From Desulfovibrio sp. (GTDB taxonomy: Bacteria; Desulfobacterota; Desulfovibrionia; Desulfovibrionales; Desulfovibrionaceae), in contig JACRDI010000042.1 of the NCBI GenBank assembly GCA_016218665.1, forward strand, positions 62,001 to 126,000: DNA of 64,000 nt, given 5' to 3'. Positions within the stretch are counted from its first letter, which is position 1. The number at the start of each line of letters is the position of its first letter. This document shows, piece by piece, positions 1 to 64,000 of the stretch. The position numbers were made by a program, and so were the translations under genes. Below the pieces are notes generated by a model, which searched no databases, had not been told where the DNA came from, and saw only the letters and a list, made by a program, of their open reading frames with translations.

Positions 1-9
1 GAGGGGGGC

Positions 10-1218
10 GTGGTCAAGGATTATGACGTGCTGGTGGCCGGGGCCGGCCCGGCGGGCAGCGCTGCCGCCTGCGTGCTGGCCGGGCGGGGCTTTCGCGTGG
101 GGCTTGTGGACCGCGCCGCGTACCCCAGGCCCAAGCTCTGCGGCGGGCTGCTCACCGCGAAGAGCATGGAGGCCCTGCGCCGCATATTCGGCCTTTCCGA
201 GGCCGACCTGGCGGCGCGCGGCGGGCTGTTCCACCAGACCCCGGACTACGTCTTCCTGCACCGCGGGCGCGAGCTTCTGCGCGGAGCCGCGGCCGAACCC
301 TTCCGCTTCATCGACCGCCCGGCCTTCGACGCCCTGCTGGCCTCGGCCGCGCTCGCGCGCGGGGCGGAACTCCTGCCCGGCCGCGAGGTCGCGTCCTGCG
401 ACCCGGAACGAGGCGTCCTCACCCTGGGCGACGGAACGCGCCTCTCGGCCTCCTTCGTCATCGGGGCCGACGGCGCAAACTCCGCCACCCGGCGGGCCCT
501 GAACATCGACCGCGAGGCCTGGAAGGCCGGGCTCGCCGCGGCCATCGAGGTGGAGCTGCCCGTGGGCCGTGGGCCGGGGGAATTTCCGCGCGCGGTGCGC
601 ACGCCCGAGCTGCACGTGGGCGCGCCCGACGTGCCCGCCGCCGGGTATGGCTGGGTGTTTCCCGGCCCGCGCGGGCCAAAGGTGGGCATCTGCGGTCTGC
701 GCCGGAACGAGGCGCGGCAGGGCCGGGACTTCGCGGAGATCTTCCGGGGCTACCTGCGCCTGCTGGGCGTGCAGGGGGCGGAGGGCGTGCCCCTGCGCGG
801 GCACCCGCTGCCCTACGGGAACGCCCTGGCGCGGCCCTGCCTGGGCCGGCTGCTCCTGGCGGGCGACGCGGCGGGCTTCGTGGAGCCGCTCTTCGGCGAG
901 GGGATTTTCTATTCCATGGCCACCGGGGCCCATGCGGCCACGGCCGTGTGCCGCGCGCTGGAGCAGGGCGCGGACGCCGCGGCCCAGTACGAGGGCCTGC
1001 TGGCGCGCACCGTGCGGCCGGAATTCCTCTGGTCCGACCGCCTGCGCTGGGTGCTCTTCGCGGCCTTGCAGCGCTTCGGCGCGCTGCCCATCAAGGGCTT
1101 CGTCAAGAGCGCCCCGGCGGCCCTGGCCCAGATGGTCCACGGCGGCAGGTCCTTCAGGCTGCTGGCGTCCAAGCGCTGGGAGTGGGGCGACGAGCTCGAG
1201 CCGAAGCGTCCCGGCTGA
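10..1218 (+). CDS. Geranylgeranyl reductase family FAD-dependent oxidoreductase
   Basis: Flavoprotein of the geranylgeranyl reductase / FixC-like group, expected to reduce isoprenoid double bonds or act as a related FAD monooxygenase-fold enzyme; the substrate cannot be read from the sequence. The N-terminus carries the FAD dinucleotide-binding motif GAGPAG (residues 11-16) after a beta strand, then a PxPKLCGG motif near residue 40 typical of this family. A second FAD motif, GDAAGFVEPLFGEGI, lies near residues 284-298. About 402 residues is the usual length. The start is GTG at position 10 with a G-rich Shine-Dalgarno just at the window edge. Its own neighbours upstream are outside the window. 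Other FAD enzymes with the same fold (halogenases, hydroxylases) are the main alternative. Confidence 0.88.
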   Translation: MVKDYDVLVAGAGPAGSAAACVLAGRGFRVGLVDRAAYPRPKLCGGLLTAKSMEALRRIFGLSEADLAARGGLFHQTPDYVFLHRGRELLRGAAAEPFRFIDRPAFDALLASAALARGAELLPGREVASCDPERGVLTLGDGTRLSASFVIGADGANSATRRALNIDREAWKAGLAAAIEVELPVGRGPGEFPRAVRTPELHVGAPDVPAAGYGWVFPGPRGPKVGICGLRRNEARQGRDFAEIFRGYLRLLGVQGAEGVPLRGHPLPYGNALARPCLGRLLLAGDAAGFVEPLFGEGIFYSMATGAHAATAVCRALEQGADAAAQYEGLLARTVRPEFLWSDRLRWVLFAALQRFGALPIKGFVKSAPAALAQMVHGGRSFRLLASKRWEWGDELEPKRPG

Positions 1219-1445
1219 TCGTTCCCCCTGGCCGGGCGTTCCCTGGCGGGCGCCTCGTCCATCTGCGACATTTCGCGATTGCCTGGCGTTCCTGCGGGCG
1301 GGGTGCGCCGAGGCGGGGGGATTTGCGGGCCGCGCGCCCCGATTCTCTCTCTGGGTCTGCCTCTCTGGCCCCACATCCCTGGTCCAATATTCCCAGGAGC
1401 TGGCATGCCAGGACGCCCGGATTTCCGTCCCGGAACGCCGGTTTT

Positions 1446-1913
1446 TTACCCCTGGACATCCGGCGGCAGGTTGCGGCCGCTGGCCGCGCCGCGCGCCAGC
1501 ACGTCGCAGCGCTCGTTTTCGGGGTCGCCGCTGTGGCCGCGCACCCAGCGCCACTTCACCTCGTGGGCCTCGATGAGGGGCACCAGCCTGCGCCACAGGT
1601 CCTGGTTCTTGACCGGCTGCTTGGCGGCGGTCTTCCAGCCGTTCTTCTGCCAGCCGACGAGCCAGCGGTCGGTGAAGGCCTTTTTCACGTATTGCGAGTC
1701 CGTGACGATCTCCACCGAGCTTTTGGCCTTGAGGCTTTCCAGACCGGCGATGACGGCCATGAGCTCCATGCGGTTGTTGGTGGTGCCGGAATAGCCCTGG
1801 GCGAGCTCCTTGCGGTGCGGGCCGGAGAGAAGCACGGCGGCGTATCCGCCGGGGCCGGGGTTCCCGAGGCAGGAGCCGTCGGTGTAGATGGTCACGCGGG
1901 GCAGTTCGCTCAT
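1446..1913 (-). CDS. rnhA: Ribonuclease HI
   Basis: Cleaves RNA in RNA-DNA hybrids (Okazaki primers, R-loops) in the cytoplasm. The 155-residue protein has the length of E. coli RNase HI and keeps the acidic active-site set: the Asp in IYTDGSCLGNPGPGG, the Glu in NNRMELMAVI, the Asp in VTDSQYV, and the C-terminal RGHSGDPENERCD segment with the conserved His and Asp. The start chosen (MSELPRVTIYTDGS) overlaps by one base (TGATG) the stop of the upstream membrane-anchored gene, so the two are probably translated together. An open frame continues far upstream but belongs to the neighbour read in a different frame. Confidence 0.95.
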   Translation of the reverse strand: MSELPRVTIYTDGSCLGNPGPGGYAAVLLSGPHRKELAQGYSGTTNNRMELMAVIAGLESLKAKSSVEIVTDSQYVKKAFTDRWLVGWQKNGWKTAAKQPVKNQDLWRRLVPLIEAHEVKWRWVRGHSGDPENERCDVLARGAASGRNLPPDVQG

Positions 1914-2473
1914 CAATTTGTCGTCCTTTTGTCGTCCCTGCCGGGGCTTCCGCCCTGGGCGGGGGACGCTGCGCTTTGTTCGTTTTTGAGGGCGTCCAGG
2001 CGGCTGCGCATCAGGTCCAGGGCCAGGAGCAGCCCCTTCTGCCAGCTGGCGCCCGGCCTGTAGTGGAAGGGAAAGTGCTCCTCGGTCAGCGTGCGGGCGA
2101 AGTCCGGGCCGAGGGCCCCGGCCATGAGCGGCGGCAGCTGGACCACGGCGGTCTTCTGCGCCGGGCACAGGCCGATGTACAGGGTCTTGCCGTCGGCCTC
2201 CGGGGGGGCTTGCGGCGTCTCGGTGACGCGCACGCGCGCCTCGATGCCGTAGTCCTTGCGCAGGGTCGTGATGAAGGCCTGCACATGGGCGCGCTGGTCC
2301 GGGGAAAGCCCCTGGACTTCGTCGGAAAGGCCCGCGCTGGCGTTGATGCGCTCCATGTTGCGCTCGCTGTTCTTCCAGAAGCCCCAGACGGTGAGGCCCA
2401 CAACGAGCATGAGCCCGGCCATGCGGGCGAGGGCCTCCAGCGGCCCCTTGGCGCGTATGGAGAGTGCAGCCAT
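1913..2473 (-). CDS. Membrane-anchored protein with a TPM-like domain
   Basis: A 186-residue protein with one N-terminal membrane segment (about residues 18-36, ARMAGLMLVVGLTVWGFW) and a soluble alpha/beta domain after it. The pattern SPDQRAHVQAFITTLRKDYGIEARV followed by a LYIGLCPAQKTAVVQLPPL strand resembles TPM (DUF477) domains, which are of unsettled function (repair- or phosphatase-linked in characterised cases). The start ATG is preceded by GGAGG four bases upstream. It is the first gene of a two-gene unit with rnhA (one-base overlap). The family assignment is by eye and moderate; the C-terminal tail after residue 165 is polar and low complexity. Confidence 0.7.
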   Translation of the reverse strand: MAALSIRAKGPLEALARMAGLMLVVGLTVWGFWKNSERNMERINASAGLSDEVQGLSPDQRAHVQAFITTLRKDYGIEARVRVTETPQAPPEADGKTLYIGLCPAQKTAVVQLPPLMAGALGPDFARTLTEEHFPFHYRPGASWQKGLLLALDLMRSRLDALKNEQSAASPAQGGSPGRDDKRTTN

Positions 2474-2609
2474 GCGACCTCCGCTGGCGGTAACTACCCG
2501 GACAGACGCAAAGAGGCAAGGCCGGGGGGGCTTGCCGGGGCCGATGCTATGGGCTATTTGTCTCAAGCGGCGCGGTGCCGCGCGCATTTTTCCGAGCAAG
2601 GAGTCACGC

Positions 2610-3320
2610 ATGCAGCGGATGCTTTTTCTGGCCGTGCTGGCCATGGCCGTGGCGCTAGGCGGTTGCGCCACGCGCGATCCCAACCTCGCCGTGAAGGGCG
2701 TGAACGAGTTCAGCCGCACGCCGGGCGACTACACCCTGCGCGTGAACCTCTACGAACTGGACGCCAAGGGCCTGCCCAGGCTGGTCTCGGCCGACGACGC
2801 CTCCCTGCGCGGCTTCGTCACGCGCACCCTTTCCGCGCGCGGCTACGCGCTCAAGGCCGCCGGCCCGGCCCGCTACGACGTGGCCGTGCATCTGCTGTGC
2901 GGCAACATGCGCACCTCGGACATGGGCCTCATGGCCGAGGAACTGCGCGTTCCCGCCGATGCCGCAGGCGCGGGCTTTTCTCCCTTCGTGCACTACTGGC
3001 TGCCCGACGCCGAGCCCTCCCAGACCGGCGGCGAGGCGCAGAACAGGCACGAGGCCGCCCAGTCCAACCGCATTTCCGCCGGCTCCTCCAGGCCCGCCCG
3101 GAACATGTCCGCGGGCGCGGCGCGCACGGCCCCGGAAATGTGCCAGGGCCGGGTGCTGGTGGTGCTGAGCCCGGCCTCCTCCGGCCCCGCGCGTGAGGTC
3201 TTCGTGGCCCGCGCCGCCACGGAGGACTGCCGCGCGGCCGAAGACGGCGCCTGCCTGGCCCAGCCCTGCCGCTCCGCCCTGGAGCAGACCCTGGTGGACC
3301 TGCTGGAGCGCCGCTTCTAG
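2610..3320 (+). CDS. Putative lipoprotein (DUF4136-like)
   Basis: A 236-residue exported lipoprotein: MQRMLFLAVLAMAVALGGC gives a positively charged start, a hydrophobic stretch and the lipobox LGGC with Cys19 as the lipidation site. The mature part has a strand-rich region around TLRVNLYELDAKG and DVAVHLLCGN and a Ser/Gly-rich segment near residues 130-170, reminiscent of DUF4136-type outer membrane lipoproteins but not firmly assignable. The start ATG has AAGGAG seven bases upstream. It is a single-gene unit, divergent from the rnhA pair and followed by a clear terminator. Function unknown. Confidence 0.75.
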   Translation: MQRMLFLAVLAMAVALGGCATRDPNLAVKGVNEFSRTPGDYTLRVNLYELDAKGLPRLVSADDASLRGFVTRTLSARGYALKAAGPARYDVAVHLLCGNMRTSDMGLMAEELRVPADAAGAGFSPFVHYWLPDAEPSQTGGEAQNRHEAAQSNRISAGSSRPARNMSAGAARTAPEMCQGRVLVVLSPASSGPAREVFVARAATEDCRAAEDGACLAQPCRSALEQTLVDLLERRF

Positions 3321-3345
3321 CAGCCTGCTCCCGTTGCGCTTCCGA

Positions 3346-3378
3346 GGCCGCTTCCGCACGCCGGAGGCGGCCTTTTTC
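3346..3378 (+). terminator. Rho-independent terminator after the lipoprotein gene
   Basis: An 11-bp stem (GGCCGCTTCCG paired with CGGAGGCGGCC, one G-U pair) with a 5-base loop is followed directly by five T. It lies 26 bases after the lipoprotein stop. Confidence 0.85.
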
Positions 3379-3505
3379 GCGCCCGAGCGGGCGGGGCCCT
3401 CTGGCGGGATGGCGGGCGAGGGTGTAGTGTGCTCTCGCGGGCCTCCATCTGGGCAGGGCCCAGGCGCCCGCGCACCCTGATCCCCCCCAACGCAGGAGGC
3501 ACCAC

Positions 3506-4168
3506 ATGAACAGACGCGAATTTTTCGGAACGGCGGGGCTCGCCGCCCTGGCCATGGGCGCCCTGGGTCTGGAAGGAGCCGTCAGCCAAGGTCTGGCCGC
3601 CCAGGCTCCGGGACGCGGCGCCAGTTCCGCCGCCGGCAAAAGCCTGGAGGCCGCCCTGCGCGCCAGGCAGAGCCAGCGGGCCTACTCGCCCGAGCCCCTG
3701 GCCGAGGCCCTGCTGCTGGACCTGCTCTGGTCCGCCTGCGGGGTGAACCGCCCGGACGGCAGGCGCACCGCGCCCACGGCCCTGAACCGCCAGGAGGTTG
3801 AGGTCCACGTCATCCGCGCCGAGGGGCACTTCCTCTACGACGCCCAGGCCGGAACCCTTGTGCGCAAGTCCGGGCAGGATCTGCGCCGGCTGGCCGGAAC
3901 CCAGGCCTACGCGGCCACGGCCCCGGTGAACCTCGTCTACGTGGCGGACATGGACCGCGTGGCCGGGAACGGCCCGGAGGAGAAGATCCTCACCGCCGGG
4001 CTCGACACCGGCTACATCAGCCAGAACGTGTACCTGTTCTGCGCCGCCGCCGGGCTGGCCACCGTGGCCCGCGCCAGCCTGGACGCCCCGGCCCTGGGCA
4101 AGGCCCTGGGCCTGGCCCCGCGCCAGCGCATCACCCTGGCCCAAAGCGTGGGCCACCCCAAGGCCTAG
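3506..4168 (+). CDS. Tat-exported nitroreductase family protein (SagB-like)
   Basis: FMN-dependent nitroreductase-fold protein of 220 residues that appears to be exported folded: the N-terminus MNRREFFGTAGLAALAMGALG has a twin-arginine-like RREFF motif and a hydrophobic core. The domain begins with a LRARQSQRAYSPEPLAEALLLDLLWSACGVNRPDG segment, the FMN-contact region of this family, and ends with LGLAPRQRITLAQSVGHPK. Physiological substrate unknown; SagB-type members oxidise peptide heterocycles, others reduce quinones or nitro compounds. AGGAGG lies seven bases before the ATG. The kinase gene starts three bases after the stop, which suggests co-transcription. Confidence 0.85.
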   Translation: MNRREFFGTAGLAALAMGALGLEGAVSQGLAAQAPGRGASSAAGKSLEAALRARQSQRAYSPEPLAEALLLDLLWSACGVNRPDGRRTAPTALNRQEVEVHVIRAEGHFLYDAQAGTLVRKSGQDLRRLAGTQAYAATAPVNLVYVADMDRVAGNGPEEKILTAGLDTGYISQNVYLFCAAAGLATVARASLDAPALGKALGLAPRQRITLAQSVGHPKA

Positions 4169-4170
4169 GC

Positions 4171-5592
4171 ATGCGGCGCATCGGGCGATACGCGATTCTG
4201 GGCCTGCTGGGCCGTGGCGGCATGGGCGCGGTGTACAAGGCGTCCATGCCGCGCACGGGCCGCGTGGCCGCGCTCAAGCTCCTGCGCCCCTCCGACGAGC
4301 TGGCCGCCGTGGCCGACGGGGAGCGGCTCAAGCGCGATTTCTTCCGCGAGGCCGCGCTCATGGCGGGCATCCGCCACCCGGGCGTGGCCCAGGTGCTCGA
4401 TGTGGACGAGGACGAGCAGGGCCGGCCCTTTTTCGTCATGGAGTACTACTGCAACAACCTGGGCGCGGAGCTGGGCGAGAGCTACCGCGTGGAGGAGCCC
4501 ACGCGCCGCCTCGGCGTGGAGCGCTCCCTGTCGCTGGCCAGGCAGCTGGCCGCGGCCCTGGCCCGGCTGCACCACGCGGGCGTGCTGCACCGCGACGTGA
4601 AGCCCTACAACCTCATGTTGGCCGAGACCCCGCCTGATTGGTCGCCGGGCTGGTCACCGGGCCGTCCTGGCGATTGGCCCGCCGGTTCCGGTTGCGGGGG
4701 CGACGAACTCAAGCTCATCGACTTCGGCCTCTCGCGCCTGCGGGGCGAGGTGGAGGCGGGCAGGCCGCGCGGCGCGGTCGTCGGTTCGCCCTATTACGCC
4801 GCGCCCGAGCAGGAGGCCGACCCGGCCAAGGCCGACGAGCGGGCGGACGTGTTTTCCGCCGGGGTGACGCTGTTCCGCTGCCTCACCGGGCGGCTGCCCC
4901 AGGAGGGGACGCCCGCCAGCGCCCTGCGCGAGGGCCTCGACGCGCGCTTCGACGACTTCTTCGCCCGCTGCTGCAATGGAGACGCAGCCCTGCGGTTCCC
5001 CGACGCACGCGCCCTGCTGGCGGAACTGGACGGCCTCCACGCCCATTGGGCGCGCTTGCGCGCGGCCGCCTGCGCCCTGCCGCCGGAGCCCGCGCCCCCA
5101 GCGTCCCCTTGCGCCGCAAGCCCGCGCGGCGTTCCCATGCGCCAGCCCCTGGCCGGGGCGCGGGAACGCTTCGGCCTGGACGAGCTGTGGCGGCCCGCCC
5201 CCCGCGATCCGGAGCGCTTTGTGGACCTTGGCGACGGCACCGTGCGCGACGCGGCCACCGGGCTGGTGTGGGAACGGGGCGGCAGCGCCTATGCCGTCAC
5301 CCGCGCCGGGGCGCAGGCCCACGCGGACGGGCTGAACGCGGAAGCCTTCGCCGGGCGGAAGGGCTGGCGGCTGCCCACGGTGGAGGAACTCTGCACCCTG
5401 CTCCTGCCGGAGCCGGACCTGCGGCAGCTTTGCCTGGCCGGGCCCTTCGACGCGGCCCGGCGCAGGCTGTGGAGCGCGGACGCCAAGAGCTTCGTGGCCT
5501 CCTGGTACGCCGACGCGGAGCACGGCTTCATCTGGTGGCAGGACGACACCTGCGAGTTCCACGTCCGCTGCGTGGTTTCGCCCGCAGGCTGA
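4171..5592 (+). CDS. Serine/threonine protein kinase with C-terminal DUF1566 domain
   Basis: Hanks-type kinase, 473 residues. The glycine loop is GRGGMGAVYKA (14-24), the ATP Lys is K36 in VAALKLL, the catalytic loop is HRDVKPYN (140-147) and the metal-binding DFG is 184-186. A Gly/Pro/Trp-rich insert lies between the catalytic loop and DFG. The PEQEADP segment matches the APE region. After a low-complexity linker, residues about 345-470 form a Lcl/DUF1566 domain (DGTVRDAATGLVWERGG, WRLPTVEELCTLL), a module usually seen in secreted or surface proteins. There is no obvious membrane segment between the two, so the C-terminal domain is probably cytoplasmic here, unlike in PknB-type receptors. 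Likely co-transcribed with the nitroreductase. Confidence 0.9.
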   Translation: MRRIGRYAILGLLGRGGMGAVYKASMPRTGRVAALKLLRPSDELAAVADGERLKRDFFREAALMAGIRHPGVAQVLDVDEDEQGRPFFVMEYYCNNLGAELGESYRVEEPTRRLGVERSLSLARQLAAALARLHHAGVLHRDVKPYNLMLAETPPDWSPGWSPGRPGDWPAGSGCGGDELKLIDFGLSRLRGEVEAGRPRGAVVGSPYYAAPEQEADPAKADERADVFSAGVTLFRCLTGRLPQEGTPASALREGLDARFDDFFARCCNGDAALRFPDARALLAELDGLHAHWARLRAAACALPPEPAPPASPCAASPRGVPMRQPLAGARERFGLDELWRPAPRDPERFVDLGDGTVRDAATGLVWERGGSAYAVTRAGAQAHADGLNAEAFAGRKGWRLPTVEELCTLLLPEPDLRQLCLAGPFDAARRRLWSADAKSFVASWYADAEHGFIWWQDDTCEFHVRCVVSPAG

Positions 5593-5899
5593 CCGGGTCC
5601 GCTGTCCACGCGGTCCGTGCCCGGAGCCGCCCGCCGCGCGCGACGGCAGGGGAGCGCCAAGGGCTCTCCTCCCGGTCGCGTCTCTTGGCCGCGGCCCCCG
5701 CCGCTTCCTCCGGCGGCGTCTTGGGCTGACAGGCGGTGAATCGTGCGCGCCGAATGGTGTGTGGCGATTGGGCAGGGTGCTGTGGAGGGATGTCCGGTGT
5801 AGATGTCCTTGAGGAGCTTCGGCAGGCTGTCCGGCAGGGCAAGTCCGGCGGAGCAAGTCCGGCAGAGCAAGCCCGATCGACAGTCCAGGAGAGCGAAGG
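5593..5899. other. Intergenic gap between two convergent genes
   Basis: About 300 bases with no convincing gene. It contains an imperfect triplication of a roughly 11-base unit (GCAAGTCCGGC-like, about 5838-5880) close to the rhomboid stop codon. No clear terminator hairpin with a T-tract was found for either gene. Confidence 0.5.
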
Positions 5900-7006
5900 T
5901 CAGGCCGCCAGCCAGCCCCAGGCCCAGGCCAGCACCGGGATGAGCGCCGCCAGCGCTCCGAAGGCCACGTTGGCGCGTCCGCCCGCCCACTCGTCGGGCC
6001 GGCCCAGGCGCAGGGCCAGCCTGCCTGTGCCCCCCCCCAGCCCGAACCCGGCCACAAGGCCGAACACATGGGCCCCGATGTCCGTGTTTTCCCCGGCCGT
6101 GCCCAGGGTGGCCACCAGCGCCAGCCCCGCGGCCACGGGCACAAGCCAGCCCCGGCCCGGCGCGGCGGCGGCCCCGGTCTGGAAGTCCCCCTCGCCGCTG
6201 AAGGCCTTGAGCCCCGCCAGCACCCCGGCCGCGCCGAACACGGCCGTGGAGAAGCCCACGGACAGGTGCCCCGGGACGCCCGCCAGGGCGTAAGCCAGGG
6301 CGTTGAGCAGGTTGCCCAGCACGCCGGAAAGGATGGCCAAGAGCCAGGCCGTGCCCGAGCCCGTGCGCCGCGCCAGCAGGATCAGGAAGACCCCGCCCAC
6401 CACGGCGTTGCTGGCCACGTGGGCCGGGTCGGCGTGCAGGGTCAGCGCCGTGGCGGCGCGCCATAGCTGGCCGGAGAGCATGGCCGCGGCGTCGGCCACG
6501 CCCACCGAATGCCAGTACTGCGGGTAGGAGCCGATGAGCGGCCAGGGCCGCTGGGTGAGGGCGAAGAAGGCGCACAGGCAGAGCATGACCGCCACCGTGG
6601 GCCGGGAGCGCTCCTGGCCCTCGGGCAGGGGGATGGACGGGTGCGGGCTGACGTTCTCCTTGTGGTAGAGCAGGATCTCGTCCACGGCCTGCCGGGCGAA
6701 GCGGGCGGGTACCTGGATGGTGTAGCCGCCGGGCATGCTGCGCACGCGGTGGGGAACGCGGCGCGCGCGCAGCACCAGGCTCCAGAGCCTGGCCTGCTTC
6801 TGGGGAAGCCGCCCCGGAGGGCTGCCGTCCACCAGGGGCGCGATGTCCGGCCAGGGCGCGCGGGCCTGGGGCGAGGCGTCGGGCCGGGCCTGGGTCGCGG
6901 TGGCCTCCGCCTGCGTGCCTTCTGGAGCGCCGCCGGAGACCTCCGGGGTTCGGCGCGGGCGCAGGGGCCGGGAAAACGGGCGGATGGGGCGCATGGCCTC
7001 CATCAT
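5900..7006 (-). CDS. Rhomboid family intramembrane serine protease
   Basis: Predicted intramembrane protease of 368 residues. A Pro/Arg-rich cytoplasmic head of about 135 residues precedes six or seven membrane segments. The catalytic Ser is S253 in GFSTAVFG (the GxSxxxxG rhomboid motif) and the partner His is H313 in GAHVFGLVAGFGLG. The family HxxxxHxxxN-type element appears as HADPAHVASN (191-200). The start at tandem ATGs (7006 or 7003) has a G-rich region about 10 bases upstream. Substrates unknown. It is divergent from the LysE gene across a region with strong inverted repeats. Confidence 0.88.
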   Translation of the reverse strand: MMEAMRPIRPFSRPLRPRRTPEVSGGAPEGTQAEATATQARPDASPQARAPWPDIAPLVDGSPPGRLPQKQARLWSLVLRARRVPHRVRSMPGGYTIQVPARFARQAVDEILLYHKENVSPHPSIPLPEGQERSRPTVAVMLCLCAFFALTQRPWPLIGSYPQYWHSVGVADAAAMLSGQLWRAATALTLHADPAHVASNAVVGGVFLILLARRTGSGTAWLLAILSGVLGNLLNALAYALAGVPGHLSVGFSTAVFGAAGVLAGLKAFSGEGDFQTGAAAAPGRGWLVPVAAGLALVATLGTAGENTDIGAHVFGLVAGFGLGGGTGRLALRLGRPDEWAGGRANVAFGALAALIPVLAWAWGWLAA

Positions 7007-7071
7007 AGCGGAAAGGCCCCCCGGCCCGCCAGCGCAAAAAGGCGTTCCACGGCGCGCGCGAGGCGGCCGAG

Positions 7072-7112
7072 CCGATCTGGCCCAGTCCGATCCGGCCCGA
7101 TCCGGTCCGGAA
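7072..7112. repeat. Short tandem repeat of a GATCCGGCCC-like unit
   Basis: Three to four degenerate copies of a 10-12 base unit (GATCTGGCCC, GTCCGATCCGGCCC, GATCCGGTCC) in the divergent region between the rhomboid and LysE genes. It could be an iteron-like binding site or simply slippage; not decidable by eye. Confidence 0.5.
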
Positions 7113-7135
7113 CACCCCGCCCTTGGGCTTGGACA

Positions 7136-7185
7136 GCGGAAATGTTTCCGCGTATAGCTGCCATCGGCGCGGAACGTTCCGCGCC
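7136..7185. promoter_or_regulatory. Two inverted repeats (candidate tandem operator)
   Basis: GCGGAAA-TG-TTTCCGC at 7136-7151 and the perfect 20-base palindrome GGCGCGGAACGTTCCGCGCC at 7166-7185 share a CGGAA...TTCCG core. Their centres are 32 bases apart, about three helical turns. The second ends 33 bases before the LysE start. This is the layout of a pair of repressor or activator dimer sites; the regulator is unknown. Confidence 0.6.
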
Positions 7186-7218
7186 CATTGAAAACGGGCA
7201 AGAAGAGGAGCGCGCCAC

Positions 7219-7851
7219 ATGACAGCGGCATTGAGCCTTGAGGGCGCTGCGGGACTTGTGCTCGCCACCGCGGTGTTCGCGGCCATCCCGGGGCCGGGCG
7301 TGGCCGCCGTGGTGAGCCAGGCCCTGGCCAGGGGGCTTAGGGGCGCGCTGCTCTGGGGCCTGGGCATCGTCCTGGGCGACGCCTTCTACCTGCTCCTGGC
7401 CATGCTCGGCCTGTCCCTGGTGGCCCAGCAGCTGGGCTGGGCCTTCACCCTGCTCAAATGGGCGGGCGCGGCCTATCTCGTGTATCTTGGCGTGCGCAGC
7501 CTGCTGGCCCGTCAGCCGGAGCCCGCCGAAGGCGTCTCTTCGCGGCCCGAAGCCCGCTCCCTTGCGCAGACCTTTTTCGGCGGCTTCTGCGTGTCCCTGG
7601 GCAACCCTAAGGTGGTGGCCTTCTACTGCGGCTTCTTGCCCGGCTTCGTGGACCTGCGGGCCCTGTCCGGCTGGGACATGCTGCTGGTGGCCGGGCTCGT
7701 CCTGCCCACCTGCTACGCGGTCATCGCCGGGTACGCCTGGCTGGCCGCGCGCGGGCGCGCCGTGGCGGGGGCCGGCAGGGCCTGGGGCCTGGCCCGGCGC
7801 GGCGCGGGCGCGGTGATGATCGGCGCGGGCGTGGCCGTGGCCGTGGACTAG
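7219..7851 (+). CDS. LysE/RhtB family amino-acid exporter
   Basis: Inner-membrane exporter of 210 residues with the LysE/RhtB layout: an N-terminal segment ending in the family motif IPGPGVAAVVSQALARGLRGALLWGLGIVLGD (residues about 23-54), a further pair of membrane segments with the motif LLKWAGAAYLVYLGVRSLL, a charged central loop, then SLGNPKVVAFYCGFLPGFVD and two C-terminal segments. Members export amino acids such as threonine, homoserine or lysine; the substrate is not predictable. AAGAGGAG lies about seven bases before the ATG. xseA starts 16 bases after the stop. Confidence 0.9.
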   Translation: MTAALSLEGAAGLVLATAVFAAIPGPGVAAVVSQALARGLRGALLWGLGIVLGDAFYLLLAMLGLSLVAQQLGWAFTLLKWAGAAYLVYLGVRSLLARQPEPAEGVSSRPEARSLAQTFFGGFCVSLGNPKVVAFYCGFLPGFVDLRALSGWDMLLVAGLVLPTCYAVIAGYAWLAARGRAVAGAGRAWGLARRGAGAVMIGAGVAVAVD

Positions 7852-7867
7852 GGCGGAGGAGCCTTCC

Positions 7868-9304
7868 GTGTCGCACATCCTGGCCGTCTCCGACCTTACC
7901 CGCGCCTTGAAGGACGTGCTGGAGGCCGAGTTCCCCTTCGTCTGGGTGCGCGGCCAGGTGACGAATCTCGCGCGGCCGTCCTCCGGGCACCTCTATTTCA
8001 CCCTGTCCGATGCCGAGGCCCAGCTCTCGGTGGTCTGGTTCAAGGGCAGCCAGGGGCGCGGCGGCAGGTCCGCCCAGGGCGCCGCCCACGGCGCGGAAAA
8101 AATAGACCCCCTCACCGGCGAGGTGCTGGCTCCGGGCCTGGACGTGCCCGGCAGCCTGTGCGACGGGCAGGAGGTGCTGGCGGCCGGGCGCATCTCGGTC
8201 TACGCCCCGCGCGGCAACTACCAGCTCATCGCCGAGCTGGTGCAGCCCTCCGGGGTGAGCGACCTGGCCCTGGCCTTCGAGGCCCTCAAGGCCAAGCTGG
8301 CGGCCAAGGGCCTGTTCGAGGAGTCGCGCAAGCGGCCCATCCCGCAGAATCCCGCCCGCGTGGCGCTCATCACCTCGCCCCAGGGCGCGGCCGTGCGCGA
8401 CTTCCTGCGCCTGGCCGAGGCGCGGGGCACGGGCGCGCAGATCCGCATCTACCCTTCGCTCGTGCAGGGCGACGCCGCGCCGGGGCAGATCGCCCGGCAG
8501 CTGGACGCGGCGAACAGGGACGACTGGGCCGAGGTCATCGCCCTCATCCGGGGCGGCGGCAGCCTGGAGGACCTCTGGGCCTTCAACACCGAGGAAGTGG
8601 CCGAGGCCATGGCCCGTTCCGCCCTTCCGGTGGTCACGGGCGTGGGCCACGAGCCCGACGTCACCATCGCCGACTACGTGGCCGACAGGCGCTTTTCCAC
8701 CCCCTCGGCCGTGGCCACTGGCCTGTGGTCCCTGCGCGCGGACCTCATGCAGGCCGTGGACGCCCTGGAGGAGCGCCTTGCGCGGGCCTTCGGGGCCGTG
8801 ATGGAGGAGCGCGAGCGGCGGCTTTCGGAACTTTCGCGCGCCCTGGCCTGGCTTTCCCCGGCCAGGCGGCTGGAACGGCTGGACGAGGGCTGGCGCGAGG
8901 CCTCGCGGCGGCTCATGGGCGCGGGCGAGCGCTATTTCGAGGGCCGCAGGCAGGAGGCTTCGAGCGCCCTGCGCGGCCTGCTGCGCGCCTACGGGCCGGA
9001 GGCCGTGGAAACGCGGGCGGAGCAGGCCCGGGCCCTGGCCGGACGCCTGCGCCCGGCCGTGGACCTGCGGCTGGCCGCGGCGGCGAACCAGGCGGACGTG
9101 CTGGCCGCGCGCCTGGCCGGGCTGGACCCCGAGGCCCCGCTTTCGCGCGGGTACAGCCTGGTGCACGTGCTGGACGAGAAGGGCGCGCCCGCGCGGCTGC
9201 TGCGCTCGGCGGATCAGGTCGCCCCGGGCGACAGGCTGCGCGTGCGCACGGGCGCAGGCGATGTCGGGGCCAGCGTGACCGGAACGGACGGAAGGAGGAG
9301 CTGA
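7868..9304 (+). CDS. xseA: Exodeoxyribonuclease VII large subunit
   Basis: Large subunit of the single-strand-specific exonuclease VII, partner of XseB encoded two genes downstream. Residues 1-100 form the OB-fold (ILAVSDLTRALKDVLEAEFPFVWVRGQVTNL), followed by the catalytic core with the conserved PARVALITSPQGAAVRDFLR, IRGGGSLEDLWAFN and PVVTGVGHEPDVTIADYVADRR segments, a coiled-coil arm and a C-terminal SRGYSLVH strand motif. Start is GTG with GGAGGAG upstream. An insert of about 30 residues (around 60-95, RGGRSAQGAAHGAEK and following) interrupts the OB-fold. The stop overlaps the next start by one base (TGATG). Confidence 0.97.
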   Translation: MSHILAVSDLTRALKDVLEAEFPFVWVRGQVTNLARPSSGHLYFTLSDAEAQLSVVWFKGSQGRGGRSAQGAAHGAEKIDPLTGEVLAPGLDVPGSLCDGQEVLAAGRISVYAPRGNYQLIAELVQPSGVSDLALAFEALKAKLAAKGLFEESRKRPIPQNPARVALITSPQGAAVRDFLRLAEARGTGAQIRIYPSLVQGDAAPGQIARQLDAANRDDWAEVIALIRGGGSLEDLWAFNTEEVAEAMARSALPVVTGVGHEPDVTIADYVADRRFSTPSAVATGLWSLRADLMQAVDALEERLARAFGAVMEERERRLSELSRALAWLSPARRLERLDEGWREASRRLMGAGERYFEGRRQEASSALRGLLRAYGPEAVETRAEQARALAGRLRPAVDLRLAAAANQADVLAARLAGLDPEAPLSRGYSLVHVLDEKGAPARLLRSADQVAPGDRLRVRTGAGDVGASVTGTDGRRS

Positions 9305-10314
9305 TGCTGCCGGAAAAACCGCTCCCTGCGAATTCGCCGCGCGTCTTTCTGCTGCTGGCCCTGGGCCTGCTGCTCGTGCTGGCCCTTGGGGCCAACGCCA
9401 GCGCCGAGGGCCCGGCGAAGTCCGAGGCTTCCAGGCAGTCTCAGCAGTCCAGGCGGGCCCAGCAGGCCCAACGGGCCCAACGGGATGAGCTGCTGTGCCC
9501 GGCCAGGGCCGTCATCGGCGAGCCGTTCCTGGTGCGCGTGCGCTTTGCCCAGCCCGTCAAGCGGGCCGAGCTGACCTTCATGGGGCGCAGCACGCCGCTG
9601 GCCCTGCGCAAAAGCGGCTCCGGCGCCGGCTCCGGCATGGAGGCCGTGGCCGTGCTGGGGGCCGATGTTCTGGACGGCCGCCCCGGCGCGCAGGAGGTGG
9701 CCGTGCGGGCCATCCCGGCAGACGAAGCGAGGGGGGGCAGGGCCAGGGTGCTCAAGGCCAGGGTGGAGCTGGTGCGCATCAAGCGCCCGGTGGAGCGCCT
9801 GACCCTGGACCCGGCCATGGTGACGCCGCCGGACGAGGAGCTGCCGCGCATCGCCCGCGAGCGCGCCCTGACCCGGCAGGCCCTGGCCCACGCCAGCGCC
9901 GAGCGCCTGTGGAGCCTGCCCTTCGCGCATCCCGTGCCGGGCGGGCTGTCCAGCGTGTACGGCATCGGCCGGGTGCTGAACGGCGAGCCCAAGGCCCCGC
10001 ACCGGGGCCTGGACCTGGAGGCCGACACCGGGCAGCCCGTCACCGCCGCCGCCGAGGGCACGGTGATCCTCACCGGGGGCTTCTACTACGCGGGCAACTG
10101 CGTGTACCTGGACCACGGCCAGGGGCTGGTGAGCATGTATTTCCACCTCTCGGAGGTGCGTGTGGAGCAGGGGCAGCGCGTGGCGCGCGGGCAGCTCATC
10201 GGCCTTGCCGGCGACACCGGCCGCAGCACGCGCGCGCACCTGCACTTCGGCGTTTCGGCCCTGGGGCGGTTGGTGGACCCCGCGCCCCTCTTTCTGTATG
10301 ATGCCCTCCCATGA
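9304..10314 (+). CDS. M23 family metallopeptidase
   Basis: Exported zinc endopeptidase that probably trims peptidoglycan. The 336-residue protein has an N-terminal membrane segment or signal (RVFLLLALGLLLVLALGANASA), a Gln/Ser/Arg-rich linker, a beta-rich domain, and a C-terminal LytM domain with the zinc ligands in HRGLDLEADTG and in HLHFGVSALGRLVDP; the middle His sits in VSMYFHLSEV. It overlaps xseA by one base and sits between xseA and xseB, so it is part of the same operon although functionally unrelated. Confidence 0.93.
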   Translation: MLPEKPLPANSPRVFLLLALGLLLVLALGANASAEGPAKSEASRQSQQSRRAQQAQRAQRDELLCPARAVIGEPFLVRVRFAQPVKRAELTFMGRSTPLALRKSGSGAGSGMEAVAVLGADVLDGRPGAQEVAVRAIPADEARGGRARVLKARVELVRIKRPVERLTLDPAMVTPPDEELPRIARERALTRQALAHASAERLWSLPFAHPVPGGLSSVYGIGRVLNGEPKAPHRGLDLEADTGQPVTAAAEGTVILTGGFYYAGNCVYLDHGQGLVSMYFHLSEVRVEQGQRVARGQLIGLAGDTGRSTRAHLHFGVSALGRLVDPAPLFLYDALP

Positions 10315-10369
10315 GGGGAGGACACCCGCGGGGAGCTGGCGCCCTTGATAGGGCGAACATGGAGTGAGC

Positions 10370-10618
10370 ATGGCCAAGGACAAGATGAGTTTCGAGCAGC
10401 GCCTGGAGCGCTTGAGGACCGTGGTGGACTCCCTGGAGCGGGGCGATCTTCCCCTGGAGAAGGCCCTGGCCCTGTACAAGGAGGGGCTCGGCCTCTCCGG
10501 CGAGCTGGGCCGCCAGCTGGAAACGGCGAAAAACGAGGTGCGTCTGGTGCAGGAAGGACTGCTGAAGGAATTTGCCGCCCTTGAGGGCGGCGCTGCCGAC
10601 GAGGAGCCCGGACAATGA
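10370..10618 (+). CDS. xseB: Exodeoxyribonuclease VII small subunit
   Basis: Small helical subunit (82 residues) of exonuclease VII. Sequence MSFEQRLERLRTVVDSLERG and LPLEKALALYKEGLGLSGEL match the family hairpin of helices. The ATG at 10370 is chosen over an in-frame GTG six bases upstream because GGAG lies about five bases before it. The stop overlaps the ispA start by four bases (ATGA). Confidence 0.95.
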   Translation: MAKDKMSFEQRLERLRTVVDSLERGDLPLEKALALYKEGLGLSGELGRQLETAKNEVRLVQEGLLKEFAALEGGAADEEPGQ

Positions 10619-11520
10619 GCGCGGGCATGGACGTGAAGGCCGAGCTGAAGAAGCGCGCGGCCGAGGTGGAGGCCTACCTCGCCGACTGCCTGCGCGCCCG
10701 CGACATCCCCGAGCGGCTGCTGGCCAGCATGGAGTACAGCCTGCACGCGGGCGGCAAACGCCTGCGCCCGGCCCTGGTGCTCACCTTCGCCCGCATGTAC
10801 GGGGCGCAAGGGTCGCGCATCATGCCCTTCGCGGCGGCCCTTGAGCTCATCCACACCTATTCCCTCATCCACGACGACCTGCCCGCCATGGACGACGACG
10901 ACCTGCGCCGGGGCAAGCCCTCCAATCACAAGAAATTCGACGAGGCCACGGCCATCCTCGCGGGCGACGGCCTGCTCACCGAGGCCTTCTGCCTCATGTT
11001 CTCCTGCGCGGACGAGGGCAACGTGCCCGCGCCCAGGCTGGTGCGCGCGGCCCAGGCCGTGGCCACGGCCGCCGGGTCGGGCGGCATGGTGGGCGGCCAG
11101 GCGCTGGACATGGAATACACCGCGCGCAGCGACGTGAGCTTCGAGGAACTGCGCGCCATGCACGCCATGAAGACCGGCGCGCTCATCACGGCCGCCTGCG
11201 TGGCCGGAGCCCAGCTCGCCGGGGCGGAGCCGCCATACGTCCGCCGCGCGCGCGAGTACGGCATCAATGTGGGCGCGGCCTTCCAGATCGCCGACGACAT
11301 CCTGGACGTGGTGGGCGACACCAAGACCCTCGGAAAACCCGTCGGCAGCGACGAGCGCCAGGGCAAGACCACCTATCCTTCGCTTCTGGGCCTGGACAAG
11401 AGCCGTGAACTGGCGAACGCCCGCGCCGACGCGGCCATCGCCGCACTGGACGGCATCGAGAACGGCGAGGCCGCCTTCCTGCGCGCCCTGGCCCGCTACA
11501 TCGTGGAGCGCGTGAATTGA
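10615..11520 (+). CDS. ispA: Polyprenyl diphosphate synthase (farnesyl/geranylgeranyl type)
   Basis: Condenses isopentenyl diphosphate with allylic diphosphates to make farnesyl (or geranylgeranyl) diphosphate. The 301-residue protein shows the first Asp-rich motif DDLPAMDDDDLRRG, the second QIADDILDVVGD, the Arg/Lys contacts in GGKRLRPAL, and the MKTGALI segment. The residues before the first Asp motif (HTYSLIHDD) fit the short-chain FPP/GGPP group; product length is inference. It lies between xseB and dxs with short overlaps, the usual bacterial arrangement for isoprenoid supply. Confidence 0.95.
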   Translation: MSAGMDVKAELKKRAAEVEAYLADCLRARDIPERLLASMEYSLHAGGKRLRPALVLTFARMYGAQGSRIMPFAAALELIHTYSLIHDDLPAMDDDDLRRGKPSNHKKFDEATAILAGDGLLTEAFCLMFSCADEGNVPAPRLVRAAQAVATAAGSGGMVGGQALDMEYTARSDVSFEELRAMHAMKTGALITAACVAGAQLAGAEPPYVRRAREYGINVGAAFQIADDILDVVGDTKTLGKPVGSDERQGKTTYPSLLGLDKSRELANARADAAIAALDGIENGEAAFLRALARYIVERVN

Positions 11521-13454
11521 CCGCAAAACCAGCCCCCCAGCCCATGATTCCGGCCGAGAGCGGCAAGGAGCTGCTGGCCCGAGTCTCTCGCCCGGCGGAC
11601 GTGGCCGCCATGAACCCGGCCCAGCTGGCCGAGCTGGCCGGAGAGCTGCGCCGCGTCATCATCGAGCAGTGCTCCACCGGCGGCGGGCACCTTGCGCCGT
11701 CGCTGGGCGTGGTGGACCTCACCCTGGCGCTGTTCAAGGCCTACAACCTTGAGGAAGACCGCCTCATCTGGGACGTGGGGCACCAGGCCTACGCCCACAA
11801 GCTGCTCACCGGCCGGGCGGACCAGTTCCACACCCTGCGCAAGCTGGGCGGGGTGTCCGGCTTCCCCAAAATGAGCGAGAGCCCCTACGACCACTTCGGC
11901 GTGGGGCACGCCAGCACCAGCATCTCCGCCGCGCTGGGCATGGCCGTCGCGCGCGACCTGGAAGGCAGGAAGCACGAGGTGGTGGCCGTCATCGGCGACG
12001 GCTCCATGACCTCGGGCCTGGCCTACGAGGGCCTGAACCAGGCGGGCGGCATGGGCTCCAAGATGGTGGTGGTGCTGAACGACAACGAGATGTCCATCTC
12101 CAAGAACGTGGGCGCGCTGTCGAATTTCCTCTCGCGCAAGCTCTCGCGCCCCGCGCCCCAGCGCTTCAAGCGCGAGTTCGAGTCCTGGCTGTCGGGCATC
12201 CCCCGCATCGGCAAGGACCTGGCCATGTTCGCCCGCCGCAGCGAGGACTCGCTCAAGAGCTTCTTCACTCCGGGCATGCTGTTCGAGGCCTTCCGCTTCA
12301 CCTACGTGGGCCCGGTGGACGGCCACGACATCGCGGCCCTGGTGGACGTCTTCGAGCAGACCAAGGGCATGGACCGGCCGGTGCTGGTGCACGTGCTGAC
12401 CAAGAAAGGCAAGGGCTACGACCCTGCCGAAACCAATCCCACCTATTTCCACGGCGTGGGCAGCTTCGAGCCCGAGACCGGCCTTGCGCCGAAGAAGCTG
12501 GGCGGCGGGCCCAAGAGCTACACCGAGGTCTTCGGCGAGAGCCTGTGCCGCCTGGCCGACGCCGATCCGCGCATCGTGGCCATCACCGCGGCCATGCCCG
12601 AGGGCACGGGGACCGACTGCTTCCGCAAACGCCACCCGGAGCGCTTCGTGGACGTGGGCATCTGCGAGCCCCACGCCGTGACCTTCGCCGCGGGCCTGGC
12701 CACGCGCGGGCACATCCCGGCCGTGGCCATCTACTCCACCTTTTTGCAGCGCTCCTACGACCAGGTGGTGCACGACGTGTGCCTGCAGAACCTGGACGTG
12801 AAGTTTTTCCTGGACCGCGCGGGCCTTGTGGGCGAGGACGGCGCCACGCACCACGGCGTGTACGACATCGCCTACCTGCGGCACGTGCCGGGGCTCACCT
12901 TCATGGCGCCCAAGGACGAGGCCGAGCTGGCCCAGATGGTGGCCACGGCCTTCGCCACGCCGGGGCCGGTGGCCGTGCGCTATCCGCGCGGCGTGGGCCA
13001 CGGGGCCGAGGTGCAGGAGAAGCCCGACCTCCTGCCCATCGGCCAGGGCGAGCTGCTGCGCGAGGGCGAGGACGCGGTGATCCTGGCCATCGGCTCCCGC
13101 GTGTACCCGGCGCTGGAATGCGCCCAGGAGCTGGAGCGCGAGCACGGCCTGTCCGTGGCGGTGTTCAACGCCCGGTTCATCAAGCCCCTGCCCGAGGCCC
13201 AGCTGCTTGAGCTGGCCGGGCAGTACCACCGCATCCTGACGGCCGAGGAAGGCTGCCTGTCCGGCGGCTTCGGCTCCGCAGTGCTGGAGTTCTACGCCGA
13301 CAAGGGCGTGCTGCCGGGCCTCAAGCTCAAGCGCGTGGGCATCCCGGACCTGTTCATCGAGCATGGCGCGGCCAAGGAGCTGCGCGCCAAGGCCGGCGTG
13401 GACAAGGCGGGCATCAAGGCCGCCGTGCTGGCTTTGTGCGGCGTTATAGGTTAG
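11517..13454 (+). CDS. dxs: 1-deoxy-D-xylulose-5-phosphate synthase
   Basis: Thiamine-diphosphate enzyme joining pyruvate and glyceraldehyde 3-phosphate, the first step of the MEP isoprenoid pathway. Diagnostic segments: GGGHLAPSLGVVDLTLALF, WDVGHQAYAHKLLTGR, GDGSMTSGLAYEGLN (ThDP/Mg motif), LNDNEMSIS, and in the pyrimidine domain DGATHHGVYDIAYLR. The start taken is TTG at 11517, overlapping the ispA stop, with GGAG about eight bases upstream; an ATG at 11544 lacks a ribosome-binding site. 645 residues is normal. Last gene of the xseA-dxs operon; the sequence becomes AT-rich immediately afterwards. Confidence 0.96.
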   Translation: MTAKPAPQPMIPAESGKELLARVSRPADVAAMNPAQLAELAGELRRVIIEQCSTGGGHLAPSLGVVDLTLALFKAYNLEEDRLIWDVGHQAYAHKLLTGRADQFHTLRKLGGVSGFPKMSESPYDHFGVGHASTSISAALGMAVARDLEGRKHEVVAVIGDGSMTSGLAYEGLNQAGGMGSKMVVVLNDNEMSISKNVGALSNFLSRKLSRPAPQRFKREFESWLSGIPRIGKDLAMFARRSEDSLKSFFTPGMLFEAFRFTYVGPVDGHDIAALVDVFEQTKGMDRPVLVHVLTKKGKGYDPAETNPTYFHGVGSFEPETGLAPKKLGGGPKSYTEVFGESLCRLADADPRIVAITAAMPEGTGTDCFRKRHPERFVDVGICEPHAVTFAAGLATRGHIPAVAIYSTFLQRSYDQVVHDVCLQNLDVKFFLDRAGLVGEDGATHHGVYDIAYLRHVPGLTFMAPKDEAELAQMVATAFATPGPVAVRYPRGVGHGAEVQEKPDLLPIGQGELLREGEDAVILAIGSRVYPALECAQELEREHGLSVAVFNARFIKPLPEAQLLELAGQYHRILTAEEGCLSGGFGSAVLEFYADKGVLPGLKLKRVGIPDLFIEHGAAKELRAKAGVDKAGIKAAVLALCGVIG

Positions 13455-13507
13455 GTGATCCTGCAGGCTGCCGACCCAAAGAGGTTTGTTGCTATCTGGA
13501 GGGCACG

Positions 13508-15085
13508 ATGACTTTACCCATGCCGGAATCGATGAATTTGCTGGGACAACGGTCAGGATATAAAAGTCAGGAAGATAGGAAGACGGCCGAACTTGTTTTT
13601 GTTCTTGTTGAACCAATCGGAGGAGGGGCAAAGCAAGCAGCTCAGGCTTTGGCTGAAATTTTGGAGTCACCATCTTATCAATATGCGGTCAATCCTATCA
13701 AGATTAGTGAAATAATACAGGAGGAAGCAGAAAAACGTCCGCTGGATGAACCTGCGATGCATGGCGATCTGGCAGCAGTAGGTTTTGGATTATCTGAAGA
13801 GAGCAAAAGAATTAATAGACTCCAGCAGTGGGGGAACCAGCTGCGGAATATTAATGGCCCGGATTATCTTGCCAAGAAAACTATACAGAAAATATTTGAG
13901 TATCGACTTGAGAATGGTGGGTTTGTTGACCCACAGGCTGATAATCTTATTCCTCAGCCAATTCGAGTCGTGCACATTGTCCGATCGATTAAGAATAAAG
14001 CGGAGTATTCTCTTTTGAGGTCGGTTTATGGGCCGATGATGATTCTTGTTGCTGTCAGTGGTGACTATGAACAACAAGTGAAGAATTTTCATCAGCTAGC
14101 TGACGCAAGAGAAGAAAACTCAAGAATATTTAAAGAATATGAGGTTCTTGCAGCGATTGATCAAAAAGAAGGCCCTGATCATGGTCAACAGGTCCGTGAT
14201 GTCTTTTACCGGGCTAATCTTTTCATAAACTCTAATGTTAGTACTTTAAAAGACGATATCTGTAAGTTTCTAAGTTTGTTGTTTTCGTCTCGCATAATTA
14301 GCCCGACGCGAGAAGAGCGAATGATGTTCGAGGCGTTTTCAGCAAGCGTTAGGTCTACATGTTTGTCTAGACAAGTCGGTGCAGCGATAGAAGATGTGTA
14401 TGGAGACCTTGTTTCTGTCGGATGGAACGATGTTCCAGCATATGGTGGGGGTGTTGCTACAGACAATGTGCATGAGCATGTCTTGTGTAAGCATGCTCGA
14501 CAGTGTCGAAGTAACAAGGAAAAAAATCTAATGCTCTCTGCGGCGTATGTAAAATTTCAATCTTCTGGTTTGCTAAAGCAAAAAGTGTCAAAAGAGAAAT
14601 TTGAAGAATTATTGAAAGCTAGTATTACTAATGATTTAATAGAGTTTTCAAGAGCAATTCACGCTGAAATGGAGGCAATTCTGTCTGCTGCTCGAGGATG
14701 TAAGGCTGGGCTACGTGGTGGTACATTGTATGTTACAACGTACCCATGCGATAATTGTGTGAAACATATCCTCGCCGCCGGTATCAAGCGCGTTGTTTAC
14801 ATCGAGCCATACCCAAAGAGTCGTGCCAAGGCATTTTTTTCGGATTTTCTGGCTGATGACAATCAGCCGTCTGAAGCTGAAGGCCGGTTGCAAATGGCAC
14901 AGTTTATCGGTATAGCTCCAGAATCATATGTCACGTTGTTCCGCCAGTGCGGTGAAAGAAAAGACAAAAATGGTTTTTTGCTTAACCGTAGCGTTTCGCC
15001 AATGCCCCGAACTGCGGCCTTTCTCGATGGCTATACTCATTATGAAGGGCTAATAGCGATGGAGGCGACGAATGAAGAAAAATAA
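13508..15085 (+). CDS. AvcD-like anti-phage deoxycytidylate deaminase
   Basis: Two-domain nucleotide deaminase of 525 residues, matching the AvcD / defence dCTP-deaminase family, which stops phage by depleting deoxycytidine nucleotides (family knowledge). The N-terminal half resembles a P-loop kinase fold with a degenerate loop, ELVFVLVEPIGGGAKQ (about residues 28-43), lacking a GK[S/T]. The C-terminal half is a zinc cytidine/dCMP deaminase: HAE at 385-387 and PCDNC with Cys414 and Cys417 give the His-Cys-Cys site and catalytic Glu387. GGAGGG lies about five bases before the ATG. Codon use and base composition are strikingly AT-rich compared with both flanks, indicating transfer. A coupled small gene follows. 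Confidence 0.9.
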   Translation: MTLPMPESMNLLGQRSGYKSQEDRKTAELVFVLVEPIGGGAKQAAQALAEILESPSYQYAVNPIKISEIIQEEAEKRPLDEPAMHGDLAAVGFGLSEESKRINRLQQWGNQLRNINGPDYLAKKTIQKIFEYRLENGGFVDPQADNLIPQPIRVVHIVRSIKNKAEYSLLRSVYGPMMILVAVSGDYEQQVKNFHQLADAREENSRIFKEYEVLAAIDQKEGPDHGQQVRDVFYRANLFINSNVSTLKDDICKFLSLLFSSRIISPTREERMMFEAFSASVRSTCLSRQVGAAIEDVYGDLVSVGWNDVPAYGGGVATDNVHEHVLCKHARQCRSNKEKNLMLSAAYVKFQSSGLLKQKVSKEKFEELLKASITNDLIEFSRAIHAEMEAILSAARGCKAGLRGGTLYVTTYPCDNCVKHILAAGIKRVVYIEPYPKSRAKAFFSDFLADDNQPSEAEGRLQMAQFIGIAPESYVTLFRQCGERKDKNGFLLNRSVSPMPRTAAFLDGYTHYEGLIAMEATNEEK

Positions 15086-15254
15086 GCAGTGTCCTTTGCC
15101 AATGGATTCAGCTTATAAGGGGAGCCCGGATGCACAGAGAGATGGTTGTTCCGGGAAATTAGTCAGCTTAAAGAATTATGCAATCTCCCAGAAGGACAAG
15201 CAGACGCACGAGATTGCAAAGAGATATGTTGAGTATTATAAGATATTTGGTTAG
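15072..15254 (+). CDS. Unknown 60-residue protein coupled to the deaminase gene
   Basis: Small basic protein (starts MKKNKQCPLPMDSAYKGS, ends AKRYVEYYKIFG) with no membrane segment, no recognised motif and two Cys. The ATG lies inside the 3' end of the deaminase gene (14-base overlap) with GGAGG six bases upstream, and the composition matches the deaminase rather than the GC-rich neighbours. That context argues for a real, co-transferred gene, perhaps a regulator or antitoxin of the deaminase, but nothing in the sequence shows a function. Confidence 0.6.
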   Translation: MKKNKQCPLPMDSAYKGSPDAQRDGCSGKLVSLKNYAISQKDKQTHEIAKRYVEYYKIFG

Positions 15255-15271
15255 TACGCATCTCCGTTCCC

Positions 15272-16015
15272 CTAGAAATACCCCAGCGCCTTCAGCGCCT
15301 CCAACTGGCGCTCCTTGTCCTGGTCGCGCCCGGCGCGCTCGTCTTCGCCCTCGCCGCCCTTGCGCGTGCAGGGCATGCAGCCAAGGGAGCGGTAGCCCTC
15401 GTGGTACAGCTCGCAGTAGGGCAGGCATTCGCCCGTCACGTGCGCCCACACGTCCATCTCCGACCAGTCCAGGATGACGTTCACCTGCCAGTGCTCTGGG
15501 CAGTGCTCCGTGGCGGGCCTGAACTCGGCGTAGGGCCTTCCTGCGCGCGAGGGGTGTTCGTCGCGCCGCAGGCCGGTGATGAGCGCGAGCGTTCCCGTCT
15601 CGCGGATGGCGCGGCCCAGGGGCTCGATCTTGAGGTCGCGACAGCAGGAAAGCTTGTCTTGCGCCACGGGGTAGCCGGAGAGGTCCACGGCCGGCCGGGC
15701 CAGGGCGAGCTCCGCCCCCAGCTCCGCGCACACCTGATCGCGGAAGGCCGTCACCTGCGGGAACTTGAGGCCCGTGTCCACGCTGATGGCCCGGAGCCCG
15801 CGCCTGCCGCCCCGCGCCAGGGCCTCGTTCCACAGCCAGAGCGCGATGCCGGAGTCCTTGCCGCCGGTGTAGGCCACGGCCACGCGGGCGGGGTCCAGCC
15901 GGTGCAGCACGGCGTCCAGCAGCACGCGGCTGCGGGCGAGCTTGTCCGCCAGGGCGGCGTCGGGCGGCAGGGGCGGAAAGTGGACCAGGGCGTCCAGGGG
16001 GATGCGCAGGGGCAT
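15272..16015 (-). CDS. PAPS/APS reductase-family protein (CysH-like) with Fe-S cysteines
   Basis: Adenine-nucleotide alpha-hydrolase-fold protein of 247 residues. The PP-loop is AYTGGKDSG (49-56) and GLRRDEHPSR (148-157) matches the substrate loop of CysH enzymes. A Cys pair at 124-125 (KLSCCRDLKIEPLGRAI) and Cys213/Cys216 (SLGCMPCTR) reproduce the four-cysteine cluster signature of APS-type assimilatory reductases. However, the C-terminus ends in ALGYF and has no ECG(I/L)H motif, which carries the catalytic Cys of true reductases. It may therefore do other sulfur or nucleotide chemistry. GAGAGG precedes the ATG. It converges on the AT-rich deaminase island with only 17 bases between stops. 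Confidence 0.82.
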   Translation of the reverse strand: MPLRIPLDALVHFPPLPPDAALADKLARSRVLLDAVLHRLDPARVAVAYTGGKDSGIALWLWNEALARGGRRGLRAISVDTGLKFPQVTAFRDQVCAELGAELALARPAVDLSGYPVAQDKLSCCRDLKIEPLGRAIRETGTLALITGLRRDEHPSRAGRPYAEFRPATEHCPEHWQVNVILDWSEMDVWAHVTGECLPYCELYHEGYRSLGCMPCTRKGGEGEDERAGRDQDKERQLEALKALGYF

Positions 16016-16100
16016 GGGGTTCCTCTCCGGCGTTGCGTGTGTCTTGCGGCGGCTGCGCCGGGGCGCTATGCTTGCGCATTCCGGCTTGGCAGGAGTCATG

Positions 16101-16595
16101 ATGTTGAACAAAATCGCGGAGCTTGTCCATACCCAAGGACACTGTGTGCTGGCCACGTGCGGCGGGCAGCCGCCGGTCCCCCACGCCTCGCTCATGGCGT
16201 ACGCGGCCGCGCCGGACTGCGCCGAGTTCTGGCTGGCCACCCCGCGCGCCACCCGCAAGTGGCGCAACCTGGACGCCAACCCCTCGGCCAGCCTGCTCAT
16301 TGACGACAGGACAGCCGGCGCGGGCCGGGCAGACCTGGGCGGCCAGCGCGACGCCTCGCCCGGGTGCGCCCTCACCGTGTCCGTCCGCCTGCTGGCCTTC
16401 GACAGCGCGGCGGATGCCGCGGCGGCCAGGGCGGCCCTGCTGGCCCGGCACCCTGGCCTGGCCTCCTTTGTGGATGCGGAGGATGTGGTCCTGCTGCGCC
16501 TCAAAGTCCTCGACTTTCAACTTCTGACCGGACTTTCCGAGGTATTTTTCATCCAGGCGGAGAAAATGCTTGACGCTCGGCCGAGGAAGGCTTAA
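16101..16595 (+). CDS. Pyridoxamine 5'-phosphate oxidase-like flavin-binding protein
   Basis: Split-barrel FMN-binding protein of about 164 residues. The N-terminus has the typical IAELVHTQGHCVLATCGGQPPVPHASLMAYA layout and the FWLATPRATRKWRNLDANPSASLLIDDR segment where members bind FMN phosphate. True PdxH is longer and has a distinct C-terminus, so a general flavin reductase or heme-related role is more likely. The ATG at 16101 has AGGAG five bases upstream; another ATG three bases earlier is too close to it. tRNA-Arg follows directly. Confidence 0.8.
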   Translation: MLNKIAELVHTQGHCVLATCGGQPPVPHASLMAYAAAPDCAEFWLATPRATRKWRNLDANPSASLLIDDRTAGAGRADLGGQRDASPGCALTVSVRLLAFDSAADAAAARAALLARHPGLASFVDAEDVVLLRLKVLDFQLLTGLSEVFFIQAEKMLDARPRKA

Positions 16596-16597
16596 TC
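16570..16597 (+). promoter_or_regulatory. Candidate promoter of tRNA-Arg
   Basis: TTGACG (16570-16575), 16-base spacer, TTAATC (16592-16597), placed so that transcription would start a few bases before the tRNA. It lies inside the 3' end of the upstream gene. A 9-bp inverted repeat (CGAGGAAGG / CCTTCCTCG, 16582-16609) overlaps it. Confidence 0.4.
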
Positions 16598-16612
16598 CTG
16601 CCTTCCTCGCGT

Positions 16613-16688
16613 GGGCTCGTAGCTCAGTGGATAGAGCGCCGGACTACGAATCCGTAGGCCGCAGGTTCAAATCCTGCCGGGCCCACCA
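16613..16688 (+). tRNA. tRNA-Arg (anticodon ACG)
   Basis: Full cloverleaf of 76 bases with encoded CCA. Acceptor GGGCTCG pairs with CGGGCCC (one G-U), discriminator A, T-arm GCAGG-TTCAAAT-CCTGC, anticodon loop CTACGAA. The 27-43 pair is a C-U mismatch. The ACG anticodon implies A34-to-inosine editing. Confidence 0.96.
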
Positions 16689-16698
16689 CGCAAGCCCA

Positions 16699-16730
16699 GG
16701 CCGCCGTCGCAAGACGGCGGCCTTTTCGTT
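16699..16730 (+). terminator. Terminator after tRNA-Arg
   Basis: Perfect 10-bp stem GGCCGCCGTC / GACGGCGGCC with a GCAA tetraloop, followed by TTTTCGTTT. Confidence 0.92.
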
Positions 16731-16767
16731 TGCGTCGCGAATTGCTGCGTGTTTTTTTTCTTTCGCA

Positions 16768-16797
16768 TTGACGAATCAATATTTCCGGCGATAATAA
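16768..16797 (+). promoter_or_regulatory. Candidate sigma-70 promoter of the binding-protein/kinase operon
   Basis: TTGACG at 16768-16773 and an AT-rich -10 region (GATAAT at 16790-16795 with a 16-base spacer) in an AT-rich patch about 70 bases before the solute-binding protein start. Confidence 0.5.
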
Positions 16798-16866
16798 TCA
16801 AGGCGATTGTCCTCCCCCCGGACAAGGCGCGCGCATGGCGCGCAAACCCGCATCCAAGGCGGCTCA

Positions 16867-17735
16867 ATGTCCAGAGCCAGGATTCTGTTGTGGATCGTCC
16901 TCGGAGCCCTCGTTTCGGCGGGGATGCTCTCCCTGTACATGCGCCGGGCCGATGACGGCTCCCTTGAGCGCATCCGCAAGAGCGGCGTCATCCGCATCGG
17001 CTACGCCGTGGAGGCTCCCTACGCCTTTCTCACGCCAAGCGGCGAGGTCACGGGCCAGTCGCCCCTGGTTGCCCGGGCCGTTGCCCTTCGCCTGGGGGTG
17101 AAGCACGTGCAGTGGCGGCTGTCGGAGTTCGCAGACCTCATCGGCGAGCTCAAGGCCGGGCGCATCGACGTCATCGCCGCGGGCATGTTCATCACCCCGG
17201 AGCGCGCCGCCCAGGTGGCCTTCTCCGAGCCCATCTTCCACGTGCGGCCCGCGCTTCTGGTGGCCAAGGGCAACCCCAAGCGCCTGCACGACTTCGCCGA
17301 CGTGCTGGCCAATGAACGCGTGCGCATCGCCGTGCTCACCGGCGCGGTGGAGGCCGAAGCGCTGCTGCGCGCCGGATTGCCGGAGGGGCGCCTGGTCATG
17401 ATCCCGGATGCCCAGACCGGCCGCGCGGCCGTGGAAACGGGCATGGCCGACGGCCTGGCCCTGTCCTCGCCCACCATCAACTGGATGGCCGTGAGCGACC
17501 AGCTGGGACGCGCGGAGATCGCCCGGCCCTTCGACGAAGCGGGCATCGCCCTGGACGGGCGCTCCGGCTACGGGGCCTTCGCCTTCCGCAAGGAAGACCG
17601 GGCGCTGCTGGCCGCCTGGAACGCGGAGTTGAACGCGCTCAAGGCCGGGCCCGCCTTTTTGGACATCATGGACGACTTCGGCTTCGGGCCGGAGGAACTG
17701 CCGGGAAGCGTCACAACCAGGGAGCTGCTCTCGCA

Positions 17736-17739
<4 letters not shown>
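16867..17739 (+). CDS. Family 3 periplasmic solute-binding protein (sensor partner)
   Basis: A 290-residue protein with an uncleaved-looking N-terminal membrane segment ([20 protein letters not shown]) and a type II periplasmic binding domain: [39 protein letters not shown] is the classic family 3 opening, and [27 protein letters not shown] the second conserved block. No permease genes are nearby; instead it overlaps by four bases the hybrid histidine kinase downstream, so it probably presents a ligand to that kinase. The start is chosen from AAGGCGG upstream; an earlier in-frame ATG would remove the signal. Confidence 0.85.
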
Positions 17740-20302
<2,563 letters not shown>

Positions 20303-20306
<4 letters not shown>

Positions 20307-21394
20307 TCGCGCCAGCGCTCGCGGATGGCGATGATCTCGTCCTGGTTCTGGAAGAAGGCGTCCACCACGGCGGGGTCGAACTGCGTGCCGGACCCGCCGC
20401 GGATGAGCCCGCCGGCCTCCTCCGCGGTCATGGCCTTCTTGTAGGGGCGGTCGCTGCACAGGGCGTCGTACACGTCCACCACGGTGACGATGCGCGCCTC
20501 CAGGGGGATGTCCTCGCCGGAGAGGCCAAAGGGGTAGCCCTTGCCGTCCCAGCGCTCGTGGTGGCACAGGGCCAGAAGCCGCGCGAGCTTGAGCTGCTCG
20601 CTGCCGGCCATTTCGCGCATCAGGAGCGGGTCGGTGCAGAGGCGGTGGGCCTCGTCCTTGCTGTCCAGCGGGCCCAGTATCTCGCAGCCGTACACGCAGT
20701 GCCGGCGCATGATGTCCCATTCCTCCGGCGTGAGCTTGCCGGGTTTGAGCAGCACATCGTCGGGAATGCCGATCTTGCCCACGTCGTGCAGGGGCGCACA
20801 TTCGCCCAGCAGGTCGGCTTCGTCGTCGCACATGCCCATGGCCTTGCCCAGCAGGCGGCTTATCTGCCCCACGCGGATGACGTGGCGGCCGGTCTCGTTG
20901 TCCTTGTATTCCGCCGCGCGGGAAAGCCGCTGCATCACCTGGCGGCGGGTCTCCTCCAGCTCGCTGGTGCGCTCGCGCACAAGGCGTTCAAGCCCCTCCT
21001 GGTACTGCCTGTTCTCGCGGATGAGCCGGGCGCGCTCGAAAACCTTGTTCAGGGTGTAGTCGAGGATGCTCAGGTTGTGCAGCGGCTTGGTGATGAAGTC
21101 CCAGGCGCCCATGCGCATGGCCGAGAGGGCGTCCTCCACGATGCCGACGCCGGAGAGCACCACGATGGGCAGCTCCGGGGCCTCGGCCACGGCGTGCTTG
21201 ATGAAGGAGTAGCCGTCCATCACCGGCATGTTCAGGTCCACCACAACGGCCTGCACATGCTGGCGGTTGGCCAAAAGCAGGTCCAGCCCCTCCTGGCCGT
21301 TGCCGGCCTCGAGCGTCTCGAACTCCTGGTCCTCCAGGTGTGCGGTGAGCGAGCGCCGGAGGCCCGGCTCGTCGTCGATGATCAGGATGGTCAT
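20303..21394 (-). CDS. Response regulator with HD-GYP phosphodiesterase domain
   Basis: A 363-residue protein: receiver at 1-120 (phospho-acceptor Asp53 in [12 protein letters not shown], Lys in ITKPL), a coiled coil near 125-155, then an HD-GYP domain with HD at 203-204 ([14 protein letters not shown]), [11 protein letters not shown] at 278-288 and the downstream [15 protein letters not shown]. Complete metal-ligand and GYP motifs suggest an active cyclic-di-GMP phosphodiesterase. It overlaps the single-domain receiver gene upstream by four bases and belongs to the operon headed by the PAS kinase. Confidence 0.95.
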
Positions 21395-21786
21395 GGTCTC
21401 GCTCCGTTTGAGTTGAGGCGGTGGCGGATGCGTGCGAGCATCTGTTCCATGTCGCAGGGCTTGAAGAAGATGTCTGCCTCCTCAAGGCCGATGGCCTCAA
21501 GCTCGCGGTTCAGGGAGAAGTCCATGGAGCCCGTGTGCAGCACGAAGCGCCGGCACAGGCCGCGCTCATGCGCGCGCAGGATGAAGGCCTGGCCGTCCAT
21601 GCCGGGCAGGCGCATGTCCACGATGCAGAGATCGGCCTGTTCGCGCTCCAGCTCCAGCAGGGCTTCCTCGGCCGACTCGCAGGAGCGCAGGCCGAACTCG
21701 TCGTCGTAATCCTCCAAAAAATCCAGCAGAAGCTGGCGGATGCGCTCCTCGTCGTCGATGATCATGATGCGGGCCGGAGCGCTCAT
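21391..21786 (-). CDS. Single-domain response regulator
   Basis: A 131-residue CheY-like receiver: IMIIDDEERIRQLL acidic pocket, phospho-acceptor Asp57 in CIVDMRLPGMDG, and a late Lys (FFKPCDMEQML). No output domain. It sits between the PAS kinase and the HD-GYP regulator with four-base overlaps on each side, so it may be a phosphorelay intermediate or a competitor for phosphate in the same pathway. Confidence 0.93.
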   Translation of the reverse strand: MSAPARIMIIDDEERIRQLLLDFLEDYDDEFGLRSCESAEEALLELEREQADLCIVDMRLPGMDGQAFILRAHERGLCRRFVLHTGSMDFSLNRELEAIGLEEADIFFKPCDMEQMLARIRHRLNSNGARP

Positions 21787-24700
21787 GGCTGTTCTCCCAA
21801 GGCGCCGTCTATCGGCAGCTCGATGCTGAAGGTGGTGCCCGCACCGGGGTGCGAGGTGACGCTCATCCGGCCGCCGTGGCCCTTGGTGATGATGAAGTAG
21901 GACACGGACAGTCCAAGGCCGGTGCCAACGCCCGGCGGCTTGGTGGTGTAGAAGGGCTCGAACACGCGGCGCTGCACCTCGGGCGGCATGCCGGGGCCGT
22001 TGTCCTCGATGTCGATGCGCACGAAATCCCCGGTGTTTTGCACGCTGATGCCGATGCGCGGCTCGGCCTTGGGCGGGTCTGTGGCGGCCAGGGCCTGGGC
22101 GGAGTTGCGCAGAAGGTTCAGCAGCACCTGCTCGATTTCCGTCTCGGTGCAGTTCACCACGGGCAGGTCGTCGCCGTAGTTGCGCTCGATCTTGATGCGC
22201 TTGAAGTCGTAGCTCTTCTTCAGGTCATAGTCGCTGCCGGCCAGGGCCACGGCCTTGTCCACTATGGCCGGCAGGTCGCACACCTTGCGGCGCGATTCGC
22301 TGGAGCGGCTGAAGTCGAGCATGTGGCGGATGATGGCCGAGGCGCGCACCGCGGCGGACTGGATGTCCTCGATGAACACGTCGAGCTTTCTGGCCTGCAT
22401 GTACTGCTTGAACAGCTCCATATCGAGCCCGAGGCCGGCGGCCACCTCGGCGTTCTTCTTGAAGTCGGGCCGGGTGCGCTGCACCAGGTTCTGGGCCGCC
22501 TGCAGCACTATGCCCAGGGGGTTGTTGATCTCGTGCGCGATGCCCGCGGCGATGCCGCCCACGGAGATCATCTTTTCGGTCTGGATCATCATCTCCTGCA
22601 TCTTCTTCAGCTCGGTCACGTCGCGCACCAGTCCCAGGATGTAGCGCTTGGAGCCGATGGTGACGATGTGGCAGGAGATGGCGCACTGCAGAAGCTGCCC
22701 GTCCTTGCGGCGGCCCGCGAACTCGTAGTTCTCCACGTGGCCTTCCGCGCTCAGCAGCTCGTGCAGGGCTATGCGGACGGCGTCGCTGGCGTAGAAGGTC
22801 ACTTCCTTGGTGTCGCGGCCCAGCAGCTCCATGTCCGAGTAGCCGGAGAGCTTCTGGAAGGCCTCGTTCACGTCGGCGAAGCGGTTGTCCTCCATGTCCA
22901 CCAGGGCCATGGCCTCGGGCGAGTAGCGGAACAGGCGCGAGAAGCGCTCCTCCGACTGCTTGAGCTGCTCCTCGGCCTCAAGCCGCTCGGTGATGTCCTG
23001 GAACATGCCGAGCACGCCCACGGCCTGGCCGGAGTCGCCAAGAAGGGGCAGCTTGCTGGTTTCCAGCCAGTGCTGCCGTCCGTCCTCCAGCTCCAGGGGC
23101 TCGATGTACCGCAGCTTCGGCTTCAGGGTGCGCATCACCTCCTGGTCGTCCAGGCGATAGTGGGCGCTGGCTTCCTGCGGCATGGGCAGGTCGAAGTCGG
23201 ACTTGCCGATGACCTCCTGGGGCGAGCGGAAGCCGATGGAGTTGGCGAAAGCCTCGTTGCAGCCGAGGAAGATGCAGTCGCGGTCCTTCCAGAAAATGCT
23301 CACCGGCACGGTGTTCAGGATGCTTTCAAGCAACTGCCGGTTCTCGTGCAGCTCGCGCTCGGCCCTGGTGCGCTCGGTCACGTCGCGGGCCACGGTCATG
23401 CGGTATCGGGCTTCGCCAATCTCCATGATCTGGCTGGAGAGCGACAGGGTCATCTCTGCGCCGTTGCTGTTGCGGCCCTGCACCTCCACGTTCAGGGCGT
23501 GGCCGTCGTGCTTCACCCGCTCGCTGATCTCCTGCAACTGGTCGGGGTCGGTGTAGAACCCAAGCTCGGCCATGGTTTTGCCGAGGACCTCTTCGCGGTC
23601 CACGCCGTGGACCTCGGTGAAGGTGTCGTTCACGTCCACAATGACGCCCGTTTCCAGGTCAGAAAGGACGATGCTGTCGGGCGAGAGGCGGAACAGGCTG
23701 GAGAAGCGCTCCTCGGACTGGTGCAGCAGCTCCAGGGCGCGCATGCGCTCGGTGATGTCCTCCAGGGTGGCCACCACGCCGTGGGCCTCGCGCCCCTCCA
23801 CCACAAGGGGGGTGGCGCTCAGGTACAGGGCCTTGCGCTCGCCGCCGGGGTGGGAATACCAGGTCAGCAGCCCGACGATGGACGTGAGCTGGGCCAGCAC
23901 CCTGGCGATGGGGGATGCGTCCCCTTGAAGCAGCCCGCCCTCGGAGTCCTCCAGGGGGATGAACTGCGGCAGGGGCGAGTCGTGGTCGAGCCCCAGGATG
24001 CTGCGGGCCTGCCTGTTCATGTACTGGGGCCGGCCGGAAAGCCCGAAGGTGACCACGCCCACCGGGGAAAGCTCCACCAGTGCGCGGTGGTCGGCCTCGG
24101 AGCTGCGCAGGCTGGCCATGACGCGGCGCAGGGCGCCCAGGGCCAGCGCCACCAGCGCCAGCGTCACCAGGGCGATGGTGCCGCTGACGGTGGCCAGGTG
24201 CGTGGCCGGGGCCAGCACCTCGTCCTCGTCGGCCTCCAGCACCAGCACCCAGCCGGTCGTCTCGTTTGTGCGCGTAAAGCAGATGTGGCGCTTGCCGGCC
24301 CGCTGGAAGCGGTGCGGCGTGTCGGACTTGGCCTGCGCAAGCAGCTCCGGCACGTGGGCCCCCGTGCCGAAGGCCCCCGGCGGCGCCCAGGGAGGCAGCC
24401 CCAGCAGCGCTCCGTCGCTGTTCAGGAAGTAGGCCCCGCCGCTCTTGCCGATGCGCGAGTCGTTCAGCATGTAGCGGGCGAACTGCTCGGTGTGGATGAT
24501 GCCCACCACCACGCCCAGGACGGTTCCTTCCGGAGAGCGGATGGGGGTGGAGACCACCAGGATGGGCCTGCCCGTGACGCGGGAGGCGTTGATTGTGGAC
24601 AGTGTCGGGTGGCCGTCGCGCGCGCGGAGGAAGTAGTCCCGGTCGGAAAGGTCTATGCTCCCCGGCAGGGTCGGGTCACTGGCGAGCACCAGGCGTCCTT

Positions 24701-25064
24701 GCATGTCCATGAGGTACACCCGCTCAAAGGCCCCGCCGCGCACGTAGCTCTCCATCTTGCGCTGGCCGGCCACCCGCGCGGAGCGGCCGATGTAGGTGTC
24801 CTCCAGGGCAAGCCGCAGCACGTCCTCCTGGGCCACAAGGTTCACCTGCATGCCCATGTCCCGCGCCTGGGACGAGATCTCGCGGTCAAGAAAGTTCAAG
24901 GCCTGGGCAATCTGTCCGTTGACCAGATTTTCCACCGTGCCCCTGGTGTAGTAGTAGACCACCAGCGTGGTGACGAGCACGCCCAGGGCCACAGTGGTCA
25001 TAACCGGGGCCAGGTAGCGGTCCAGCCGGAGGCGCCGGGAGAAGGAGCCGTCGGCCCAGGTCAC
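21783..25064 (-). CDS. Membrane PAS-domain sensor histidine kinase (dCache)
   Basis: Large sensor kinase of about 1093 residues. After a membrane segment (YLAPVMTTVALGVLVTTLVVYYY) there is a periplasmic dCache-type sensor (GGAFERVYLMDMQGRLVLASD, LSDRDYFLRARDG, GRPILVVSTPI), a second membrane segment (LVTLALVALALGAL), then four PAS blocks, a HisKA site in GIAAGIAHEINNPLGIV and a HATPase domain (NLLRNSAQAL, DNGPGMPP, GVGTGLGLSVSYFII). The start is GTG at 25064 (VTWADGSF), overlapping the small upstream gene by four bases (GTGA); no good ribosome site, so translational coupling is likely. The frame stays open further upstream but overlaps that gene. Confidence 0.93.
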   Translation of the reverse strand: MTWADGSFSRRLRLDRYLAPVMTTVALGVLVTTLVVYYYTRGTVENLVNGQIAQALNFLDREISSQARDMGMQVNLVAQEDVLRLALEDTYIGRSARVAGQRKMESYVRGGAFERVYLMDMQGRLVLASDPTLPGSIDLSDRDYFLRARDGHPTLSTINASRVTGRPILVVSTPIRSPEGTVLGVVVGIIHTEQFARYMLNDSRIGKSGGAYFLNSDGALLGLPPWAPPGAFGTGAHVPELLAQAKSDTPHRFQRAGKRHICFTRTNETTGWVLVLEADEDEVLAPATHLATVSGTIALVTLALVALALGALRRVMASLRSSEADHRALVELSPVGVVTFGLSGRPQYMNRQARSILGLDHDSPLPQFIPLEDSEGGLLQGDASPIARVLAQLTSIVGLLTWYSHPGGERKALYLSATPLVVEGREAHGVVATLEDITERMRALELLHQSEERFSSLFRLSPDSIVLSDLETGVIVDVNDTFTEVHGVDREEVLGKTMAELGFYTDPDQLQEISERVKHDGHALNVEVQGRNSNGAEMTLSLSSQIMEIGEARYRMTVARDVTERTRAERELHENRQLLESILNTVPVSIFWKDRDCIFLGCNEAFANSIGFRSPQEVIGKSDFDLPMPQEASAHYRLDDQEVMRTLKPKLRYIEPLELEDGRQHWLETSKLPLLGDSGQAVGVLGMFQDITERLEAEEQLKQSEERFSRLFRYSPEAMALVDMEDNRFADVNEAFQKLSGYSDMELLGRDTKEVTFYASDAVRIALHELLSAEGHVENYEFAGRRKDGQLLQCAISCHIVTIGSKRYILGLVRDVTELKKMQEMMIQTEKMISVGGIAAGIAHEINNPLGIVLQAAQNLVQRTRPDFKKNAEVAAGLGLDMELFKQYMQARKLDVFIEDIQSAAVRASAIIRHMLDFSRSSESRRKVCDLPAIVDKAVALAGSDYDLKKSYDFKRIKIERNYGDDLPVVNCTETEIEQVLLNLLRNSAQALAATDPPKAEPRIGISVQNTGDFVRIDIEDNGPGMPPEVQRRVFEPFYTTKPPGVGTGLGLSVSYFIITKGHGGRMSVTSHPGAGTTFSIELPIDGALGEQP

Positions 25065-25273
25065 TTGATCACCACGCCGGCGGCGTTGATGATTTCGTAG
25101 GGAATCTGCTGGCCGAGACGTTCGGCCGTCTTGAGGTTCACGAATATGGCGCCCTTGAGGTGCGGCTGCGCCAGGCAGGCCTGGGCGGCGGCGTCCGCAT
25201 CTTGCGCAGCGCCCGCACGCGGCAGGCACGCAAGAACGAGGACGGCACAAATCAGGGCCTGGAGCCGGTGCAT
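25061..25273 (-). CDS. Truncated ABC-binding-protein paralogue (signal peptide plus C-terminus)
   Basis: A 70-residue protein with an intact signal peptide (MHRLQALICAVLVLACLPRAGAAQ) followed by only about 45 residues. Its tail, from GAIFVNLKTAERLGQQ to AAGVVIK, aligns almost residue for residue with the C-terminus of the full-length binding protein encoded just upstream (GTVYLNLRTAERL ... AAGVLVK). It therefore looks like an internally deleted duplicate. It keeps a ribosome-binding site and overlaps the kinase start by four bases, so it may survive because its translation delivers ribosomes to the kinase gene. Confidence 0.75.
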   Translation of the reverse strand: MHRLQALICAVLVLACLPRAGAAQDADAAAQACLAQPHLKGAIFVNLKTAERLGQQIPYEIINAAGVVIK

Positions 25274-25385
25274 ACATGCTCCCGCTGGTTCAATCTGTTG
25301 CGTGCGACTGGCGGGGGGGGAACCTACAGAACTGCTTAGCCAAACGGCGGGCATCTGTCCAGCATCGCGGCATTCTTTGCCGCGG

Positions 25386-26444
25386 CTACTTCACGAGCAC
25401 ACCGGCGGCTTCGATGATCTCGTAGGGAATGGAGAGGCGCAGGCGTTCGGCGGTTCTGAGGTTCAGGTACACCGTGCCGCGCTGGTTTACGCGCACGGGC
25501 TGCTGGCTGGCGGGAACCCTGCGCTCCAGGAACAACCGCGTCATGCTGCCGGCCAGGAAGCCCTGCTCGTGGCCGGACTCCAGCACGCCGCAGAGGATTC
25601 CGTGCTGGGTGACGTAGTCGGTGAAGCCCACCGTGGGCAGGCGGTTGTTGGCGTTGGTCCAGGCCATCACCGTTTCCATCGGCACGGTGGCCCCGGTCCT
25701 CTCGTCTCGCAGGGAGTGGTAGAGCACCAGGGCCAGGGCGTCGGCGCTGGCCTGGGCCCTGCGCACCTTGCTCTGCCACTGCTGGAAGGTGCCCGTCGTG
25801 CCAAGGGGGCCGAGGGCCAGGGCGTACGGGCCGGAATGGGCCAGATCCTCGCGCACATCCGCCAGGATGAAGGCGCTGGTCTCGGAATCGTCGGTAAGGA
25901 GCACGGCGCGCCGGGCCTTGGGCGCTATCCTCTGGAGCAGGTCGAAGCTCTGGCGGAAGTGCCAGCGCTCCCGCACGCCGGAGACGTTGGACGCGGGATA
26001 TCCGTACAGGGACAGGGGCGCGTTGACCCCGCAGAAGAACACCTGCGGGGCTGCGCGGCCCTTCAGGTACGGAACCACCAAATACTGCTGGGCGGCGTCG
26101 TCGGAGGCGATGACCGCCTGGGGCCTGCTCGCTTCGATGTATTCCGCCAGGGCCTTGGCCTTGGCCTTCAGGCTCTCCGGATCCTGGTCGCGCTTGGCGT
26201 CCAGGTACAGGTGCTCCAGCGTCACGCGGGCGCCGCGCAGGGCCTCCTGCACGCCCTGGCCCACCGTCCTGGACCAGGCGTGGTCCGGGCTGTAGCTGTG
26301 CACCATCAGCACCAGCTGCGGGGCGTCGGGGTTTTCCGCTCCTGGCCCGGCAGCCAGGGCCGCGCCCGGCCCGCCGCCGGCAAGGGCGGCGTGGGCGGCA
26401 AAGGCGGCCAGAACGGCGAAGGCGATGAGGCGGAAGGGGCCCAT
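25386..26444 (-). CDS. ABC-type substrate-binding protein (PF04392-like)
   Basis: Exported protein of 352 residues with a signal peptide (FRLIAFAVLAAFAAHAALA). The body has the ABC substrate-binding layout: QLVLMVHSYSPDHAWSRTVGQGVQEALRG at the start, AIEASRPQAVIASDDAAQQYLVVPY, and FFCGVNAPLSLYGYP. This family often accompanies sensor kinases that lack a transporter, and no permease or ATPase is nearby; a periplasmic ligand-presenting role for the adjacent PAS kinase is the likely reading. A shrunken paralogue lies between it and the kinase. Confidence 0.87.
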   Translation of the reverse strand: MGPFRLIAFAVLAAFAAHAALAGGGPGAALAAGPGAENPDAPQLVLMVHSYSPDHAWSRTVGQGVQEALRGARVTLEHLYLDAKRDQDPESLKAKAKALAEYIEASRPQAVIASDDAAQQYLVVPYLKGRAAPQVFFCGVNAPLSLYGYPASNVSGVRERWHFRQSFDLLQRIAPKARRAVLLTDDSETSAFILADVREDLAHSGPYALALGPLGTTGTFQQWQSKVRRAQASADALALVLYHSLRDERTGATVPMETVMAWTNANNRLPTVGFTDYVTQHGILCGVLESGHEQGFLAGSMTRLFLERRVPASQQPVRVNQRGTVYLNLRTAERLRLSIPYEIIEAAGVLVK

Positions 26445-26502
26445 GGGTGTTCTCCGCGGGGTGCAGCGCTACGGTGGCGATCCCCGTGGAGGGGACCGGT
26501 TC

Positions 26503-26514
26503 TTATACGTATAA
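26503..26514. promoter_or_regulatory. AT-rich 12-base palindrome upstream of the binding-protein gene
   Basis: TTATACGTATAA, a perfect palindrome about 60 bases before the binding-protein start in an otherwise GC-rich gap. It could be a -10 region (TATACG/TATAAG readings) or a repressor site. Confidence 0.4.
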
Positions 26515-26616
26515 CACTTGTTTGCGAAGCATGTCCAGGCATATCGAGGCTTCCGGGAGGGGGGCGTTCTCCCCACGCGTGAGCGCGCGCCGGGGCGGGC
26601 GGACTGGCCGAGGCCC

Positions 26617-28020
26617 CTAGTGCGCTAACGGAAGCCGCACCAGGAGGGTGGTCTCCCCTGGCGTGGAGGAGTCGAGGAGCACGTCTCCGCCGTGGGCCCT
26701 GGCCACCATGCGCGCGGAGTAGGTGCCCAGGCCGGTGCCCGTGGCCTTGCCGCTGGTGGCGTACTTCTCGAAGAAACGCTCGCGCATTTCCGAGGGCACG
26801 GCGCCGGCGTTGACGACGCGCACCTCGGCCATGGCCCCGCCGCTTGCGCCCAGGCGCACGGTTGCGTCCTGGGGCGAGGCTTCCACCGCGTTCTTGACGA
26901 GGTTGCCCAGCATGGACAGGCAGAGCAGCTCGTCGCCGCGCACGGGCATGGCCTGCTCCGGCAGGGCGGTCTCGATGCGCACGCCGTACGCGTTCCCCAG
27001 CGCGGAAGCCTGGCGCGCGCACTGGCTGACGACGCTGCGCAGGTCGAAGGAGCCTTGCGGCAGTTCGTACGCGCCCGTCTCCATCTTGAACAGGTCAAGG
27101 GACAGGTTGACCATGCCCAGCATGCGGGTGCCCGCGTCGCGGATGAGGGTGATGTATTCGCGCTGCTGGTCCGTGAGGTTGTCGTCCATGAGCAGCAGCT
27201 CCGGCAGGGCGGTGAAGGCCGAGAGCGGGGTCTTCAGGTCGTGCCGGGCGATGCGCTCCACGTCGTCGCGGAAGTGCTCCATCTTCACCCGCTGGCTGAT
27301 GTCCACCGCGGTGAAGAGGATGGCCGCGGCCTCCACCGGGGCCCAGTGCAGCACCCAGTGCCTGCCGTGGGCGGCCACCTGCCGGGAGCTGCCGGCGGCC
27401 ATGAGCTCCGCCCCGCCCTGGCGCAGCTCGGCCAGCAGATTCTCCGGAATGAGCGGTCCGGCGCAGGGCGTTCCCGGCCTGTAGCCCAGGGCCTGGGCCA
27501 GCTGGTTGCTCGCGGCGATGCGCTCCGTCTCCAGCTCGGCCAGCACCGAGGGCGAGGGGGCGGCGTCGAGCATGAGCTCGTTGAGCCGCCGCTGGCGGGA
27601 AAGCTCCCGCCGCAGGTGCAGGGCCTGGGCCGCGCGGGCCAGGGTCTCCTTGAGGATCTTCGGGTCCAGGGGCTTGGTGATGTAGCCCGAAATGCCCAGG
27701 GCCACGGCCCGGCGCAGGATGGCCGCGTCGTCGAAGGAGGTGAGCAGTACCAGGGGAACGTCGGGGTTCATGGCGCGCAGCGCCTTGGCCAGCTCAAGGC
27801 CGTCCATGCCCGGCATGCTCACGTCGGTTATGACCACGTCGGGCTGGTTGAGGGCGTAGGAGAAGAGCCCCTCCTGCCCGCCCGGCGCCATGTGCAGCGC
27901 GCGCAGCCCGCCTTCCAGCATTCCCTGGAGCTGCATGCGGATCAGCTCGTCGTCGTCCACCACGAGGACGCTGAGTTCGCGCAGCATGGCCAGCAGCTGG
28001 CGCGCATTGGCGGTCAGCAT
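26617..28020 (-). CDS. Response regulator-histidine kinase with N-terminal receiver
   Basis: Soluble protein of 467 residues: receiver at about 15-130 (Asp66 in VVITDVSMPGMDG, Lys in GYITKPL), a PAS-like middle (about 150-245), HisKA with H260 in RIARHDLKTPLSAF, and a HATPase domain (LVKNAVEASP, GKATGTGLGTYSARMVARAHGG). No membrane segment. The reversed order (receiver first) suggests it is phosphorylated by another kinase and relays onwards. It starts nine bases after the EAL/HDOD gene stop, so the two are probably co-transcribed. Confidence 0.93.
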   Translation of the reverse strand: MLTANARQLLAMLRELSVLVVDDDELIRMQLQGMLEGGLRALHMAPGGQEGLFSYALNQPDVVITDVSMPGMDGLELAKALRAMNPDVPLVLLTSFDDAAILRRAVALGISGYITKPLDPKILKETLARAAQALHLRRELSRQRRLNELMLDAAPSPSVLAELETERIAASNQLAQALGYRPGTPCAGPLIPENLLAELRQGGAELMAAGSSRQVAAHGRHWVLHWAPVEAAAILFTAVDISQRVKMEHFRDDVERIARHDLKTPLSAFTALPELLLMDDNLTDQQREYITLIRDAGTRMLGMVNLSLDLFKMETGAYELPQGSFDLRSVVSQCARQASALGNAYGVRIETALPEQAMPVRGDELLCLSMLGNLVKNAVEASPQDATVRLGASGGAMAEVRVVNAGAVPSEMRERFFEKYATSGKATGTGLGTYSARMVARAHGGDVLLDSSTPGETTLLVRLPLAH

Positions 28021-28029
28021 GGCCGCGGC

Positions 28030-29277
28030 CTATCCGGGCACGCCCCGGAACAGGGCGTCGGTCCATTGCACGCTTTGGGAATAGGCCTGGGCCACTGCCA
28101 GCGGGGAAAGCCCCAGCGCTGCGATGATGGTCTGCACCGTCGGCCAGTCGGCCCGCTCGAAGGCCTCGGCCAGGGCCAGCCACTGCGCGGCCGGGTGGGC
28201 GGGATCCGCCAGGCCACGGGCCACCTCGTCCGGCAGGCGCAGACTTTCCAGGATGGTCGGCATGGACAGGTCGAGCAGGGCGGGCAGCAGCGAGAACATG
28301 CCCACCAGGGAGAGGCTTTCCGGCCGGGGCCGGCTGCCGCCTTCCAGGCTGCGGGCGGCCTGCTCCAGGAAGCGGCCGCGCAGGGCCGCCGCGCGCGGCA
28401 GCTCCGAGCTCTTGCCCGGCGGGGTGAGGTCCGTGAGGATGACGAGGCGTATCCAGGTGCGCAGGGGCTGCCAGCCCAGCAGGGCCAGGGCCTGCTGCAC
28501 CGACTCCACCGGATGCGGGAAGCTGAAGAAGGCCGAGTTGAGCAGGCTGAAGAGCTTGTGGCTCAGGGCCACGTCGGCGCGGATGGTCTCGGCCAGGGAC
28601 TTGAGGTCCGGGTCCTCCTGCTCGATGGCCTGCATGAGCTTGAACCGCGAGAACTGGCTTGAGGACAGCTTCCGGGTGGCGACGATTTGCGGCTCCTGGA
28701 AGTAGTGCCCCTGGAAAAGCTGGAAGCCCAGGGTCAGCGCGGTCTGGTGCACGGCGCCGGTCTCGATGCGCATGAGGCCCGGAACCGCCCCGTGCGCGCG
28801 GCAGGCCGCAACGAGCTCGGCCAGCCTGTCCGCGCCGCACTCCAGGGCGTCCACCCAGAGCACGTCGGCCAGGGCGTGCAGCGCGGCGGCCTTGGGGTCC
28901 GCCTGGAAGCGGCTCACCGCGATGGTGTAGCCGCGCTCCTTGAGCCGGCGCAGGGCCTCCATGGCCGAGGGGTCGGCGGCCATGTCCTCGGGCACCTCCA
29001 CCACCAGCGTCTCCCTTGGGAAGAGCAGGGGCAGCTCGTAGACCAGGGCCTGGGCGGCGAACTTGACGATGCGCCGCTGGCCGGCGGCCTCGCCCATGAC
29101 GGTGGCGAGAACGCTGGTGGTCGCCACCTCGCGGCGTCCGTCGGCCGTCAGGGAGGCCAGGCCGTCGCGGAAGTAGATGCTGTAGGCCCACACGCCGCCC
29201 TTGGCGTCGAACACCGGCTGGCGCGCGTAGAAGCCCAGGGAGTACTCCGAGGCTGCGGAAAGGGGTGGAGTCGTCAT
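28030..29277 (-). CDS. EAL/HDOD domain signalling protein (YuxH-like)
   Basis: A 415-residue protein. Residues about 15-200 form a degenerate EAL domain (LGFYARQPVFDAKGGVWAYSIYFRDG; the catalytic EAL glutamate signature is not recognisable), and residues 205-400 a HDOD domain (SLAETIRADVALSHKLFSLLNSAFFSF, VESVQQALALLGWQPLRTWIRLVIL). Such proteins bind partners or cyclic-di-GMP rather than hydrolyse it. It is the first gene of a pair with the REC-kinase. Confidence 0.9.
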   Translation of the reverse strand: MTTPPLSAASEYSLGFYARQPVFDAKGGVWAYSIYFRDGLASLTADGRREVATTSVLATVMGEAAGQRRIVKFAAQALVYELPLLFPRETLVVEVPEDMAADPSAMEALRRLKERGYTIAVSRFQADPKAAALHALADVLWVDALECGADRLAELVAACRAHGAVPGLMRIETGAVHQTALTLGFQLFQGHYFQEPQIVATRKLSSSQFSRFKLMQAIEQEDPDLKSLAETIRADVALSHKLFSLLNSAFFSFPHPVESVQQALALLGWQPLRTWIRLVILTDLTPPGKSSELPRAAALRGRFLEQAARSLEGGSRPRPESLSLVGMFSLLPALLDLSMPTILESLRLPDEVARGLADPAHPAAQWLALAEAFERADWPTVQTIIAALGLSPLAVAQAYSQSVQWTDALFRGVPG

Positions 29278-29374
29278 GCGTTGGTCCGTTTCCTGCCGCC
29301 ATTGCGCAGGGCGTTGTGCAAATACTGCGTAGTCTGGCTACAGGAACGTGCGGGGATTGTCCAGAATGCCGCCC

Positions 29375-30574
29375 CTATACCTTGAATTCGCCCCCGGCGT
29401 AGATGACCGTGCTGCCGCCGCCCTTGAGCCGCGCGGTGACGGTCTTCTCCTCGGTGTTCACCAGGTCCCAGTGCAGGGCGGAGTCGTTGAAACCCAGGGC
29501 CTCCTTCCTGGCCGCGTCCAGGGTGGACTGGTCCCCGGCGTAGGTGTCGGAGTAGCTGGCCCCAACGGCCACGTGGCAGTTGCCCTGCGCGCCGCCGTAG
29601 TTCTCGTCGTACAGCGTGCTGGCCATGAAGGCGCCGATGCGCGAGTGGCGGCGGTCGGTGAGGGAAAATTCGCCCAGCTGCGCGGCGCCGGCGTCCATGG
29701 CCAGCTGCTTCTTCACGAACTCCTCGCCCTCGCTGGCCGTCGCCTCCACGGCGCGGCCCTCCTTGAACACCAGGCGCACGCCCTCCACCCGGTTGCCGGA
29801 GCGGTAGGACGGCTGGTCGGCGTAGTACACGCCCTCGGTGCCGCGCCAGTCGGGCGAGAGGAAGACCTCGAAGCTCGGGATGTTGTGCCCGGAGACGCCC
29901 AGCCAGCGGCGCTCCGCCCCTGGGGTCACGGTGAGGTCGCAGCCGGCGCTCTCGATGCGCAGCGACTCGATCTCCAGGGCGCCCAGGGCCTTTTTCACGC
30001 GGGTCACCTCGGCGTGGACCTGGCGCCATTTGGCCACCGGGTCGTCCTCGTCCAGGAAGCAGGCCTGCCTGATCTGCGCGGCGTACTCCTCAAGGCTGAG
30101 CCCGGCGCAGCGGGCCTGCTCCTGCGTGGGGTAGGCGCACAGCGTCCAGCCGAAGTCTCCGGTCTGCTCGCGGCTTTCCATTATCTCGCGCAGGAATTTC
30201 CTCGCCACGGCGGCCATGCCGATCTTGGCCGGGTCGCAGCCGGCCAGGTGGGTGAGGGAGGCGGGCGCGATGAGCGAGATGAGGCCAGAGAGGTTCTGCA
30301 TCAGCTCGCGGTCGCCGGGGGCGATGGCCTTGATCTGGGAATCGGAGCCCTTGCCGTAGAAGGAAACCTCCATGCCCGGGGTGAGGTTCTGCCGGGGCAC
30401 GGGCACCATGCCCTCGGAAACGAGCAGGTCGTACACGGCCTCGGCCAGGGGGGTGGCCTCCTGGTCGAAGCGCAGGAGGATGAAGTCGCCCGGCTTGTAC
30501 GGGCTGGTGCGGGCGGTGGTGAGCCCCCACCACAGGGTGCGGGCGTATTTTTCCAGTTCGGCGCTGCTGAACAT
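29375..30574 (-). CDS. M29 family aminopeptidase
   Basis: Cytoplasmic metallo-aminopeptidase of 399 residues, of the thermophilic aminopeptidase (M29) family. Features: the N-terminal KYARTLWWGLTTARTSPYKPGDFILL, the RWLGVSGHNIPSFEVFLSPDWRGTEGVYYADQPSYRSGNRVEGVRLVF core, and the metal-binding end with GEFSLTDRRHSRIGAFMASTLYDENYGGAQGNCHVAVGASY and NDSALHWDLVN, including Glu, His, Tyr, His and Asp ligands. AAGGAA lies about 8 bases before the ATG. It stands alone. Confidence 0.92.
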   Translation of the reverse strand: MFSSAELEKYARTLWWGLTTARTSPYKPGDFILLRFDQEATPLAEAVYDLLVSEGMVPVPRQNLTPGMEVSFYGKGSDSQIKAIAPGDRELMQNLSGLISLIAPASLTHLAGCDPAKIGMAAVARKFLREIMESREQTGDFGWTLCAYPTQEQARCAGLSLEEYAAQIRQACFLDEDDPVAKWRQVHAEVTRVKKALGALEIESLRIESAGCDLTVTPGAERRWLGVSGHNIPSFEVFLSPDWRGTEGVYYADQPSYRSGNRVEGVRLVFKEGRAVEATASEGEEFVKKQLAMDAGAAQLGEFSLTDRRHSRIGAFMASTLYDENYGGAQGNCHVAVGASYSDTYAGDQSTLDAARKEALGFNDSALHWDLVNTEEKTVTARLKGGGSTVIYAGGEFKV

Positions 30575-30707
30575 AGGGTGTTCCTTGGGGAGGATTTCCG
30601 GCCGGGGCTGTCGGCGCGCCCGGCGGATGGGGGAAGCATAGCCCACGCGTCCGCGAAGCTCAACACGCCCCCGGCGGCGCGGCACCCTTGAGAATTACCG
30701 CCATGGC

Positions 30708-30735
30708 TTGACACGGAAGCCGACCTGGATATATC
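30708..30735 (+). promoter_or_regulatory. Sigma-70-type promoter of the ferredoxin gene
   Basis: TTGACA at 30708-30713, 16-base spacer, TATATC at 30730-30735. The predicted leader to the ferredoxin ATG is about 145 bases, long enough to carry regulation. Confidence 0.6.
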
Positions 30736-30885
30736 AGCAAGCCCGGAGCCAGCGCGCCCGCGGCCTGGCTGCCGGGCAGAGTGAAACGGCGCTTGGCCCA
30801 CCGGGAAACGCCCAACCGCGTAAGGATGGGGCGCCACCGGACGGGGCTGACGATATTCCTATCTTATACACACTTGGAGGGTACA

Positions 30886-31074
30886 ATGGGCTACAAGGTT
30901 ACTGTCGACAACGACAAATGCATCGGCGACGGCGAGTGCGTGGACGTTTGCCCGGTCGAGGTCTATGAGCTGCAGGACGGCAAGGCCGTTGCGGTGAACA
31001 TGGAAGAGTGCCTCGGCTGCGAGTCCTGCGTGGAAGTCTGCGAGCAGGACGCCATCGTCATCGAGGAAGAATAG
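30886..31074 (+). CDS. Ferredoxin with two iron-sulfur clusters (Fd III type)
   Basis: Low-potential electron carrier of 62 residues. The first cluster motif is CIGDGECVDVCP, that is C-x2-D-x2-C-x3-C-P, with Asp where a Cys is normally found; in Desulfovibrio ferredoxin III this Asp allows 3Fe-4S to 4Fe-4S interconversion and binding of other metals (family knowledge). The second is CLGCESCVEVCE, a full four-cysteine set. The ATG is preceded by TTGGAGGG. It is probably strongly expressed as a single gene, with a good promoter upstream and a run of hairpins downstream. Confidence 0.96.
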   Translation: MGYKVTVDNDKCIGDGECVDVCPVEVYELQDGKAVAVNMEECLGCESCVEVCEQDAIVIEEE

Positions 31075-31090
31075 CGCCATCATCCCCGGT

Positions 31091-31145
31091 GGATTGCGCG
31101 GGCGGGAAACCCTCGCGCAATCCCCGGCGGATACGCATATCCGCC
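31091..31145 (+). repeat. Two consecutive hairpins downstream of the ferredoxin gene
   Basis: Stem GGATTGCGCG / CGCGCAATCC (31091-31122) with an inner GGG/CCC, then GGCGGATA-CGCA-TATCCGCC (31126-31145). Neither is followed by a T-tract; with the next terminator they would protect the 3' end of the mRNA. Confidence 0.7.
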
Positions 31146-31161
31146 GCTTGCGGCGGGAGGG

Positions 31162-31184
31162 GCCGGGGGAATCCCGGCTTTTTC
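31162..31184 (+). terminator. Terminator of the ferredoxin gene
   Basis: GCCGGG / CCCGGC stem with a GGAAT loop followed by TTTTTC. Confidence 0.75.
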
Positions 31185-31266
31185 GTATCATGGCCCCTTT
31201 ACGAACCCTGTCCGGGAACCCATATACTTCATCACCGCATCAGCGAGACGTTTGCGAGGAGTCCGC

Positions 31267-32256
31267 ATGGCCCTTGATTTTTCCGAATTCTTCAAGCGCT
31301 ACGAGGCCATCATCGGCGAGGCCGACCAGGTCTTCGAGACCGTGAAGGGCAAGTTCGCCGAGAACGTGCGCTGCGAAAAAGGCTGCTGCGACTGCTGCCA
31401 CGCCCTGTTCGACCTGACCCTGGTGGAGGCGCTGTACGTGAACCAGCACTACCGCGAGCGCTTCTCCGGCATGGCCAAGACCCGCGTGTTGGAGCGCGCC
31501 GACGAGGCCGACCGCATCGTGCACAAGCTCAAGCGCGACGCCTTCAAGGCCGTGCGCGAGGGCAAGAACGCCCAGGAGCTCCTGGCCGAGATGGCCAAGG
31601 TGCGCGTGCGCTGCCCCCTGCTGGACGACACGGGCGCCTGCGAGATGTACGACAAGCGGCCCGTCACCTGCCGCATCTACGGCGTGCCCACGGCCATCGG
31701 CGGGCAGGCCCACACCTGCGGCAAGTCCGGCTTCGAGCAGGGCAAGCCGTATCCCACGGTGTACCTGGACCGCATCCAGGACAAGCTCTACGCGCTCTCG
31801 CACGAATTGGCCAAGAGCCTGGCCACGCGCTTCAGCGGCCTGGGGGAGGTGCTCGTGCCCCTGTCCAGCGCCCTGATGACCGAGTACGACGAGGAATATC
31901 TGGGCATCATGACGGAGAAGGAGGCCAGGGAGCAGGCCGAGAAGGCCGCCGCCGCCAAGGCCGTGCGCGAGGCCGTGCGCGAGGCCGCGCCCGCCGCCGC
32001 CCCCGTTCCGGACAAGGCCGCCCGCCCCCGCGCCCAGATGGCCCCCAAGAAGCCCGTGGGCAAGGGCCTTGCCGCCTGCGCCGGCTGCGCGCCGGAGACC
32101 AAGAAGGGCGGCTGCGCGGGCTGCTCGCCCCAGGGCTTTACCATCGGCCAGGCACCGGCCAGGCCCGCGGCGAAAAAAACCGCCGCCAAGCCCGTGGCCA
32201 AGAAGCCTGCCGCCAAGCCTGCCGCCAAGGCCGCGCCCAAAAAGGCCAAGGGGTAG
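31267..32256 (+). CDS. YkgJ-type cysteine-cluster protein with a histone-like tail
   Basis: A 329-residue protein. The first ~200 residues are a YkgJ/UPF0153 zinc or iron-chelating domain with clustered Cys (CEKGCCDCCHALFD; RCPLLDDTGACEMYDKRPVTCRIYG). A long Ala/Lys/Pro-rich tail follows, including a second Cys patch (CAGCAPETKKGGCAGCSP, around residues 277-295) and terminal KPAAKPAAK-like repeats that resemble histone H1-like tails. The ATG has GAGGAG upstream. First gene of a four-gene run with short gaps. Function of the family is unknown; metal capture is inferred. Confidence 0.85.
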   Translation: MALDFSEFFKRYEAIIGEADQVFETVKGKFAENVRCEKGCCDCCHALFDLTLVEALYVNQHYRERFSGMAKTRVLERADEADRIVHKLKRDAFKAVREGKNAQELLAEMAKVRVRCPLLDDTGACEMYDKRPVTCRIYGVPTAIGGQAHTCGKSGFEQGKPYPTVYLDRIQDKLYALSHELAKSLATRFSGLGEVLVPLSSALMTEYDEEYLGIMTEKEAREQAEKAAAAKAVREAVREAAPAAAPVPDKAARPRAQMAPKKPVGKGLAACAGCAPETKKGGCAGCSPQGFTIGQAPARPAAKKTAAKPVAKKPAAKPAAKAAPKKAKG

Positions 32257-32261
32257 ACGCC

Positions 32262-32648
32262 ATGCAGCCCATGTACACCCCGGAGCAGGTGGAGGAGCAG
32301 AAGCGCGCCATGTACGAGGGGCTCTCGCCCCGCCGCCGCCGCTTCGTGGACCGCATCGGCTACGAGAACTGGGACCCCTACCAGGCCCCCTTCGATCCCA
32401 TCGACATCCGCACCGACGCCATGGGCATGACCACCCACGACCTCTTGAACCGCTACTTCAAGAGCCTGCCCGAGGTGCCGGACTCGGACTACATGCAGAC
32501 CCTGTCCGAGTTCATGGTGCTGCTCGTCATGAACATCGAGAAGGTGCGGCCCATCCTTGAATTCAGCGACTGGTACAACGCCCAGCTCAAGGAGCGCGGC
32601 ATCAGCATCAAACCCAAGACCGCCAGCGCGGACAAGACCCCGGAGTAA
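32262..32648 (+). CDS. Conserved hypothetical protein, 128 residues
   Basis: Acidic, soluble, no signal or membrane segment. An N-terminal helical region (TPEQVEEQKRAMYEGLSPRRRRFVDRIGYENWDPY) and a mid-segment (HDLLNRYFKSLPEVPDSDYMQTLSEFMVLLVMN) are the visible parts. It lies five bases after the YkgJ-type gene and six before the TPR gene, so it is in the same operon. I do not recognise the family. Confidence 0.75.
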   Translation: MQPMYTPEQVEEQKRAMYEGLSPRRRRFVDRIGYENWDPYQAPFDPIDIRTDAMGMTTHDLLNRYFKSLPEVPDSDYMQTLSEFMVLLVMNIEKVRPILEFSDWYNAQLKERGISIKPKTASADKTPE

Positions 32649-32654
32649 TCGTCC

Positions 32655-33284
32655 ATGAGCGAACCGCTGTTCAACAACGTCGACGAGTACATCGCCCACC
32701 TGAAGGACAAGCTGCGCCAGGCCCCGGAGTGCGGCAACTCCTATTACAACCTGGGCGTGGCCTATCTTTCCAAGCGCGAGTTCCTGGACGCCGAGCGCGC
32801 CTTCCGCGAGGCCGTGGCCAACTCGCCCAAGCTGGCCGAGGCCTACGTGCAGCTGGGCGGCATCTGCCTGGAGCGCGGCGACATGGAAGGCTGCCTGAAC
32901 TTCAACCGCCAGGCCACCCAGGTGCGGCCCTTCTTCGCCGTGCCCTGGGGCAACATCGGCTTCGTGCTTCTGCAGCTGGGCGACTCGGACAAGGCCATTC
33001 CGGCCCTGCAGAAGGCCATCAAGTACGACCCCAATTTCGTGCAGGCCCTGGCCACCCTGGGCAGCGCCTTCTTCTCCCGCGGGGAGATCGACGACGCCCT
33101 GCCGCTTCTGAAGAAGGCCGTGGAGCTGCAGCCCATGTTCGGCCCGGCCTGGAACAACCTGGCCCTGGTCCACGCGGAGCTGGGCCAGTGGGCCGAGGCC
33201 GCCGCCTGCGTGAAGAAGGCCCAGGAGACCGGCTACGACGTGCCCCAGGCCTTCCTGGACGAGATCGCCCAGAACCTGAAGTAG
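32655..33284 (+). CDS. Tetratricopeptide repeat protein
   Basis: A 209-residue protein built almost entirely from TPR units (about five): NSYYNLGVAYLSKREFLDAERAFREAV, AEAYVQLGGICLERGDMEGCLNF and so on, ending with PAWNNLALVHAELGQWAEAAACVKKAQE. No signal peptide. TPRs mediate protein contacts; the partner may be one of the operon neighbours. Confidence 0.9.
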   Translation: MSEPLFNNVDEYIAHLKDKLRQAPECGNSYYNLGVAYLSKREFLDAERAFREAVANSPKLAEAYVQLGGICLERGDMEGCLNFNRQATQVRPFFAVPWGNIGFVLLQLGDSDKAIPALQKAIKYDPNFVQALATLGSAFFSRGEIDDALPLLKKAVELQPMFGPAWNNLALVHAELGQWAEAAACVKKAQETGYDVPQAFLDEIAQNLK

Positions 33285-33299
33285 GTTAGGGGAGGGCGC

Positions 33300-34028
33300 A
33301 TGGCCCACTTCCGCGACCTCAAGCGCTCGGTGCGCGAAATGCTGCTCGGCCCGGACTGGCGCGAACGCCTGTCCGGGCTGGACGCGGTGCCCGCGCGGCG
33401 GCTCCCCGGCCCGCTGTTTTCACTCCTGCTGGACAAGGACGAGCTGGTGCGCTGGCGCGCGGTGGAGGCCTTCGGCCGCACCGTGGCCCGCATGGCCGAA
33501 AGCCGGGAGCCCGGCGAGGGCCCCGGCGCTGGAATGGAGGCCGCCCGCGTCGTCCTGCGCCAGTGCCTGTGGCGCATGAACGAGGAGTCCGGCGGGCTTG
33601 GCTGGGGCGTGCCCGAGGCCCTGGGCGAGACCCTGGCCCGGCACGAGCGTCTGGCCAAGGAATTCCACCGCATGCTGGCCTCCTACGTGCGCGAGGAAGT
33701 GCGCGGCGAGGGCAACTACCTGGAGCACGTGCCCATGCGGCGCGGCGTGTTCTGGGGCCTGGGCCGCCTGGCCCAGAGCTTCCCGCAGCTGCTTGCGGCC
33801 GAGATCGGCACCCTGCTGGCCGGACTTGCCGACGAGGACGGGGCCAACCGCGGCCTTGCCGCCTGGGCGCTGGGGCTGTGCTGCCCGGCCGAGAGGGCGC
33901 AGGAGGCGCGCGCGCGGCTGGCCACCCTGGTGGACGAGCCGGCCGAGGTGGCGCTCTTCCTGGACGGGGAGCTTCTGCGGACCACGGCCGGGGCCCTGGC
34001 CCGGCAGGCCCTTGCCAGGCTCGCGTAG
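33300..34028 (+). CDS. HEAT-repeat-like protein (DVU0298-type)
   Basis: A 242-residue helical protein with HEAT-like repeats: LLDKDELVRWRAVEAFGRTVARM, PMRRGVFWGLGRLAQSFP, and DEDGANRGLAAWALGLCCP. It resembles a protein family known from Desulfovibrio (DVU0298), whose role I do not know. Last gene of the YkgJ-TPR operon; its start follows the TPR stop by 15 bases with a GGAGGG site. Confidence 0.8.
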   Translation: MAHFRDLKRSVREMLLGPDWRERLSGLDAVPARRLPGPLFSLLLDKDELVRWRAVEAFGRTVARMAESREPGEGPGAGMEAARVVLRQCLWRMNEESGGLGWGVPEALGETLARHERLAKEFHRMLASYVREEVRGEGNYLEHVPMRRGVFWGLGRLAQSFPQLLAAEIGTLLAGLADEDGANRGLAAWALGLCCPAERAQEARARLATLVDEPAEVALFLDGELLRTTAGALARQALARLA

Positions 34029-34058
34029 CGGGAAAGGAAGAATCCCGGCAATCTTTAG

Positions 34059-34087
34059 TTGACAAGCAAAATGGCTTTGGGTAAACG
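34059..34087 (+). promoter_or_regulatory. Promoter of tRNA-Val
   Basis: TTGACA at 34059-34064, 17-base spacer, TAAACG at 34082-34087, 20 bases before the tRNA. Confidence 0.6.
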
Positions 34088-34107
34088 AACCTTCCCTTGA
34101 GCAATTT

Positions 34108-34184
34108 AGGCGCGTAGCTCAGTTGGTTAGAGCACTTGCTCGACACGCAAGGGGTCAGGAGTTCAAGTCTCCTCGTGCCTACCA
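34108..34184 (+). tRNA. tRNA-Val (anticodon GAC)
   Basis: 77 bases with encoded CCA. Acceptor AGGCGCG pairs with CGTGCCT (one G-U), anticodon stem CTTGC/GCAAG, loop TCGACAC, T-arm AGGAG-TTCAAGT-CTCCT. Position 33, almost always U, is C here. Confidence 0.93.
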
Positions 34185-34193
34185 TATTCTGCG

Positions 34194-34227
34194 AAAAGGG
34201 AGGCCTGTGCCTCCCTTTTCCTTTTTC
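34194..34227 (+). terminator. Terminator after tRNA-Val
   Basis: Perfect 11-bp stem AAAAGGGAGGC / GCCTCCCTTTT with a CTGT loop, followed by CCTTTTTC. It separates the tRNA from thrS. Confidence 0.85.
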
Positions 34228-34283
34228 ATCTTCCACAGGCCGCTGCGCTTCCGGGAGCGCCGGGCCGAACAAGGAGCATCGCC

Positions 34284-36218
34284 GTGGAACTCTCCGTGGC
34301 CGGTCAGCCGATTTCCGTGGAAGCGGGCGCAAGCTTCGCCGACGCCTTCAAACAGGCCCTGTCCAAAAAACAGTTCAAAGAGCTGGTTGTGGCCCGCTGC
34401 GGCGAGTCCCTGCTGGACCTCTCCACCCCCATTCCGGCCGGGTGCTCCAGCATCGAGCCCGTGTACGCGGACTCTCCCGAAGGCCTGGACGTCATCCGCC
34501 ACTCCACCGCCCACCTCATGGCCGAGGCGGTGAAGAAGCTGTTCCCCAGCGCCAAGGTCACCATCGGCCCGGCCGTGGACAACGGCTTCTACTACGATTT
34601 CGACTACGAGCGCCCCTTCACGCCTGAGGACCTCGAAGCCATCGAAGGGGAGATGCTGAAGCTCGTGGGCGCGGACAAGGCCTTTGCCCGGACCGAGCTT
34701 TCAAGCGCCGAGGCGCGGGCAAAGTTCGCGGCCGAGGGCGAGACCTACAAGGTGGAGCTCATCGACGACCTGGGCGTGGAGAGCGTGTCCACCTACACCC
34801 AGGGCGGCTTCACCGATTTGTGCCGCGGCCCCCACGTGCCGCGCACCGGCCTCCTGAAGGCCTTCAAGCTCACCAGCGTGGCCGGCGCCTACTGGCGCGG
34901 CGACGAGAAGAACCCCATGCTCCAGCGCATCTACGGCACCGCCTGGGCGACCCCGAAAGACCTCAAGGTCTACCTGGAGCGCATCGAGGAAGCCAAGAAG
35001 CGCGACCACCGCAAGCTCGGCGTGGCGCTCGACCTGTTCAGCTTCCACGAGGACGTGGGCGGCGGCATGGTGCTGTGGCACCCCAAGGGCGCCCTCACCC
35101 GCGCCATCCTTGAGGACTTCGAGCGCAAGGAGCATTTGAAGCGCGGCTACCAGTTCGTGCAGGGCCCGCTCATCCTCCGCAGGGAACTGTGGGAGAAGAG
35201 CGGCCACTACGACAACTACCGCGAGAACATGTACTTCACCGAGATCGACGAGCAGGCCTACGGCATCAAGCCCATGAACTGCCTGTCGCACATGCTCATC
35301 TTCAAGAGCCGCCTGCGCAGCTACCGCGACATGCCCCAGCGCTATTTCGAGCACGGCGTGGTGCACCGCCACGAGAAGAGCGGCGTGCTGCACGGGCTCT
35401 TGCGCGTGCGCTCCTTCACCCAGGACGACGCCCACATCCTGTGCCGCCCGGACCAGCTGCGCGAGGAGATCATCGGCGTGGTGAAGTTCGTGCGCGACGT
35501 CATGGACATCTTCGGCTTCAACTTCGAGGCCGAGATCAGCACCCGGCCGGAGAAGAGCATCGGCTCCGACGAGGACTGGGAGCGCGCCACCGGGGCCCTT
35601 ACCGACGCCCTGGAACACATGGACATGCCCTACGCCATCAACGAGGGCGACGGCGCCTTCTACGGCCCCAAGATCGACATCAAGATCAAGGACGCGCTGG
35701 ACCGCAGCTGGCAGTGCGCCACGGTGCAGTGCGACTTCACCCTGCCCGAGCGCTTCGACCTGTCCTACATCGGCGAGGACGGGAACAAGCACCGCCCGGT
35801 GATGCTGCACCGCGTGATCCTGGGCTCCATCGAGCGTTTCATGGGCGTGCTCATCGAGCACTTCGCCGGGGCCTTCCCGGTGTGGCTTGCGCCCGTGCAG
35901 GCGCGCGTGCTCACGGTGACGGACGCGCACAACGCCCACGCGGAAAAAGTCTTGCGGTTTTTGCAGGAACAGGGCATACGCGCCGAAGCGGATCTGCGGA
36001 ACGAGAAGCTCGGGTACAAGGTGCGCGAGGCTCAGCTTGAGCGGATTCCCTACATGCTCATAGTCGGAGACAAGGAAGTGGAAGCCGACGGCGTCAACGT
36101 GCGTGTGCGCGGCGGCGCCGATGTCGGGTTTGTGGCGCTTCCCGAGGCCGCAAAGTTGATTATTGATGCGGCCCAAGAACCTTTCAAGCGCGGAGGGATG
36201 AGCTATAGCTTTTCCTAG
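34284..36218 (+). CDS. thrS: Threonyl-tRNA synthetase
   Basis: Class II aminoacyl-tRNA synthetase of 644 residues. An N-terminal TGS domain (1-60), the editing domain with [16 protein letters not shown], and the catalytic core with MNCLSHM and [24 protein letters not shown] (motif 2 and zinc site) are all present; the C-terminal anticodon-binding domain ends the protein. Start is GTG with AAGGAG seven bases upstream. Its 3' end overlaps infC by 14 bases, the classic thrS-infC arrangement. Confidence 0.97.
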
Positions 36219-36750
36219 GAGGCAGGACCAGCGTCCCCAGGACGACGGAGTCCGCCGAAACGAGCGAATTCGGATTCCCCAGGTGCGCGTCGTCGACGAC
36301 GAAGGCACGCAGCTGGGCATCATGGCGACGTCCGAGGCCCTGGCGATGGCGCAGAACAAGGGGCTCGACCTGGTCGAGGTGTCCCCGAACGCCGATCCGC
36401 CGGTCTGCCGCATCATGGACTATGGCAAGTTCAAGTACGAGCAGCAGAAGCGCCAGCAGGAAGCCAAGAAGAAGCAGACCGTCATCCAGATCAAGGAAGT
36501 CAAGTTCCGGCCCAAGACCGACGAGCATGACTACCAGACGAAGCTGAAGCACATCCGCCGCTTCCTGGAAGACGGAGACCGCTGCAAGGTGGCGGTGTTC
36601 TTCCGCGGACGCGAGATTGTGCACAAGGACCGCGGCCAGACCATGCTTGATCGCGTGGTGGTCGACACGGCCGACATCGCCAAGGTGGAGTCCCCGGCCC
36701 TGGCCGAAGGCCGCACCCTGGTCATGATGCTGACCCCGGTCAAGAAATAA
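36205..36750 (+). CDS. infC: Translation initiation factor IF-3 with a non-canonical AUA start
   Basis: IF-3 of 181 residues: the N-domain has [24 protein letters not shown] and the C-domain [25 protein letters not shown]. No ATG, GTG or TTG exists in frame between the preceding stop (36199) and a GTG at 36283 that would remove about 26 residues including conserved RRNERIR. ATA at 36205 has GGAGGG seven bases upstream and gives the usual length (reading [11 protein letters not shown] after the start). Rare AUU/AUA/AUC starts let IF-3 repress its own translation in well-studied bacteria, so this is the likely start. It overlaps thrS by 14 bases. Confidence 0.93.
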
Positions 36751-36804
36751 CGGCAGCCCTCGCCGGGGCGCAAAACTCCGGCGATGAGCATACAGGAGGT
36801 TCCC

Positions 36805-37002
36805 ATGCCCAAGATGAAGACCAACCGCAGCGCCGCCAAGCGCTTTGTGAGCAACGGTTCCGGCAAGTTCAAGCGTCGCCGCCAGAATCTGCGCCACATC
36901 CTGACCAAGAAGAGCGCCAAGCGTAAGCGCCGCCTGGGTCAGGGCGCCATGGTGGATGACGCCAACCTGGGCGCCGTGAAGCGCCTGCTGCCCTACGGCT
37001 AA
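36805..37002 (+). CDS. rpmI: 50S ribosomal protein L35
   Basis: Basic 65-residue protein beginning MPKMKTNRSAAKRFVSNGSGKFK, with the KKSAKRKRRL segment of L35. The ATG at 36805, not the earlier in-frame one, has AGGAGG six bases upstream. Standard infC-rpmI-rplT order. Confidence 0.97.
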   Translation: MPKMKTNRSAAKRFVSNGSGKFKRRRQNLRHILTKKSAKRKRRLGQGAMVDDANLGAVKRLLPYG

Positions 37003-37070
37003 CCTTTAACGCCACGATCGTGCCTGTCGGCGCAAGCTGACCGTGCCTAAACGTATCGGAGGAATGGATC

Positions 37071-37415
37071 ATGAGAGTTAAGCGTGGAGTTGCCGCTCAC
37101 CGTCGGCACAAGAAGTACCTGAAAATGGCCAAGGGCTACATCGGCGCGGGCTCCCGCCTGTACCGCACCGCCCGCGAGCGTGTTGAGCGCGCCCTGTGTT
37201 TCGCCTTCCGCGACCGCAAGCAGAAGAAGCGCGACTTCCGTCGCCTGTGGATCGTGCGCATCAACGCCGGCGCCCGCATGAACGGCCTTTCCTATAGCAA
37301 GCTCATGGGCGGTCTGACCAAGGCCGGCATCGAGGTCAACCGCAAGATGCTGGCGGATCTGGCTGTGCGCGAGCCTGCCGTGTTCGCGCAGATCTGCCAG
37401 GCGGCCAAGGCATAA
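37071..37415 (+). CDS. rplT: 50S ribosomal protein L20
   Basis: A 114-residue basic protein: [23 protein letters not shown] at the start, then [30 protein letters not shown]20 assembles early on 23S rRNA and in other bacteria represses its own operon. The ATG follows a GGAGGA site. pheS begins four bases after the stop. Confidence 0.97.
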
Positions 37416-37419
37416 GCAC

Positions 37420-38472
37420 GTGAACGAGATGCTCAAGTCCTTCCTGGAAGGACTCGATGGCCTGACCCTGGAGTGTGAAGCACGCCGGGGTCAGGCTTGC
37501 AGTTTGAAGGACCTGGAGGCGCTGCGCGTCGAGTTTCTGGGCCGCAAGGGCAAGCTTGCCGCGGGCATGGGCGCGCTCGCCCAGATGGGCCCCGAGGACA
37601 AGCCCGCCGCCGGCAAGAAGGCCAACGAGGTCAAGAACGCCCTCACGGCGCTGCTTGAATCGCGCCAGGCCGAGCTTGAGGCCGAGGCCGCCCAGGACGC
37701 CCTGGCCGGGTTCGACCCCAGCCTGCCCGGACGCCGACCCGCCGCCGGAAGCCTCCACCCCGTCACCCTGGCCATGCAGGAAATCTGTGAAGTGCTCACC
37801 GGCCTCGGCTTTGAGGTGGTGGCCGGGCCGGAGGTGGAGAACGACTGGAACAACTTCGAGGCGCTGAACATGCCGCCGGACCACCCCGCGCGGGACATGC
37901 AGGACACCCTGTACGTCTCGGACACGGTGCTCCTGCGCACGCACACCTCGCCGCTGCAGGTGCGCACCATGCTCTCGCGCAAGCCCCCGGTGGCGGTCAT
38001 CGCTCCCGGCAAGGTCTACAGGCGCGACTCGGACATCACCCACACGCCCATGTTCCACCAGATCGAGGGGCTGCTTGTGGACAAGAATGTGAGCATGGCC
38101 GATTTGCGCGGCACGCTCACGGCCTTTGTGCGCCAGCTCTTCAGCGCGGACACGAAAGTCCGCTTCCGCCCCAGCTTCTTCCCCTTCACCGAGCCCAGCG
38201 CCGAGGTGGACATCTCGTGCATGCTGTGCGGCGGAGAGGGCCATGTGGCGGGCGAACCCTGCCGCGTGTGCAAGAAGACCGGCTGGGTGGAGATTCTGGG
38301 CTGCGGCATGGTGGACCCCAACGTGTTCCGTTCCGTGGGCTACGATCCGGAAGCCTACACCGGCTTCGCCTTCGGCCTGGGCGTGGAGCGCGTGGCCATG
38401 CTGAAGTACGGCATCGGCGACCTGCGCATGTTCTTTGAGAACGACGTTCGTTTCCTCGAACAGTTTTCGTAG
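37420..38472 (+). CDS. pheS: Phenylalanyl-tRNA synthetase alpha subunit
   Basis: Catalytic subunit (350 residues) of the alpha2-beta2 enzyme. An N-terminal coiled coil precedes the class II core with [30 protein letters not shown], the [17 protein letters not shown] motif, [17 protein letters not shown] and the motif 3 [22 protein letters not shown]. The start at GTG 37420 is weakly supported; an ATG nine bases later is possible. Closely follows rplT. Confidence 0.96.
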
Positions 38473-38619
38473 CATCCAAGGCGCCCCGCGCCCGGCCTCT
38501 CGCCCCCCCATAACCGGGCGGCGAAGGGCGGGGCGCCGGGGCGCTGTCGTCTGAGCTGTCTTCTTGCCTGTCGTTTTACCGGGGTGCGATGAAGCCCCCT
38601 CAAGCCGCACGAGGCGGAT

Positions 38620-41058
38620 ATGCACATCAGTTTGCAGTGGCTGCGAGAGTTCGTCCCCTTCCAGGGCACCGTGCAGGAACTGGCCGAGCGCCTGACCATG
38701 CAGGGCCTGGAGGTCGAGGCCATCATCGACCCCTTCGAGGCCATCGCCTCCATCGTGGTGGGCCATGTGTTGGAGTGCGCCGACCACCCGGATTCCGACC
38801 ACCTGCACGTGTGCTCCGTGGACGTGGGCGGGCCCGAGGTTCTGCAGATCGTGTGCGGCGCGCCCAACGTGGCCAAGGGGCAGAAGGTGCCCGTGGCCCT
38901 CATCGGCACCACCATGCCCGGCGGCATGCAGATCAAGAAGGGCAAGCTGCGCGGCGTGGCCTCCCACGGCATGATCTGCTCCGAGCGCGAGCTTGGCCTC
39001 TCCGAGGACCACGAAGGCATCATGGTCCTGCCGGAAACCTTCGCCCCCGGCAAACTGCTGGTGGACGCCCTGGGCCTTGAGCGCGAGGTCATCGAGGTCT
39101 CCATCACGCCCAACCGCGCCGACTGCCTGTCCGTGCTGGGCATCGCCCGCGAGACCGCGCTGGGCTTCGGCCTGCCGCTGACCATGCCCGCGCTGAACCT
39201 GAAGGAAGACGCCAGCGCCGGCGACGCCAACACGGTCGTGCGCATCGACATCGCCGACGGCGAGCTCTGCCCGGTGTACCGCGCCCGCGCCCTCACCGGC
39301 GTGAAGATCGCCAAAAGCCCGGACTGGATGCGCTACCGGCTCATCGCCATCGGCCAGCGGCCCATCAGCAACATTGTGGACGTGACCAACTACATTTTGA
39401 TGGAGCTGGGCCAGCCCCTGCACGCCTTTGACAACAAGCTGCTCAAGGGCGGCGTCATCCGCGTCGCACCTGCCACCCCCGATCAGCAGGACGGGCAGAG
39501 CATCACCACCCTGGACGGCCAGGAGCGCAAGCTCCTCGCCAGCGACCTGCTCATCTGGGACGGCGAGCGCCCGGTGGCCCTGGCCGGCGTCATGGGCGGG
39601 GCCAATTCCAGCGTCAGCGACGAGACCACCGAGGTCTTGCTTGAGTGCGCCATCTTCCGGCCCGGCACCATCCGCAAAACCGCCCGCAGGCTGGCCTTGC
39701 CGAGCGAGGCCTCCTACCGATTTGAAAGGGGCGTGGACCAGGTGGGCTCGCTCTTCGCCCTGGAGCGCGCGGCCCAGCTCATGGCCGAGGTCTCCGGCGC
39801 CAGGGTGCTCACGGGCATCGCCATGGCCGAGCCCAAGCCCTGGGCCGAGCGCAGCCACGGCTTCCGCATCGACCGCTGCAACGCGCTCCTGGGCCTTTCC
39901 CTGACCCCGGAATTCTGCAAGACCACCCTCACCGGCCTGGGCTGCACCGTCGATGACAGCAACGCTGCCAACTGGCGCGTCACCTCGCCCCCGCACCGCC
40001 TGGACCTGGAGCGCGAGGTGGACCTGTTCGAGGAGTGCGGCCGCGTGCATGGCCTGGACCGCATCCCCGCCGTGCTGCCGAGGATTTCCAAGTCCCTGGA
40101 CTCCGTGCAGATGCGCGACACCGAGTTCGGCTTCCTGCAGCGCCTCAAGGCCTGGGCCGTGGGCGCCGGCCTGCGCGAGGCCATCAACTACAGCTTTGTG
40201 GGCACCGACGACCTGGACCGCCTGAACCTGCCCGTCGAAGGCCGCATCACAATCGCCAACCCGCTGTCCGAGGACCAGAACGTGCTGCGCACGGAGATCG
40301 CCCCCGGCCTGCTGAACAACGTGCGCCACAATCTGGCCCAGGGCAACGCCAGCTTGCGCCTGTTCGAGGTGGCCAAGGCCTTTGTCGAGGACACCACGAG
40401 CGACACCGGCGCGCGCGAGAACTCTCGCTTAGGGATGCTGGTGCACGGCGCGCGGCACAGCCAGGAATGGCCGTGGGAGCAGGGCGAGGCCGACTACCTG
40501 GACGTGAAGGGCCTGGTGGAGAACCTGCTGGCGCACCTGCGCTTGGGCCCGGCCAGCTTCATCCTTGAGCCCGCGCACCCCTACCTGGAGCCCTGCGTGC
40601 GGGTGGAGGTGGCCGCGAAGTCCGGCGTGCGCCTGGTTGGCCGCATGGGCCGGGTGCAGCCCAAGATCGCCGACGCCTACCACGCCCGCAAGGACATCTG
40701 GCTGGCGGACATGGACGCCGATCTGCTTCGCGAGCTCTCCCGCGCCACCAAGCCCAGCTTCAAGAGCCTGCCCAAGTTCCCGCCCGTGCGGCGCGACGTG
40801 ACGGTCATCTGCCCGGCCACGCTGCACGCCGAGGCCATCGAGGCGGCCGTGCTGGAGATCAAGCCCAAGAACCTGGAGAGCCTGGCCCTGGTGGCGGTCT
40901 ATGCCCCCGAAGGCCCGGCCGACGGGAAGGGCGAGCGCAACCTGACCTTCCGCCTCACCTACCGCCACGCGGACCGCACCCTGGTGGACAAGGAAGTGGA
41001 CAAGGAGCACGGCAAGGTGCTTTCCGGCCTGCCGCAAAAGCTGCCGGTGCGCATCTAG
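38620..41058 (+). CDS. pheT: Phenylalanyl-tRNA synthetase beta subunit
   Basis: Beta subunit of 812 residues: EMAP-like tRNA-binding domain near residues 40-150 (VVGHVLECADHPDSDHLHVCSVDVG), the B3/B4 editing domain (PNRADCLSVLGIARE; RPISNIVDVTNYILMELGQPLHAFD), B5, the catalytic-like core and a C-terminal anticodon-binding FDX-ACB domain (KFPPVRRDVTVI; LTFRLTYRHADRTL). A 147-base gap after pheS is unusual for an operon but holds no obvious promoter. Last gene of the translation operon; a strong terminator follows. Confidence 0.96.
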   Translation: MHISLQWLREFVPFQGTVQELAERLTMQGLEVEAIIDPFEAIASIVVGHVLECADHPDSDHLHVCSVDVGGPEVLQIVCGAPNVAKGQKVPVALIGTTMPGGMQIKKGKLRGVASHGMICSERELGLSEDHEGIMVLPETFAPGKLLVDALGLEREVIEVSITPNRADCLSVLGIARETALGFGLPLTMPALNLKEDASAGDANTVVRIDIADGELCPVYRARALTGVKIAKSPDWMRYRLIAIGQRPISNIVDVTNYILMELGQPLHAFDNKLLKGGVIRVAPATPDQQDGQSITTLDGQERKLLASDLLIWDGERPVALAGVMGGANSSVSDETTEVLLECAIFRPGTIRKTARRLALPSEASYRFERGVDQVGSLFALERAAQLMAEVSGARVLTGIAMAEPKPWAERSHGFRIDRCNALLGLSLTPEFCKTTLTGLGCTVDDSNAANWRVTSPPHRLDLEREVDLFEECGRVHGLDRIPAVLPRISKSLDSVQMRDTEFGFLQRLKAWAVGAGLREAINYSFVGTDDLDRLNLPVEGRITIANPLSEDQNVLRTEIAPGLLNNVRHNLAQGNASLRLFEVAKAFVEDTTSDTGARENSRLGMLVHGARHSQEWPWEQGEADYLDVKGLVENLLAHLRLGPASFILEPAHPYLEPCVRVEVAAKSGVRLVGRMGRVQPKIADAYHARKDIWLADMDADLLRELSRATKPSFKSLPKFPPVRRDVTVICPATLHAEAIEAAVLEIKPKNLESLALVAVYAPEGPADGKGERNLTFRLTYRHADRTLVDKEVDKEHGKVLSGLPQKLPVRI

Positions 41059-41069
41059 TCGCAATCAGA

Positions 41070-41119
41070 ACGAATCCCGCACAGGGAATGAAGAAGGGGA
41101 GTCCGCGAGGGCTCCCCTT
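41070..41119 (+). repeat. Left copy of an exact 50-bp direct repeat
   Basis: Identical to 41780-41829 (offset 710). It starts 12 bases after the pheT stop and contains the terminator stem. Together with the right copy it brackets the toxin-antitoxin genes. Confidence 0.95.
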
Positions 41120-41129
41120 TGTTTTGTTT
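41094..41129 (+). terminator. Terminator of the pheT operon
   Basis: 11-bp stem AAGGGGAGTCC / GGGCTCCCCTT (one G-U) closed by a GCGA (GNRA) tetraloop, then TGTTTTGTTT. The same stem is duplicated at 41804-41829, but there the T-tract is replaced by CAATTTCG. Confidence 0.88.
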
Positions 41130-41140
41130 GGGGTCAGGGG

Positions 41141-41169
41141 TGGACACATACTAAATTCAGGTATATATT
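41141..41169 (+). promoter_or_regulatory. Promoter of the toxin-antitoxin module
   Basis: TGGACA at 41141-41146, 17-base spacer, TATATT at 41164-41169. The expected start of transcription (about 41176) coincides with the A of the toxin ATG, so the mRNA is probably leaderless. Confidence 0.6.
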
Positions 41170-41175
41170 GCTGTC

Positions 41176-41454
41176 ATGGCATGGACGGTGGAGCTCTCTA
41201 AGCGCGCGGCCAAGACGCTGCCCCGGTTGCCGAAGTCCATTGCCCTTGCGCTGGGCCTGCTGCTGCGCGAAATGGAGACCGCCGGGCCCGTGCGCGGAAA
41301 TTGGAGCAACTATGGCAAGCTGGGGCCGGGCAGGCACCACTGCCATTTGAAGAAAGGCAAACCGACCTATGTGGCTGTGTGGATCGAAGTCCAGGGCCGG
41401 GTCAAGCTCATAGAGGTGACGTATGTTGGAACGCACGAAGGCGCACCCTACTGA
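41176..41454 (+). CDS. RelE/HigB-like toxin
   Basis: A 92-residue protein of the RelE-fold (cytotoxic translational repressor) type: MAWTVELSKRAAKTLPRLPKSIALAL matches the N-terminal strand-helix of the family, and a GNWSNYGKLGPGRHHCHLKKGKPTYVAVWIEVQG stretch the C-terminal sheet, with several basic residues where RelE-type toxins cut mRNA on the ribosome. There is no ribosome-binding site, consistent with a leaderless message. The next gene, an HTH protein, begins inside its 3' end; toxin-first order is typical of HigBA. Confidence 0.85.
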   Translation: MAWTVELSKRAAKTLPRLPKSIALALGLLLREMETAGPVRGNWSNYGKLGPGRHHCHLKKGKPTYVAVWIEVQGRVKLIEVTYVGTHEGAPY

Positions 41455-41770
41455 TTGCGTGGAGCTGCGGTTCGTGGTGCCTGCGTCCAAGGCAGACGCC
41501 GTGCGCCGGGCGGTTGCGCCGTTTATTGCCGATGCCGAGGCCGGGGTGCCCTGGCGCGAGGCGCTGGTCATTGCGGATGCGGAACTGCCCGGGGCCATGG
41601 TCAAGGGCGGCCGCGTGAAGGAAGGGCTGACCCAGGCGCAGCTGGCCGCGCTGGTGGGCATCCCGCAGCGGCACGTGTCGGAAATGGAGCACGGCAAGCG
41701 GCCCATTGGCAAGGAAATGGCCAAGCGGCTGGGCAAGGCGCTTGGGGTCGGCTACAAGGTTTTCTTGTAG
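41423..41770 (+). CDS. HTH antitoxin of the RelE/HigB-like pair
   Basis: A 115-residue protein whose C-terminal half is an XRE-type helix-turn-helix (GLTQAQLAALVGIPQRHVSEMEHGKRPIGKEMAKRLGKALG); the N-terminal half (VELRFVVPASKADAVRRAVAPFIADA) presumably neutralises the toxin. The ATG overlaps the toxin gene by 32 bases and has GAGG six bases upstream. The HTH probably binds the module promoter. The right 50-bp repeat begins nine bases after the stop. Confidence 0.85.
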   Translation: MLERTKAHPTDCVELRFVVPASKADAVRRAVAPFIADAEAGVPWREALVIADAELPGAMVKGGRVKEGLTQAQLAALVGIPQRHVSEMEHGKRPIGKEMAKRLGKALGVGYKVFL

Positions 41771-41779
41771 GCTCATCGC

Positions 41780-41829
41780 ACGAATCCCGCACAGGGAATG
41801 AAGAAGGGGAGTCCGCGAGGGCTCCCCTT
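41780..41829 (+). repeat. Right copy of the 50-bp direct repeat
   Basis: Exact copy of 41070-41119, including the 11-bp GNRA-capped stem but without a good T-tract. It separates the antitoxin from the AT-rich metallo-beta-lactamase-fold gene. Confidence 0.95.
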
Positions 41830-41863
41830 CAATTTCGCTGGTCAAGCAATATTGTCCACGCGA

Positions 41864-42643
41864 CTATAAAGACCAAGTCAGGCTATTGTCATTTCTTGTT
41901 GTTAATACATAGCGAGTCTCGCCATTGAATGTTATTCCGGAGGCATGCTTGTTGTATTTATTTGTTGTTTCCTGCGTCGCATGTTGTACATTGCTATCAG
42001 AAAATATAAAACATTTTGGTTTGCAGTAGCTGAATACCGCTTCGCAGTATCCGTTTTCTCTGCCATGATGTGATGCAATGAAATAGTCTACGTCAGAAAT
42101 GTCAGCTCTAAATGTGTCGTTTTTTAGTAGGTTCTCCCACCCAGCAGTTTCAACGTCTCCAGGTATAATAAATTTTGTGCCAGAACACTTAATAACTGTT
42201 ACAAGACTAATATTGTTGGTGTCTGAAAACTCTGCTCCATACTTGTTGCAGTAACAAGTGTATGAGACATTTGGGAATGCTGGGTTGTCTTCTGGGCGCA
42301 CGTCTGTAGCGTATGTGTTTATGAGGCCGAGCATCGATTGCATTGAATCAGTTATATATCCAGTATCTTGTTTAATTTTTCGAAGTTGCTCGGCGGTGAC
42401 TGATCTATTTCTGTGTAAAATTTTGATTGTGAATTTGGAAATAATATTTGGAAGATCACTGATGTGATCTTCGTCATAATTTGTTATAAACAACCTGTTT
42501 ATTGTCTTTATGCCTTGTGAATATAAAATCGTTGCCGGGTTGCACCAGTCTGAGTGCCCACAATCCCATAAAATTACATTTCCGTTTTCATGAACCAGCG
42601 ATATGCATTGTCCATGTCCAACATCGTGAATAGTTAGTTTCAT
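41864..42643 (-). CDS. ComEC-like metallo-beta-lactamase-fold protein
   Basis: A 259-residue cytoplasmic protein with the MBL core typical of ComEC-associated hydrolases: IHDVGHGQCISLVHENGNVILWDCG (strands and Asp27), TNYDEDH at 54-60, Asp163 in IIPGDVE, SHHG at 191-194 and His221. The usual first metal ligand His of HxDxDH is replaced by Asn55, a substitution that seems shared by stand-alone relatives. It may be a nuclease or phosphodiesterase; the substrate is unknown. The gene is clearly AT-rich. It overlaps the upstream membrane-protein gene by four bases, so the two act together. Confidence 0.82.
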   Translation of the reverse strand: MKLTIHDVGHGQCISLVHENGNVILWDCGHSDWCNPATILYSQGIKTINRLFITNYDEDHISDLPNIISKFTIKILHRNRSVTAEQLRKIKQDTGYITDSMQSMLGLINTYATDVRPEDNPAFPNVSYTCYCNKYGAEFSDTNNISLVTVIKCSGTKFIIPGDVETAGWENLLKNDTFRADISDVDYFIASHHGRENGYCEAVFSYCKPKCFIFSDSNVQHATQETTNKYNKHASGITFNGETRYVLTTRNDNSLTWSL

Positions 42644-43194
42644 CTCTCTTCCTCTGTCGTTCTCGAAGATGTGTTGGACTTACTGATGCCCCATGTCGTT
42701 TTAGCAATTTCTTCAACTCTGATATAAAATTTATCAACGTTAAATCCAGCTATATATGATATCGCAAGAGCGCCATATATGTTTGTAGGTTCTGCGCTGA
42801 CGGCGAGGATCAAAAGGCCAGCCCGGACGAAAATATAGGCAGCAATGCCCGCTAGTGCGCTTGTGATTGGCCTCAAAAAGTACCACGTGTGCCAATTAGT
42901 ATCCCATCGAGTGTATACACACCTGTTAAGATAAACTGCCCGGAGGCAATATGTTATCCCAGCAAGATTTCCTGTGAGCATACATTTAAACCCGAGATCG
43001 TGACCTTGGAGCCAAATAGGCAACATGTCTTGGAGCATTGCACACCATGAGACAGCGAGTACACCCAGCCAGATTAATAAGTATAAAACAACTAGCGCCA
43101 TTATTGCCCACTTAAGTTTTGGTTTATAAACATGTATTCGATGACAATTAAATCTGTCAAGATCTCCTCCCCCCTCCCCCTTCCCCCCCGCCAT
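42640..43194 (-). CDS. Unknown multi-pass membrane protein paired with the MBL-fold gene
   Basis: A 184-residue protein. A short N-terminal Gly-rich stretch is followed by a strong membrane segment (WAIMALVVLYLLIWLGVLAVSW, about 29-50), a weaker one near 70-90, and two more near 110-133 and 138-150 (ALAGIAAYIFVRAGLLILAVSA; YGALAISYIAGF). The end YIAGFNVDKFYIRVEEIAKTTWG is amphipathic. I do not recognise a named family; the layout is like small 3-4 TM membrane effectors of defence systems. AT-rich, overlaps the MBL gene by four bases. The start is ten bases from the divergent MerR-type gene. Confidence 0.75.
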   Translation of the reverse strand: MAGGKGEGGGDLDRFNCHRIHVYKPKLKWAIMALVVLYLLIWLGVLAVSWCAMLQDMLPIWLQGHDLGFKCMLTGNLAGITYCLRAVYLNRCVYTRWDTNWHTWYFLRPITSALAGIAAYIFVRAGLLILAVSAEPTNIYGALAISYIAGFNVDKFYIRVEEIAKTTWGISKSNTSSRTTEEER

Positions 43195-43204
43195 TTCCTC
43201 TGCT

Positions 43205-43783
43205 ATGACTTTAACTATGGAAGCAGGCGCGAAGGGAAAGACCTATAAAATCGGGCAGGCGGCCAAGCTGTTGGACGTCAAGCCCTTTGTGCTGCGCTTC
43301 TGGGAGGGCGAGTTCAAGGACGTGCTCGTCCCCGTGCGCACCCCCAGCGGCCAGCGCGCCTACACCGAGGCCAACGTGGCCCTGGTGCGAGAGATCAAGC
43401 GCCTGCTCTACGACGAAGGTCTGACCATCGACGGCGCCAAGAAGCGCCTGCGCGAGTCCAAGGGCAGGCCGACGGGCAAGCCGGGGGGCAGTGGCCTTGG
43501 CAAGCCGACGGCCACGGCCGAGCCCGCGCCGCCCCTCGCCGCCGTCCCTGGCGTTCAGCCCAGCCTGCTGGACGCGCCCCCCGGAACATCCATGCCAGAG
43601 CAGGGCGCGCCGGACCCTGCGACCCAGGGGACCCTCGCCGCCGCGCAGGCGGCCGCCCAGGCCGCAGGGCAGGAGGCCGCCCACGCCAAGGCCCGCGCCG
43701 AGGCCCTGGCCGCGACCCTCTCCGAAGCCGCCAGCGAACTGCAAGCAATCCGCGCCCTGCTGGCCAAAGGTCCGGCACACTAG
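43205..43783 (+). CDS. MerR family transcriptional regulator
   Basis: A 192-residue protein with an N-terminal winged HTH (TYKIGQAAKLLDVKPFVLRFWEGEF; PSGQRAYTEANVALVREIKRLLYDEGLTIDGAKKRL) and a long Ala/Pro-rich tail ending in a helix (ALAATLSEAASELQAIRALL). No metal-binding Cys. Start at 43205 or 43217; neither has a recognisable ribosome-binding site, and the AT-rich accessory patch ends right here, so the native leader may have been cut by the insertion. Confidence 0.88.
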   Translation: MTLTMEAGAKGKTYKIGQAAKLLDVKPFVLRFWEGEFKDVLVPVRTPSGQRAYTEANVALVREIKRLLYDEGLTIDGAKKRLRESKGRPTGKPGGSGLGKPTATAEPAPPLAAVPGVQPSLLDAPPGTSMPEQGAPDPATQGTLAAAQAAAQAAGQEAAHAKARAEALAATLSEAASELQAIRALLAKGPAH

Positions 43784-43811
43784 CGCGCCAGCCAAAACAG
43801 GAGGCCCCCCC

Positions 43812-45977
43812 ATGCGCTTTCTTGTCATCATAGGCGGCGCGGTGGCGGGCGTTTTCGTCCTCGCCGCCGTCCTGCTCACCCTCATGGTCGACCCCAACAA
43901 GTACAAGGACGACATCGCCCGCCTCGTGCGCGAGCAGACCGGCCGCGAGCTGGTGTTCGAGGGCGACGTGAAGCTGACCTTTTTTCCGCGCCTGGGTGTG
44001 GAGACCGGCGGCGTGCGCCTGAGCAACCCGCCGGGCTTCGGCGACAAGCCGTTTTCCCGCGTGCGCAAGGCCAGCGTCAGCATCAAGTTGTTGCCGCTGT
44101 TCTCCCGCCGGGTGGAGGTGGGCAAGGTTGCGCTGGATGGGCTGGAACTCTATCTGGAGAAGGACGTCCAGGGCCGCGGCAGCTGGTCCGATTTCACCGA
44201 TGAAACGCCTGCGGACAACGCCACCCATAAGTCCAAGGAGTCCGCCTGGGGCCTGGGCGACCTGTCGCTGGACGGCATCCGCGTGACGGACTCGCTCATC
44301 CAGTGGCAGGACGACCTGCTGGGCGAGCGCTACACCCTCTCCGGCCTGGACCTGGAGGTGAAGGCCATACGCCCGGGCCGCCCGTGCGAGTTCAAGGCCG
44401 CATTCCTGCTCGACTCGGCCAAGCCGCAGCTCAAGGCCCGCACGGAAATCTCCGGCACGGCCACCCTGTACGCCGCGGATGAGCGGCACATCTTCAACGA
44501 CCTGAAGCTTGCGGTTGCGGCGGAGGGCAAGGACGTGCCCGGCGGCAAGGGCGACTTCGAGATCGCCCTGTCGGAGTTGAAGGTGGACCACGCCAAGAAC
44601 ACGGCCCAGGGCGTCGGGCTGGCCTTCTCGGCCTACGGGGCCAAGGGCACCGGGCAGTTCCAGGCCACGAACATCGACGACGGCCCGGACGTGAAGGGTC
44701 GCATCGACGTGCCGGACTTCAACGGCCGCGAACTCTCCGCCGCGCTCACGGGCAAGGCCCCGGATACGGCCGACGCCGGCGCCTATCAGCACATCACCGC
44801 CAGCCTGGAGTTCAAGGCCGGCAAGGGCTACACCGAGATTCCGCAGTTCACGGCCAATCTGGACGACGCCCGCGTGGAGGGGCGCTTCCGCGTCACCGGG
44901 CTGGAGAAGAAGGCCTACAATTTCAACGTGCGCATCAGCGGGCTGGACGCCGACCGCTTCCTGCCGGCCAAGAAGGCCGGAGATGCGCTGGACGGCGCGC
45001 AGGAGGCCGCATCGGGCGAGCACAAGGGGGAGCTGAAGGGCGATCCGAAGGACGAACTCTTCCCGGTGAAGAAGCTGCGCGAGATGAAGCTCGACGGCCA
45101 GATCACGGCGGAGCGCTTCAAGATCAAGGGCCTGCGCTTCACCACCCTGAAGCTGCCCATGATGGCCCAGGACGGCGTGCTGGACGTGGGCCTGGTGGAG
45201 GCCCGGCTCTACGACGGCACCCTGAAGGGCTCCCTGCGCGTGGATGTGCAGGGCGACCGGCCCGTGACCACCCTGACCTGCCAATTGGTGAACGTGCAGC
45301 AGAAGCCCCTGTTCAGCGACATGGCCGGCAAGGAGAGCCAGTATTCCGGCGTCATGAGCATCGATACGGTGTCGCCGCTGGTGAGCCAGGGCAACAGCAT
45401 GTTCGCCCTCAAGCGCAGCACCAACGGCAGGGTGCGCTTCTCCGTGCGCGACGGCGTGTTCCCGGGCGTGAACATGCTGGGCGTGGTGAGCGATGCTGGC
45501 AAGAAGGGCAAGGAGGCCCTCACCGGCGCGGGAACGCAGCCCACGTCGGAGAAGTCCACCAGGTTCGGCAGCATCGACGGCACCGCGGCCATAACCAACG
45601 GCGTGGCCAGCATCAACGACCTGGACTTCAAGGCTCCGTTCCTGCGGGGCGAGGGGCGCGGCACGGTGGACATCGCCACCAAGCAGACCGACTACACCCT
45701 GCACATTCGCGTGGTGCCCAGCACGGAAGGGCAGGGCGGCAGCGCGGGGCTCCTGGGCCTCGTCGTGCCCTTGCGCATCACCGGCCCGTACGACAACCTG
45801 AGCTTCAGCACTGACTATTTGCGAACACTTGGCAAGGGCGCCCTTGACGCAGTGGGCGGAGTGGTGCAGGGCATTGGAAATGTACTGACGGGCGGCAAGA
45901 GGTCGTCGACAGGGCAGGGCGGAACGCAACAGAAGGGGTCCGGCGGCCTGCTCGACGGAGTGAAGAAGCTGTTTTAG
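43812..45977 (+). CDS. AsmA family protein
   Basis: Inner-membrane-anchored periplasmic protein of 721 residues. The N-terminus has a membrane anchor (MRFLVIIGGAVAGVFVLAAVLLTLMV) then DPNKYKDDIARLVREQTGRELVFEGDVKLTFFPRLGVETGGVRLSN, the AsmA signature. The C-terminal AsmA-like domain (GVASINDLDFKAPFLRGEGRGTVDIATKQTDYTLHIRVVP) is complete. Relatives (AsmA, TamB, YhdP) help move phospholipids to the outer membrane. AGGAGG lies seven bases before the ATG. It starts 28 bases after the regulator gene and may be co-transcribed with it. Confidence 0.92.
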   Translation: MRFLVIIGGAVAGVFVLAAVLLTLMVDPNKYKDDIARLVREQTGRELVFEGDVKLTFFPRLGVETGGVRLSNPPGFGDKPFSRVRKASVSIKLLPLFSRRVEVGKVALDGLELYLEKDVQGRGSWSDFTDETPADNATHKSKESAWGLGDLSLDGIRVTDSLIQWQDDLLGERYTLSGLDLEVKAIRPGRPCEFKAAFLLDSAKPQLKARTEISGTATLYAADERHIFNDLKLAVAAEGKDVPGGKGDFEIALSELKVDHAKNTAQGVGLAFSAYGAKGTGQFQATNIDDGPDVKGRIDVPDFNGRELSAALTGKAPDTADAGAYQHITASLEFKAGKGYTEIPQFTANLDDARVEGRFRVTGLEKKAYNFNVRISGLDADRFLPAKKAGDALDGAQEAASGEHKGELKGDPKDELFPVKKLREMKLDGQITAERFKIKGLRFTTLKLPMMAQDGVLDVGLVEARLYDGTLKGSLRVDVQGDRPVTTLTCQLVNVQQKPLFSDMAGKESQYSGVMSIDTVSPLVSQGNSMFALKRSTNGRVRFSVRDGVFPGVNMLGVVSDAGKKGKEALTGAGTQPTSEKSTRFGSIDGTAAITNGVASINDLDFKAPFLRGEGRGTVDIATKQTDYTLHIRVVPSTEGQGGSAGLLGLVVPLRITGPYDNLSFSTDYLRTLGKGALDAVGGVVQGIGNVLTGGKRSSTGQGGTQQKGSGGLLDGVKKLF

Positions 45978-46001
45978 CCGCCTTACGCCACAGGAGCATG
46001 C

Positions 46002-46793
46002 ATGCACCGCTTTGCATTTTTCGTCGATGGATCGAATCTCTACGGTTCGCTACGTACCATGAACCTGGAAATAGCGAATTACGGACATCTATACGCGCAC
46101 ATCTACCGCGAAGCGGTGAAACAGTGGCATGAGGTGACCCTGCAGACCGCGCCGCCCGTGGCCCAGCTGCGCCGCGTGTACTGGTACGTGGTGGGCTCCG
46201 TGGATGACTGGGACCTCTCCGCGCCGCAGTCGCGCACGGCCCTGCGCGCCGCCTTCGTGCGCGACGCAGAGATCCGCGCCCTGTGGATGACGCGGGCCTC
46301 CATCGCCAACCCCGCCCTGCCCGAGGGCGAGCTGGAGGAGGCCGCCTGGAACGCCTGCGCGGCGGACTTCCGCGAGTGGTACATGCAGAAGGTGCGCGCC
46401 ATCGACGGCATGCGCCGCTTCTACGCCGGGGTGCGCGCCTCCTCGGACCTCATCGACATCCGCGAGGCCGGGCATTGGAAGGTGAACTTCCTGCACCGCT
46501 GGGTGGAGGAAAAGGGCCTGGACACCGCGCTGGCCGTGGACATGGTGGCCCTGCAGGACAACTACGACGTGGCCATCGTCGTCTCCGGCGACGCCGACGC
46601 CATCCCCTCCATCCGCCACCTGAAGGAGCGCGGCAAGCACATCGGCGCGGTGGAGTTCGTGGGCGGCGGCGCGGCCGACGCGCGCGGCCGGGCCTTCTCC
46701 TCGCGCCTCAAGAGCCACGCGGATTTCGTGCTGCGTGTGCACGAGCAGGATCTGCTGCACCTGGACCATCGCAACAAAAGCGCGGGCTCCTAG
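46002..46793 (+). CDS. NYN domain protein (PIN-like nuclease fold)
   Basis: A 263-residue protein of the NYN/DUF88 (LabA-like) group. The active-site Asp residues are in AFFVDGSNLYGSLRTMN, in TALAVDMVALQDNYDVAIVVSGDADAIPSIRHL, the set expected of a metal-dependent RNase. GHWKVNFLHRWVEEKGLD is the usual K-x-V-D region variant. It follows the AsmA gene by 24 bases. Role unknown; RNA processing is inferred from the family. Confidence 0.88.
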   Translation: MHRFAFFVDGSNLYGSLRTMNLEIANYGHLYAHIYREAVKQWHEVTLQTAPPVAQLRRVYWYVVGSVDDWDLSAPQSRTALRAAFVRDAEIRALWMTRASIANPALPEGELEEAAWNACAADFREWYMQKVRAIDGMRRFYAGVRASSDLIDIREAGHWKVNFLHRWVEEKGLDTALAVDMVALQDNYDVAIVVSGDADAIPSIRHLKERGKHIGAVEFVGGGAADARGRAFSSRLKSHADFVLRVHEQDLLHLDHRNKSAGS

Positions 46794-46825
46794 CGGCGCC
46801 GCCCGTTGCCTCCGGGGCGCCGTTT
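46794..46825 (+). terminator. Weak terminator after the NYN gene
   Basis: CGGCGCC / GGCGCCG stem (7 bp, 15-base loop) followed by only TTTG. Tentative. Confidence 0.35.
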
Positions 46826-46953
46826 GTGGCATACCGGTGGCACGATAACGGGGCGGAGCATCGCAGGCTGCCCGCCCACTCCCCAGGGCGTATCCGGGGC
46901 GCGCGGAGGCCCCCCGCCGAGGCTGGGCACAGCCCCGCACTCCGGGAGGCTCG

Positions 46954-47376
46954 ATGAACCAGCAGAACCTCCTGCTTCTTGCGGACATGGTGCTGGCGGC
47001 CCACGCGGCGCTGGCGCTCTTCCTCACCTTCGGCCTCGCGGCCATCCTCATCGGCGGGCCGGATTGGCGGCTCTTCGGGCGCGACTTCGGCGGCTGGCGC
47101 TGGGTGCGCAACCGCGTCTTCCGCATGGCGCACCTGTGCGGCATGGCCGTGGTGGCGGCCGAGGCCCTGCTGGGCGTCACCTGTCCCCTCACGGACGTCG
47201 AAAGCGCCCTGCGCGCGCGGGCCGGCAGCCCCGGCTACTCCGAAAGCTTCATCGGCCACTGGCTGGGCAGGATGCTCTTCTACGACTTCGACGAGCGCGT
47301 GTTCGTGTTCGCGTATGCCGCCGCGCTGGCGCTGGCGGTGTGGGCGTGGAGGCGGTGGCCGCCGCGTGCGGCGTGA
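46954..47376 (+). CDS. DUF2784 family membrane protein
   Basis: A 140-residue protein with four membrane segments and the DUF2784 pattern: LLADMVLAAHAALALFLTFGLAAILIGG, then RVFRMAHLCGMAVVAAEALLGVTCPLTDVE, and YSESFIGHWLGRMLFYDFDERVFVFAYAA. Two His in helices suggest a possible cofactor site, but no function is known for the family. Confidence 0.85.
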   Translation: MNQQNLLLLADMVLAAHAALALFLTFGLAAILIGGPDWRLFGRDFGGWRWVRNRVFRMAHLCGMAVVAAEALLGVTCPLTDVESALRARAGSPGYSESFIGHWLGRMLFYDFDERVFVFAYAAALALAVWAWRRWPPRAA

Positions 47377-47442
47377 AGCCAAGGCTGTGCAGCCGTTGCC
47401 TGTGCGCGGCAGACGTATGCCGGGGCGGGGGCCAAAGGGGCT

Positions 47443-48642
47443 TCAGCTGGCCTTTGTTTGCGCGTGCGACAGGATCTTCGCCAGCAGCCATTCGCAACTG
47501 AACTTTCCCCCGGCCGCATCCCAGCGCCGCAACACGGGAGTGTACAGCAGCAGCAGCGCGATGCCCATGGCAAAGGCCGTGGGGGTGCTGACGAGATTCT
47601 TGTGCAGGTCCGTCCCGGTGGCGAATTTGACGATTCGAAACGGGATGAGGAACAAGGCAAAGTGCGAGATGTACACCGTGAGGGAATATTTGCTCATCAG
47701 CCGGGTGTAGGCCAGGAACACGCTGACCTTCTCGGTGTCTTGGGGGGTGGCGTCATACCTGCGCCACAGGCCGATGAACAGCATGAGCACCACGCCCAGC
47801 AGGAACCAGCACATGCTGAACGAGAGGGGATAGAAGGACAGGGGCGTTATGTAGTCGTTTGGCACGGAAATGACGGCCCGTTGCGAGCCGGCGGTGGCGG
47901 CGAAAAGGCCGAGGAACGTGAAGCTGAGCCCCAGGAGCAGAATGAACGGAGCGTCCGAGGCCAGCTGGTTCTGCACCATCTTCCGCCCCACGACGAAGCC
48001 GACGAGGGGGTAGGCGAGCCAGGGAAAGAGCGGAAACTGGCCGATGAGCACAAAGCCCAGAACATTGCCCAGGAAGCTGTGCGCGCCCTGGTAGTCCTGC
48101 CTGGGATCGAAAAGCAGGTTGGGGAAGTGGTTCGAAAACCATTCGACGCTCTCGAAGCCTCCCCCGTACAGGGGGGCGAGGTCCACAAAGGAGCGCAGCC
48201 AGGGCGTCATGAAGAATATGGCCGCGCAGGCCAGCAGCACCGACCAGTTGGGCATCCTCCGGACGGGAATCAGGAGGATGGTCGTCGCGCCGATGAAGGT
48301 CAGGATGTCCCAGTCCCAAAGCTCTTCATAACCTTGCAGGAAGTAGAGGAAGAGCAGGCCGATGACGAAGATGGCGGCGCCCCGGACGATGGTCCTGCGC
48401 GTGCTTCCGCTTCCGGGGGCGTCGGCCTTCATGCTGGACAGCGCCTGGCAGAGCCCGACGAGAAAAACAAACCACGAGGCCCCGAAGTCTCCGCCAAGCA
48501 GGTGGTTGGACAGGAAGAAGAGCATGGCGTCCTGGCCTGCGCCGCTCGAAAGGAAAATGGGGTAGTGGCAGAGGACCATGGCGACGAGCGCCAGGCCCCG
48601 CAGGACATCAATCGAGTCGCGCCGCTGTGCCGCCATGACCAC
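47443..48642 (-). CDS. DUF1624/HGSNAT-like membrane acyltransferase
   Basis: A 399-residue polytopic protein with about ten membrane segments. The opening RRDSIDVLRGLALVAMVLCHYPIF is the catalytic-His start of the heparan-alpha-glucosaminide N-acetyltransferase (DUF1624/DUF418) group; FGASWFVFLVGL and SKYSLTVYISHFALF are other family blocks. It probably moves acyl groups onto a sugar or lipid across the inner membrane. Substrate unknown. It lies downstream of the flagellar operon on the same strand but 329 bases away. Confidence 0.82.
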   Translation of the reverse strand: MVMAAQRRDSIDVLRGLALVAMVLCHYPIFLSSGAGQDAMLFFLSNHLLGGDFGASWFVFLVGLCQALSSMKADAPGSGSTRRTIVRGAAIFVIGLLFLYFLQGYEELWDWDILTFIGATTILLIPVRRMPNWSVLLACAAIFFMTPWLRSFVDLAPLYGGGFESVEWFSNHFPNLLFDPRQDYQGAHSFLGNVLGFVLIGQFPLFPWLAYPLVGFVVGRKMVQNQLASDAPFILLLGLSFTFLGLFAATAGSQRAVISVPNDYITPLSFYPLSFSMCWFLLGVVLMLFIGLWRRYDATPQDTEKVSVFLAYTRLMSKYSLTVYISHFALFLIPFRIVKFATGTDLHKNLVSTPTAFAMGIALLLLYTPVLRRWDAAGGKFSCEWLLAKILSHAQTKAS

Positions 48643-48971
48643 GCTCCCGTCCTTTTGAGGTTTCGTGTTGCCGGCCCAGGCCTGAACCCGGATTCCGGAG
48701 CATGGCCGGCAACAAAACTACCGCAGGATACGGACTCGCCCCTTGGGCGAGCTGGCTGGTGAGGTCTTGAAGCAAATGCGGGGGGGAGTTCTCTGAACCA
48801 CGGTTGACCGCGACAGACGCATCTCCTTCAGATCATACTGCGAGAGATGTGTCCATGTTTTTGCGGGCAAATAGCGACGTTCCGGAACCGTCTGCGGCGC
48901 CGGAGGCGGGGATGCCTTGGGGGCAGGAGTGACGGGAGGGGCAGGCGAGTGCGGTGGCGCGGACCGCGTTT
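48643..48971. other. Gap downstream of fliI
   Basis: 329 bases without a credible gene. In many relatives fliJ would follow fliI here; no open frame on the minus strand has the expected coiled-coil sequence. A short minus-strand frame overlapping the fliI end is out-of-frame noise. No clear terminator seen. Confidence 0.5.
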
Positions 48972-50294
48972 CTACCCCCCCGCCGCGGCCAGCTCCTTGA
49001 GCTTGGCGAAGCAGGTCTCCAGCGATTCGTTGTCGCCCACGTACTGCTGCAGGAAGGCGTTGATGGGTCCGACCATGGCGATGGCGCGGTCAACCTCAGG
49101 GCTGGCGCCCTTCTGGTACGCGCCGATGTTCACCATGTCCTCCACGCGCTTGTAGGTGCTCATGAGCCGCAGCACCGTGCGCCCGGCCTCGATGTCCTCC
49201 CGCTCCACCACCTCGCTGCGCAGACGGCTGATGCTTTTGAGCACGTCGATGGCCGGAAAGTGCGACTGGTCCGCCAGCTCGCGCGTGAGCACGATGTGCC
49301 CGTCGAGGATGGAGCGCACCGCGTCGGCGATGGGCTCGGTGAAGTCGTCGCCGTCGACCAGCACGGTGTAAATGCCGGTGATGGAGCCGGTGGCGCTCTT
49401 GCCCGCGCGCTCCAAAAGCTGCGGCAGCTGGGCGAACACGCTGGGCGTGTAGCCGCCGCGCGTGGGCGGCTCGCCCACGGCCAGGCCGACTTCACGGCCC
49501 GCCATGGCGAAGCGCGTCACGGAGTCCATCATGAGCAGCACGTCGAGCCCCTGGTCGCGGAAATATTCGGCCACGGCAGTTGCGGCGAAGGCCGCGCGCA
49601 TGCGGATGAGCGGGCTCTTGTCGCTGGTGGCCACGATGACCACGCTTCTGGCCATGCCCTCGGGCCCCAGGTCGCGCTCGATGAACTCCACCACCTCGCG
49701 GCCGCGCTCGCCCACCAGGCCGATGACGTTGATGTCGGCCTTGGTGTAGCGGGCCATCATGCCCATGAGGGTGCTTTTGCCCACGCCAGAGCCGGCCATG
49801 ATGCCCACGCGCTGGCCCTTGGCCAGGGTGAGCAGGCCGTTGATGGCGCGCACGCCCACGTCCAGCGGCTGGTCGATGCGCGGGCGGTCCATGGGGTTCG
49901 GCGGGTCGCGGTACAGCGGCACGAAGCTCTCGGCCGCGATCATGCCCTTGCCGTCGATGGTTTCGCCGAAGGCGTCCAGCGTGCGGCCCAGGAGGCCGGG
50001 GCCCACGGGAAAATGCGGGGGCGCGGCGGAGTTCTTGATGAGGCTGCCGGGGCGGATGCCGCGCAGGTCGCCGTAGGGCATGAACAGGCAGGCGTCTTCC
50101 TTGAAGCCGACAACCTCCGCCGGGATGGGCGCGGAGGTGCGGTCCTCGGGCAGCAGGTGGCACACGGAGCCCACGGGCGGGCGGATGCCCTGCCCCTCGG
50201 CGATGAGGCCCACGACCTTGGTGACCTTGCCGAACGTCTGGCAGAGGTCCATGTCGTCAAAAGCTTGGCAGATGGCCTCGGGATTGAGGGACAC
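48972..50294 (-). CDS. fliI: Flagellar export ATPase FliI
   Basis: ATPase (440 residues) of the flagellar type III export apparatus. Walker A is GIMAGSGVGKSTLMGMM, Walker B is DVLLMMDSVTRFAMA, and AGREVGLAVGEPPTRGGYTPSVFAQLPQLLERAG is the long signature block of the FliI/F1-beta family. The stop of fliH lies four bases upstream. Last flagellar gene in the operon. Confidence 0.97.
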   Translation of the reverse strand: MSLNPEAICQAFDDMDLCQTFGKVTKVVGLIAEGQGIRPPVGSVCHLLPEDRTSAPIPAEVVGFKEDACLFMPYGDLRGIRPGSLIKNSAAPPHFPVGPGLLGRTLDAFGETIDGKGMIAAESFVPLYRDPPNPMDRPRIDQPLDVGVRAINGLLTLAKGQRVGIMAGSGVGKSTLMGMMARYTKADINVIGLVGERGREVVEFIERDLGPEGMARSVVIVATSDKSPLIRMRAAFAATAVAEYFRDQGLDVLLMMDSVTRFAMAGREVGLAVGEPPTRGGYTPSVFAQLPQLLERAGKSATGSITGIYTVLVDGDDFTEPIADAVRSILDGHIVLTRELADQSHFPAIDVLKSISRLRSEVVEREDIEAGRTVLRLMSTYKRVEDMVNIGAYQKGASPEVDRAIAMVGPINAFLQQYVGDNESLETCFAKLKELAAAGG

Positions 50295-50297
50295 GGC

Positions 50298-51188
50298 CTA
50301 TTCCCCGGCGCCTTCGGCCCTGGCCTGGGCGATGTCCTCCGGCAGGGAAAGCTGCTCCAGGTAGGGCTCCAGCAGGGCCACGCGGTTGCCCAGGGCGTTG
50401 TCGGCCAGCATTTCGCGGGTCTCCAGCAGCACGCCGCCCAGGGCCAGGCCGGAATCGGCCGCCAGGGTCCACTGGCCCAGGTCGGGCCGGGCCGCCTGTA
50501 TGCCGGCCATGAGGTCGCGGGCCAGCTCGAAATCTTCCGGGGCCACCTTGAGGGTGAACTCGCGGTGGGCGTCCAGCCGGGCGCAGGCCTCGCTCATGAG
50601 CTTTTCCAGTATCTCGGCCCGGCGGGTGTCCATCTCCACGGCCAGGGCCTTGCGGGTGAAGGCCTTGGCCAGGGTGGCGAAGTCCTTCCTGCGGGCCTCC
50701 CACACCTCCTGGCCGAGGGTCTGCATGCCGGAGAGCAGCGCGCCCATGGCCTCGACGTGGGCCGCGACTTCGGCGTCCAGCCGGGCCTGGGCCTCGGCCT
50801 CGGCTTCCGCCCTGGCCTGGGCCACGGCGGCGTCCACCTCGGCCTGCGCGGTATCGCGGATGGCCTGGGCCTCGGCCTGGGCCTTGGCGATGGCCTGGTT
50901 GATGATCTCGCGCGCCAGGCCTTCCGCCTTCTGCTTGCAGCGGGCGATGTACTCGGCCTCGGTGGCCTCGTCCCACACGGGCTTGTGGCGCTTGCCCTCA
51001 ATTTCCTGGATGGTGACGAAGCCCGCGCCGGGGGTGTCGCAGCCCATGAGCACCCGGCCGGAGTAGCGGCGGGGCGCGGCGGCCCCCGTGGCTTCGCCGG
51101 GCATCGCCTCGGCGATGGCGGGGTCGGCCTGCATGGCGTTGGCCGGGATTGCGCCGGCGGGCGCTTCCTGCACGCTAGATGAATTCAT
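50298..51188 (-). CDS. fliH: Flagellar assembly protein FliH
   Basis: Negative regulator and stator partner of FliI, 296 residues. A disordered N-terminus is followed by a long Ala/Glu-rich coiled coil (AKAQAEAQAIRDTAQAEVDAAVAQARAEAEAEAQ) and a C-terminal domain with the FliH/YscL segment DLGQWTLAADSGLALGGVLLET. It overlaps fliG by 14 bases and fliI follows. Confidence 0.9.
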   Translation of the reverse strand: MNSSSVQEAPAGAIPANAMQADPAIAEAMPGEATGAAAPRRYSGRVLMGCDTPGAGFVTIQEIEGKRHKPVWDEATEAEYIARCKQKAEGLAREIINQAIAKAQAEAQAIRDTAQAEVDAAVAQARAEAEAEAQARLDAEVAAHVEAMGALLSGMQTLGQEVWEARRKDFATLAKAFTRKALAVEMDTRRAEILEKLMSEACARLDAHREFTLKVAPEDFELARDLMAGIQAARPDLGQWTLAADSGLALGGVLLETREMLADNALGNRVALLEPYLEQLSLPEDIAQARAEGAGE

Positions 51189-52173
51189 CGCCGCCGCCTC
51201 TGCTTATGGCGATGCGGCCCTCGGATTCGAGGCGGCGCACCGTCTTGACGATGTTCTGCTGGGCGCCCTCCACCTCGGAGAGCTTCACCGGTCCCATGAT
51301 CTCCAGATCTTCGCGGATCATGCCCGCGGCGCGTTCGGAGAGGTTCTTCAGGAACTTGTCCTTGAGCTCGTCGCTGGCGCCCTTGAGGGCCTTGGTCAGC
51401 TCCTCGTTGGAGATGTCCTTCAGCAGCTCGCGGATGCTGCGGTCGTCGATGCCCTTGATGTCCTCGAACACGAACATGAGGTTGCGGATGTCGTCGGCCA
51501 TCTGCTGGCTCTCTTCCTCGATCTCGGAGAGCACTTCCTCTTCGGTGGCGCGGTCCACGGCGTTGAGGATCTCGGCCACGGCGTTGACGCCGCCCACCTT
51601 CTTGCCTTCCTTGCCGCCCATGGCGATGAGCTGGCTCTGGAGCACCTTGTCCACCTCGTGGAGCATCTCCTCGGCCACGGCCTCCAGCTTGGCCAGGCGC
51701 ATAAGCACCTCGGGCCGCACGCCGGCGGGCAGGTTGGTCAAAAGTTCGGCGGCCTGGTCCGGGTGCAGGTGGCCCAGAATGAGGGCCAGGGTCTGCGGGT
51801 GCTCGTTTCTGAGGATCTGCGCCAGGATGCGCGGGCTGACGTTGGAGAGCTCCTGGAAGGGCGTGGGCCCGGTGTCTATCTCCAGGGTGTCCAGGATGTA
51901 CTTGGCCGTTTCGGAATCAAGGGCCTTGGTCAAAAGGCGCTTCACCTGGTCCGCGCCGCCAGAAATCGTCTCCGCGCCGTAGGTGATGGCGTCGTTGAAC
52001 TCCTTCAGCACGTCGTACACGTCCTCGCGGGACACGGAATCGATGTCCAGCATGGCCTTGGACACGGAGGCGATCTCCTGCCGCTCCATGCGCTTGAAGG
52101 CCTCGGCCGTGAACTTCTCGCCCAGGGCGAGCATGACGATGGCGGTCTTCTGGGGGCCGGTGAAGCTAGCCAC
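51175..52173 (-). CDS. fliG: Flagellar motor switch protein FliG
   Basis: Rotor protein (332 residues) of the C-ring that takes torque from the stators. Middle domain has ILRNEHPQTLALILGHLHPDQAAELLTNLP; the C-terminal domain has DRSIRELLKDISNEELTKALKGASDELKDKFLKNLSERAA with the charged residues that meet MotA. Four bases separate it from fliF. Confidence 0.97.
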   Translation of the reverse strand: MASFTGPQKTAIVMLALGEKFTAEAFKRMERQEIASVSKAMLDIDSVSREDVYDVLKEFNDAITYGAETISGGADQVKRLLTKALDSETAKYILDTLEIDTGPTPFQELSNVSPRILAQILRNEHPQTLALILGHLHPDQAAELLTNLPAGVRPEVLMRLAKLEAVAEEMLHEVDKVLQSQLIAMGGKEGKKVGGVNAVAEILNAVDRATEEEVLSEIEEESQQMADDIRNLMFVFEDIKGIDDRSIRELLKDISNEELTKALKGASDELKDKFLKNLSERAAGMIREDLEIMGPVKLSEVEGAQQNIVKTVRRLESEGRIAISRGGGDEFI

Positions 52174-52176
52174 GTG

Positions 52177-53778
52177 TTACGCCTCCTGCTTGGCCCAGGA
52201 CTTCAAGAGCCGGATGGCCTGTTCCATGTTCTGTTCGGTCAGCTGCATGGCCTGGTTCTTCGCCAGCTCCAGGCGGCGGGCGGTGTCGAGGGCTTCCTCG
52301 GGCACCTCCACGGTCTCCTCGATGGCCAGGCGCTCCTCTGTGCTGGGCAGGCTCGCCACTTCCTCAACCTCCTCCTCGGCCACCTTGGGCCGGATAAGGG
52401 CCATGACAACCGGACGGACCACCAGGATGAGGAAGAGGAACACGAGCAGGCCGGTCAACAGGGGCTTGCCCAGCTTGCCGCCCAGGTCGAGGAAGTTCCT
52501 CACCAGGGACTGGCCTTCGCCCATGTCGGTGGCGCCGAAGGCGATGCTGGACACCTCGATGCTGTCGCCGCGGTCCTTGTCGAAGCCCACCGCGCTCTGC
52601 ACCAGGCTGCGGATGCGGGCCCTCTCCTCTTCGCTGCGGGGCACGTAGGTCATGGCCCCGGTCTTCTCGTCCTTGGTGTACGTGCCGTCGACGATAACAG
52701 CAACCCCCAGGCGCTTCAACTCGCCCACGGGGGAAACAATAGACTGTTCTTCCTTGTTGATCTCGTAGTTGGTGGTGCGCGTCTCGCGCGAGCTGTCCTG
52801 GGAGCTGGTGGTGCCGGTGAAGCCGTCGCCGCGGAAGTTGGCCTCGGGCGAGTTGCCTTCGAGGTTGGCGCGGCCGTTGACGGTTTCCTCGCTTCTGCTC
52901 TCGCTGCGCACCACCTGGCCGTCGGGGTTGAACAGCTCCTTCTTGATGGTCTTGTGGCTGAAGTCCAGCTCGGTGTTCACGCGGGCGATGACCTTCTGCG
53001 GGCCCAGCACCGGGGTAAGCAGCTCCTCGATGCGGCGCTCGATCTTGCGCTCCATCTGGGCCTTGAACTCCAGCTGGGTGGTGTTCATGCCGGCGGTGTC
53101 GTCGTCCGCGGGCTGGTAGAGCGGCTGGCCGCTCTGATCGGTGATGGTGATGCGCTTCTTGTCCAGACCCTCGACGGCCATGGTCACAAGATTGACGATG
53201 CCCTGGACCTCCTTGGGCTCCAGCTTGGCGTCCTTTTCCTTCATCTTGATGACCACGGAGGCGGAGGGCTGGGTCTGCTCCTCGATGAACAGGCTCTTCT
53301 TGGGCACCACCAGGTGCACGCGGGCGTTCTCGATCTTGGGGAACTCCGCGATGGTGCGGGCCAGTTCGCCCTGCAGGGCGCGCTGGTAGTTGATGTGCTG
53401 GACGAAGTCGGTCTGGCCGATCTTGACCTCGTCGAAAATTTCGAAGCCGATGCCCTGGCCGTGCAGGTTGCCCTCGCTGGCGACCTTCAGGCGCAGTTCG
53501 TAGACGCGGTCGGCCTGGACAAGCACGGTCTGGCCGTTGTCCTCAAGCCGGTAGGGCTCCTTGGTCGCCTTCAGCATGCTCACGACCTTGGCGGCGTCCT
53601 CGTTGGAGAGCTTGGAGTAGAGCACCTTGAAGTCGGGCTTGTTCAAGTAGATGACGCCCGCGATGAAGGCGGCCACGAGAACGACGGCCAGCCCGCCGAT
53701 GATCATCTGCTGGGACATGCTGCGCGCCGCCCAGAGGTTCTTGGCCTTGTCGAGGTATTCGCTGACTTTCGGGTGCAT
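52177..53778 (-). CDS. fliF: Flagellar MS-ring protein FliF
   Basis: MS-ring protein of 533 residues with two membrane segments (IIGGLAVVLVAAFIAGVIYL near 26-45; PLLTGLLVFLFLILVVRPVVMALI near 440-465). Periplasmic part has FKVLYSKLSNEDAAKVVSMLKATKEPYRL and YQRALQGELARTIAEFPKIENARVHLV ring-building motifs. The C-terminal tail that binds FliG is present. Confidence 0.97.
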   Translation of the reverse strand: MHPKVSEYLDKAKNLWAARSMSQQMIIGGLAVVLVAAFIAGVIYLNKPDFKVLYSKLSNEDAAKVVSMLKATKEPYRLEDNGQTVLVQADRVYELRLKVASEGNLHGQGIGFEIFDEVKIGQTDFVQHINYQRALQGELARTIAEFPKIENARVHLVVPKKSLFIEEQTQPSASVVIKMKEKDAKLEPKEVQGIVNLVTMAVEGLDKKRITITDQSGQPLYQPADDDTAGMNTTQLEFKAQMERKIERRIEELLTPVLGPQKVIARVNTELDFSHKTIKKELFNPDGQVVRSESRSEETVNGRANLEGNSPEANFRGDGFTGTTSSQDSSRETRTTNYEINKEEQSIVSPVGELKRLGVAVIVDGTYTKDEKTGAMTYVPRSEEERARIRSLVQSAVGFDKDRGDSIEVSSIAFGATDMGEGQSLVRNFLDLGGKLGKPLLTGLLVFLFLILVVRPVVMALIRPKVAEEEVEEVASLPSTEERLAIEETVEVPEEALDTARRLELAKNQAMQLTEQNMEQAIRLLKSWAKQEA

Positions 53779-53859
53779 TGTCTCTCTCCTGATTTGCCTT
53801 CGGCCCGTGTCCTTACCGGCCTGTGTTCACGTTCCCGCTTGCCGCTGCCGGCGCCCGGG

Positions 53860-54189
53860 CTAGAACTGCATCTTGGTCAGTTCCTGGTAGCTGGCCAGAA
53901 TCTTGTTGCGCACGGCGCTGGTCATGTTCATGGCCAGGCCGGCCTTCTGCAGCGAGATCATCAGCTCATGCACGTTCTGGTCCTTGCCCGCGGCGAAGGA
54001 CTCCACAAGGGCGCTCTTCTCCTGCTGCATGGCGTTCACCTTCTCCAGGCTGCCCTTCATGGCCTCCATGAAGCCGCCGGAGTTTGAGCCGCCGCTCTTC
54101 TTGACGCTTGTGGCGAGTCCGGACTGGGCGCCCTGCTGGGCCTTCAACGCGTTCTGGTAGGCCTGCATGGCCACAGACTTGACGATCAT
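53860..54189 (-). CDS. fliE: Flagellar hook-basal body protein FliE
   Basis: A 109-residue adaptor between MS ring and rod. The conserved C-terminus is ESFAAGKDQNVHELMISLQKAGLAMNMTSAVRNKILASYQELTKMQF. It lies between flgC and fliF with short gaps. Confidence 0.95.
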   Translation of the reverse strand: MIVKSVAMQAYQNALKAQQGAQSGLATSVKKSGGSNSGGFMEAMKGSLEKVNAMQQEKSALVESFAAGKDQNVHELMISLQKAGLAMNMTSAVRNKILASYQELTKMQF

Positions 54190-54213
54190 GGCGTGTCTCC
54201 TTCCTGCTTATGC

Positions 54214-54651
54214 CTAGCGGGCGATCTGCAGGGCCTTGTTGAACATGGCCTTGGTGTCCTGGATGGCCTGGACGTTGGCCTCGTAGGACCGCATGGTGGT
54301 GATCATGTTGGCCATCTCCTCCACCACGTTGATGTCGGGGTAGTTGACGTAGCCGTCCTTGTCGGCGTCGGGGTGGCCGGGCTCGTGCACCCTCTTCATG
54401 GGACGCTTGTCGTTGGTGATGCCGCGCACCACCACGCCCTTGAGCTCGCGGTTCTCGGCGTTCTCCATTTCCTTGTCGAAGGGGTTGAACACCGGGGCGG
54501 CGGCAAAGGCCACGCTCTTGCGCTTGTAGGCCCCGCCCTCGGGCGTGCGGGTGGTCTTCACGTTGGCCAGGTTCATGGAGATGACGTTCATGTACGTGCG
54601 CTGGGCCTTCATGCCCGAGGCGCTGACGTCGAGTGCGCTCATGAAGTCCAT
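54214..54651 (-). CDS. flgC: Flagellar proximal rod protein FlgC
   Basis: Rod protein of 145 residues: MDFMSALDVSASGMKAQRTYMNVISMNLANVKTTRTPEGGAYKRK is the FlgC start and NVVEEMANMITTMRSYEANVQAIQDTKAMFNKAL the conserved end. Starts directly after the flgB stop. Confidence 0.96.
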   Translation of the reverse strand: MDFMSALDVSASGMKAQRTYMNVISMNLANVKTTRTPEGGAYKRKSVAFAAAPVFNPFDKEMENAENRELKGVVVRGITNDKRPMKRVHEPGHPDADKDGYVNYPDINVVEEMANMITTMRSYEANVQAIQDTKAMFNKALQIAR

Positions 54652-55062
54652 TTACTTGCCTCCTTCCTGGATGACCGTCTGCAGACCGGTGAAATTCTTG
54701 GCGATGATGTCGGTCAGCGCGTTGTACATCATGGAGTTCTTGGCCATGGCGGTCATTTCCTTGTCCAGGTCCACCACGTCCTCGCCGTGCACCATGCGCG
54801 GCTTCCAGTCGGTGATGCCCTTGCCCTGGAACCCGTTCACATCGAAGGCGGCGGGCAGGTGCTTCTCGTCGGTGCGGGTCATCTTGCCCTTCTGGTCCAT
54901 GTTCATGGCCTTTTGCAGGTCTTCCTCGAATTCCAGCCTGCGGGCCTTGTACTTGGGCGTGTTCACGTTGGCGATGTTGGCCATGACGACATTCTGACGC
55001 TGAAGGCGCATGTCCAGCACCTTCTCCACAACGCCGAAGTTTCGTTCGAAAAGCCCTTTCAT
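54652..55062 (-). CDS. flgB: Flagellar proximal rod protein FlgB
   Basis: Rod protein of 136 residues and first gene of the operon. MRLQRQNVVMANIANVNTPKYKARRLEFEEDLQKAM is the FlgB core and EMTAMAKNSMMYNALTDIIAKNFTGLQTVIQEG the C-terminal helix. The ATG at 55062 has AGGAGG about eight bases upstream; the long open frame further upstream is not coding. A sigma-54-type promoter lies about 80 bases upstream. Confidence 0.96.
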   Translation of the reverse strand: MKGLFERNFGVVEKVLDMRLQRQNVVMANIANVNTPKYKARRLEFEEDLQKAMNMDQKGKMTRTDEKHLPAAFDVNGFQGKGITDWKPRMVHGEDVVDLDKEMTAMAKNSMMYNALTDIIAKNFTGLQTVIQEGGK

Positions 55063-55140
55063 GCCTTGATCCTCCTGGGCTTGCGCCCTTTTTCCGCCGG
55101 CTTGGGCCTTGTGGCCCGGCCCTCGGCACGCCAGGGTAAT

Positions 55141-55157
55141 AGCAAGGGGTGTTCCAA
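55141..55157 (-). promoter_or_regulatory. Sigma-54-type promoter of the flgB operon
   Basis: On the minus strand TTGGAACACCCCTTGCT: GG and GC elements separated by exactly 10 bases, with the TTGC(A/T) -12 box intact. The predicted start is near 55130, giving a leader of about 68 bases to flgB. Confidence 0.72.
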
Positions 55158-55200
55158 GTTTATAATTCACTGAAATTAATGCTTTTAACTTTTTGTCGTC

Positions 55201-55214
55201 GACTCCTGGGAGTC
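55201..55214. promoter_or_regulatory. Inverted repeat between the divergent sigma-54 promoters
   Basis: GACTCC-TG-GGAGTC, followed at 55213-55225 by TCTGG-CCG-CCAGA. Both lie 45-90 bases upstream of one or both -24 boxes, the place where NtrC-type flagellar activators bind. Activator identity is inference. Confidence 0.45.
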
Positions 55215-55291
55215 TGGCCGCCAGATTATTGGGAGGCGCGCGCGTAAGAGCGCCATTGGGGGCGGGGAGGGGAAGGCAGCAGATTTTTACG

Positions 55292-55308
55292 TTGGCACGG
55301 CATGTGCA
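55292..55308 (+). promoter_or_regulatory. Sigma-54-type promoter of the divergent TPR gene
   Basis: TTGGCACGGCATGTGCA: a consensus TTGGCACG -24 box and a GTGCA -12 box with GG and GC exactly 10 bases apart. Predicted start near 55319, leader about 73 bases. Confidence 0.8.
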
Positions 55309-55391
55309 TATGCGTGGCAGGCTCCAAAGAGCCACGCAACTTTTGCCGCCCGCAAGGAGACGCGGGCAGTTAGGGAAAACGGAGGGGAACC

Positions 55392-55952
55392 ATGAGTCAC
55401 CTGGACTACGAGATCAACAAGGAACTCGGCGAGTGCTACCTGTTCATGGGCGAGCTCGAAAAGGCCGAGGACTACTACAAGAAGGCCGCGTCATCCAACG
55501 GCATCCACCCGGATCCGTACCTGGGCCTGGCCACCATTGCCGTGCAGCGAGGCGACCTTGAGGGCGCCCTGACGCTGTACACCAAGGCCCACGGCATCGA
55601 CGCCAACGACAAGACTTTCGCCGGCATCGGCCTGGTGAAGATGGAGCAGGGGTTGAAGGCCGACGCTTTCGACATGTTCCTGAACGCCCTGGGCAAGAAT
55701 CCGGAAAACATGGTCGCGCTGCTGAGCATCATCCGGCTTGGACACGAGCTGGAGAGGCTGGAGCAGGTCATTCCCGCCCTGGAGAGCTACCTCTCCATCA
55801 ATCCGGGCAAGAGCGAGGTCCGCTACTCCCTGGCCGGCTGCATGGTCTGTCTCGACCGCAAGGACGAGGCCCAGGCCCAGCTGGAACAGATCATCGCCGC
55901 GGACCCCGGCTTCGCTCCCGCGCGGGAACTGCTCTCCCAGTTCGACGCCTAA
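55392..55952 (+). CDS. TPR protein divergent from the flagellar operon
   Basis: A 186-residue soluble protein with about four tetratricopeptide repeats (YEINKELGECYLFMGELEKAEDYYKKA; PYLGLATIAVQRGDLEGALTLYTKA; RYSLAGCMVCLDRKDEAQAQLEQI). Its promoter is of the same sigma-54 type as that of the flagellar genes, so a motility or chemotaxis role is plausible. AACGGAGGGG precedes the ATG. No signal peptide. Confidence 0.88.
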   Translation: MSHLDYEINKELGECYLFMGELEKAEDYYKKAASSNGIHPDPYLGLATIAVQRGDLEGALTLYTKAHGIDANDKTFAGIGLVKMEQGLKADAFDMFLNALGKNPENMVALLSIIRLGHELERLEQVIPALESYLSINPGKSEVRYSLAGCMVCLDRKDEAQAQLEQIIAADPGFAPARELLSQFDA

Positions 55953-55981
55953 CCTACGGTCTCCCCTCCCTAATGGCTCTC

Positions 55982-56011
55982 TGTCCCCGTCCGGTCGGTC
56001 GGGCGGGGACA
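55982..56011 (+). other. Strong hairpin upstream of the IMP cyclohydrolase gene
   Basis: 12-bp stem TGTCCCCGTCCG / CGGGCGGGGACA (one G-U) with a GTCGGT loop, 30 bases after the TPR stop. No T-tract follows, so it is either a Rho-dependent 3' end structure or part of the leader of the next gene. Confidence 0.55.
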
Positions 56012-56117
56012 GGGAACCGCATACGGGAAGAGGCCGCCGGCCTAGCACCACAGCCGCCCCGGCTTGCCTTGGGCAGGATCTTCTGGCACAACCTCTGAAA
56101 CCAGAGAGAGGTTGCGC

Positions 56118-56717
56118 ATGGATTTTCTTCCCATTAAGCGGGCAATCCTGTCCGTCACCGACAAGTCCGGACTGGCTGATTTCGCCTCCTTCCTTACCGA
56201 ACGCGGCGTGGAGCTCGTCTCCACCGGCGGCACCCACAAGAAACTCGTGGCCGCGGGCCTCAAGGTCACCAGTGTCAGCGATGTCACCGGCTTCCCCGAG
56301 ATCATGGGCGGCCGGGTGAAGACCCTGCATCCGCGCATCCATGCCGGCATCCTGGCCGACAAGGACAACCCGGGCCACATGCTGACCCTTGACGAATTGC
56401 GCATCCAGAGCTTCGACATGGTCTGCGTGAATCTCTACAATTTCGCCGACGCGGCGGCCAAGGGCGTGGACCTGCGCGCCGCCGTGGAGGAGATCGACAT
56501 CGGCGGGCCCTGCATGCTGCGCGCCGCGGCCAAGAACTTCCATTCCATGCTCGTGGTGCCTGATCCCTCCTACTACCCGCGCATCCAGGCCGATCTGGAG
56601 GCCAACCCCGGCGGCGTGTCCCTGGCGTTGCGGCGCGAGCTGGCGGCCGAGACCTTCGCCCGCGTCTCCGCCTACGACGGCATGATCGCCAAGTACCTGG
56701 CCAGCGCCCCGCTCTAG
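56118..56717 (+). CDS. purH: Stand-alone IMP cyclohydrolase (PurH N-terminal domain)
   Basis: Closes the purine ring of FAICAR to IMP, the last step of purine synthesis. The 199 residues cover only the MGS-like cyclohydrolase half: RAILSVTDKSGLADFASFLTERGVELVSTGGTHKKL, PEIMGGRVKTLHPRIHAGIL, VNLYNFADAA, EEIDIGGPCMLRAAAKN. The usual C-terminal AICAR transformylase domain is absent and the protein ends cleanly, so that step must be done by another enzyme (a PurP-type or separate PurH C-domain). The ATG has AGAGAGG upstream. Confidence 0.92.
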   Translation: MDFLPIKRAILSVTDKSGLADFASFLTERGVELVSTGGTHKKLVAAGLKVTSVSDVTGFPEIMGGRVKTLHPRIHAGILADKDNPGHMLTLDELRIQSFDMVCVNLYNFADAAAKGVDLRAAVEEIDIGGPCMLRAAAKNFHSMLVVPDPSYYPRIQADLEANPGGVSLALRRELAAETFARVSAYDGMIAKYLASAPL

Positions 56718-56764
56718 CCAGAGAGCCGCCAGACAGCCGCTTCGGCGGCCGGAGGTTTTTCGCC

Positions 56765-58507
56765 ATCGCCCAGAAGCCACAAGGCAACACCCAGGGCCTC
56801 AAGCCCAATCAGATCCAGCGTCTTTCCCGCCTCGCCACCCGGAGGTTTCCCCCTTCGGGTGGCGGCTTCACCACCGACCAGGCGCGCGAGCTGGCCATCC
56901 TCTCGCGTGATGTGGGGCGGCAGCTCGGCCTGCTCATCGACAGGCAGGGCAAGGTGGAGATGCTCATCGTGGGCGAGCCCGACCGCATCTACATCCCCGA
57001 GCTGCCCCGCGCCCGCCTGGGCGAGACGCGCCTGCGGGGCCTGCGCCTTTTGCACACGCACCTGAACGGCGAGGCCCTGTCCCAGGAAGACCTGATGGAC
57101 ATGGTGGCCCTCAGGCTCGATTCCGTCTCCGCCCTCGGCGTGGACGAGTTCGGCGGGCCGGAGCGCCTGCACGTGGCCCACGTGGTGCCGGTGAATGAAC
57201 TTGCCGGGCCCGACGCCAAGCCCTACGACGTGCTGCCCTCCGTGCGCTGGGACCGCTCCGAGGTGGACTTCTCCGTGCTGGTGCAGGCCCTGGAGGACGA
57301 GTTCGCCCGCCAGGAGCGCGCCGTCGCGTCGGACAAGGGCCGCGAGCGCGCGCTTCTGGTCAGCGTGTCCAGCGCCCCGCGCATCATCCAGGAGCGCAGC
57401 CTGGACGAGCTGGCCGAGCTGGCCCGCACGGCCGGGCTGGCCTGCCCCGCGCGCATGATCCAGCGCGTGGACAAGGCCGACGCGAGGCACATTCTGGGCA
57501 AGGGGAAACTGCAGGAGCTGGAGGTGCTCTGCCTGCAGACCGGCGCGCAGATCGTCATTTTCGACCAAGACCTCTCGCCCTCGCAGCTGCGCAACCTGGC
57601 CGAAGCCACGGAGCGCCGCGTGCTGGACCGCACCCAGCTCATCCTGGACATTTTTGCCCGTCGCGCCACCAGCCGGGCCGGAAAGCTGCAGGTGGAGCTG
57701 GCCCAGCTCAAGTACACGCTGCCGCGCCTGGTGGGCAAAACCCCGGCCATGTCGCGGCTCATGGGCGGCATCGGCGGCCGCGGACCAGGCGAAACCAAGC
57801 TTGAGATCGACCGCCGCCGCGTGCGCGAGCGCATCACCAAGGTGCGCAAGGATCTGGAGAGCGTGCGCCGCCACCGCAGCGGCACGCGCGACCGCCGCGC
57901 CAAGGCCGGGTGCCCGGTCATCGCGCTTGTGGGCTACACCAACGCGGGCAAGTCCACCTTGCTCAACACCCTCACCGGCAGCGCCGTGCTGGCCGAGGAC
58001 AAGCTCTTCGCCACGCTGGACCCCACCAGCCGGCGCATCCGCTTCCCGCGCGAGCGCGAGGTCATCTTGACCGACACCGTGGGCTTCATCCGCCGCCTGC
58101 CGCCGGACTTGCAGGAGGCCTTCCGCGCCACCCTGGAGGAGCTGGAAGCGGCGGACGTGCTGGTGCACGTGGCGGACATCTCTCACCCGGAGGCGGAGGA
58201 GCAGATCGCGGCCGTGGAGGCCATCCTCAAGGAGATGGACCTGGCGGACACGCCGCGCCTCTTGGCGCTGAACAAGTGGGAGCTTCTGCCGGGGGAGCAG
58301 CAGGAGGTCATGCGCCGCCTGTACCCGGCTGGCATCCCGGTGACGGCGCTCAAGCGCTCGGGCCTGACCCCGCTGGTGGCGGCCATTCTGGGCCTGCTGC
58401 CCACGGAGCCGCAGGCCGACCCGGCCTTCTCCGCCACGCCTGCGGAAGATTCAGGCGAGGATGTGGCCGTGTGGGATATCGAGATGGGGAGTGACGTGGT
58501 GCAGTGA
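56765..58507 (+). CDS. hflX: GTPase HflX (start codon probably AUC)
   Basis: Ribosome-associated GTPase that splits stalled or heat-damaged ribosomes. The HflX N-domain is clear (ARTAGLACPARMIQRVDKADARHILGKGKLQEL), followed by the Gly-rich SRLMGGIGGRGPGETKLEIDRRRVRERI linker and the G domain (GYTNAGKSTLLNTL, DTVGFIRRLP, NKWE). A coding-like segment GNTQGLKPNQIQRLSRLATRR precedes the first in-frame ordinary start (GTG 56912, no ribosome site). In frame, ATC at 56765 has GGAGG nine bases upstream, and no ATG/GTG/TTG lies between the previous stop and 56912. I therefore annotate from 56765; the start is uncertain. Confidence 0.9.
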   Translation: MAQKPQGNTQGLKPNQIQRLSRLATRRFPPSGGGFTTDQARELAILSRDVGRQLGLLIDRQGKVEMLIVGEPDRIYIPELPRARLGETRLRGLRLLHTHLNGEALSQEDLMDMVALRLDSVSALGVDEFGGPERLHVAHVVPVNELAGPDAKPYDVLPSVRWDRSEVDFSVLVQALEDEFARQERAVASDKGRERALLVSVSSAPRIIQERSLDELAELARTAGLACPARMIQRVDKADARHILGKGKLQELEVLCLQTGAQIVIFDQDLSPSQLRNLAEATERRVLDRTQLILDIFARRATSRAGKLQVELAQLKYTLPRLVGKTPAMSRLMGGIGGRGPGETKLEIDRRRVRERITKVRKDLESVRRHRSGTRDRRAKAGCPVIALVGYTNAGKSTLLNTLTGSAVLAEDKLFATLDPTSRRIRFPREREVILTDTVGFIRRLPPDLQEAFRATLEELEAADVLVHVADISHPEAEEQIAAVEAILKEMDLADTPRLLALNKWELLPGEQQEVMRRLYPAGIPVTALKRSGLTPLVAAILGLLPTEPQADPAFSATPAEDSGEDVAVWDIEMGSDVVQ

Positions 58508-58524
58508 GGGGGATCGGTTGCTTG

Positions 58525-59364
58525 CTACCCAGCCCTTTGCTTTTTAAGAAGTTCTCTCAGCTGTCTTTTCTCTGACTCTTCGAGTTGCTTGCGAATGAGT
58601 TTTCTGCCAGCAGCCAGAAGCAAACGGTCAATGTCGCCGGGAATGCTTATGCTTTCCCCGATTTTATTCCGTTGCTCCTCGGAGAGCGAATCGTAGCACC
58701 GTTGGACCACTTGCTCTAAACTTGTCTGCGCGGTGGACTCTGGCGAAGGCGTGACTGTTGAGCCTTTGTCGGGTTTTGGTTGGTCCTGGCAACAGGCTGG
58801 CCCGACAGTCTTTGGCGTTGCCGCCTTTGTTGGGCTGGCAAACTCAAGGATGGATGACTCTGGCCAGTGACACTTTCTGTCGACCTCGCAGCGCAGATAT
58901 GCGGCTGCAGAGCTCTTTTGATTAAGCGTGAGTAAGTGAATTCTGAGTCCAAGCCCCTGTGCTGCGACAACCCCAGGTGTAAGATCTGCATCACCAGAAA
59001 GAATGAGGGCTTCAGAAATCGCTCTGTTCTGCGCAAGCCCAATTATGTCAGCGATTATGAGCCCATCAACCCCTTTCTGCTGACCAACCACGTTTCTTGT
59101 TCCAAGGCGGAGTTTGAAATCATCCAGTTGTTCGATCGCTTTGTGTTCTTCCGCCTTGCCCCCATTGCTAGGTCCATCGTACCAATAGATTCGCAAGAGG
59201 CTTGCTTCGGGAAATTCTTCCTTTGCAACCTTTAGTAGCTTTTGCCTCAGAATTTCATAGCTTAAGGAAACCTCTCTTCGGGGCGCGTTTTTATTGCGCA
59301 GGGTCGCGTAAAGGGTGTGTGCCCATAGGTACCCGGCATCGACAAAGATAGCCAATCTCCGCAT
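58525..59364 (-). CDS. NYN domain protein with helical C-terminus, AT-rich
   Basis: A 279-residue protein of the LabA/DUF88 NYN family: FVDAGYLWAHTLYATLRN (first Asp), QQKGVDGLIIADIIGLAQ (KGVD motif), ALILSGDADLTPGVVAAQGLGLRIHLL (paired Asp), the metal site of predicted RNases. A Pro/Ser-rich linker and a Glu/Lys-rich helical end (SLSEEQRNKIGESISIPGDIDRLLL; KRQLRELLKKQ) follow. Base composition is clearly less GC-rich than its neighbours, so the gene is probably acquired. GGAGAAG eight bases before the ATG lies directly after a long hairpin. Differs from the NYN protein at 46 kb. Confidence 0.87.
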   Translation of the reverse strand: MRRLAIFVDAGYLWAHTLYATLRNKNAPRREVSLSYEILRQKLLKVAKEEFPEASLLRIYWYDGPSNGGKAEEHKAIEQLDDFKLRLGTRNVVGQQKGVDGLIIADIIGLAQNRAISEALILSGDADLTPGVVAAQGLGLRIHLLTLNQKSSAAAYLRCEVDRKCHWPESSILEFASPTKAATPKTVGPACCQDQPKPDKGSTVTPSPESTAQTSLEQVVQRCYDSLSEEQRNKIGESISIPGDIDRLLLAAGRKLIRKQLEESEKRQLRELLKKQRAG

Positions 59365-59377
59365 ATCTTCTCCAAAG

Positions 59378-59430
59378 AAAGAAAGGGATGCCGAGGCATC
59401 CCTTTCTTTAATTGATGCCTTGTGGGCATC
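59378..59430 (-). promoter_or_regulatory. Paired hairpins in the leader of the NYN gene
   Basis: A perfect 14-bp stem (AAAGAAAGGGATGC / GCATCCCTTTCTTT, loop of 4) at 59378-59409 ends one base before the ribosome-binding site. A second stem GATGCC/GGCATC at 59414-59430 shares the same arms, so alternative pairing is possible. On the minus strand the first stem ends CCCTTTCTTT, attenuator-like. Confidence 0.6.
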
Positions 59431-59476
59431 CCATAGCTGTCAGCCTTTTGCAGCTGAACTAATTAGGTAGGAAGCC

Positions 59477-59505
59477 ATTTTCTGTAATTCGTTGCCAAAT
59501 GTCAA
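59477..59505 (-). promoter_or_regulatory. Candidate promoter of the AT-rich NYN gene
   Basis: On the minus strand TTGACA (59505-59500), 17-base spacer, GAAAAT (59482-59477). The predicted leader of about 105 bases contains both hairpins. Confidence 0.5.
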
Positions 59506-59585
59506 GCCCGCTTTGAGCAAGAGGCAAGTTTGCTCAATCACGATGATGAAGCTATATACGCAGAGCGTTTGTGTCAACAGTTTTC

Positions 59586-60191
59586 CTACGCCCCCGCCTC
59601 CTCGCACTTCTTCCCCTTCCGCCACGGCATCTCCTGCCCCTTGTCGAGGCGCAGGATGTTCTCGCGGTGCCGCCAGAACAGGAACAGCATGACGGCGACA
59701 GCCAGCGGCACCATGCGCGCGTTGAAGGTCAGCAGGCTAAACACCGGCAGCGCCAGGGCGAGCGTCAGCGACCCCATGCTCACGTAGCCGGAGAGCCAGA
59801 TGACCGCCACGCAGCAAAGGGCCGAGAGGATGAGCGCGGCCGGGGCCAGCGCCAGGAAAACGCCCACGGTGGTGGCCACGGCCTTGCCTCCGCGGAAGTT
59901 CAGAATGGGCGAGTACGCGTGCCCCAGAATGGCCGCCAGCCCGATGAGCGACAGCGCGATCCAGCTTGTGTCCGCCGGGGCCAGCGCGCAGGGAATGAAC
60001 CCCTTCAGCAGGTCCAGAGCCAGCGTCAGCACGCCCCAGGGCGTGCCGCACAGCCGGGCCACGTTGGTGGCGCCCACGTTCCTGCTTCCCGCCTCGCGCG
60101 GGTCTATGCCCTTGACGAAACGGGCCACATAGAGGCCGAAGGGCACCATGCCCAGGCCAAAGGCCACCAGGAAAAGCAGAAACGCGATCAT
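59586..60191 (-). CDS. plsY: Acyl-phosphate glycerol-3-phosphate acyltransferase
   Basis: Integral membrane enzyme (201 residues) that moves an acyl group from acyl-phosphate to glycerol 3-phosphate, the first step of phospholipid synthesis. PlsY signatures: GSRNVGATNVARLCG, HAYSPILNFRGGKAVATTVGV, and the end LFLFWRHRENILRLDKG. Start chosen at MIAFLLFLVAFG because AAGGAG lies about six bases upstream; a longer frame is open but adds a non-membrane extension. Confidence 0.95.
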   Translation of the reverse strand: MIAFLLFLVAFGLGMVPFGLYVARFVKGIDPREAGSRNVGATNVARLCGTPWGVLTLALDLLKGFIPCALAPADTSWIALSLIGLAAILGHAYSPILNFRGGKAVATTVGVFLALAPAALILSALCCVAVIWLSGYVSMGSLTLALALPVFSLLTFNARMVPLAVAVMLFLFWRHRENILRLDKGQEMPWRKGKKCEEAGA

Positions 60192-60398
60192 GGAATCTCC
60201 TTGCTGCAAAAGGGGGCGGGTGAGGCTTGTCCCTTGTACATGGTTCGCCCACGCTTGAAAAGTGGCGGCCTGTGCGCCGGTGGCGCGGCCGGGCTTGGCC
60301 CAGAGCCCGATCAGGGCCACGCGGAGGGGCGCGCGGCCTTGTGCCCCGGGCGGGGAAGGTGTATCACCCGGCTATCCCGATCTTCGCTGGAGGCGATC

Positions 60399-60689
60399 AT
60401 GGCCGAAACCAAAAGCTGCGGCTGCGGCGAGCACCTCATGGGCCTGCCGGAAATAGACTTTTCCACCTTCGTGCTGTCCCTTTCCTCCTCCGCCATGGTG
60501 CACCTGGGCGAGGCCCCGGACCCCAGCACCGGGCAGCTGGACTTCCAGCCCCATCTGGCCAAGCAGGTCATCGACATTCTGGGCATGCTGCAGTGCAAGA
60601 CCACCAACGGCCTGGACGACGAGGAGAAGAAGCTCCTCTGCGAGATGCTGTACACCCTGCGCATGAAATACGTGAACAAGGTGGGCTAG
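60399..60689 (+). CDS. DUF1844 domain protein
   Basis: A 96-residue protein with CGCGEHLMGLPEIDFSTFVLSLSSSAMVHLGEAPDP and LAKQVIDILGMLQCKTTNGLDDEEKKLLCEMLYTLRMKYV, the DUF1844 pattern. Cys-rich start. Function unknown. TGGAGG precedes the ATG. argC starts four bases after the stop, so they share an mRNA. Confidence 0.85.
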   Translation: MAETKSCGCGEHLMGLPEIDFSTFVLSLSSSAMVHLGEAPDPSTGQLDFQPHLAKQVIDILGMLQCKTTNGLDDEEKKLLCEMLYTLRMKYVNKVG

Positions 60690-60693
60690 GCAC

Positions 60694-61761
60694 ATGGCCG
60701 AGAGAATTCCCGTTGGGCTTGTCGGCGTCACCGGCTACACCGGCATGGAGCTGACCCGCGTGCTGGCCGGGCACCCCGGCCTTGAGCTGGTGCGGGCCAC
60801 CAGCCGCTCCGAGGCGGGCAAGCGGCTCTCCTCGCTCTATCCCTTCCTGGCCGGCCCCGGCGACCTGGGCGACATGGGCGCGCTCACCATCACCCAGCCC
60901 GACCCGGCCGACCTCGCCGCCTCGTGCAAGCTGGTGTTTCTGGCCGTGCCGCACAAGACCGCCCAGGAGATCGCGGCCGCGCTCATCGAGAAGGGCGTGA
61001 AGGTGGTGGACCTCTCGGCGGACTTCCGCCTGCGGGACAAGGCCACCTACGAGAAGTGGTACGCCACGCCGCACACGCAAGGCCCGCTGCTGGCCGAGGC
61101 CGTGTACGGCCTGCCGGAGATCTACCGCGACAAGATGAAAAAGGCGCGGCTCATCGCCAACCCCGGCTGCTACCCCACTTCGGCCATCCTGGGGCTTCTG
61201 CCCGCCTTGGAGCAGGGGCTCGTCAGCAGCAGGGACATCGTCATCGACTCCAAGAGCGGAACCAGCGGCGCGGGCAGAAAGGCCGGCGTGGGCACGCTGT
61301 TCTGCGAGGTGTCCGACACCTTCCGCGCCTACAACCTGACCAAACACCGCCACACGCCGGAGATCGAGCAGGAGGTGTCGCTTCTGGCCGGGGAGGACGT
61401 GGCCCTGTCCTTCAACACGCATCTGCTGCCCATCAACCGCGGCATCCTGTCCACCATCTACACCAAGCTGGCCAAGCCGCTCACCCTGGCCGAGGCCCAC
61501 GCCGCGTACGCCGCGCGCTACGCGAACGAGCCCCTGGTGCGCGTGCTGCCCCTGGGCACCCTGCCGGAGACCCGCTTCGTGCGCGGGACCATGTTCTGCG
61601 ACATCGGCCTTGCGGTGGACGAGCGCATCGGCCGGCTGATCATTGTCACCAGCATCGACAACCTCTGCCGGGGCGCGTCCGGCCAGGCGGTGCTGGGCGC
61701 CAACCTCATGCTCGGCCTGCCGGAGATCCAGGGCCTGCCCCTGGCCCCGCTGATGCCGTAG
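60694..61761 (+). CDS. argC: N-acetyl-gamma-glutamyl-phosphate reductase
   Basis: Third step of arginine synthesis, NADPH-dependent reduction of N-acetylglutamyl phosphate. The 355-residue protein has the NADP motif GVTGYTGMEL, the catalytic Cys in ANPGCYPTSAILGLLPAL and SKSGTSGAGRKAG, and the C-terminal NLCRGASGQAVLGANLMLGLPE. Terminated by a strong hairpin. Other arg genes are not in the window. Confidence 0.97.
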   Translation: MAERIPVGLVGVTGYTGMELTRVLAGHPGLELVRATSRSEAGKRLSSLYPFLAGPGDLGDMGALTITQPDPADLAASCKLVFLAVPHKTAQEIAAALIEKGVKVVDLSADFRLRDKATYEKWYATPHTQGPLLAEAVYGLPEIYRDKMKKARLIANPGCYPTSAILGLLPALEQGLVSSRDIVIDSKSGTSGAGRKAGVGTLFCEVSDTFRAYNLTKHRHTPEIEQEVSLLAGEDVALSFNTHLLPINRGILSTIYTKLAKPLTLAEAHAAYAARYANEPLVRVLPLGTLPETRFVRGTMFCDIGLAVDERIGRLIIVTSIDNLCRGASGQAVLGANLMLGLPEIQGLPLAPLMP

Positions 61762-61781
61762 CACGCCATTCCCGAACGAGA

Positions 61782-61817
61782 AAAAGCCCCGGACCGTTTG
61801 CGCGGCCCGGGGCTTTT
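61782..61817. terminator. Bidirectional terminator between argC and moeA
   Basis: 11-bp stem AAAAGCCCCGG / CCGGGGCTTTT. A-tract on the left and T-tract on the right let it serve argC (plus) and the molybdopterin gene (minus). Confidence 0.88.
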
Positions 61818-61837
61818 CTTGTGCGCTGCGTGGAAGC

Positions 61838-63808
61838 CTACCCGCCCAGGCCCATGCCCGGCTGCATCACCTTGCCCGTCAGCTCGGTGTCGTAGCCGCC
61901 CAGGTCGCGCATGCGCTTCTGGAACTGCGCGGTGCCGATGACCTGCCGGAGCGTCATGATGCGCGGATCGTCCAGGTGCGCCACGGGCATGATGAGGTCG
62001 TAGCGCTCCCGCGCCAGGGGCACGAAGTCCAGGTCGAGGGCCTTGGCCGCGGCGTAGATGCCCTGGCCGCAGTCCGCCGCGTGGGTCAGCACGTTCACGG
62101 CCACGGCCATGTGCGTGTATTCCTCGCGGTCGTAGCCCTGCACCTGCGCGGGGTGTATGCCCGCCTTGTCCAGGTGGTGGTCCAGCAGTATGCGCGTGCC
62201 CGCGCCGCGCTGGCGGTTGATGAAGCGCACGTCGGGCCGGGCCAGGTCGGCCACGCCCCGGATGTTCTTGGGGTTGCCCTTGGCCACCATGAGGCCCTGG
62301 TGGCGGATGGCCAGGTTGATGACCGCCAGGTCCATGCCGGGCAGGTGCTTTTGCAGGAAGGGGAAGTTGAAGTCGCCGCTCTCGGGCTCGAAGAGATGGC
62401 ACCCGGCGAACAGGGCCGAGCCGCCCTTGAGGGCCGTGATGCCGCCCATGCTGCCCACGTGGCTCGACACCAGGGACAGGGGGGCGGGCAGGCCCATGAG
62501 CTCGTTGGCGAGCAGGTCCAGGATGTTGTCGTGGCTGCCGATGTGCACCAGCACCTTGTCCAGCCCGGCCAGCGGCACCAGCAGCTCGGCCTCGATGATG
62601 GCGTCCTGCTCCAGGCCCTCGCTCTGGGCGGGGATGCGCGTGATGGCCTGGGCCTTGGTGAGGCTGGTGATGAGCCCGGCCCCGCGCGGCAGGGGCGCGG
62701 CCACAAAGCCGCCGCCCACCTTGCCCACGGCCAGGCGGATGATCTCCTCCATGCCGGGGCGGCTGGGGGTCTTGCGGGCCAGCCGGGCGCTGATCTTCTG
62801 GCGTCCCGGCGAGTCCTGCCGCTGGAGCCAGCGCACCACGGGCTCCAGCACGTCCTCCAGGCAGACCACGGCGCTTACGGGGTAGCCCGGCGCGCCCACC
62901 AGCAGCCGCCCGTCGAAGAGCCCGCTGGTGACGCCAAGCACCGTGGGCTTGCCCGGCATGACGCTGATGCCGTGGGCCAGCAGCTTGCCGAAGCCTTCGA
63001 AGGTGGCGCGGGTGAAGTCCTTGCTGCCCGCGCTGGAGCCCGCGCCCACCACCACCACGTGGGCCCCGCCCGCCAGGGCGGAGGCCACCGCGGCCTTGAG
63101 GGCCTCGGGCCGGTCGGGCACGGGCGGCGTGAACGAGGGCAGGGCCCCCCAGGAGGCGGCGATGGCCCGGAACACCTGGGAGTTGCTCTCTATGACCTGC
63201 CCGGCCGTGGGGGTGGGGCAGGCGGTGAAGTCCAGCACCTCGTCGCCGGTGGGGATGAAGGTGAGCCGCACGCGCTCCCACACGGAGACCTCGAAGATGC
63301 CCGCGGCCAGCAGCGCGCCCACGTCGTAGGGCGAGAGGGTGTGGTTCTGCGGCAGCAAAAGCTCCGTGGCCACGATGTCCTCGCCGATGCGGCGCACGTG
63401 CTGCCAGGGGAAGGCCGGAGCCTCTATGCCCGCGGTTTCGTCGTCCACCTGCTCCACGTGCTCGATCATGACCACCGCGTCCATGCCCTCGGGCAGGGGG
63501 TGGCCGGTGTTGACCGGATGGTAGCCGCGGCCCTTCTTGAGCAGCACGGGGCTGCCCTCGCGCGCGGCGAAAGTCGCGGCCGAATTGACGGCGATGCCGT
63601 CCATGGCGGCGGAGTGGAAGGTGGGCGAGGAGCAGCGGGCGAAGATGGGCTGGCTGGTGACGCGGCCGCAGGCCTCGTGGGCGGGCACGGTCTCGGCCCG
63701 GATGAGGGCGGCCCGGTCCAGGGCGTCCTTTGCGCGGCGCACGGCCTCCGCCGGTTCGATGGTGGACAGGTAGATGTTGCGGTCGTCGTTGCTGCCGTCG
63801 CTGTTCAT
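61838..63808 (-). CDS. MoeA-type molybdenum insertase fused to a periplasmic-binding-like domain
   Basis: A 656-residue two-part protein. Residues 1-410 are MoeA: SPTFHSAAMDGIAVNS, NTGHPLPEGMDAVVMIEHV, IPTGDEVLD, VVVGAGSSAGSKDFT and VFGAPGYPVS-like GAPGYPVSAVVCLEDVLEP, for insertion of Mo into molybdopterin. Residues about 430-640 form a type II binding-protein fold (LVPLAGLDKVLVHIGSHDNILDLLANEL; NRQRGAGTRILLDHHLDKAG; HLDDPRIMTLRQVIGTAQFQKRMRDLGGYDTE) that probably senses molybdate or molybdopterin. No membrane segment. Confidence 0.93.
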   Translation of the reverse strand: MNSDGSNDDRNIYLSTIEPAEAVRRAKDALDRAALIRAETVPAHEACGRVTSQPIFARCSSPTFHSAAMDGIAVNSAATFAAREGSPVLLKKGRGYHPVNTGHPLPEGMDAVVMIEHVEQVDDETAGIEAPAFPWQHVRRIGEDIVATELLLPQNHTLSPYDVGALLAAGIFEVSVWERVRLTFIPTGDEVLDFTACPTPTAGQVIESNSQVFRAIAASWGALPSFTPPVPDRPEALKAAVASALAGGAHVVVVGAGSSAGSKDFTRATFEGFGKLLAHGISVMPGKPTVLGVTSGLFDGRLLVGAPGYPVSAVVCLEDVLEPVVRWLQRQDSPGRQKISARLARKTPSRPGMEEIIRLAVGKVGGGFVAAPLPRGAGLITSLTKAQAITRIPAQSEGLEQDAIIEAELLVPLAGLDKVLVHIGSHDNILDLLANELMGLPAPLSLVSSHVGSMGGITALKGGSALFAGCHLFEPESGDFNFPFLQKHLPGMDLAVINLAIRHQGLMVAKGNPKNIRGVADLARPDVRFINRQRGAGTRILLDHHLDKAGIHPAQVQGYDREEYTHMAVAVNVLTHAADCGQGIYAAAKALDLDFVPLARERYDLIMPVAHLDDPRIMTLRQVIGTAQFQKRMRDLGGYDTELTGKVMQPGMGLGG

Positions 63809-63875
63809 GGGGGGCCTCCGGTATCTTCTGCCAGAATGGACATAGAAATGCCCGAGGAGCGAGGCCCTGTCAAGA

Positions 63876-63914
63876 AAACAGGGCCGGCGCCGAGGAATGG
63901 CACCGGCCCTGTTT
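63876..63914. terminator. Hairpin between two minus-strand genes
   Basis: Stem AAACAGGGCCGG / CCGGCCCTGTTT plus three further pairs beyond one mismatch. The neighbouring GGCCCTGT at 63863 can pair with the same arm, so alternative folds exist. Likely terminator of the gene running off the window end. Confidence 0.7.
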
Positions 63915-63923
63915 CGCGGCGGT

Positions 63924-64000
63924 TTACGTGGTCTTCTGCTGGGGCTTGTGGGCCGCCTTGGCGTCCTTTTGGGAGGACTGGCCAGACTGGGGCTGCTTGC
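63924..64000 (-). CDS. C-terminal fragment of an unidentified gene (runs off the window)
   Basis: The stop codon TAA is at 63924-63926 on the minus strand and the last 24 residues read as a Lys/Gln/Ser-rich tail (QSSQKDAKAAHKPQQKTT). Only the disordered end is visible, so no function can be given. Confidence 0.5.
   Translation of the reverse strand, partial: KQPQSGQSSQKDAKAAHKPQQKTT

Follow-up and report, generated by a model that had tools for sequence, protein, structure and literature searches.

Closely related E2-E1 and JAB proteins of bacterial ubiquitin-like operons are accompanied by an MBL protein in the operons designated 6a and by a pol-beta nucleotidyltransferase in those designated 6b, and the 6a operons usually consist of two genes, one for the MBL protein and one for an E2-E1-JAB protein (Iyer 2006, PMC1779556, available sections). 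For the Bub operons, protection against phages is not demonstrated in the available text of PMC13373217. Other described systems with which the present locus can be compared are CBASS, which has a phospholipase effector, CapV (PMC10097602, available text), the pairs of an MBL nuclease and a protease that have been added to unrelated immune systems (Hachiman, AVAST, Lamassu, DRT; PMC12799240, accessible portion), the competence protein ComEC/Rec2 and the candidate system PDC-M48 of PADLOC.

The genes considered here encode a small membrane protein and an MBL-fold protein and lie side by side in a 64-kb stretch of Desulfovibrio sp. DNA (the whole stretch of 64,000 nucleotides is referred to as the window; Table 1). 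An earlier note, made from the letters alone, had proposed them as a candidate new defence system. The pair probably serves in the defence of bacteria against viruses, an association that is well supported by the sequence surroundings of its relatives. The word defence stood, by way of the immune operons in which the relatives occur, and the word new stood only in part, since PADLOC lists PDC-M48. The kind of unit found in the window appears to be in PADLOC already as a candidate; what is added to that candidate is the membrane-protein family of the window and its link to the ubiquitin-like operons. No description of the window pair was found in the literature searched on PDC-M48 or MBL defence, with preprints and most subscription papers lying outside this search, and no MBL system was found in the accessible part of PMC13092281.

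Table 1. Features of the pheT-merR interval in the window
Feature	Position	Strand	Remarks
pheT, constant left border of the hotspot	38620..41058	+	translation; with merR in 10/13 sister stretches
50-bp perfect repeat, copy 1, holding the pheT terminator hairpin	41070..41119	+	repeat and terminator scans
toxin-like half of a toxin-antitoxin-like unit	41176..41454	+	named by position only; outside the pair
HTH antitoxin-like gene, neighbouring cargo outside the pair	41423..41770	+	Pfam HTH_3 2e-11
50-bp perfect repeat, copy 2, left edge of the pair	41780..41829	+	repeat scan
MBL-fold hydrolase, ComEC type	41864..42643	-	259 aa, ATG start; N-x-D-x-D-H clade, PDC-M48B-like
small membrane protein	42640..43194	-	ORF of 184 aa, ATG; homologous core 42640-43101 (153 aa from M32)
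right edge of the insert: merR leader conserved in sister genomes	43160..43204	.	10 genomes and the window
merR-type gene, constant right border of the hotspot	43205..43783	+	Pfam MerR_1 4e-17

The B component of PDC-M48 is present in the window as the MBL protein, which the PDC-M48B model PDLC04674 matches at 3e-56 over residues 1-254 of 259, and the two genes are adjacent on one strand, as in PDC-M48. The A component was not recognised, and membership in PDC-M48 was rejected on this ground: the window membrane protein and 27 relatives match no PADLOC model, and among the membrane partners scanned together with that of locus L025, only the L025 protein matches PDC-M48A (1.5e-4), besides Csx27 (7e-7). 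The membrane family of the window also occurs in 6a operons, at L019, L027-L030 and 12 of the scan loci, and the short MBL subfamily to which the window protein belongs does so at L020-L022; the short MBL is without the Gly tail of the MBL2 protein of these operons. No E2-E1-JAB gene lies between pheT and merR at the window locus, and none was matched when the 84%-complete genome from which the window comes was searched with one E2-E1-JAB protein; a Pfam E2 search matched no control and is uninformative by itself. In the accessible portion of PMC12799240, the MBL nuclease-protease pairs likewise place a ComEC-type MBL in a transferable pair, whereas the partner there is a trypsin-like protease, of which none was found among the five proteins scanned (Pfam and NCBIfam; four also with PADLOC), and the modelled window MBL differs from that MBL in having no long low-confidence insertion. 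The likeness to CBASS type I is one of working only, namely an enzyme with an exchangeable, often membrane-acting effector; no CD-NTase or nucleotidyltransferase was found among the same five proteins, and the window pair is therefore not a member of CBASS. With ComEC/Rec2 the window protein shares the homology of the MBL domain, while the competence channel domain is missing from its 259 residues; a plain ComEC fragment was thus ruled out in favour of a stand-alone MBL fold.

The two minus-strand ORFs share the bases ATGA, which bears out the four-base overlap that had been described. The base composition, reported as sharply different from both flanks, is 40% GC over 41864-43160 against 60-73% in the flanks, and the lowest-GC 1.3-kb segment of the window starts near 41865 (segment mean 66.8%, sd 6.1%). 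A chance AT-rich patch was rejected on this ranking. The merR-type gene starts 10 bp from the annotated start of the membrane ORF, on the opposite strand, and the first ~10 codons of that ORF (MAGGKGEGGG) are the merR leader conserved in sister genomes, so that the true start of the membrane gene should lie further in, perhaps at M32. Many homologues start near M32 (43101) and several reach roughly 10-15 residues further upstream. By the same conservation of the leader, the inserted DNA ends near 43160-43172. A promoter had been considered for the start of the membrane gene, but the scan did not list one there, and none is claimed.

pheT and the merR-type gene, the two flanks named in the earlier note, and the HTH toxin-antitoxin-like genes between them were all located as described, by translation and Pfam. 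The toxin-like ORF has no match in Pfam or NCBIfam. A 50-bp direct repeat of the pheT terminator flanks the toxin-antitoxin-like unit on both sides, and a doubled terminator hairpin with a similar unit is also present in the sister genome G010 (L088); it is hence conceivable that the unit arrived with or by duplication of the terminator. A merR-type gene was matched in 14 of 15 same-genus genomes, including that of the window. When 13 sister stretches were compared, pheT and merR were in one piece in 10 and pheT was not found in three; the spacer between the two genes measures 1.1-2.9 kb in the 10 genomes, its cargo varies, and in seven it holds a gene of 35-51% GC. The seven encode an enzyme of Mrr type, broken into two pieces (PADLOC mREase_IV 3.5e-28 and 2e-18), a retron reverse transcriptase of type VI (genome G006, L091 666-1607, PADLOC RT_VI 5e-81), a DUF4238 protein (PADLOC DUF4238-Pers 4e-15), an AAA ATPase (PADLOC best 5.7e-5; Pfam AAA_22 4.9e-9), a protein of 184 aa and two unknown proteins, one of 330 and one of 317 aa. 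Of the three remaining spacers, one has a toxin-antitoxin-like unit with other sequence, one a methyltransferase gene (62% GC), and in the third no cargo is clear. The pheT-merR spot is a hotspot, and from its sequence the window pair, the cargo of this genome, looks like a travelling two-gene unit.

Some further genes were recorded along the way. The AT-rich 317-aa protein of sister genome G005 (L098 1160-2113), which is without a Pfam or PADLOC match, resembles by eye a class III nucleotide-cyclase fold and is a candidate for it. The window itself contains a second AT-rich island at 13436-15085 (+), which at ~42% GC is the next lowest. It encodes a protein of 549 aa in which a long N-terminal region precedes a dCMP/cytidine deaminase domain (residues 292-456, Pfam 8.8e-16); the protein presumably resembles the AvcD-type antiphage deaminases. 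NYN-domain proteins are encoded at 46002-46793 (+; Pfam 7.8e-10) and at 58525-59364 (-; Pfam 2.8e-8), the latter with an unusually low GC3 (0.51).

The Pfam Lactamase_B score of the window MBL falls just under the cut-off. A profile of 22 relatives matches the MBL domain of ComEC (9ic4) at 1e-30, and the AlphaFold model (pLDDT 93.6) comprises an MBL fold only. The motifs that had been listed for it, TNYDEDH, Asp163, SHHG and His221, are all present, as N55-Y-D57-E-D59-H60, D163, S-H192-H193-G and H221. D59, H60, N143, S146, G162, D163 and the HHG at 192-194 are invariant in 22 of 22 chosen rows, and D27 is kept in at least 90% of these. Two points of the earlier reading were corrected. Rather than one metal His being replaced by Asn, both His residues of HxH are replaced, by Asn and Asp, and N-x-D-x-D-H is common to the 13 clade members examined, while HxHxDH is kept in four of four other close relatives. 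His221, which had been counted among the kept residues, is not conserved: position 221 is His in six and Tyr in seven of the 13, so that it is probably no metal ligand, and this role was discarded.

The membrane protein, for which the earlier note could name no family, has none in Pfam, NCBIfam or PADLOC (the window protein has no PADLOC match at E<=1), and for the 28 rows of its own family, the window and 27 loci, neither PADLOC nor NCBIfam gave a match at E<=0.01. A solved relative was sought and none was found at E<=1. It is predicted to adopt a helical membrane fold: the AlphaFold model of the core (pLDDT 88.7) has helices at 2-23, 35-62, 68-98, 106-120 and 122-137. The three to four segments reported earlier agree with modelled helices of 22, 28, 31 and 15 residues (a further one has 16), but the hydropathy plot of the window protein is strong at the first and third helices only. 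In the alignment the family conserves a segment between helices two and three, CLRAVYLNxCVRKxWDxxWxxWYxLRP, which by the positive-inside rule would be cytosolic.

Relatives of the membrane protein were collected by a pattern scan of species genomes, which detects only relatives that hold the patterns. The 31 loci so obtained span Pseudomonadota, Verrucomicrobiota, Planctomycetota, Bacteroidota, Omnitrophota, Neomarinimicrobiota and Eisenbacteria; 27 of them, together with the window, were used for the alignment and tree, L038, L043, L044 and L046 being left out as close copies. The window protein stands on a long branch of the tree, which makes its placement unsure. Plasmid records of the family number 179, mostly from Klebsiella (125) and Escherichia (27), and are not independent of each other.

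Within its own lineage the pair is sporadic. The MBL protein is absent from all 14 other same-genus genomes searched, and 394 other genomes sampled from the phylum gave two weak matches to the membrane protein (1e-7 to 6e-8), in proteins of ~320 aa. A housekeeping or core unit common in related genomes, the outcome that would have spoken against the proposed defence system, is thus ruled out. Other MBL matches in related genomes are mostly ORFs of 545-1027 aa, apart from G087 (298 aa) and G060 (305 aa); in G087, a genome of the same family, an AT-rich pair of the same design occupies another site with a membrane partner of another group. Among 50,697 phage records searched, the membrane protein has no match at E<=0.01 and the MBL protein just four weak ones, and an origin as phage genes was rejected. 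Relatives of the MBL protein occur on six IMG/VR contigs (five full-length, one partial), and each of the six operons holds a membrane-protein gene of another group than that of the window; a scan of viral contigs with MBL2 gave no match.

The two genes are paired across phyla. An MBL gene lies nearby at 29 of the 31 membrane-family loci, and of the other two, L033 has a 65-aa MBL remnant 9 bp downstream and L036 a truncated E1-JAB only; homologues standing singly in housekeeping contexts, as had also been considered, are therefore not what is found. The MBL gene directly follows on the same strand in 16/31 (the L033 remnant included) and directly precedes in two, whereas at other scan loci it is further off or on the opposite strand, mostly in E2-E1-JAB operons. 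E1/E2/JAB genes occur at 12 of the 31 loci, and an immune operon was not seen at 10, whose neighbours lay outside the PADLOC scan; these counts of immune context are raw, without a background rate. The neighbour scan with PADLOC and Pfam covered 10 neighbours from six loci. In L032 the pair has a DUF499 protein (at the Pfam cut-off) and a PglZ-like protein (1.5e-4) on one side and a DUF1156-type methyltransferase (5.9e-34) on the other, an arrangement that L035 and L042 resemble by their sequence starts. The pair follows a type IIG enzyme in L047 and MmeI in L055, is close to a type I R subunit in L057, and in L060 has a DrmD-like helicase and a TIR gene as its two neighbours and a type III methyltransferase further out. 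L050 carries an E2 (PADLOC 9.8e-55), and L051, outside that scan, has the same spacing of MBL2 and membrane gene. Tabulated in this manner, as the earlier note had advised, co-occurrence and neighbours place several pairs in or beside restriction clusters, besides the loci with E1/E2/JAB genes. In L056 and L058 membrane-MBL pairs lie downstream of a long host gene that looks the same in both genomes, and this site may be another insertion hotspot.

The membrane partner changes while the MBL subfamily is retained. The short MBL subfamily was surveyed in 17 loci, including the window, and a membrane-protein gene is present in the operon at 16 of them (none at L023); in L040 and L066 it is one gene away from the MBL gene, and the L069 protein, although under the hydropathy threshold, is a homologue of that of L067. 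By sequence, four to five groups of partner can be told apart: the window family; L021/L066/L068/L070; L020/L022/L002/L071; L067/L069, joined by L026 and weakly by L025; and L024. These need not all be unrelated, as there are weak cross-links (L026 to the L100 protein, 4.7e-6; L069 to L070, 0.017; L024 to the window, 0.04), where, as in all the locus-by-locus comparisons of pairing, clade, partner groups and MBL2, the E-values refer to small ORF sets. In the other direction, at least four MBL types, by the authors' own sorting, occur as partners of the window membrane family. In the operons of L040 (6464-8368) and L066 (663-2461) one membrane protein is followed by two MBL genes, which differ in type.

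The link to the ubiquitin-like operons is provided by the same membrane family. In the plasmid loci L019 and L027-L031, MBL2 and E1/JAB genes are present in five of six; L031 has neither, its membrane gene being an orphan beside IS1. On plasmids of Klebsiella, E. coli and Serratia the membrane gene comes after a WYL gene, with MBL2 and E2-E1-JAB genes alongside, and in these operons it is a remnant in L029, while E2-E1-JAB is split by an IS in L027. It follows MBL2, ThiF and JAB genes in Aeromonas, and in Agrobacterium, Polaromonas and Sphingobium a short MBL with another membrane protein comes after such operons. As a check independent of the membrane protein, seven operons were chosen from a search with MBL2 only (233 records, 45 of them listed). 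Five of the seven (L100, L101, L102, L104, L106) have a membrane protein, of three groups and in some cases on the opposite strand. No membrane protein was seen among the genes looked at in L103, where an S8 peptidase and an ATP-binding protein are encoded upstream, or in L105, which is broken by an IS. In L104 a gene annotated as a patatin-like phospholipase directly follows the ThiF gene, and the CBASS effector CapV is patatin-like; a membrane-MBL pair on the other strand of L104 means that the phospholipase is no clean replacement of a membrane protein and makes this the weaker evidence. The companionship of an MBL protein in 6a and a nucleotidyltransferase in 6b, together with these membrane genes, suggests that the MBL protein stands in the place of the CD-NTase and the membrane protein in that of the effector.

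The MBL2 proteins have a distinctive C-terminus, which in 22 of 27, several being near-copies, is PRAG, HG, GYG or GFG followed by 0-4 residues (L019-L022, L027-L029, L038, L039, L041, L043-L046, L048, L100-L106). The Gly tail is missing from MBL2 of L030, L034, L037, L050 and L051, three of which end in YA or FA and two in neither. As judged from these sequences, it looks like a tail that is trimmed by JAB and can be conjugated.

The reading tentatively favoured is that of a mobile immune module, in which the MBL protein would be a cytosolic, metal-dependent hydrolase of ComEC type that responds to infection and controls a membrane-acting effector. It would release or activate the membrane protein, the inner membrane would be perturbed and the infected cell stopped. 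The layout would be like that of a minimal CBASS, with the MBL protein in the place of the nucleotidyltransferase and an exchangeable membrane effector, and in relatives the ubiquitin-like E2-E1-JAB machine would enlarge the module, much as type II CBASS is an enlarged type I. We infer the stopping of phages, the effector role of the membrane protein and its control by the MBL protein, and favour this assignment of roles because the partner changes while the MBL protein stays and because the larger operons resemble CBASS. The MBL protein may itself be the effector, since ComEC-type MBLs of other defence systems are DNases (PMC12799240, accessible portion). In this main rival, which is possible though not probable, the small protein, serving as anchor, sensor or gate, would keep a ComEC-type DNase at the inner membrane, where this enzyme would destroy incoming or replicating phage DNA. 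The ComEC-like HamM of Hachiman degrades DNA after proteolytic activation, according to the same portion of that source, which is why this rival ranks first; the profile match to the ComEC MBL domain and the metal-site residues invariant in all chosen rows agree with it, a mere anchor would also fit the change of partner, and the 6a operons are usually described without a membrane gene in the available sections of PMC1779556. Against it, the loop and helix 3 are strongly conserved across phyla, probably beyond the need of an anchor, and N-x-D in place of HxH throughout the clade leaves nuclease activity not assured.

That the membrane protein is a toxin and the MBL protein its antidote, an addiction pair keeping plasmids or islands stable with defence incidental, would accord with the overlap of the two genes, their carriage on plasmids and islands and the toxin-antitoxin-like unit next door. 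It is nevertheless improbable, as the invariant catalytic residues favour enzyme action over binding, the genes are placed in RM and E2-E1-JAB operons, and the MBL partner may be upstream, downstream or one gene away. An accessory function on mobile DNA in stress, the envelope or DNA uptake would explain the kinship of the MBL protein with ComEC and the WYL and HTH-peptidase regulators beside some relatives, which by their likely identity are of the DNA-damage-responsive kind (PMC13373217, available text); such a function outside defence has little probability in view of the sporadic distribution, the hotspot common to retron and Mrr and the placement in restriction clusters.

The preferred reading, in which the MBL protein controls a membrane effector, can be extended to a proposal that is more doubtful, namely an immune class of MBL-controlled effectors, so far visible only in pieces, in which a ComEC-type MBL protein would stand in for the nucleotidyltransferase of CBASS and control exchangeable membrane effectors, and of which the window pair would be the minimal form. 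The signal to the membrane effector would be of nucleic-acid type, and the MBL protein would produce, cleave or remove it. In the form with E2-E1-JAB, JAB could trim the Gly tail of MBL2 and E1/E2 could attach MBL2, which would be the conjugated substrate, as the frequency of the tail among MBL2 proteins suggests. The present analysis joins a PADLOC candidate, the unexplained MBL gene of the 6a operons, which were described in 2006, and a membrane-protein family that lies outside the three libraries searched. Should the membrane protein be the effector, with the MBL protein as its control enzyme, the role of MBL in the 6a operons would become testable with a two-gene unit of 1.3 kb, far smaller than a full 6a operon, and the predicted conjugation tail of MBL2 would provide a clear test for the larger form.
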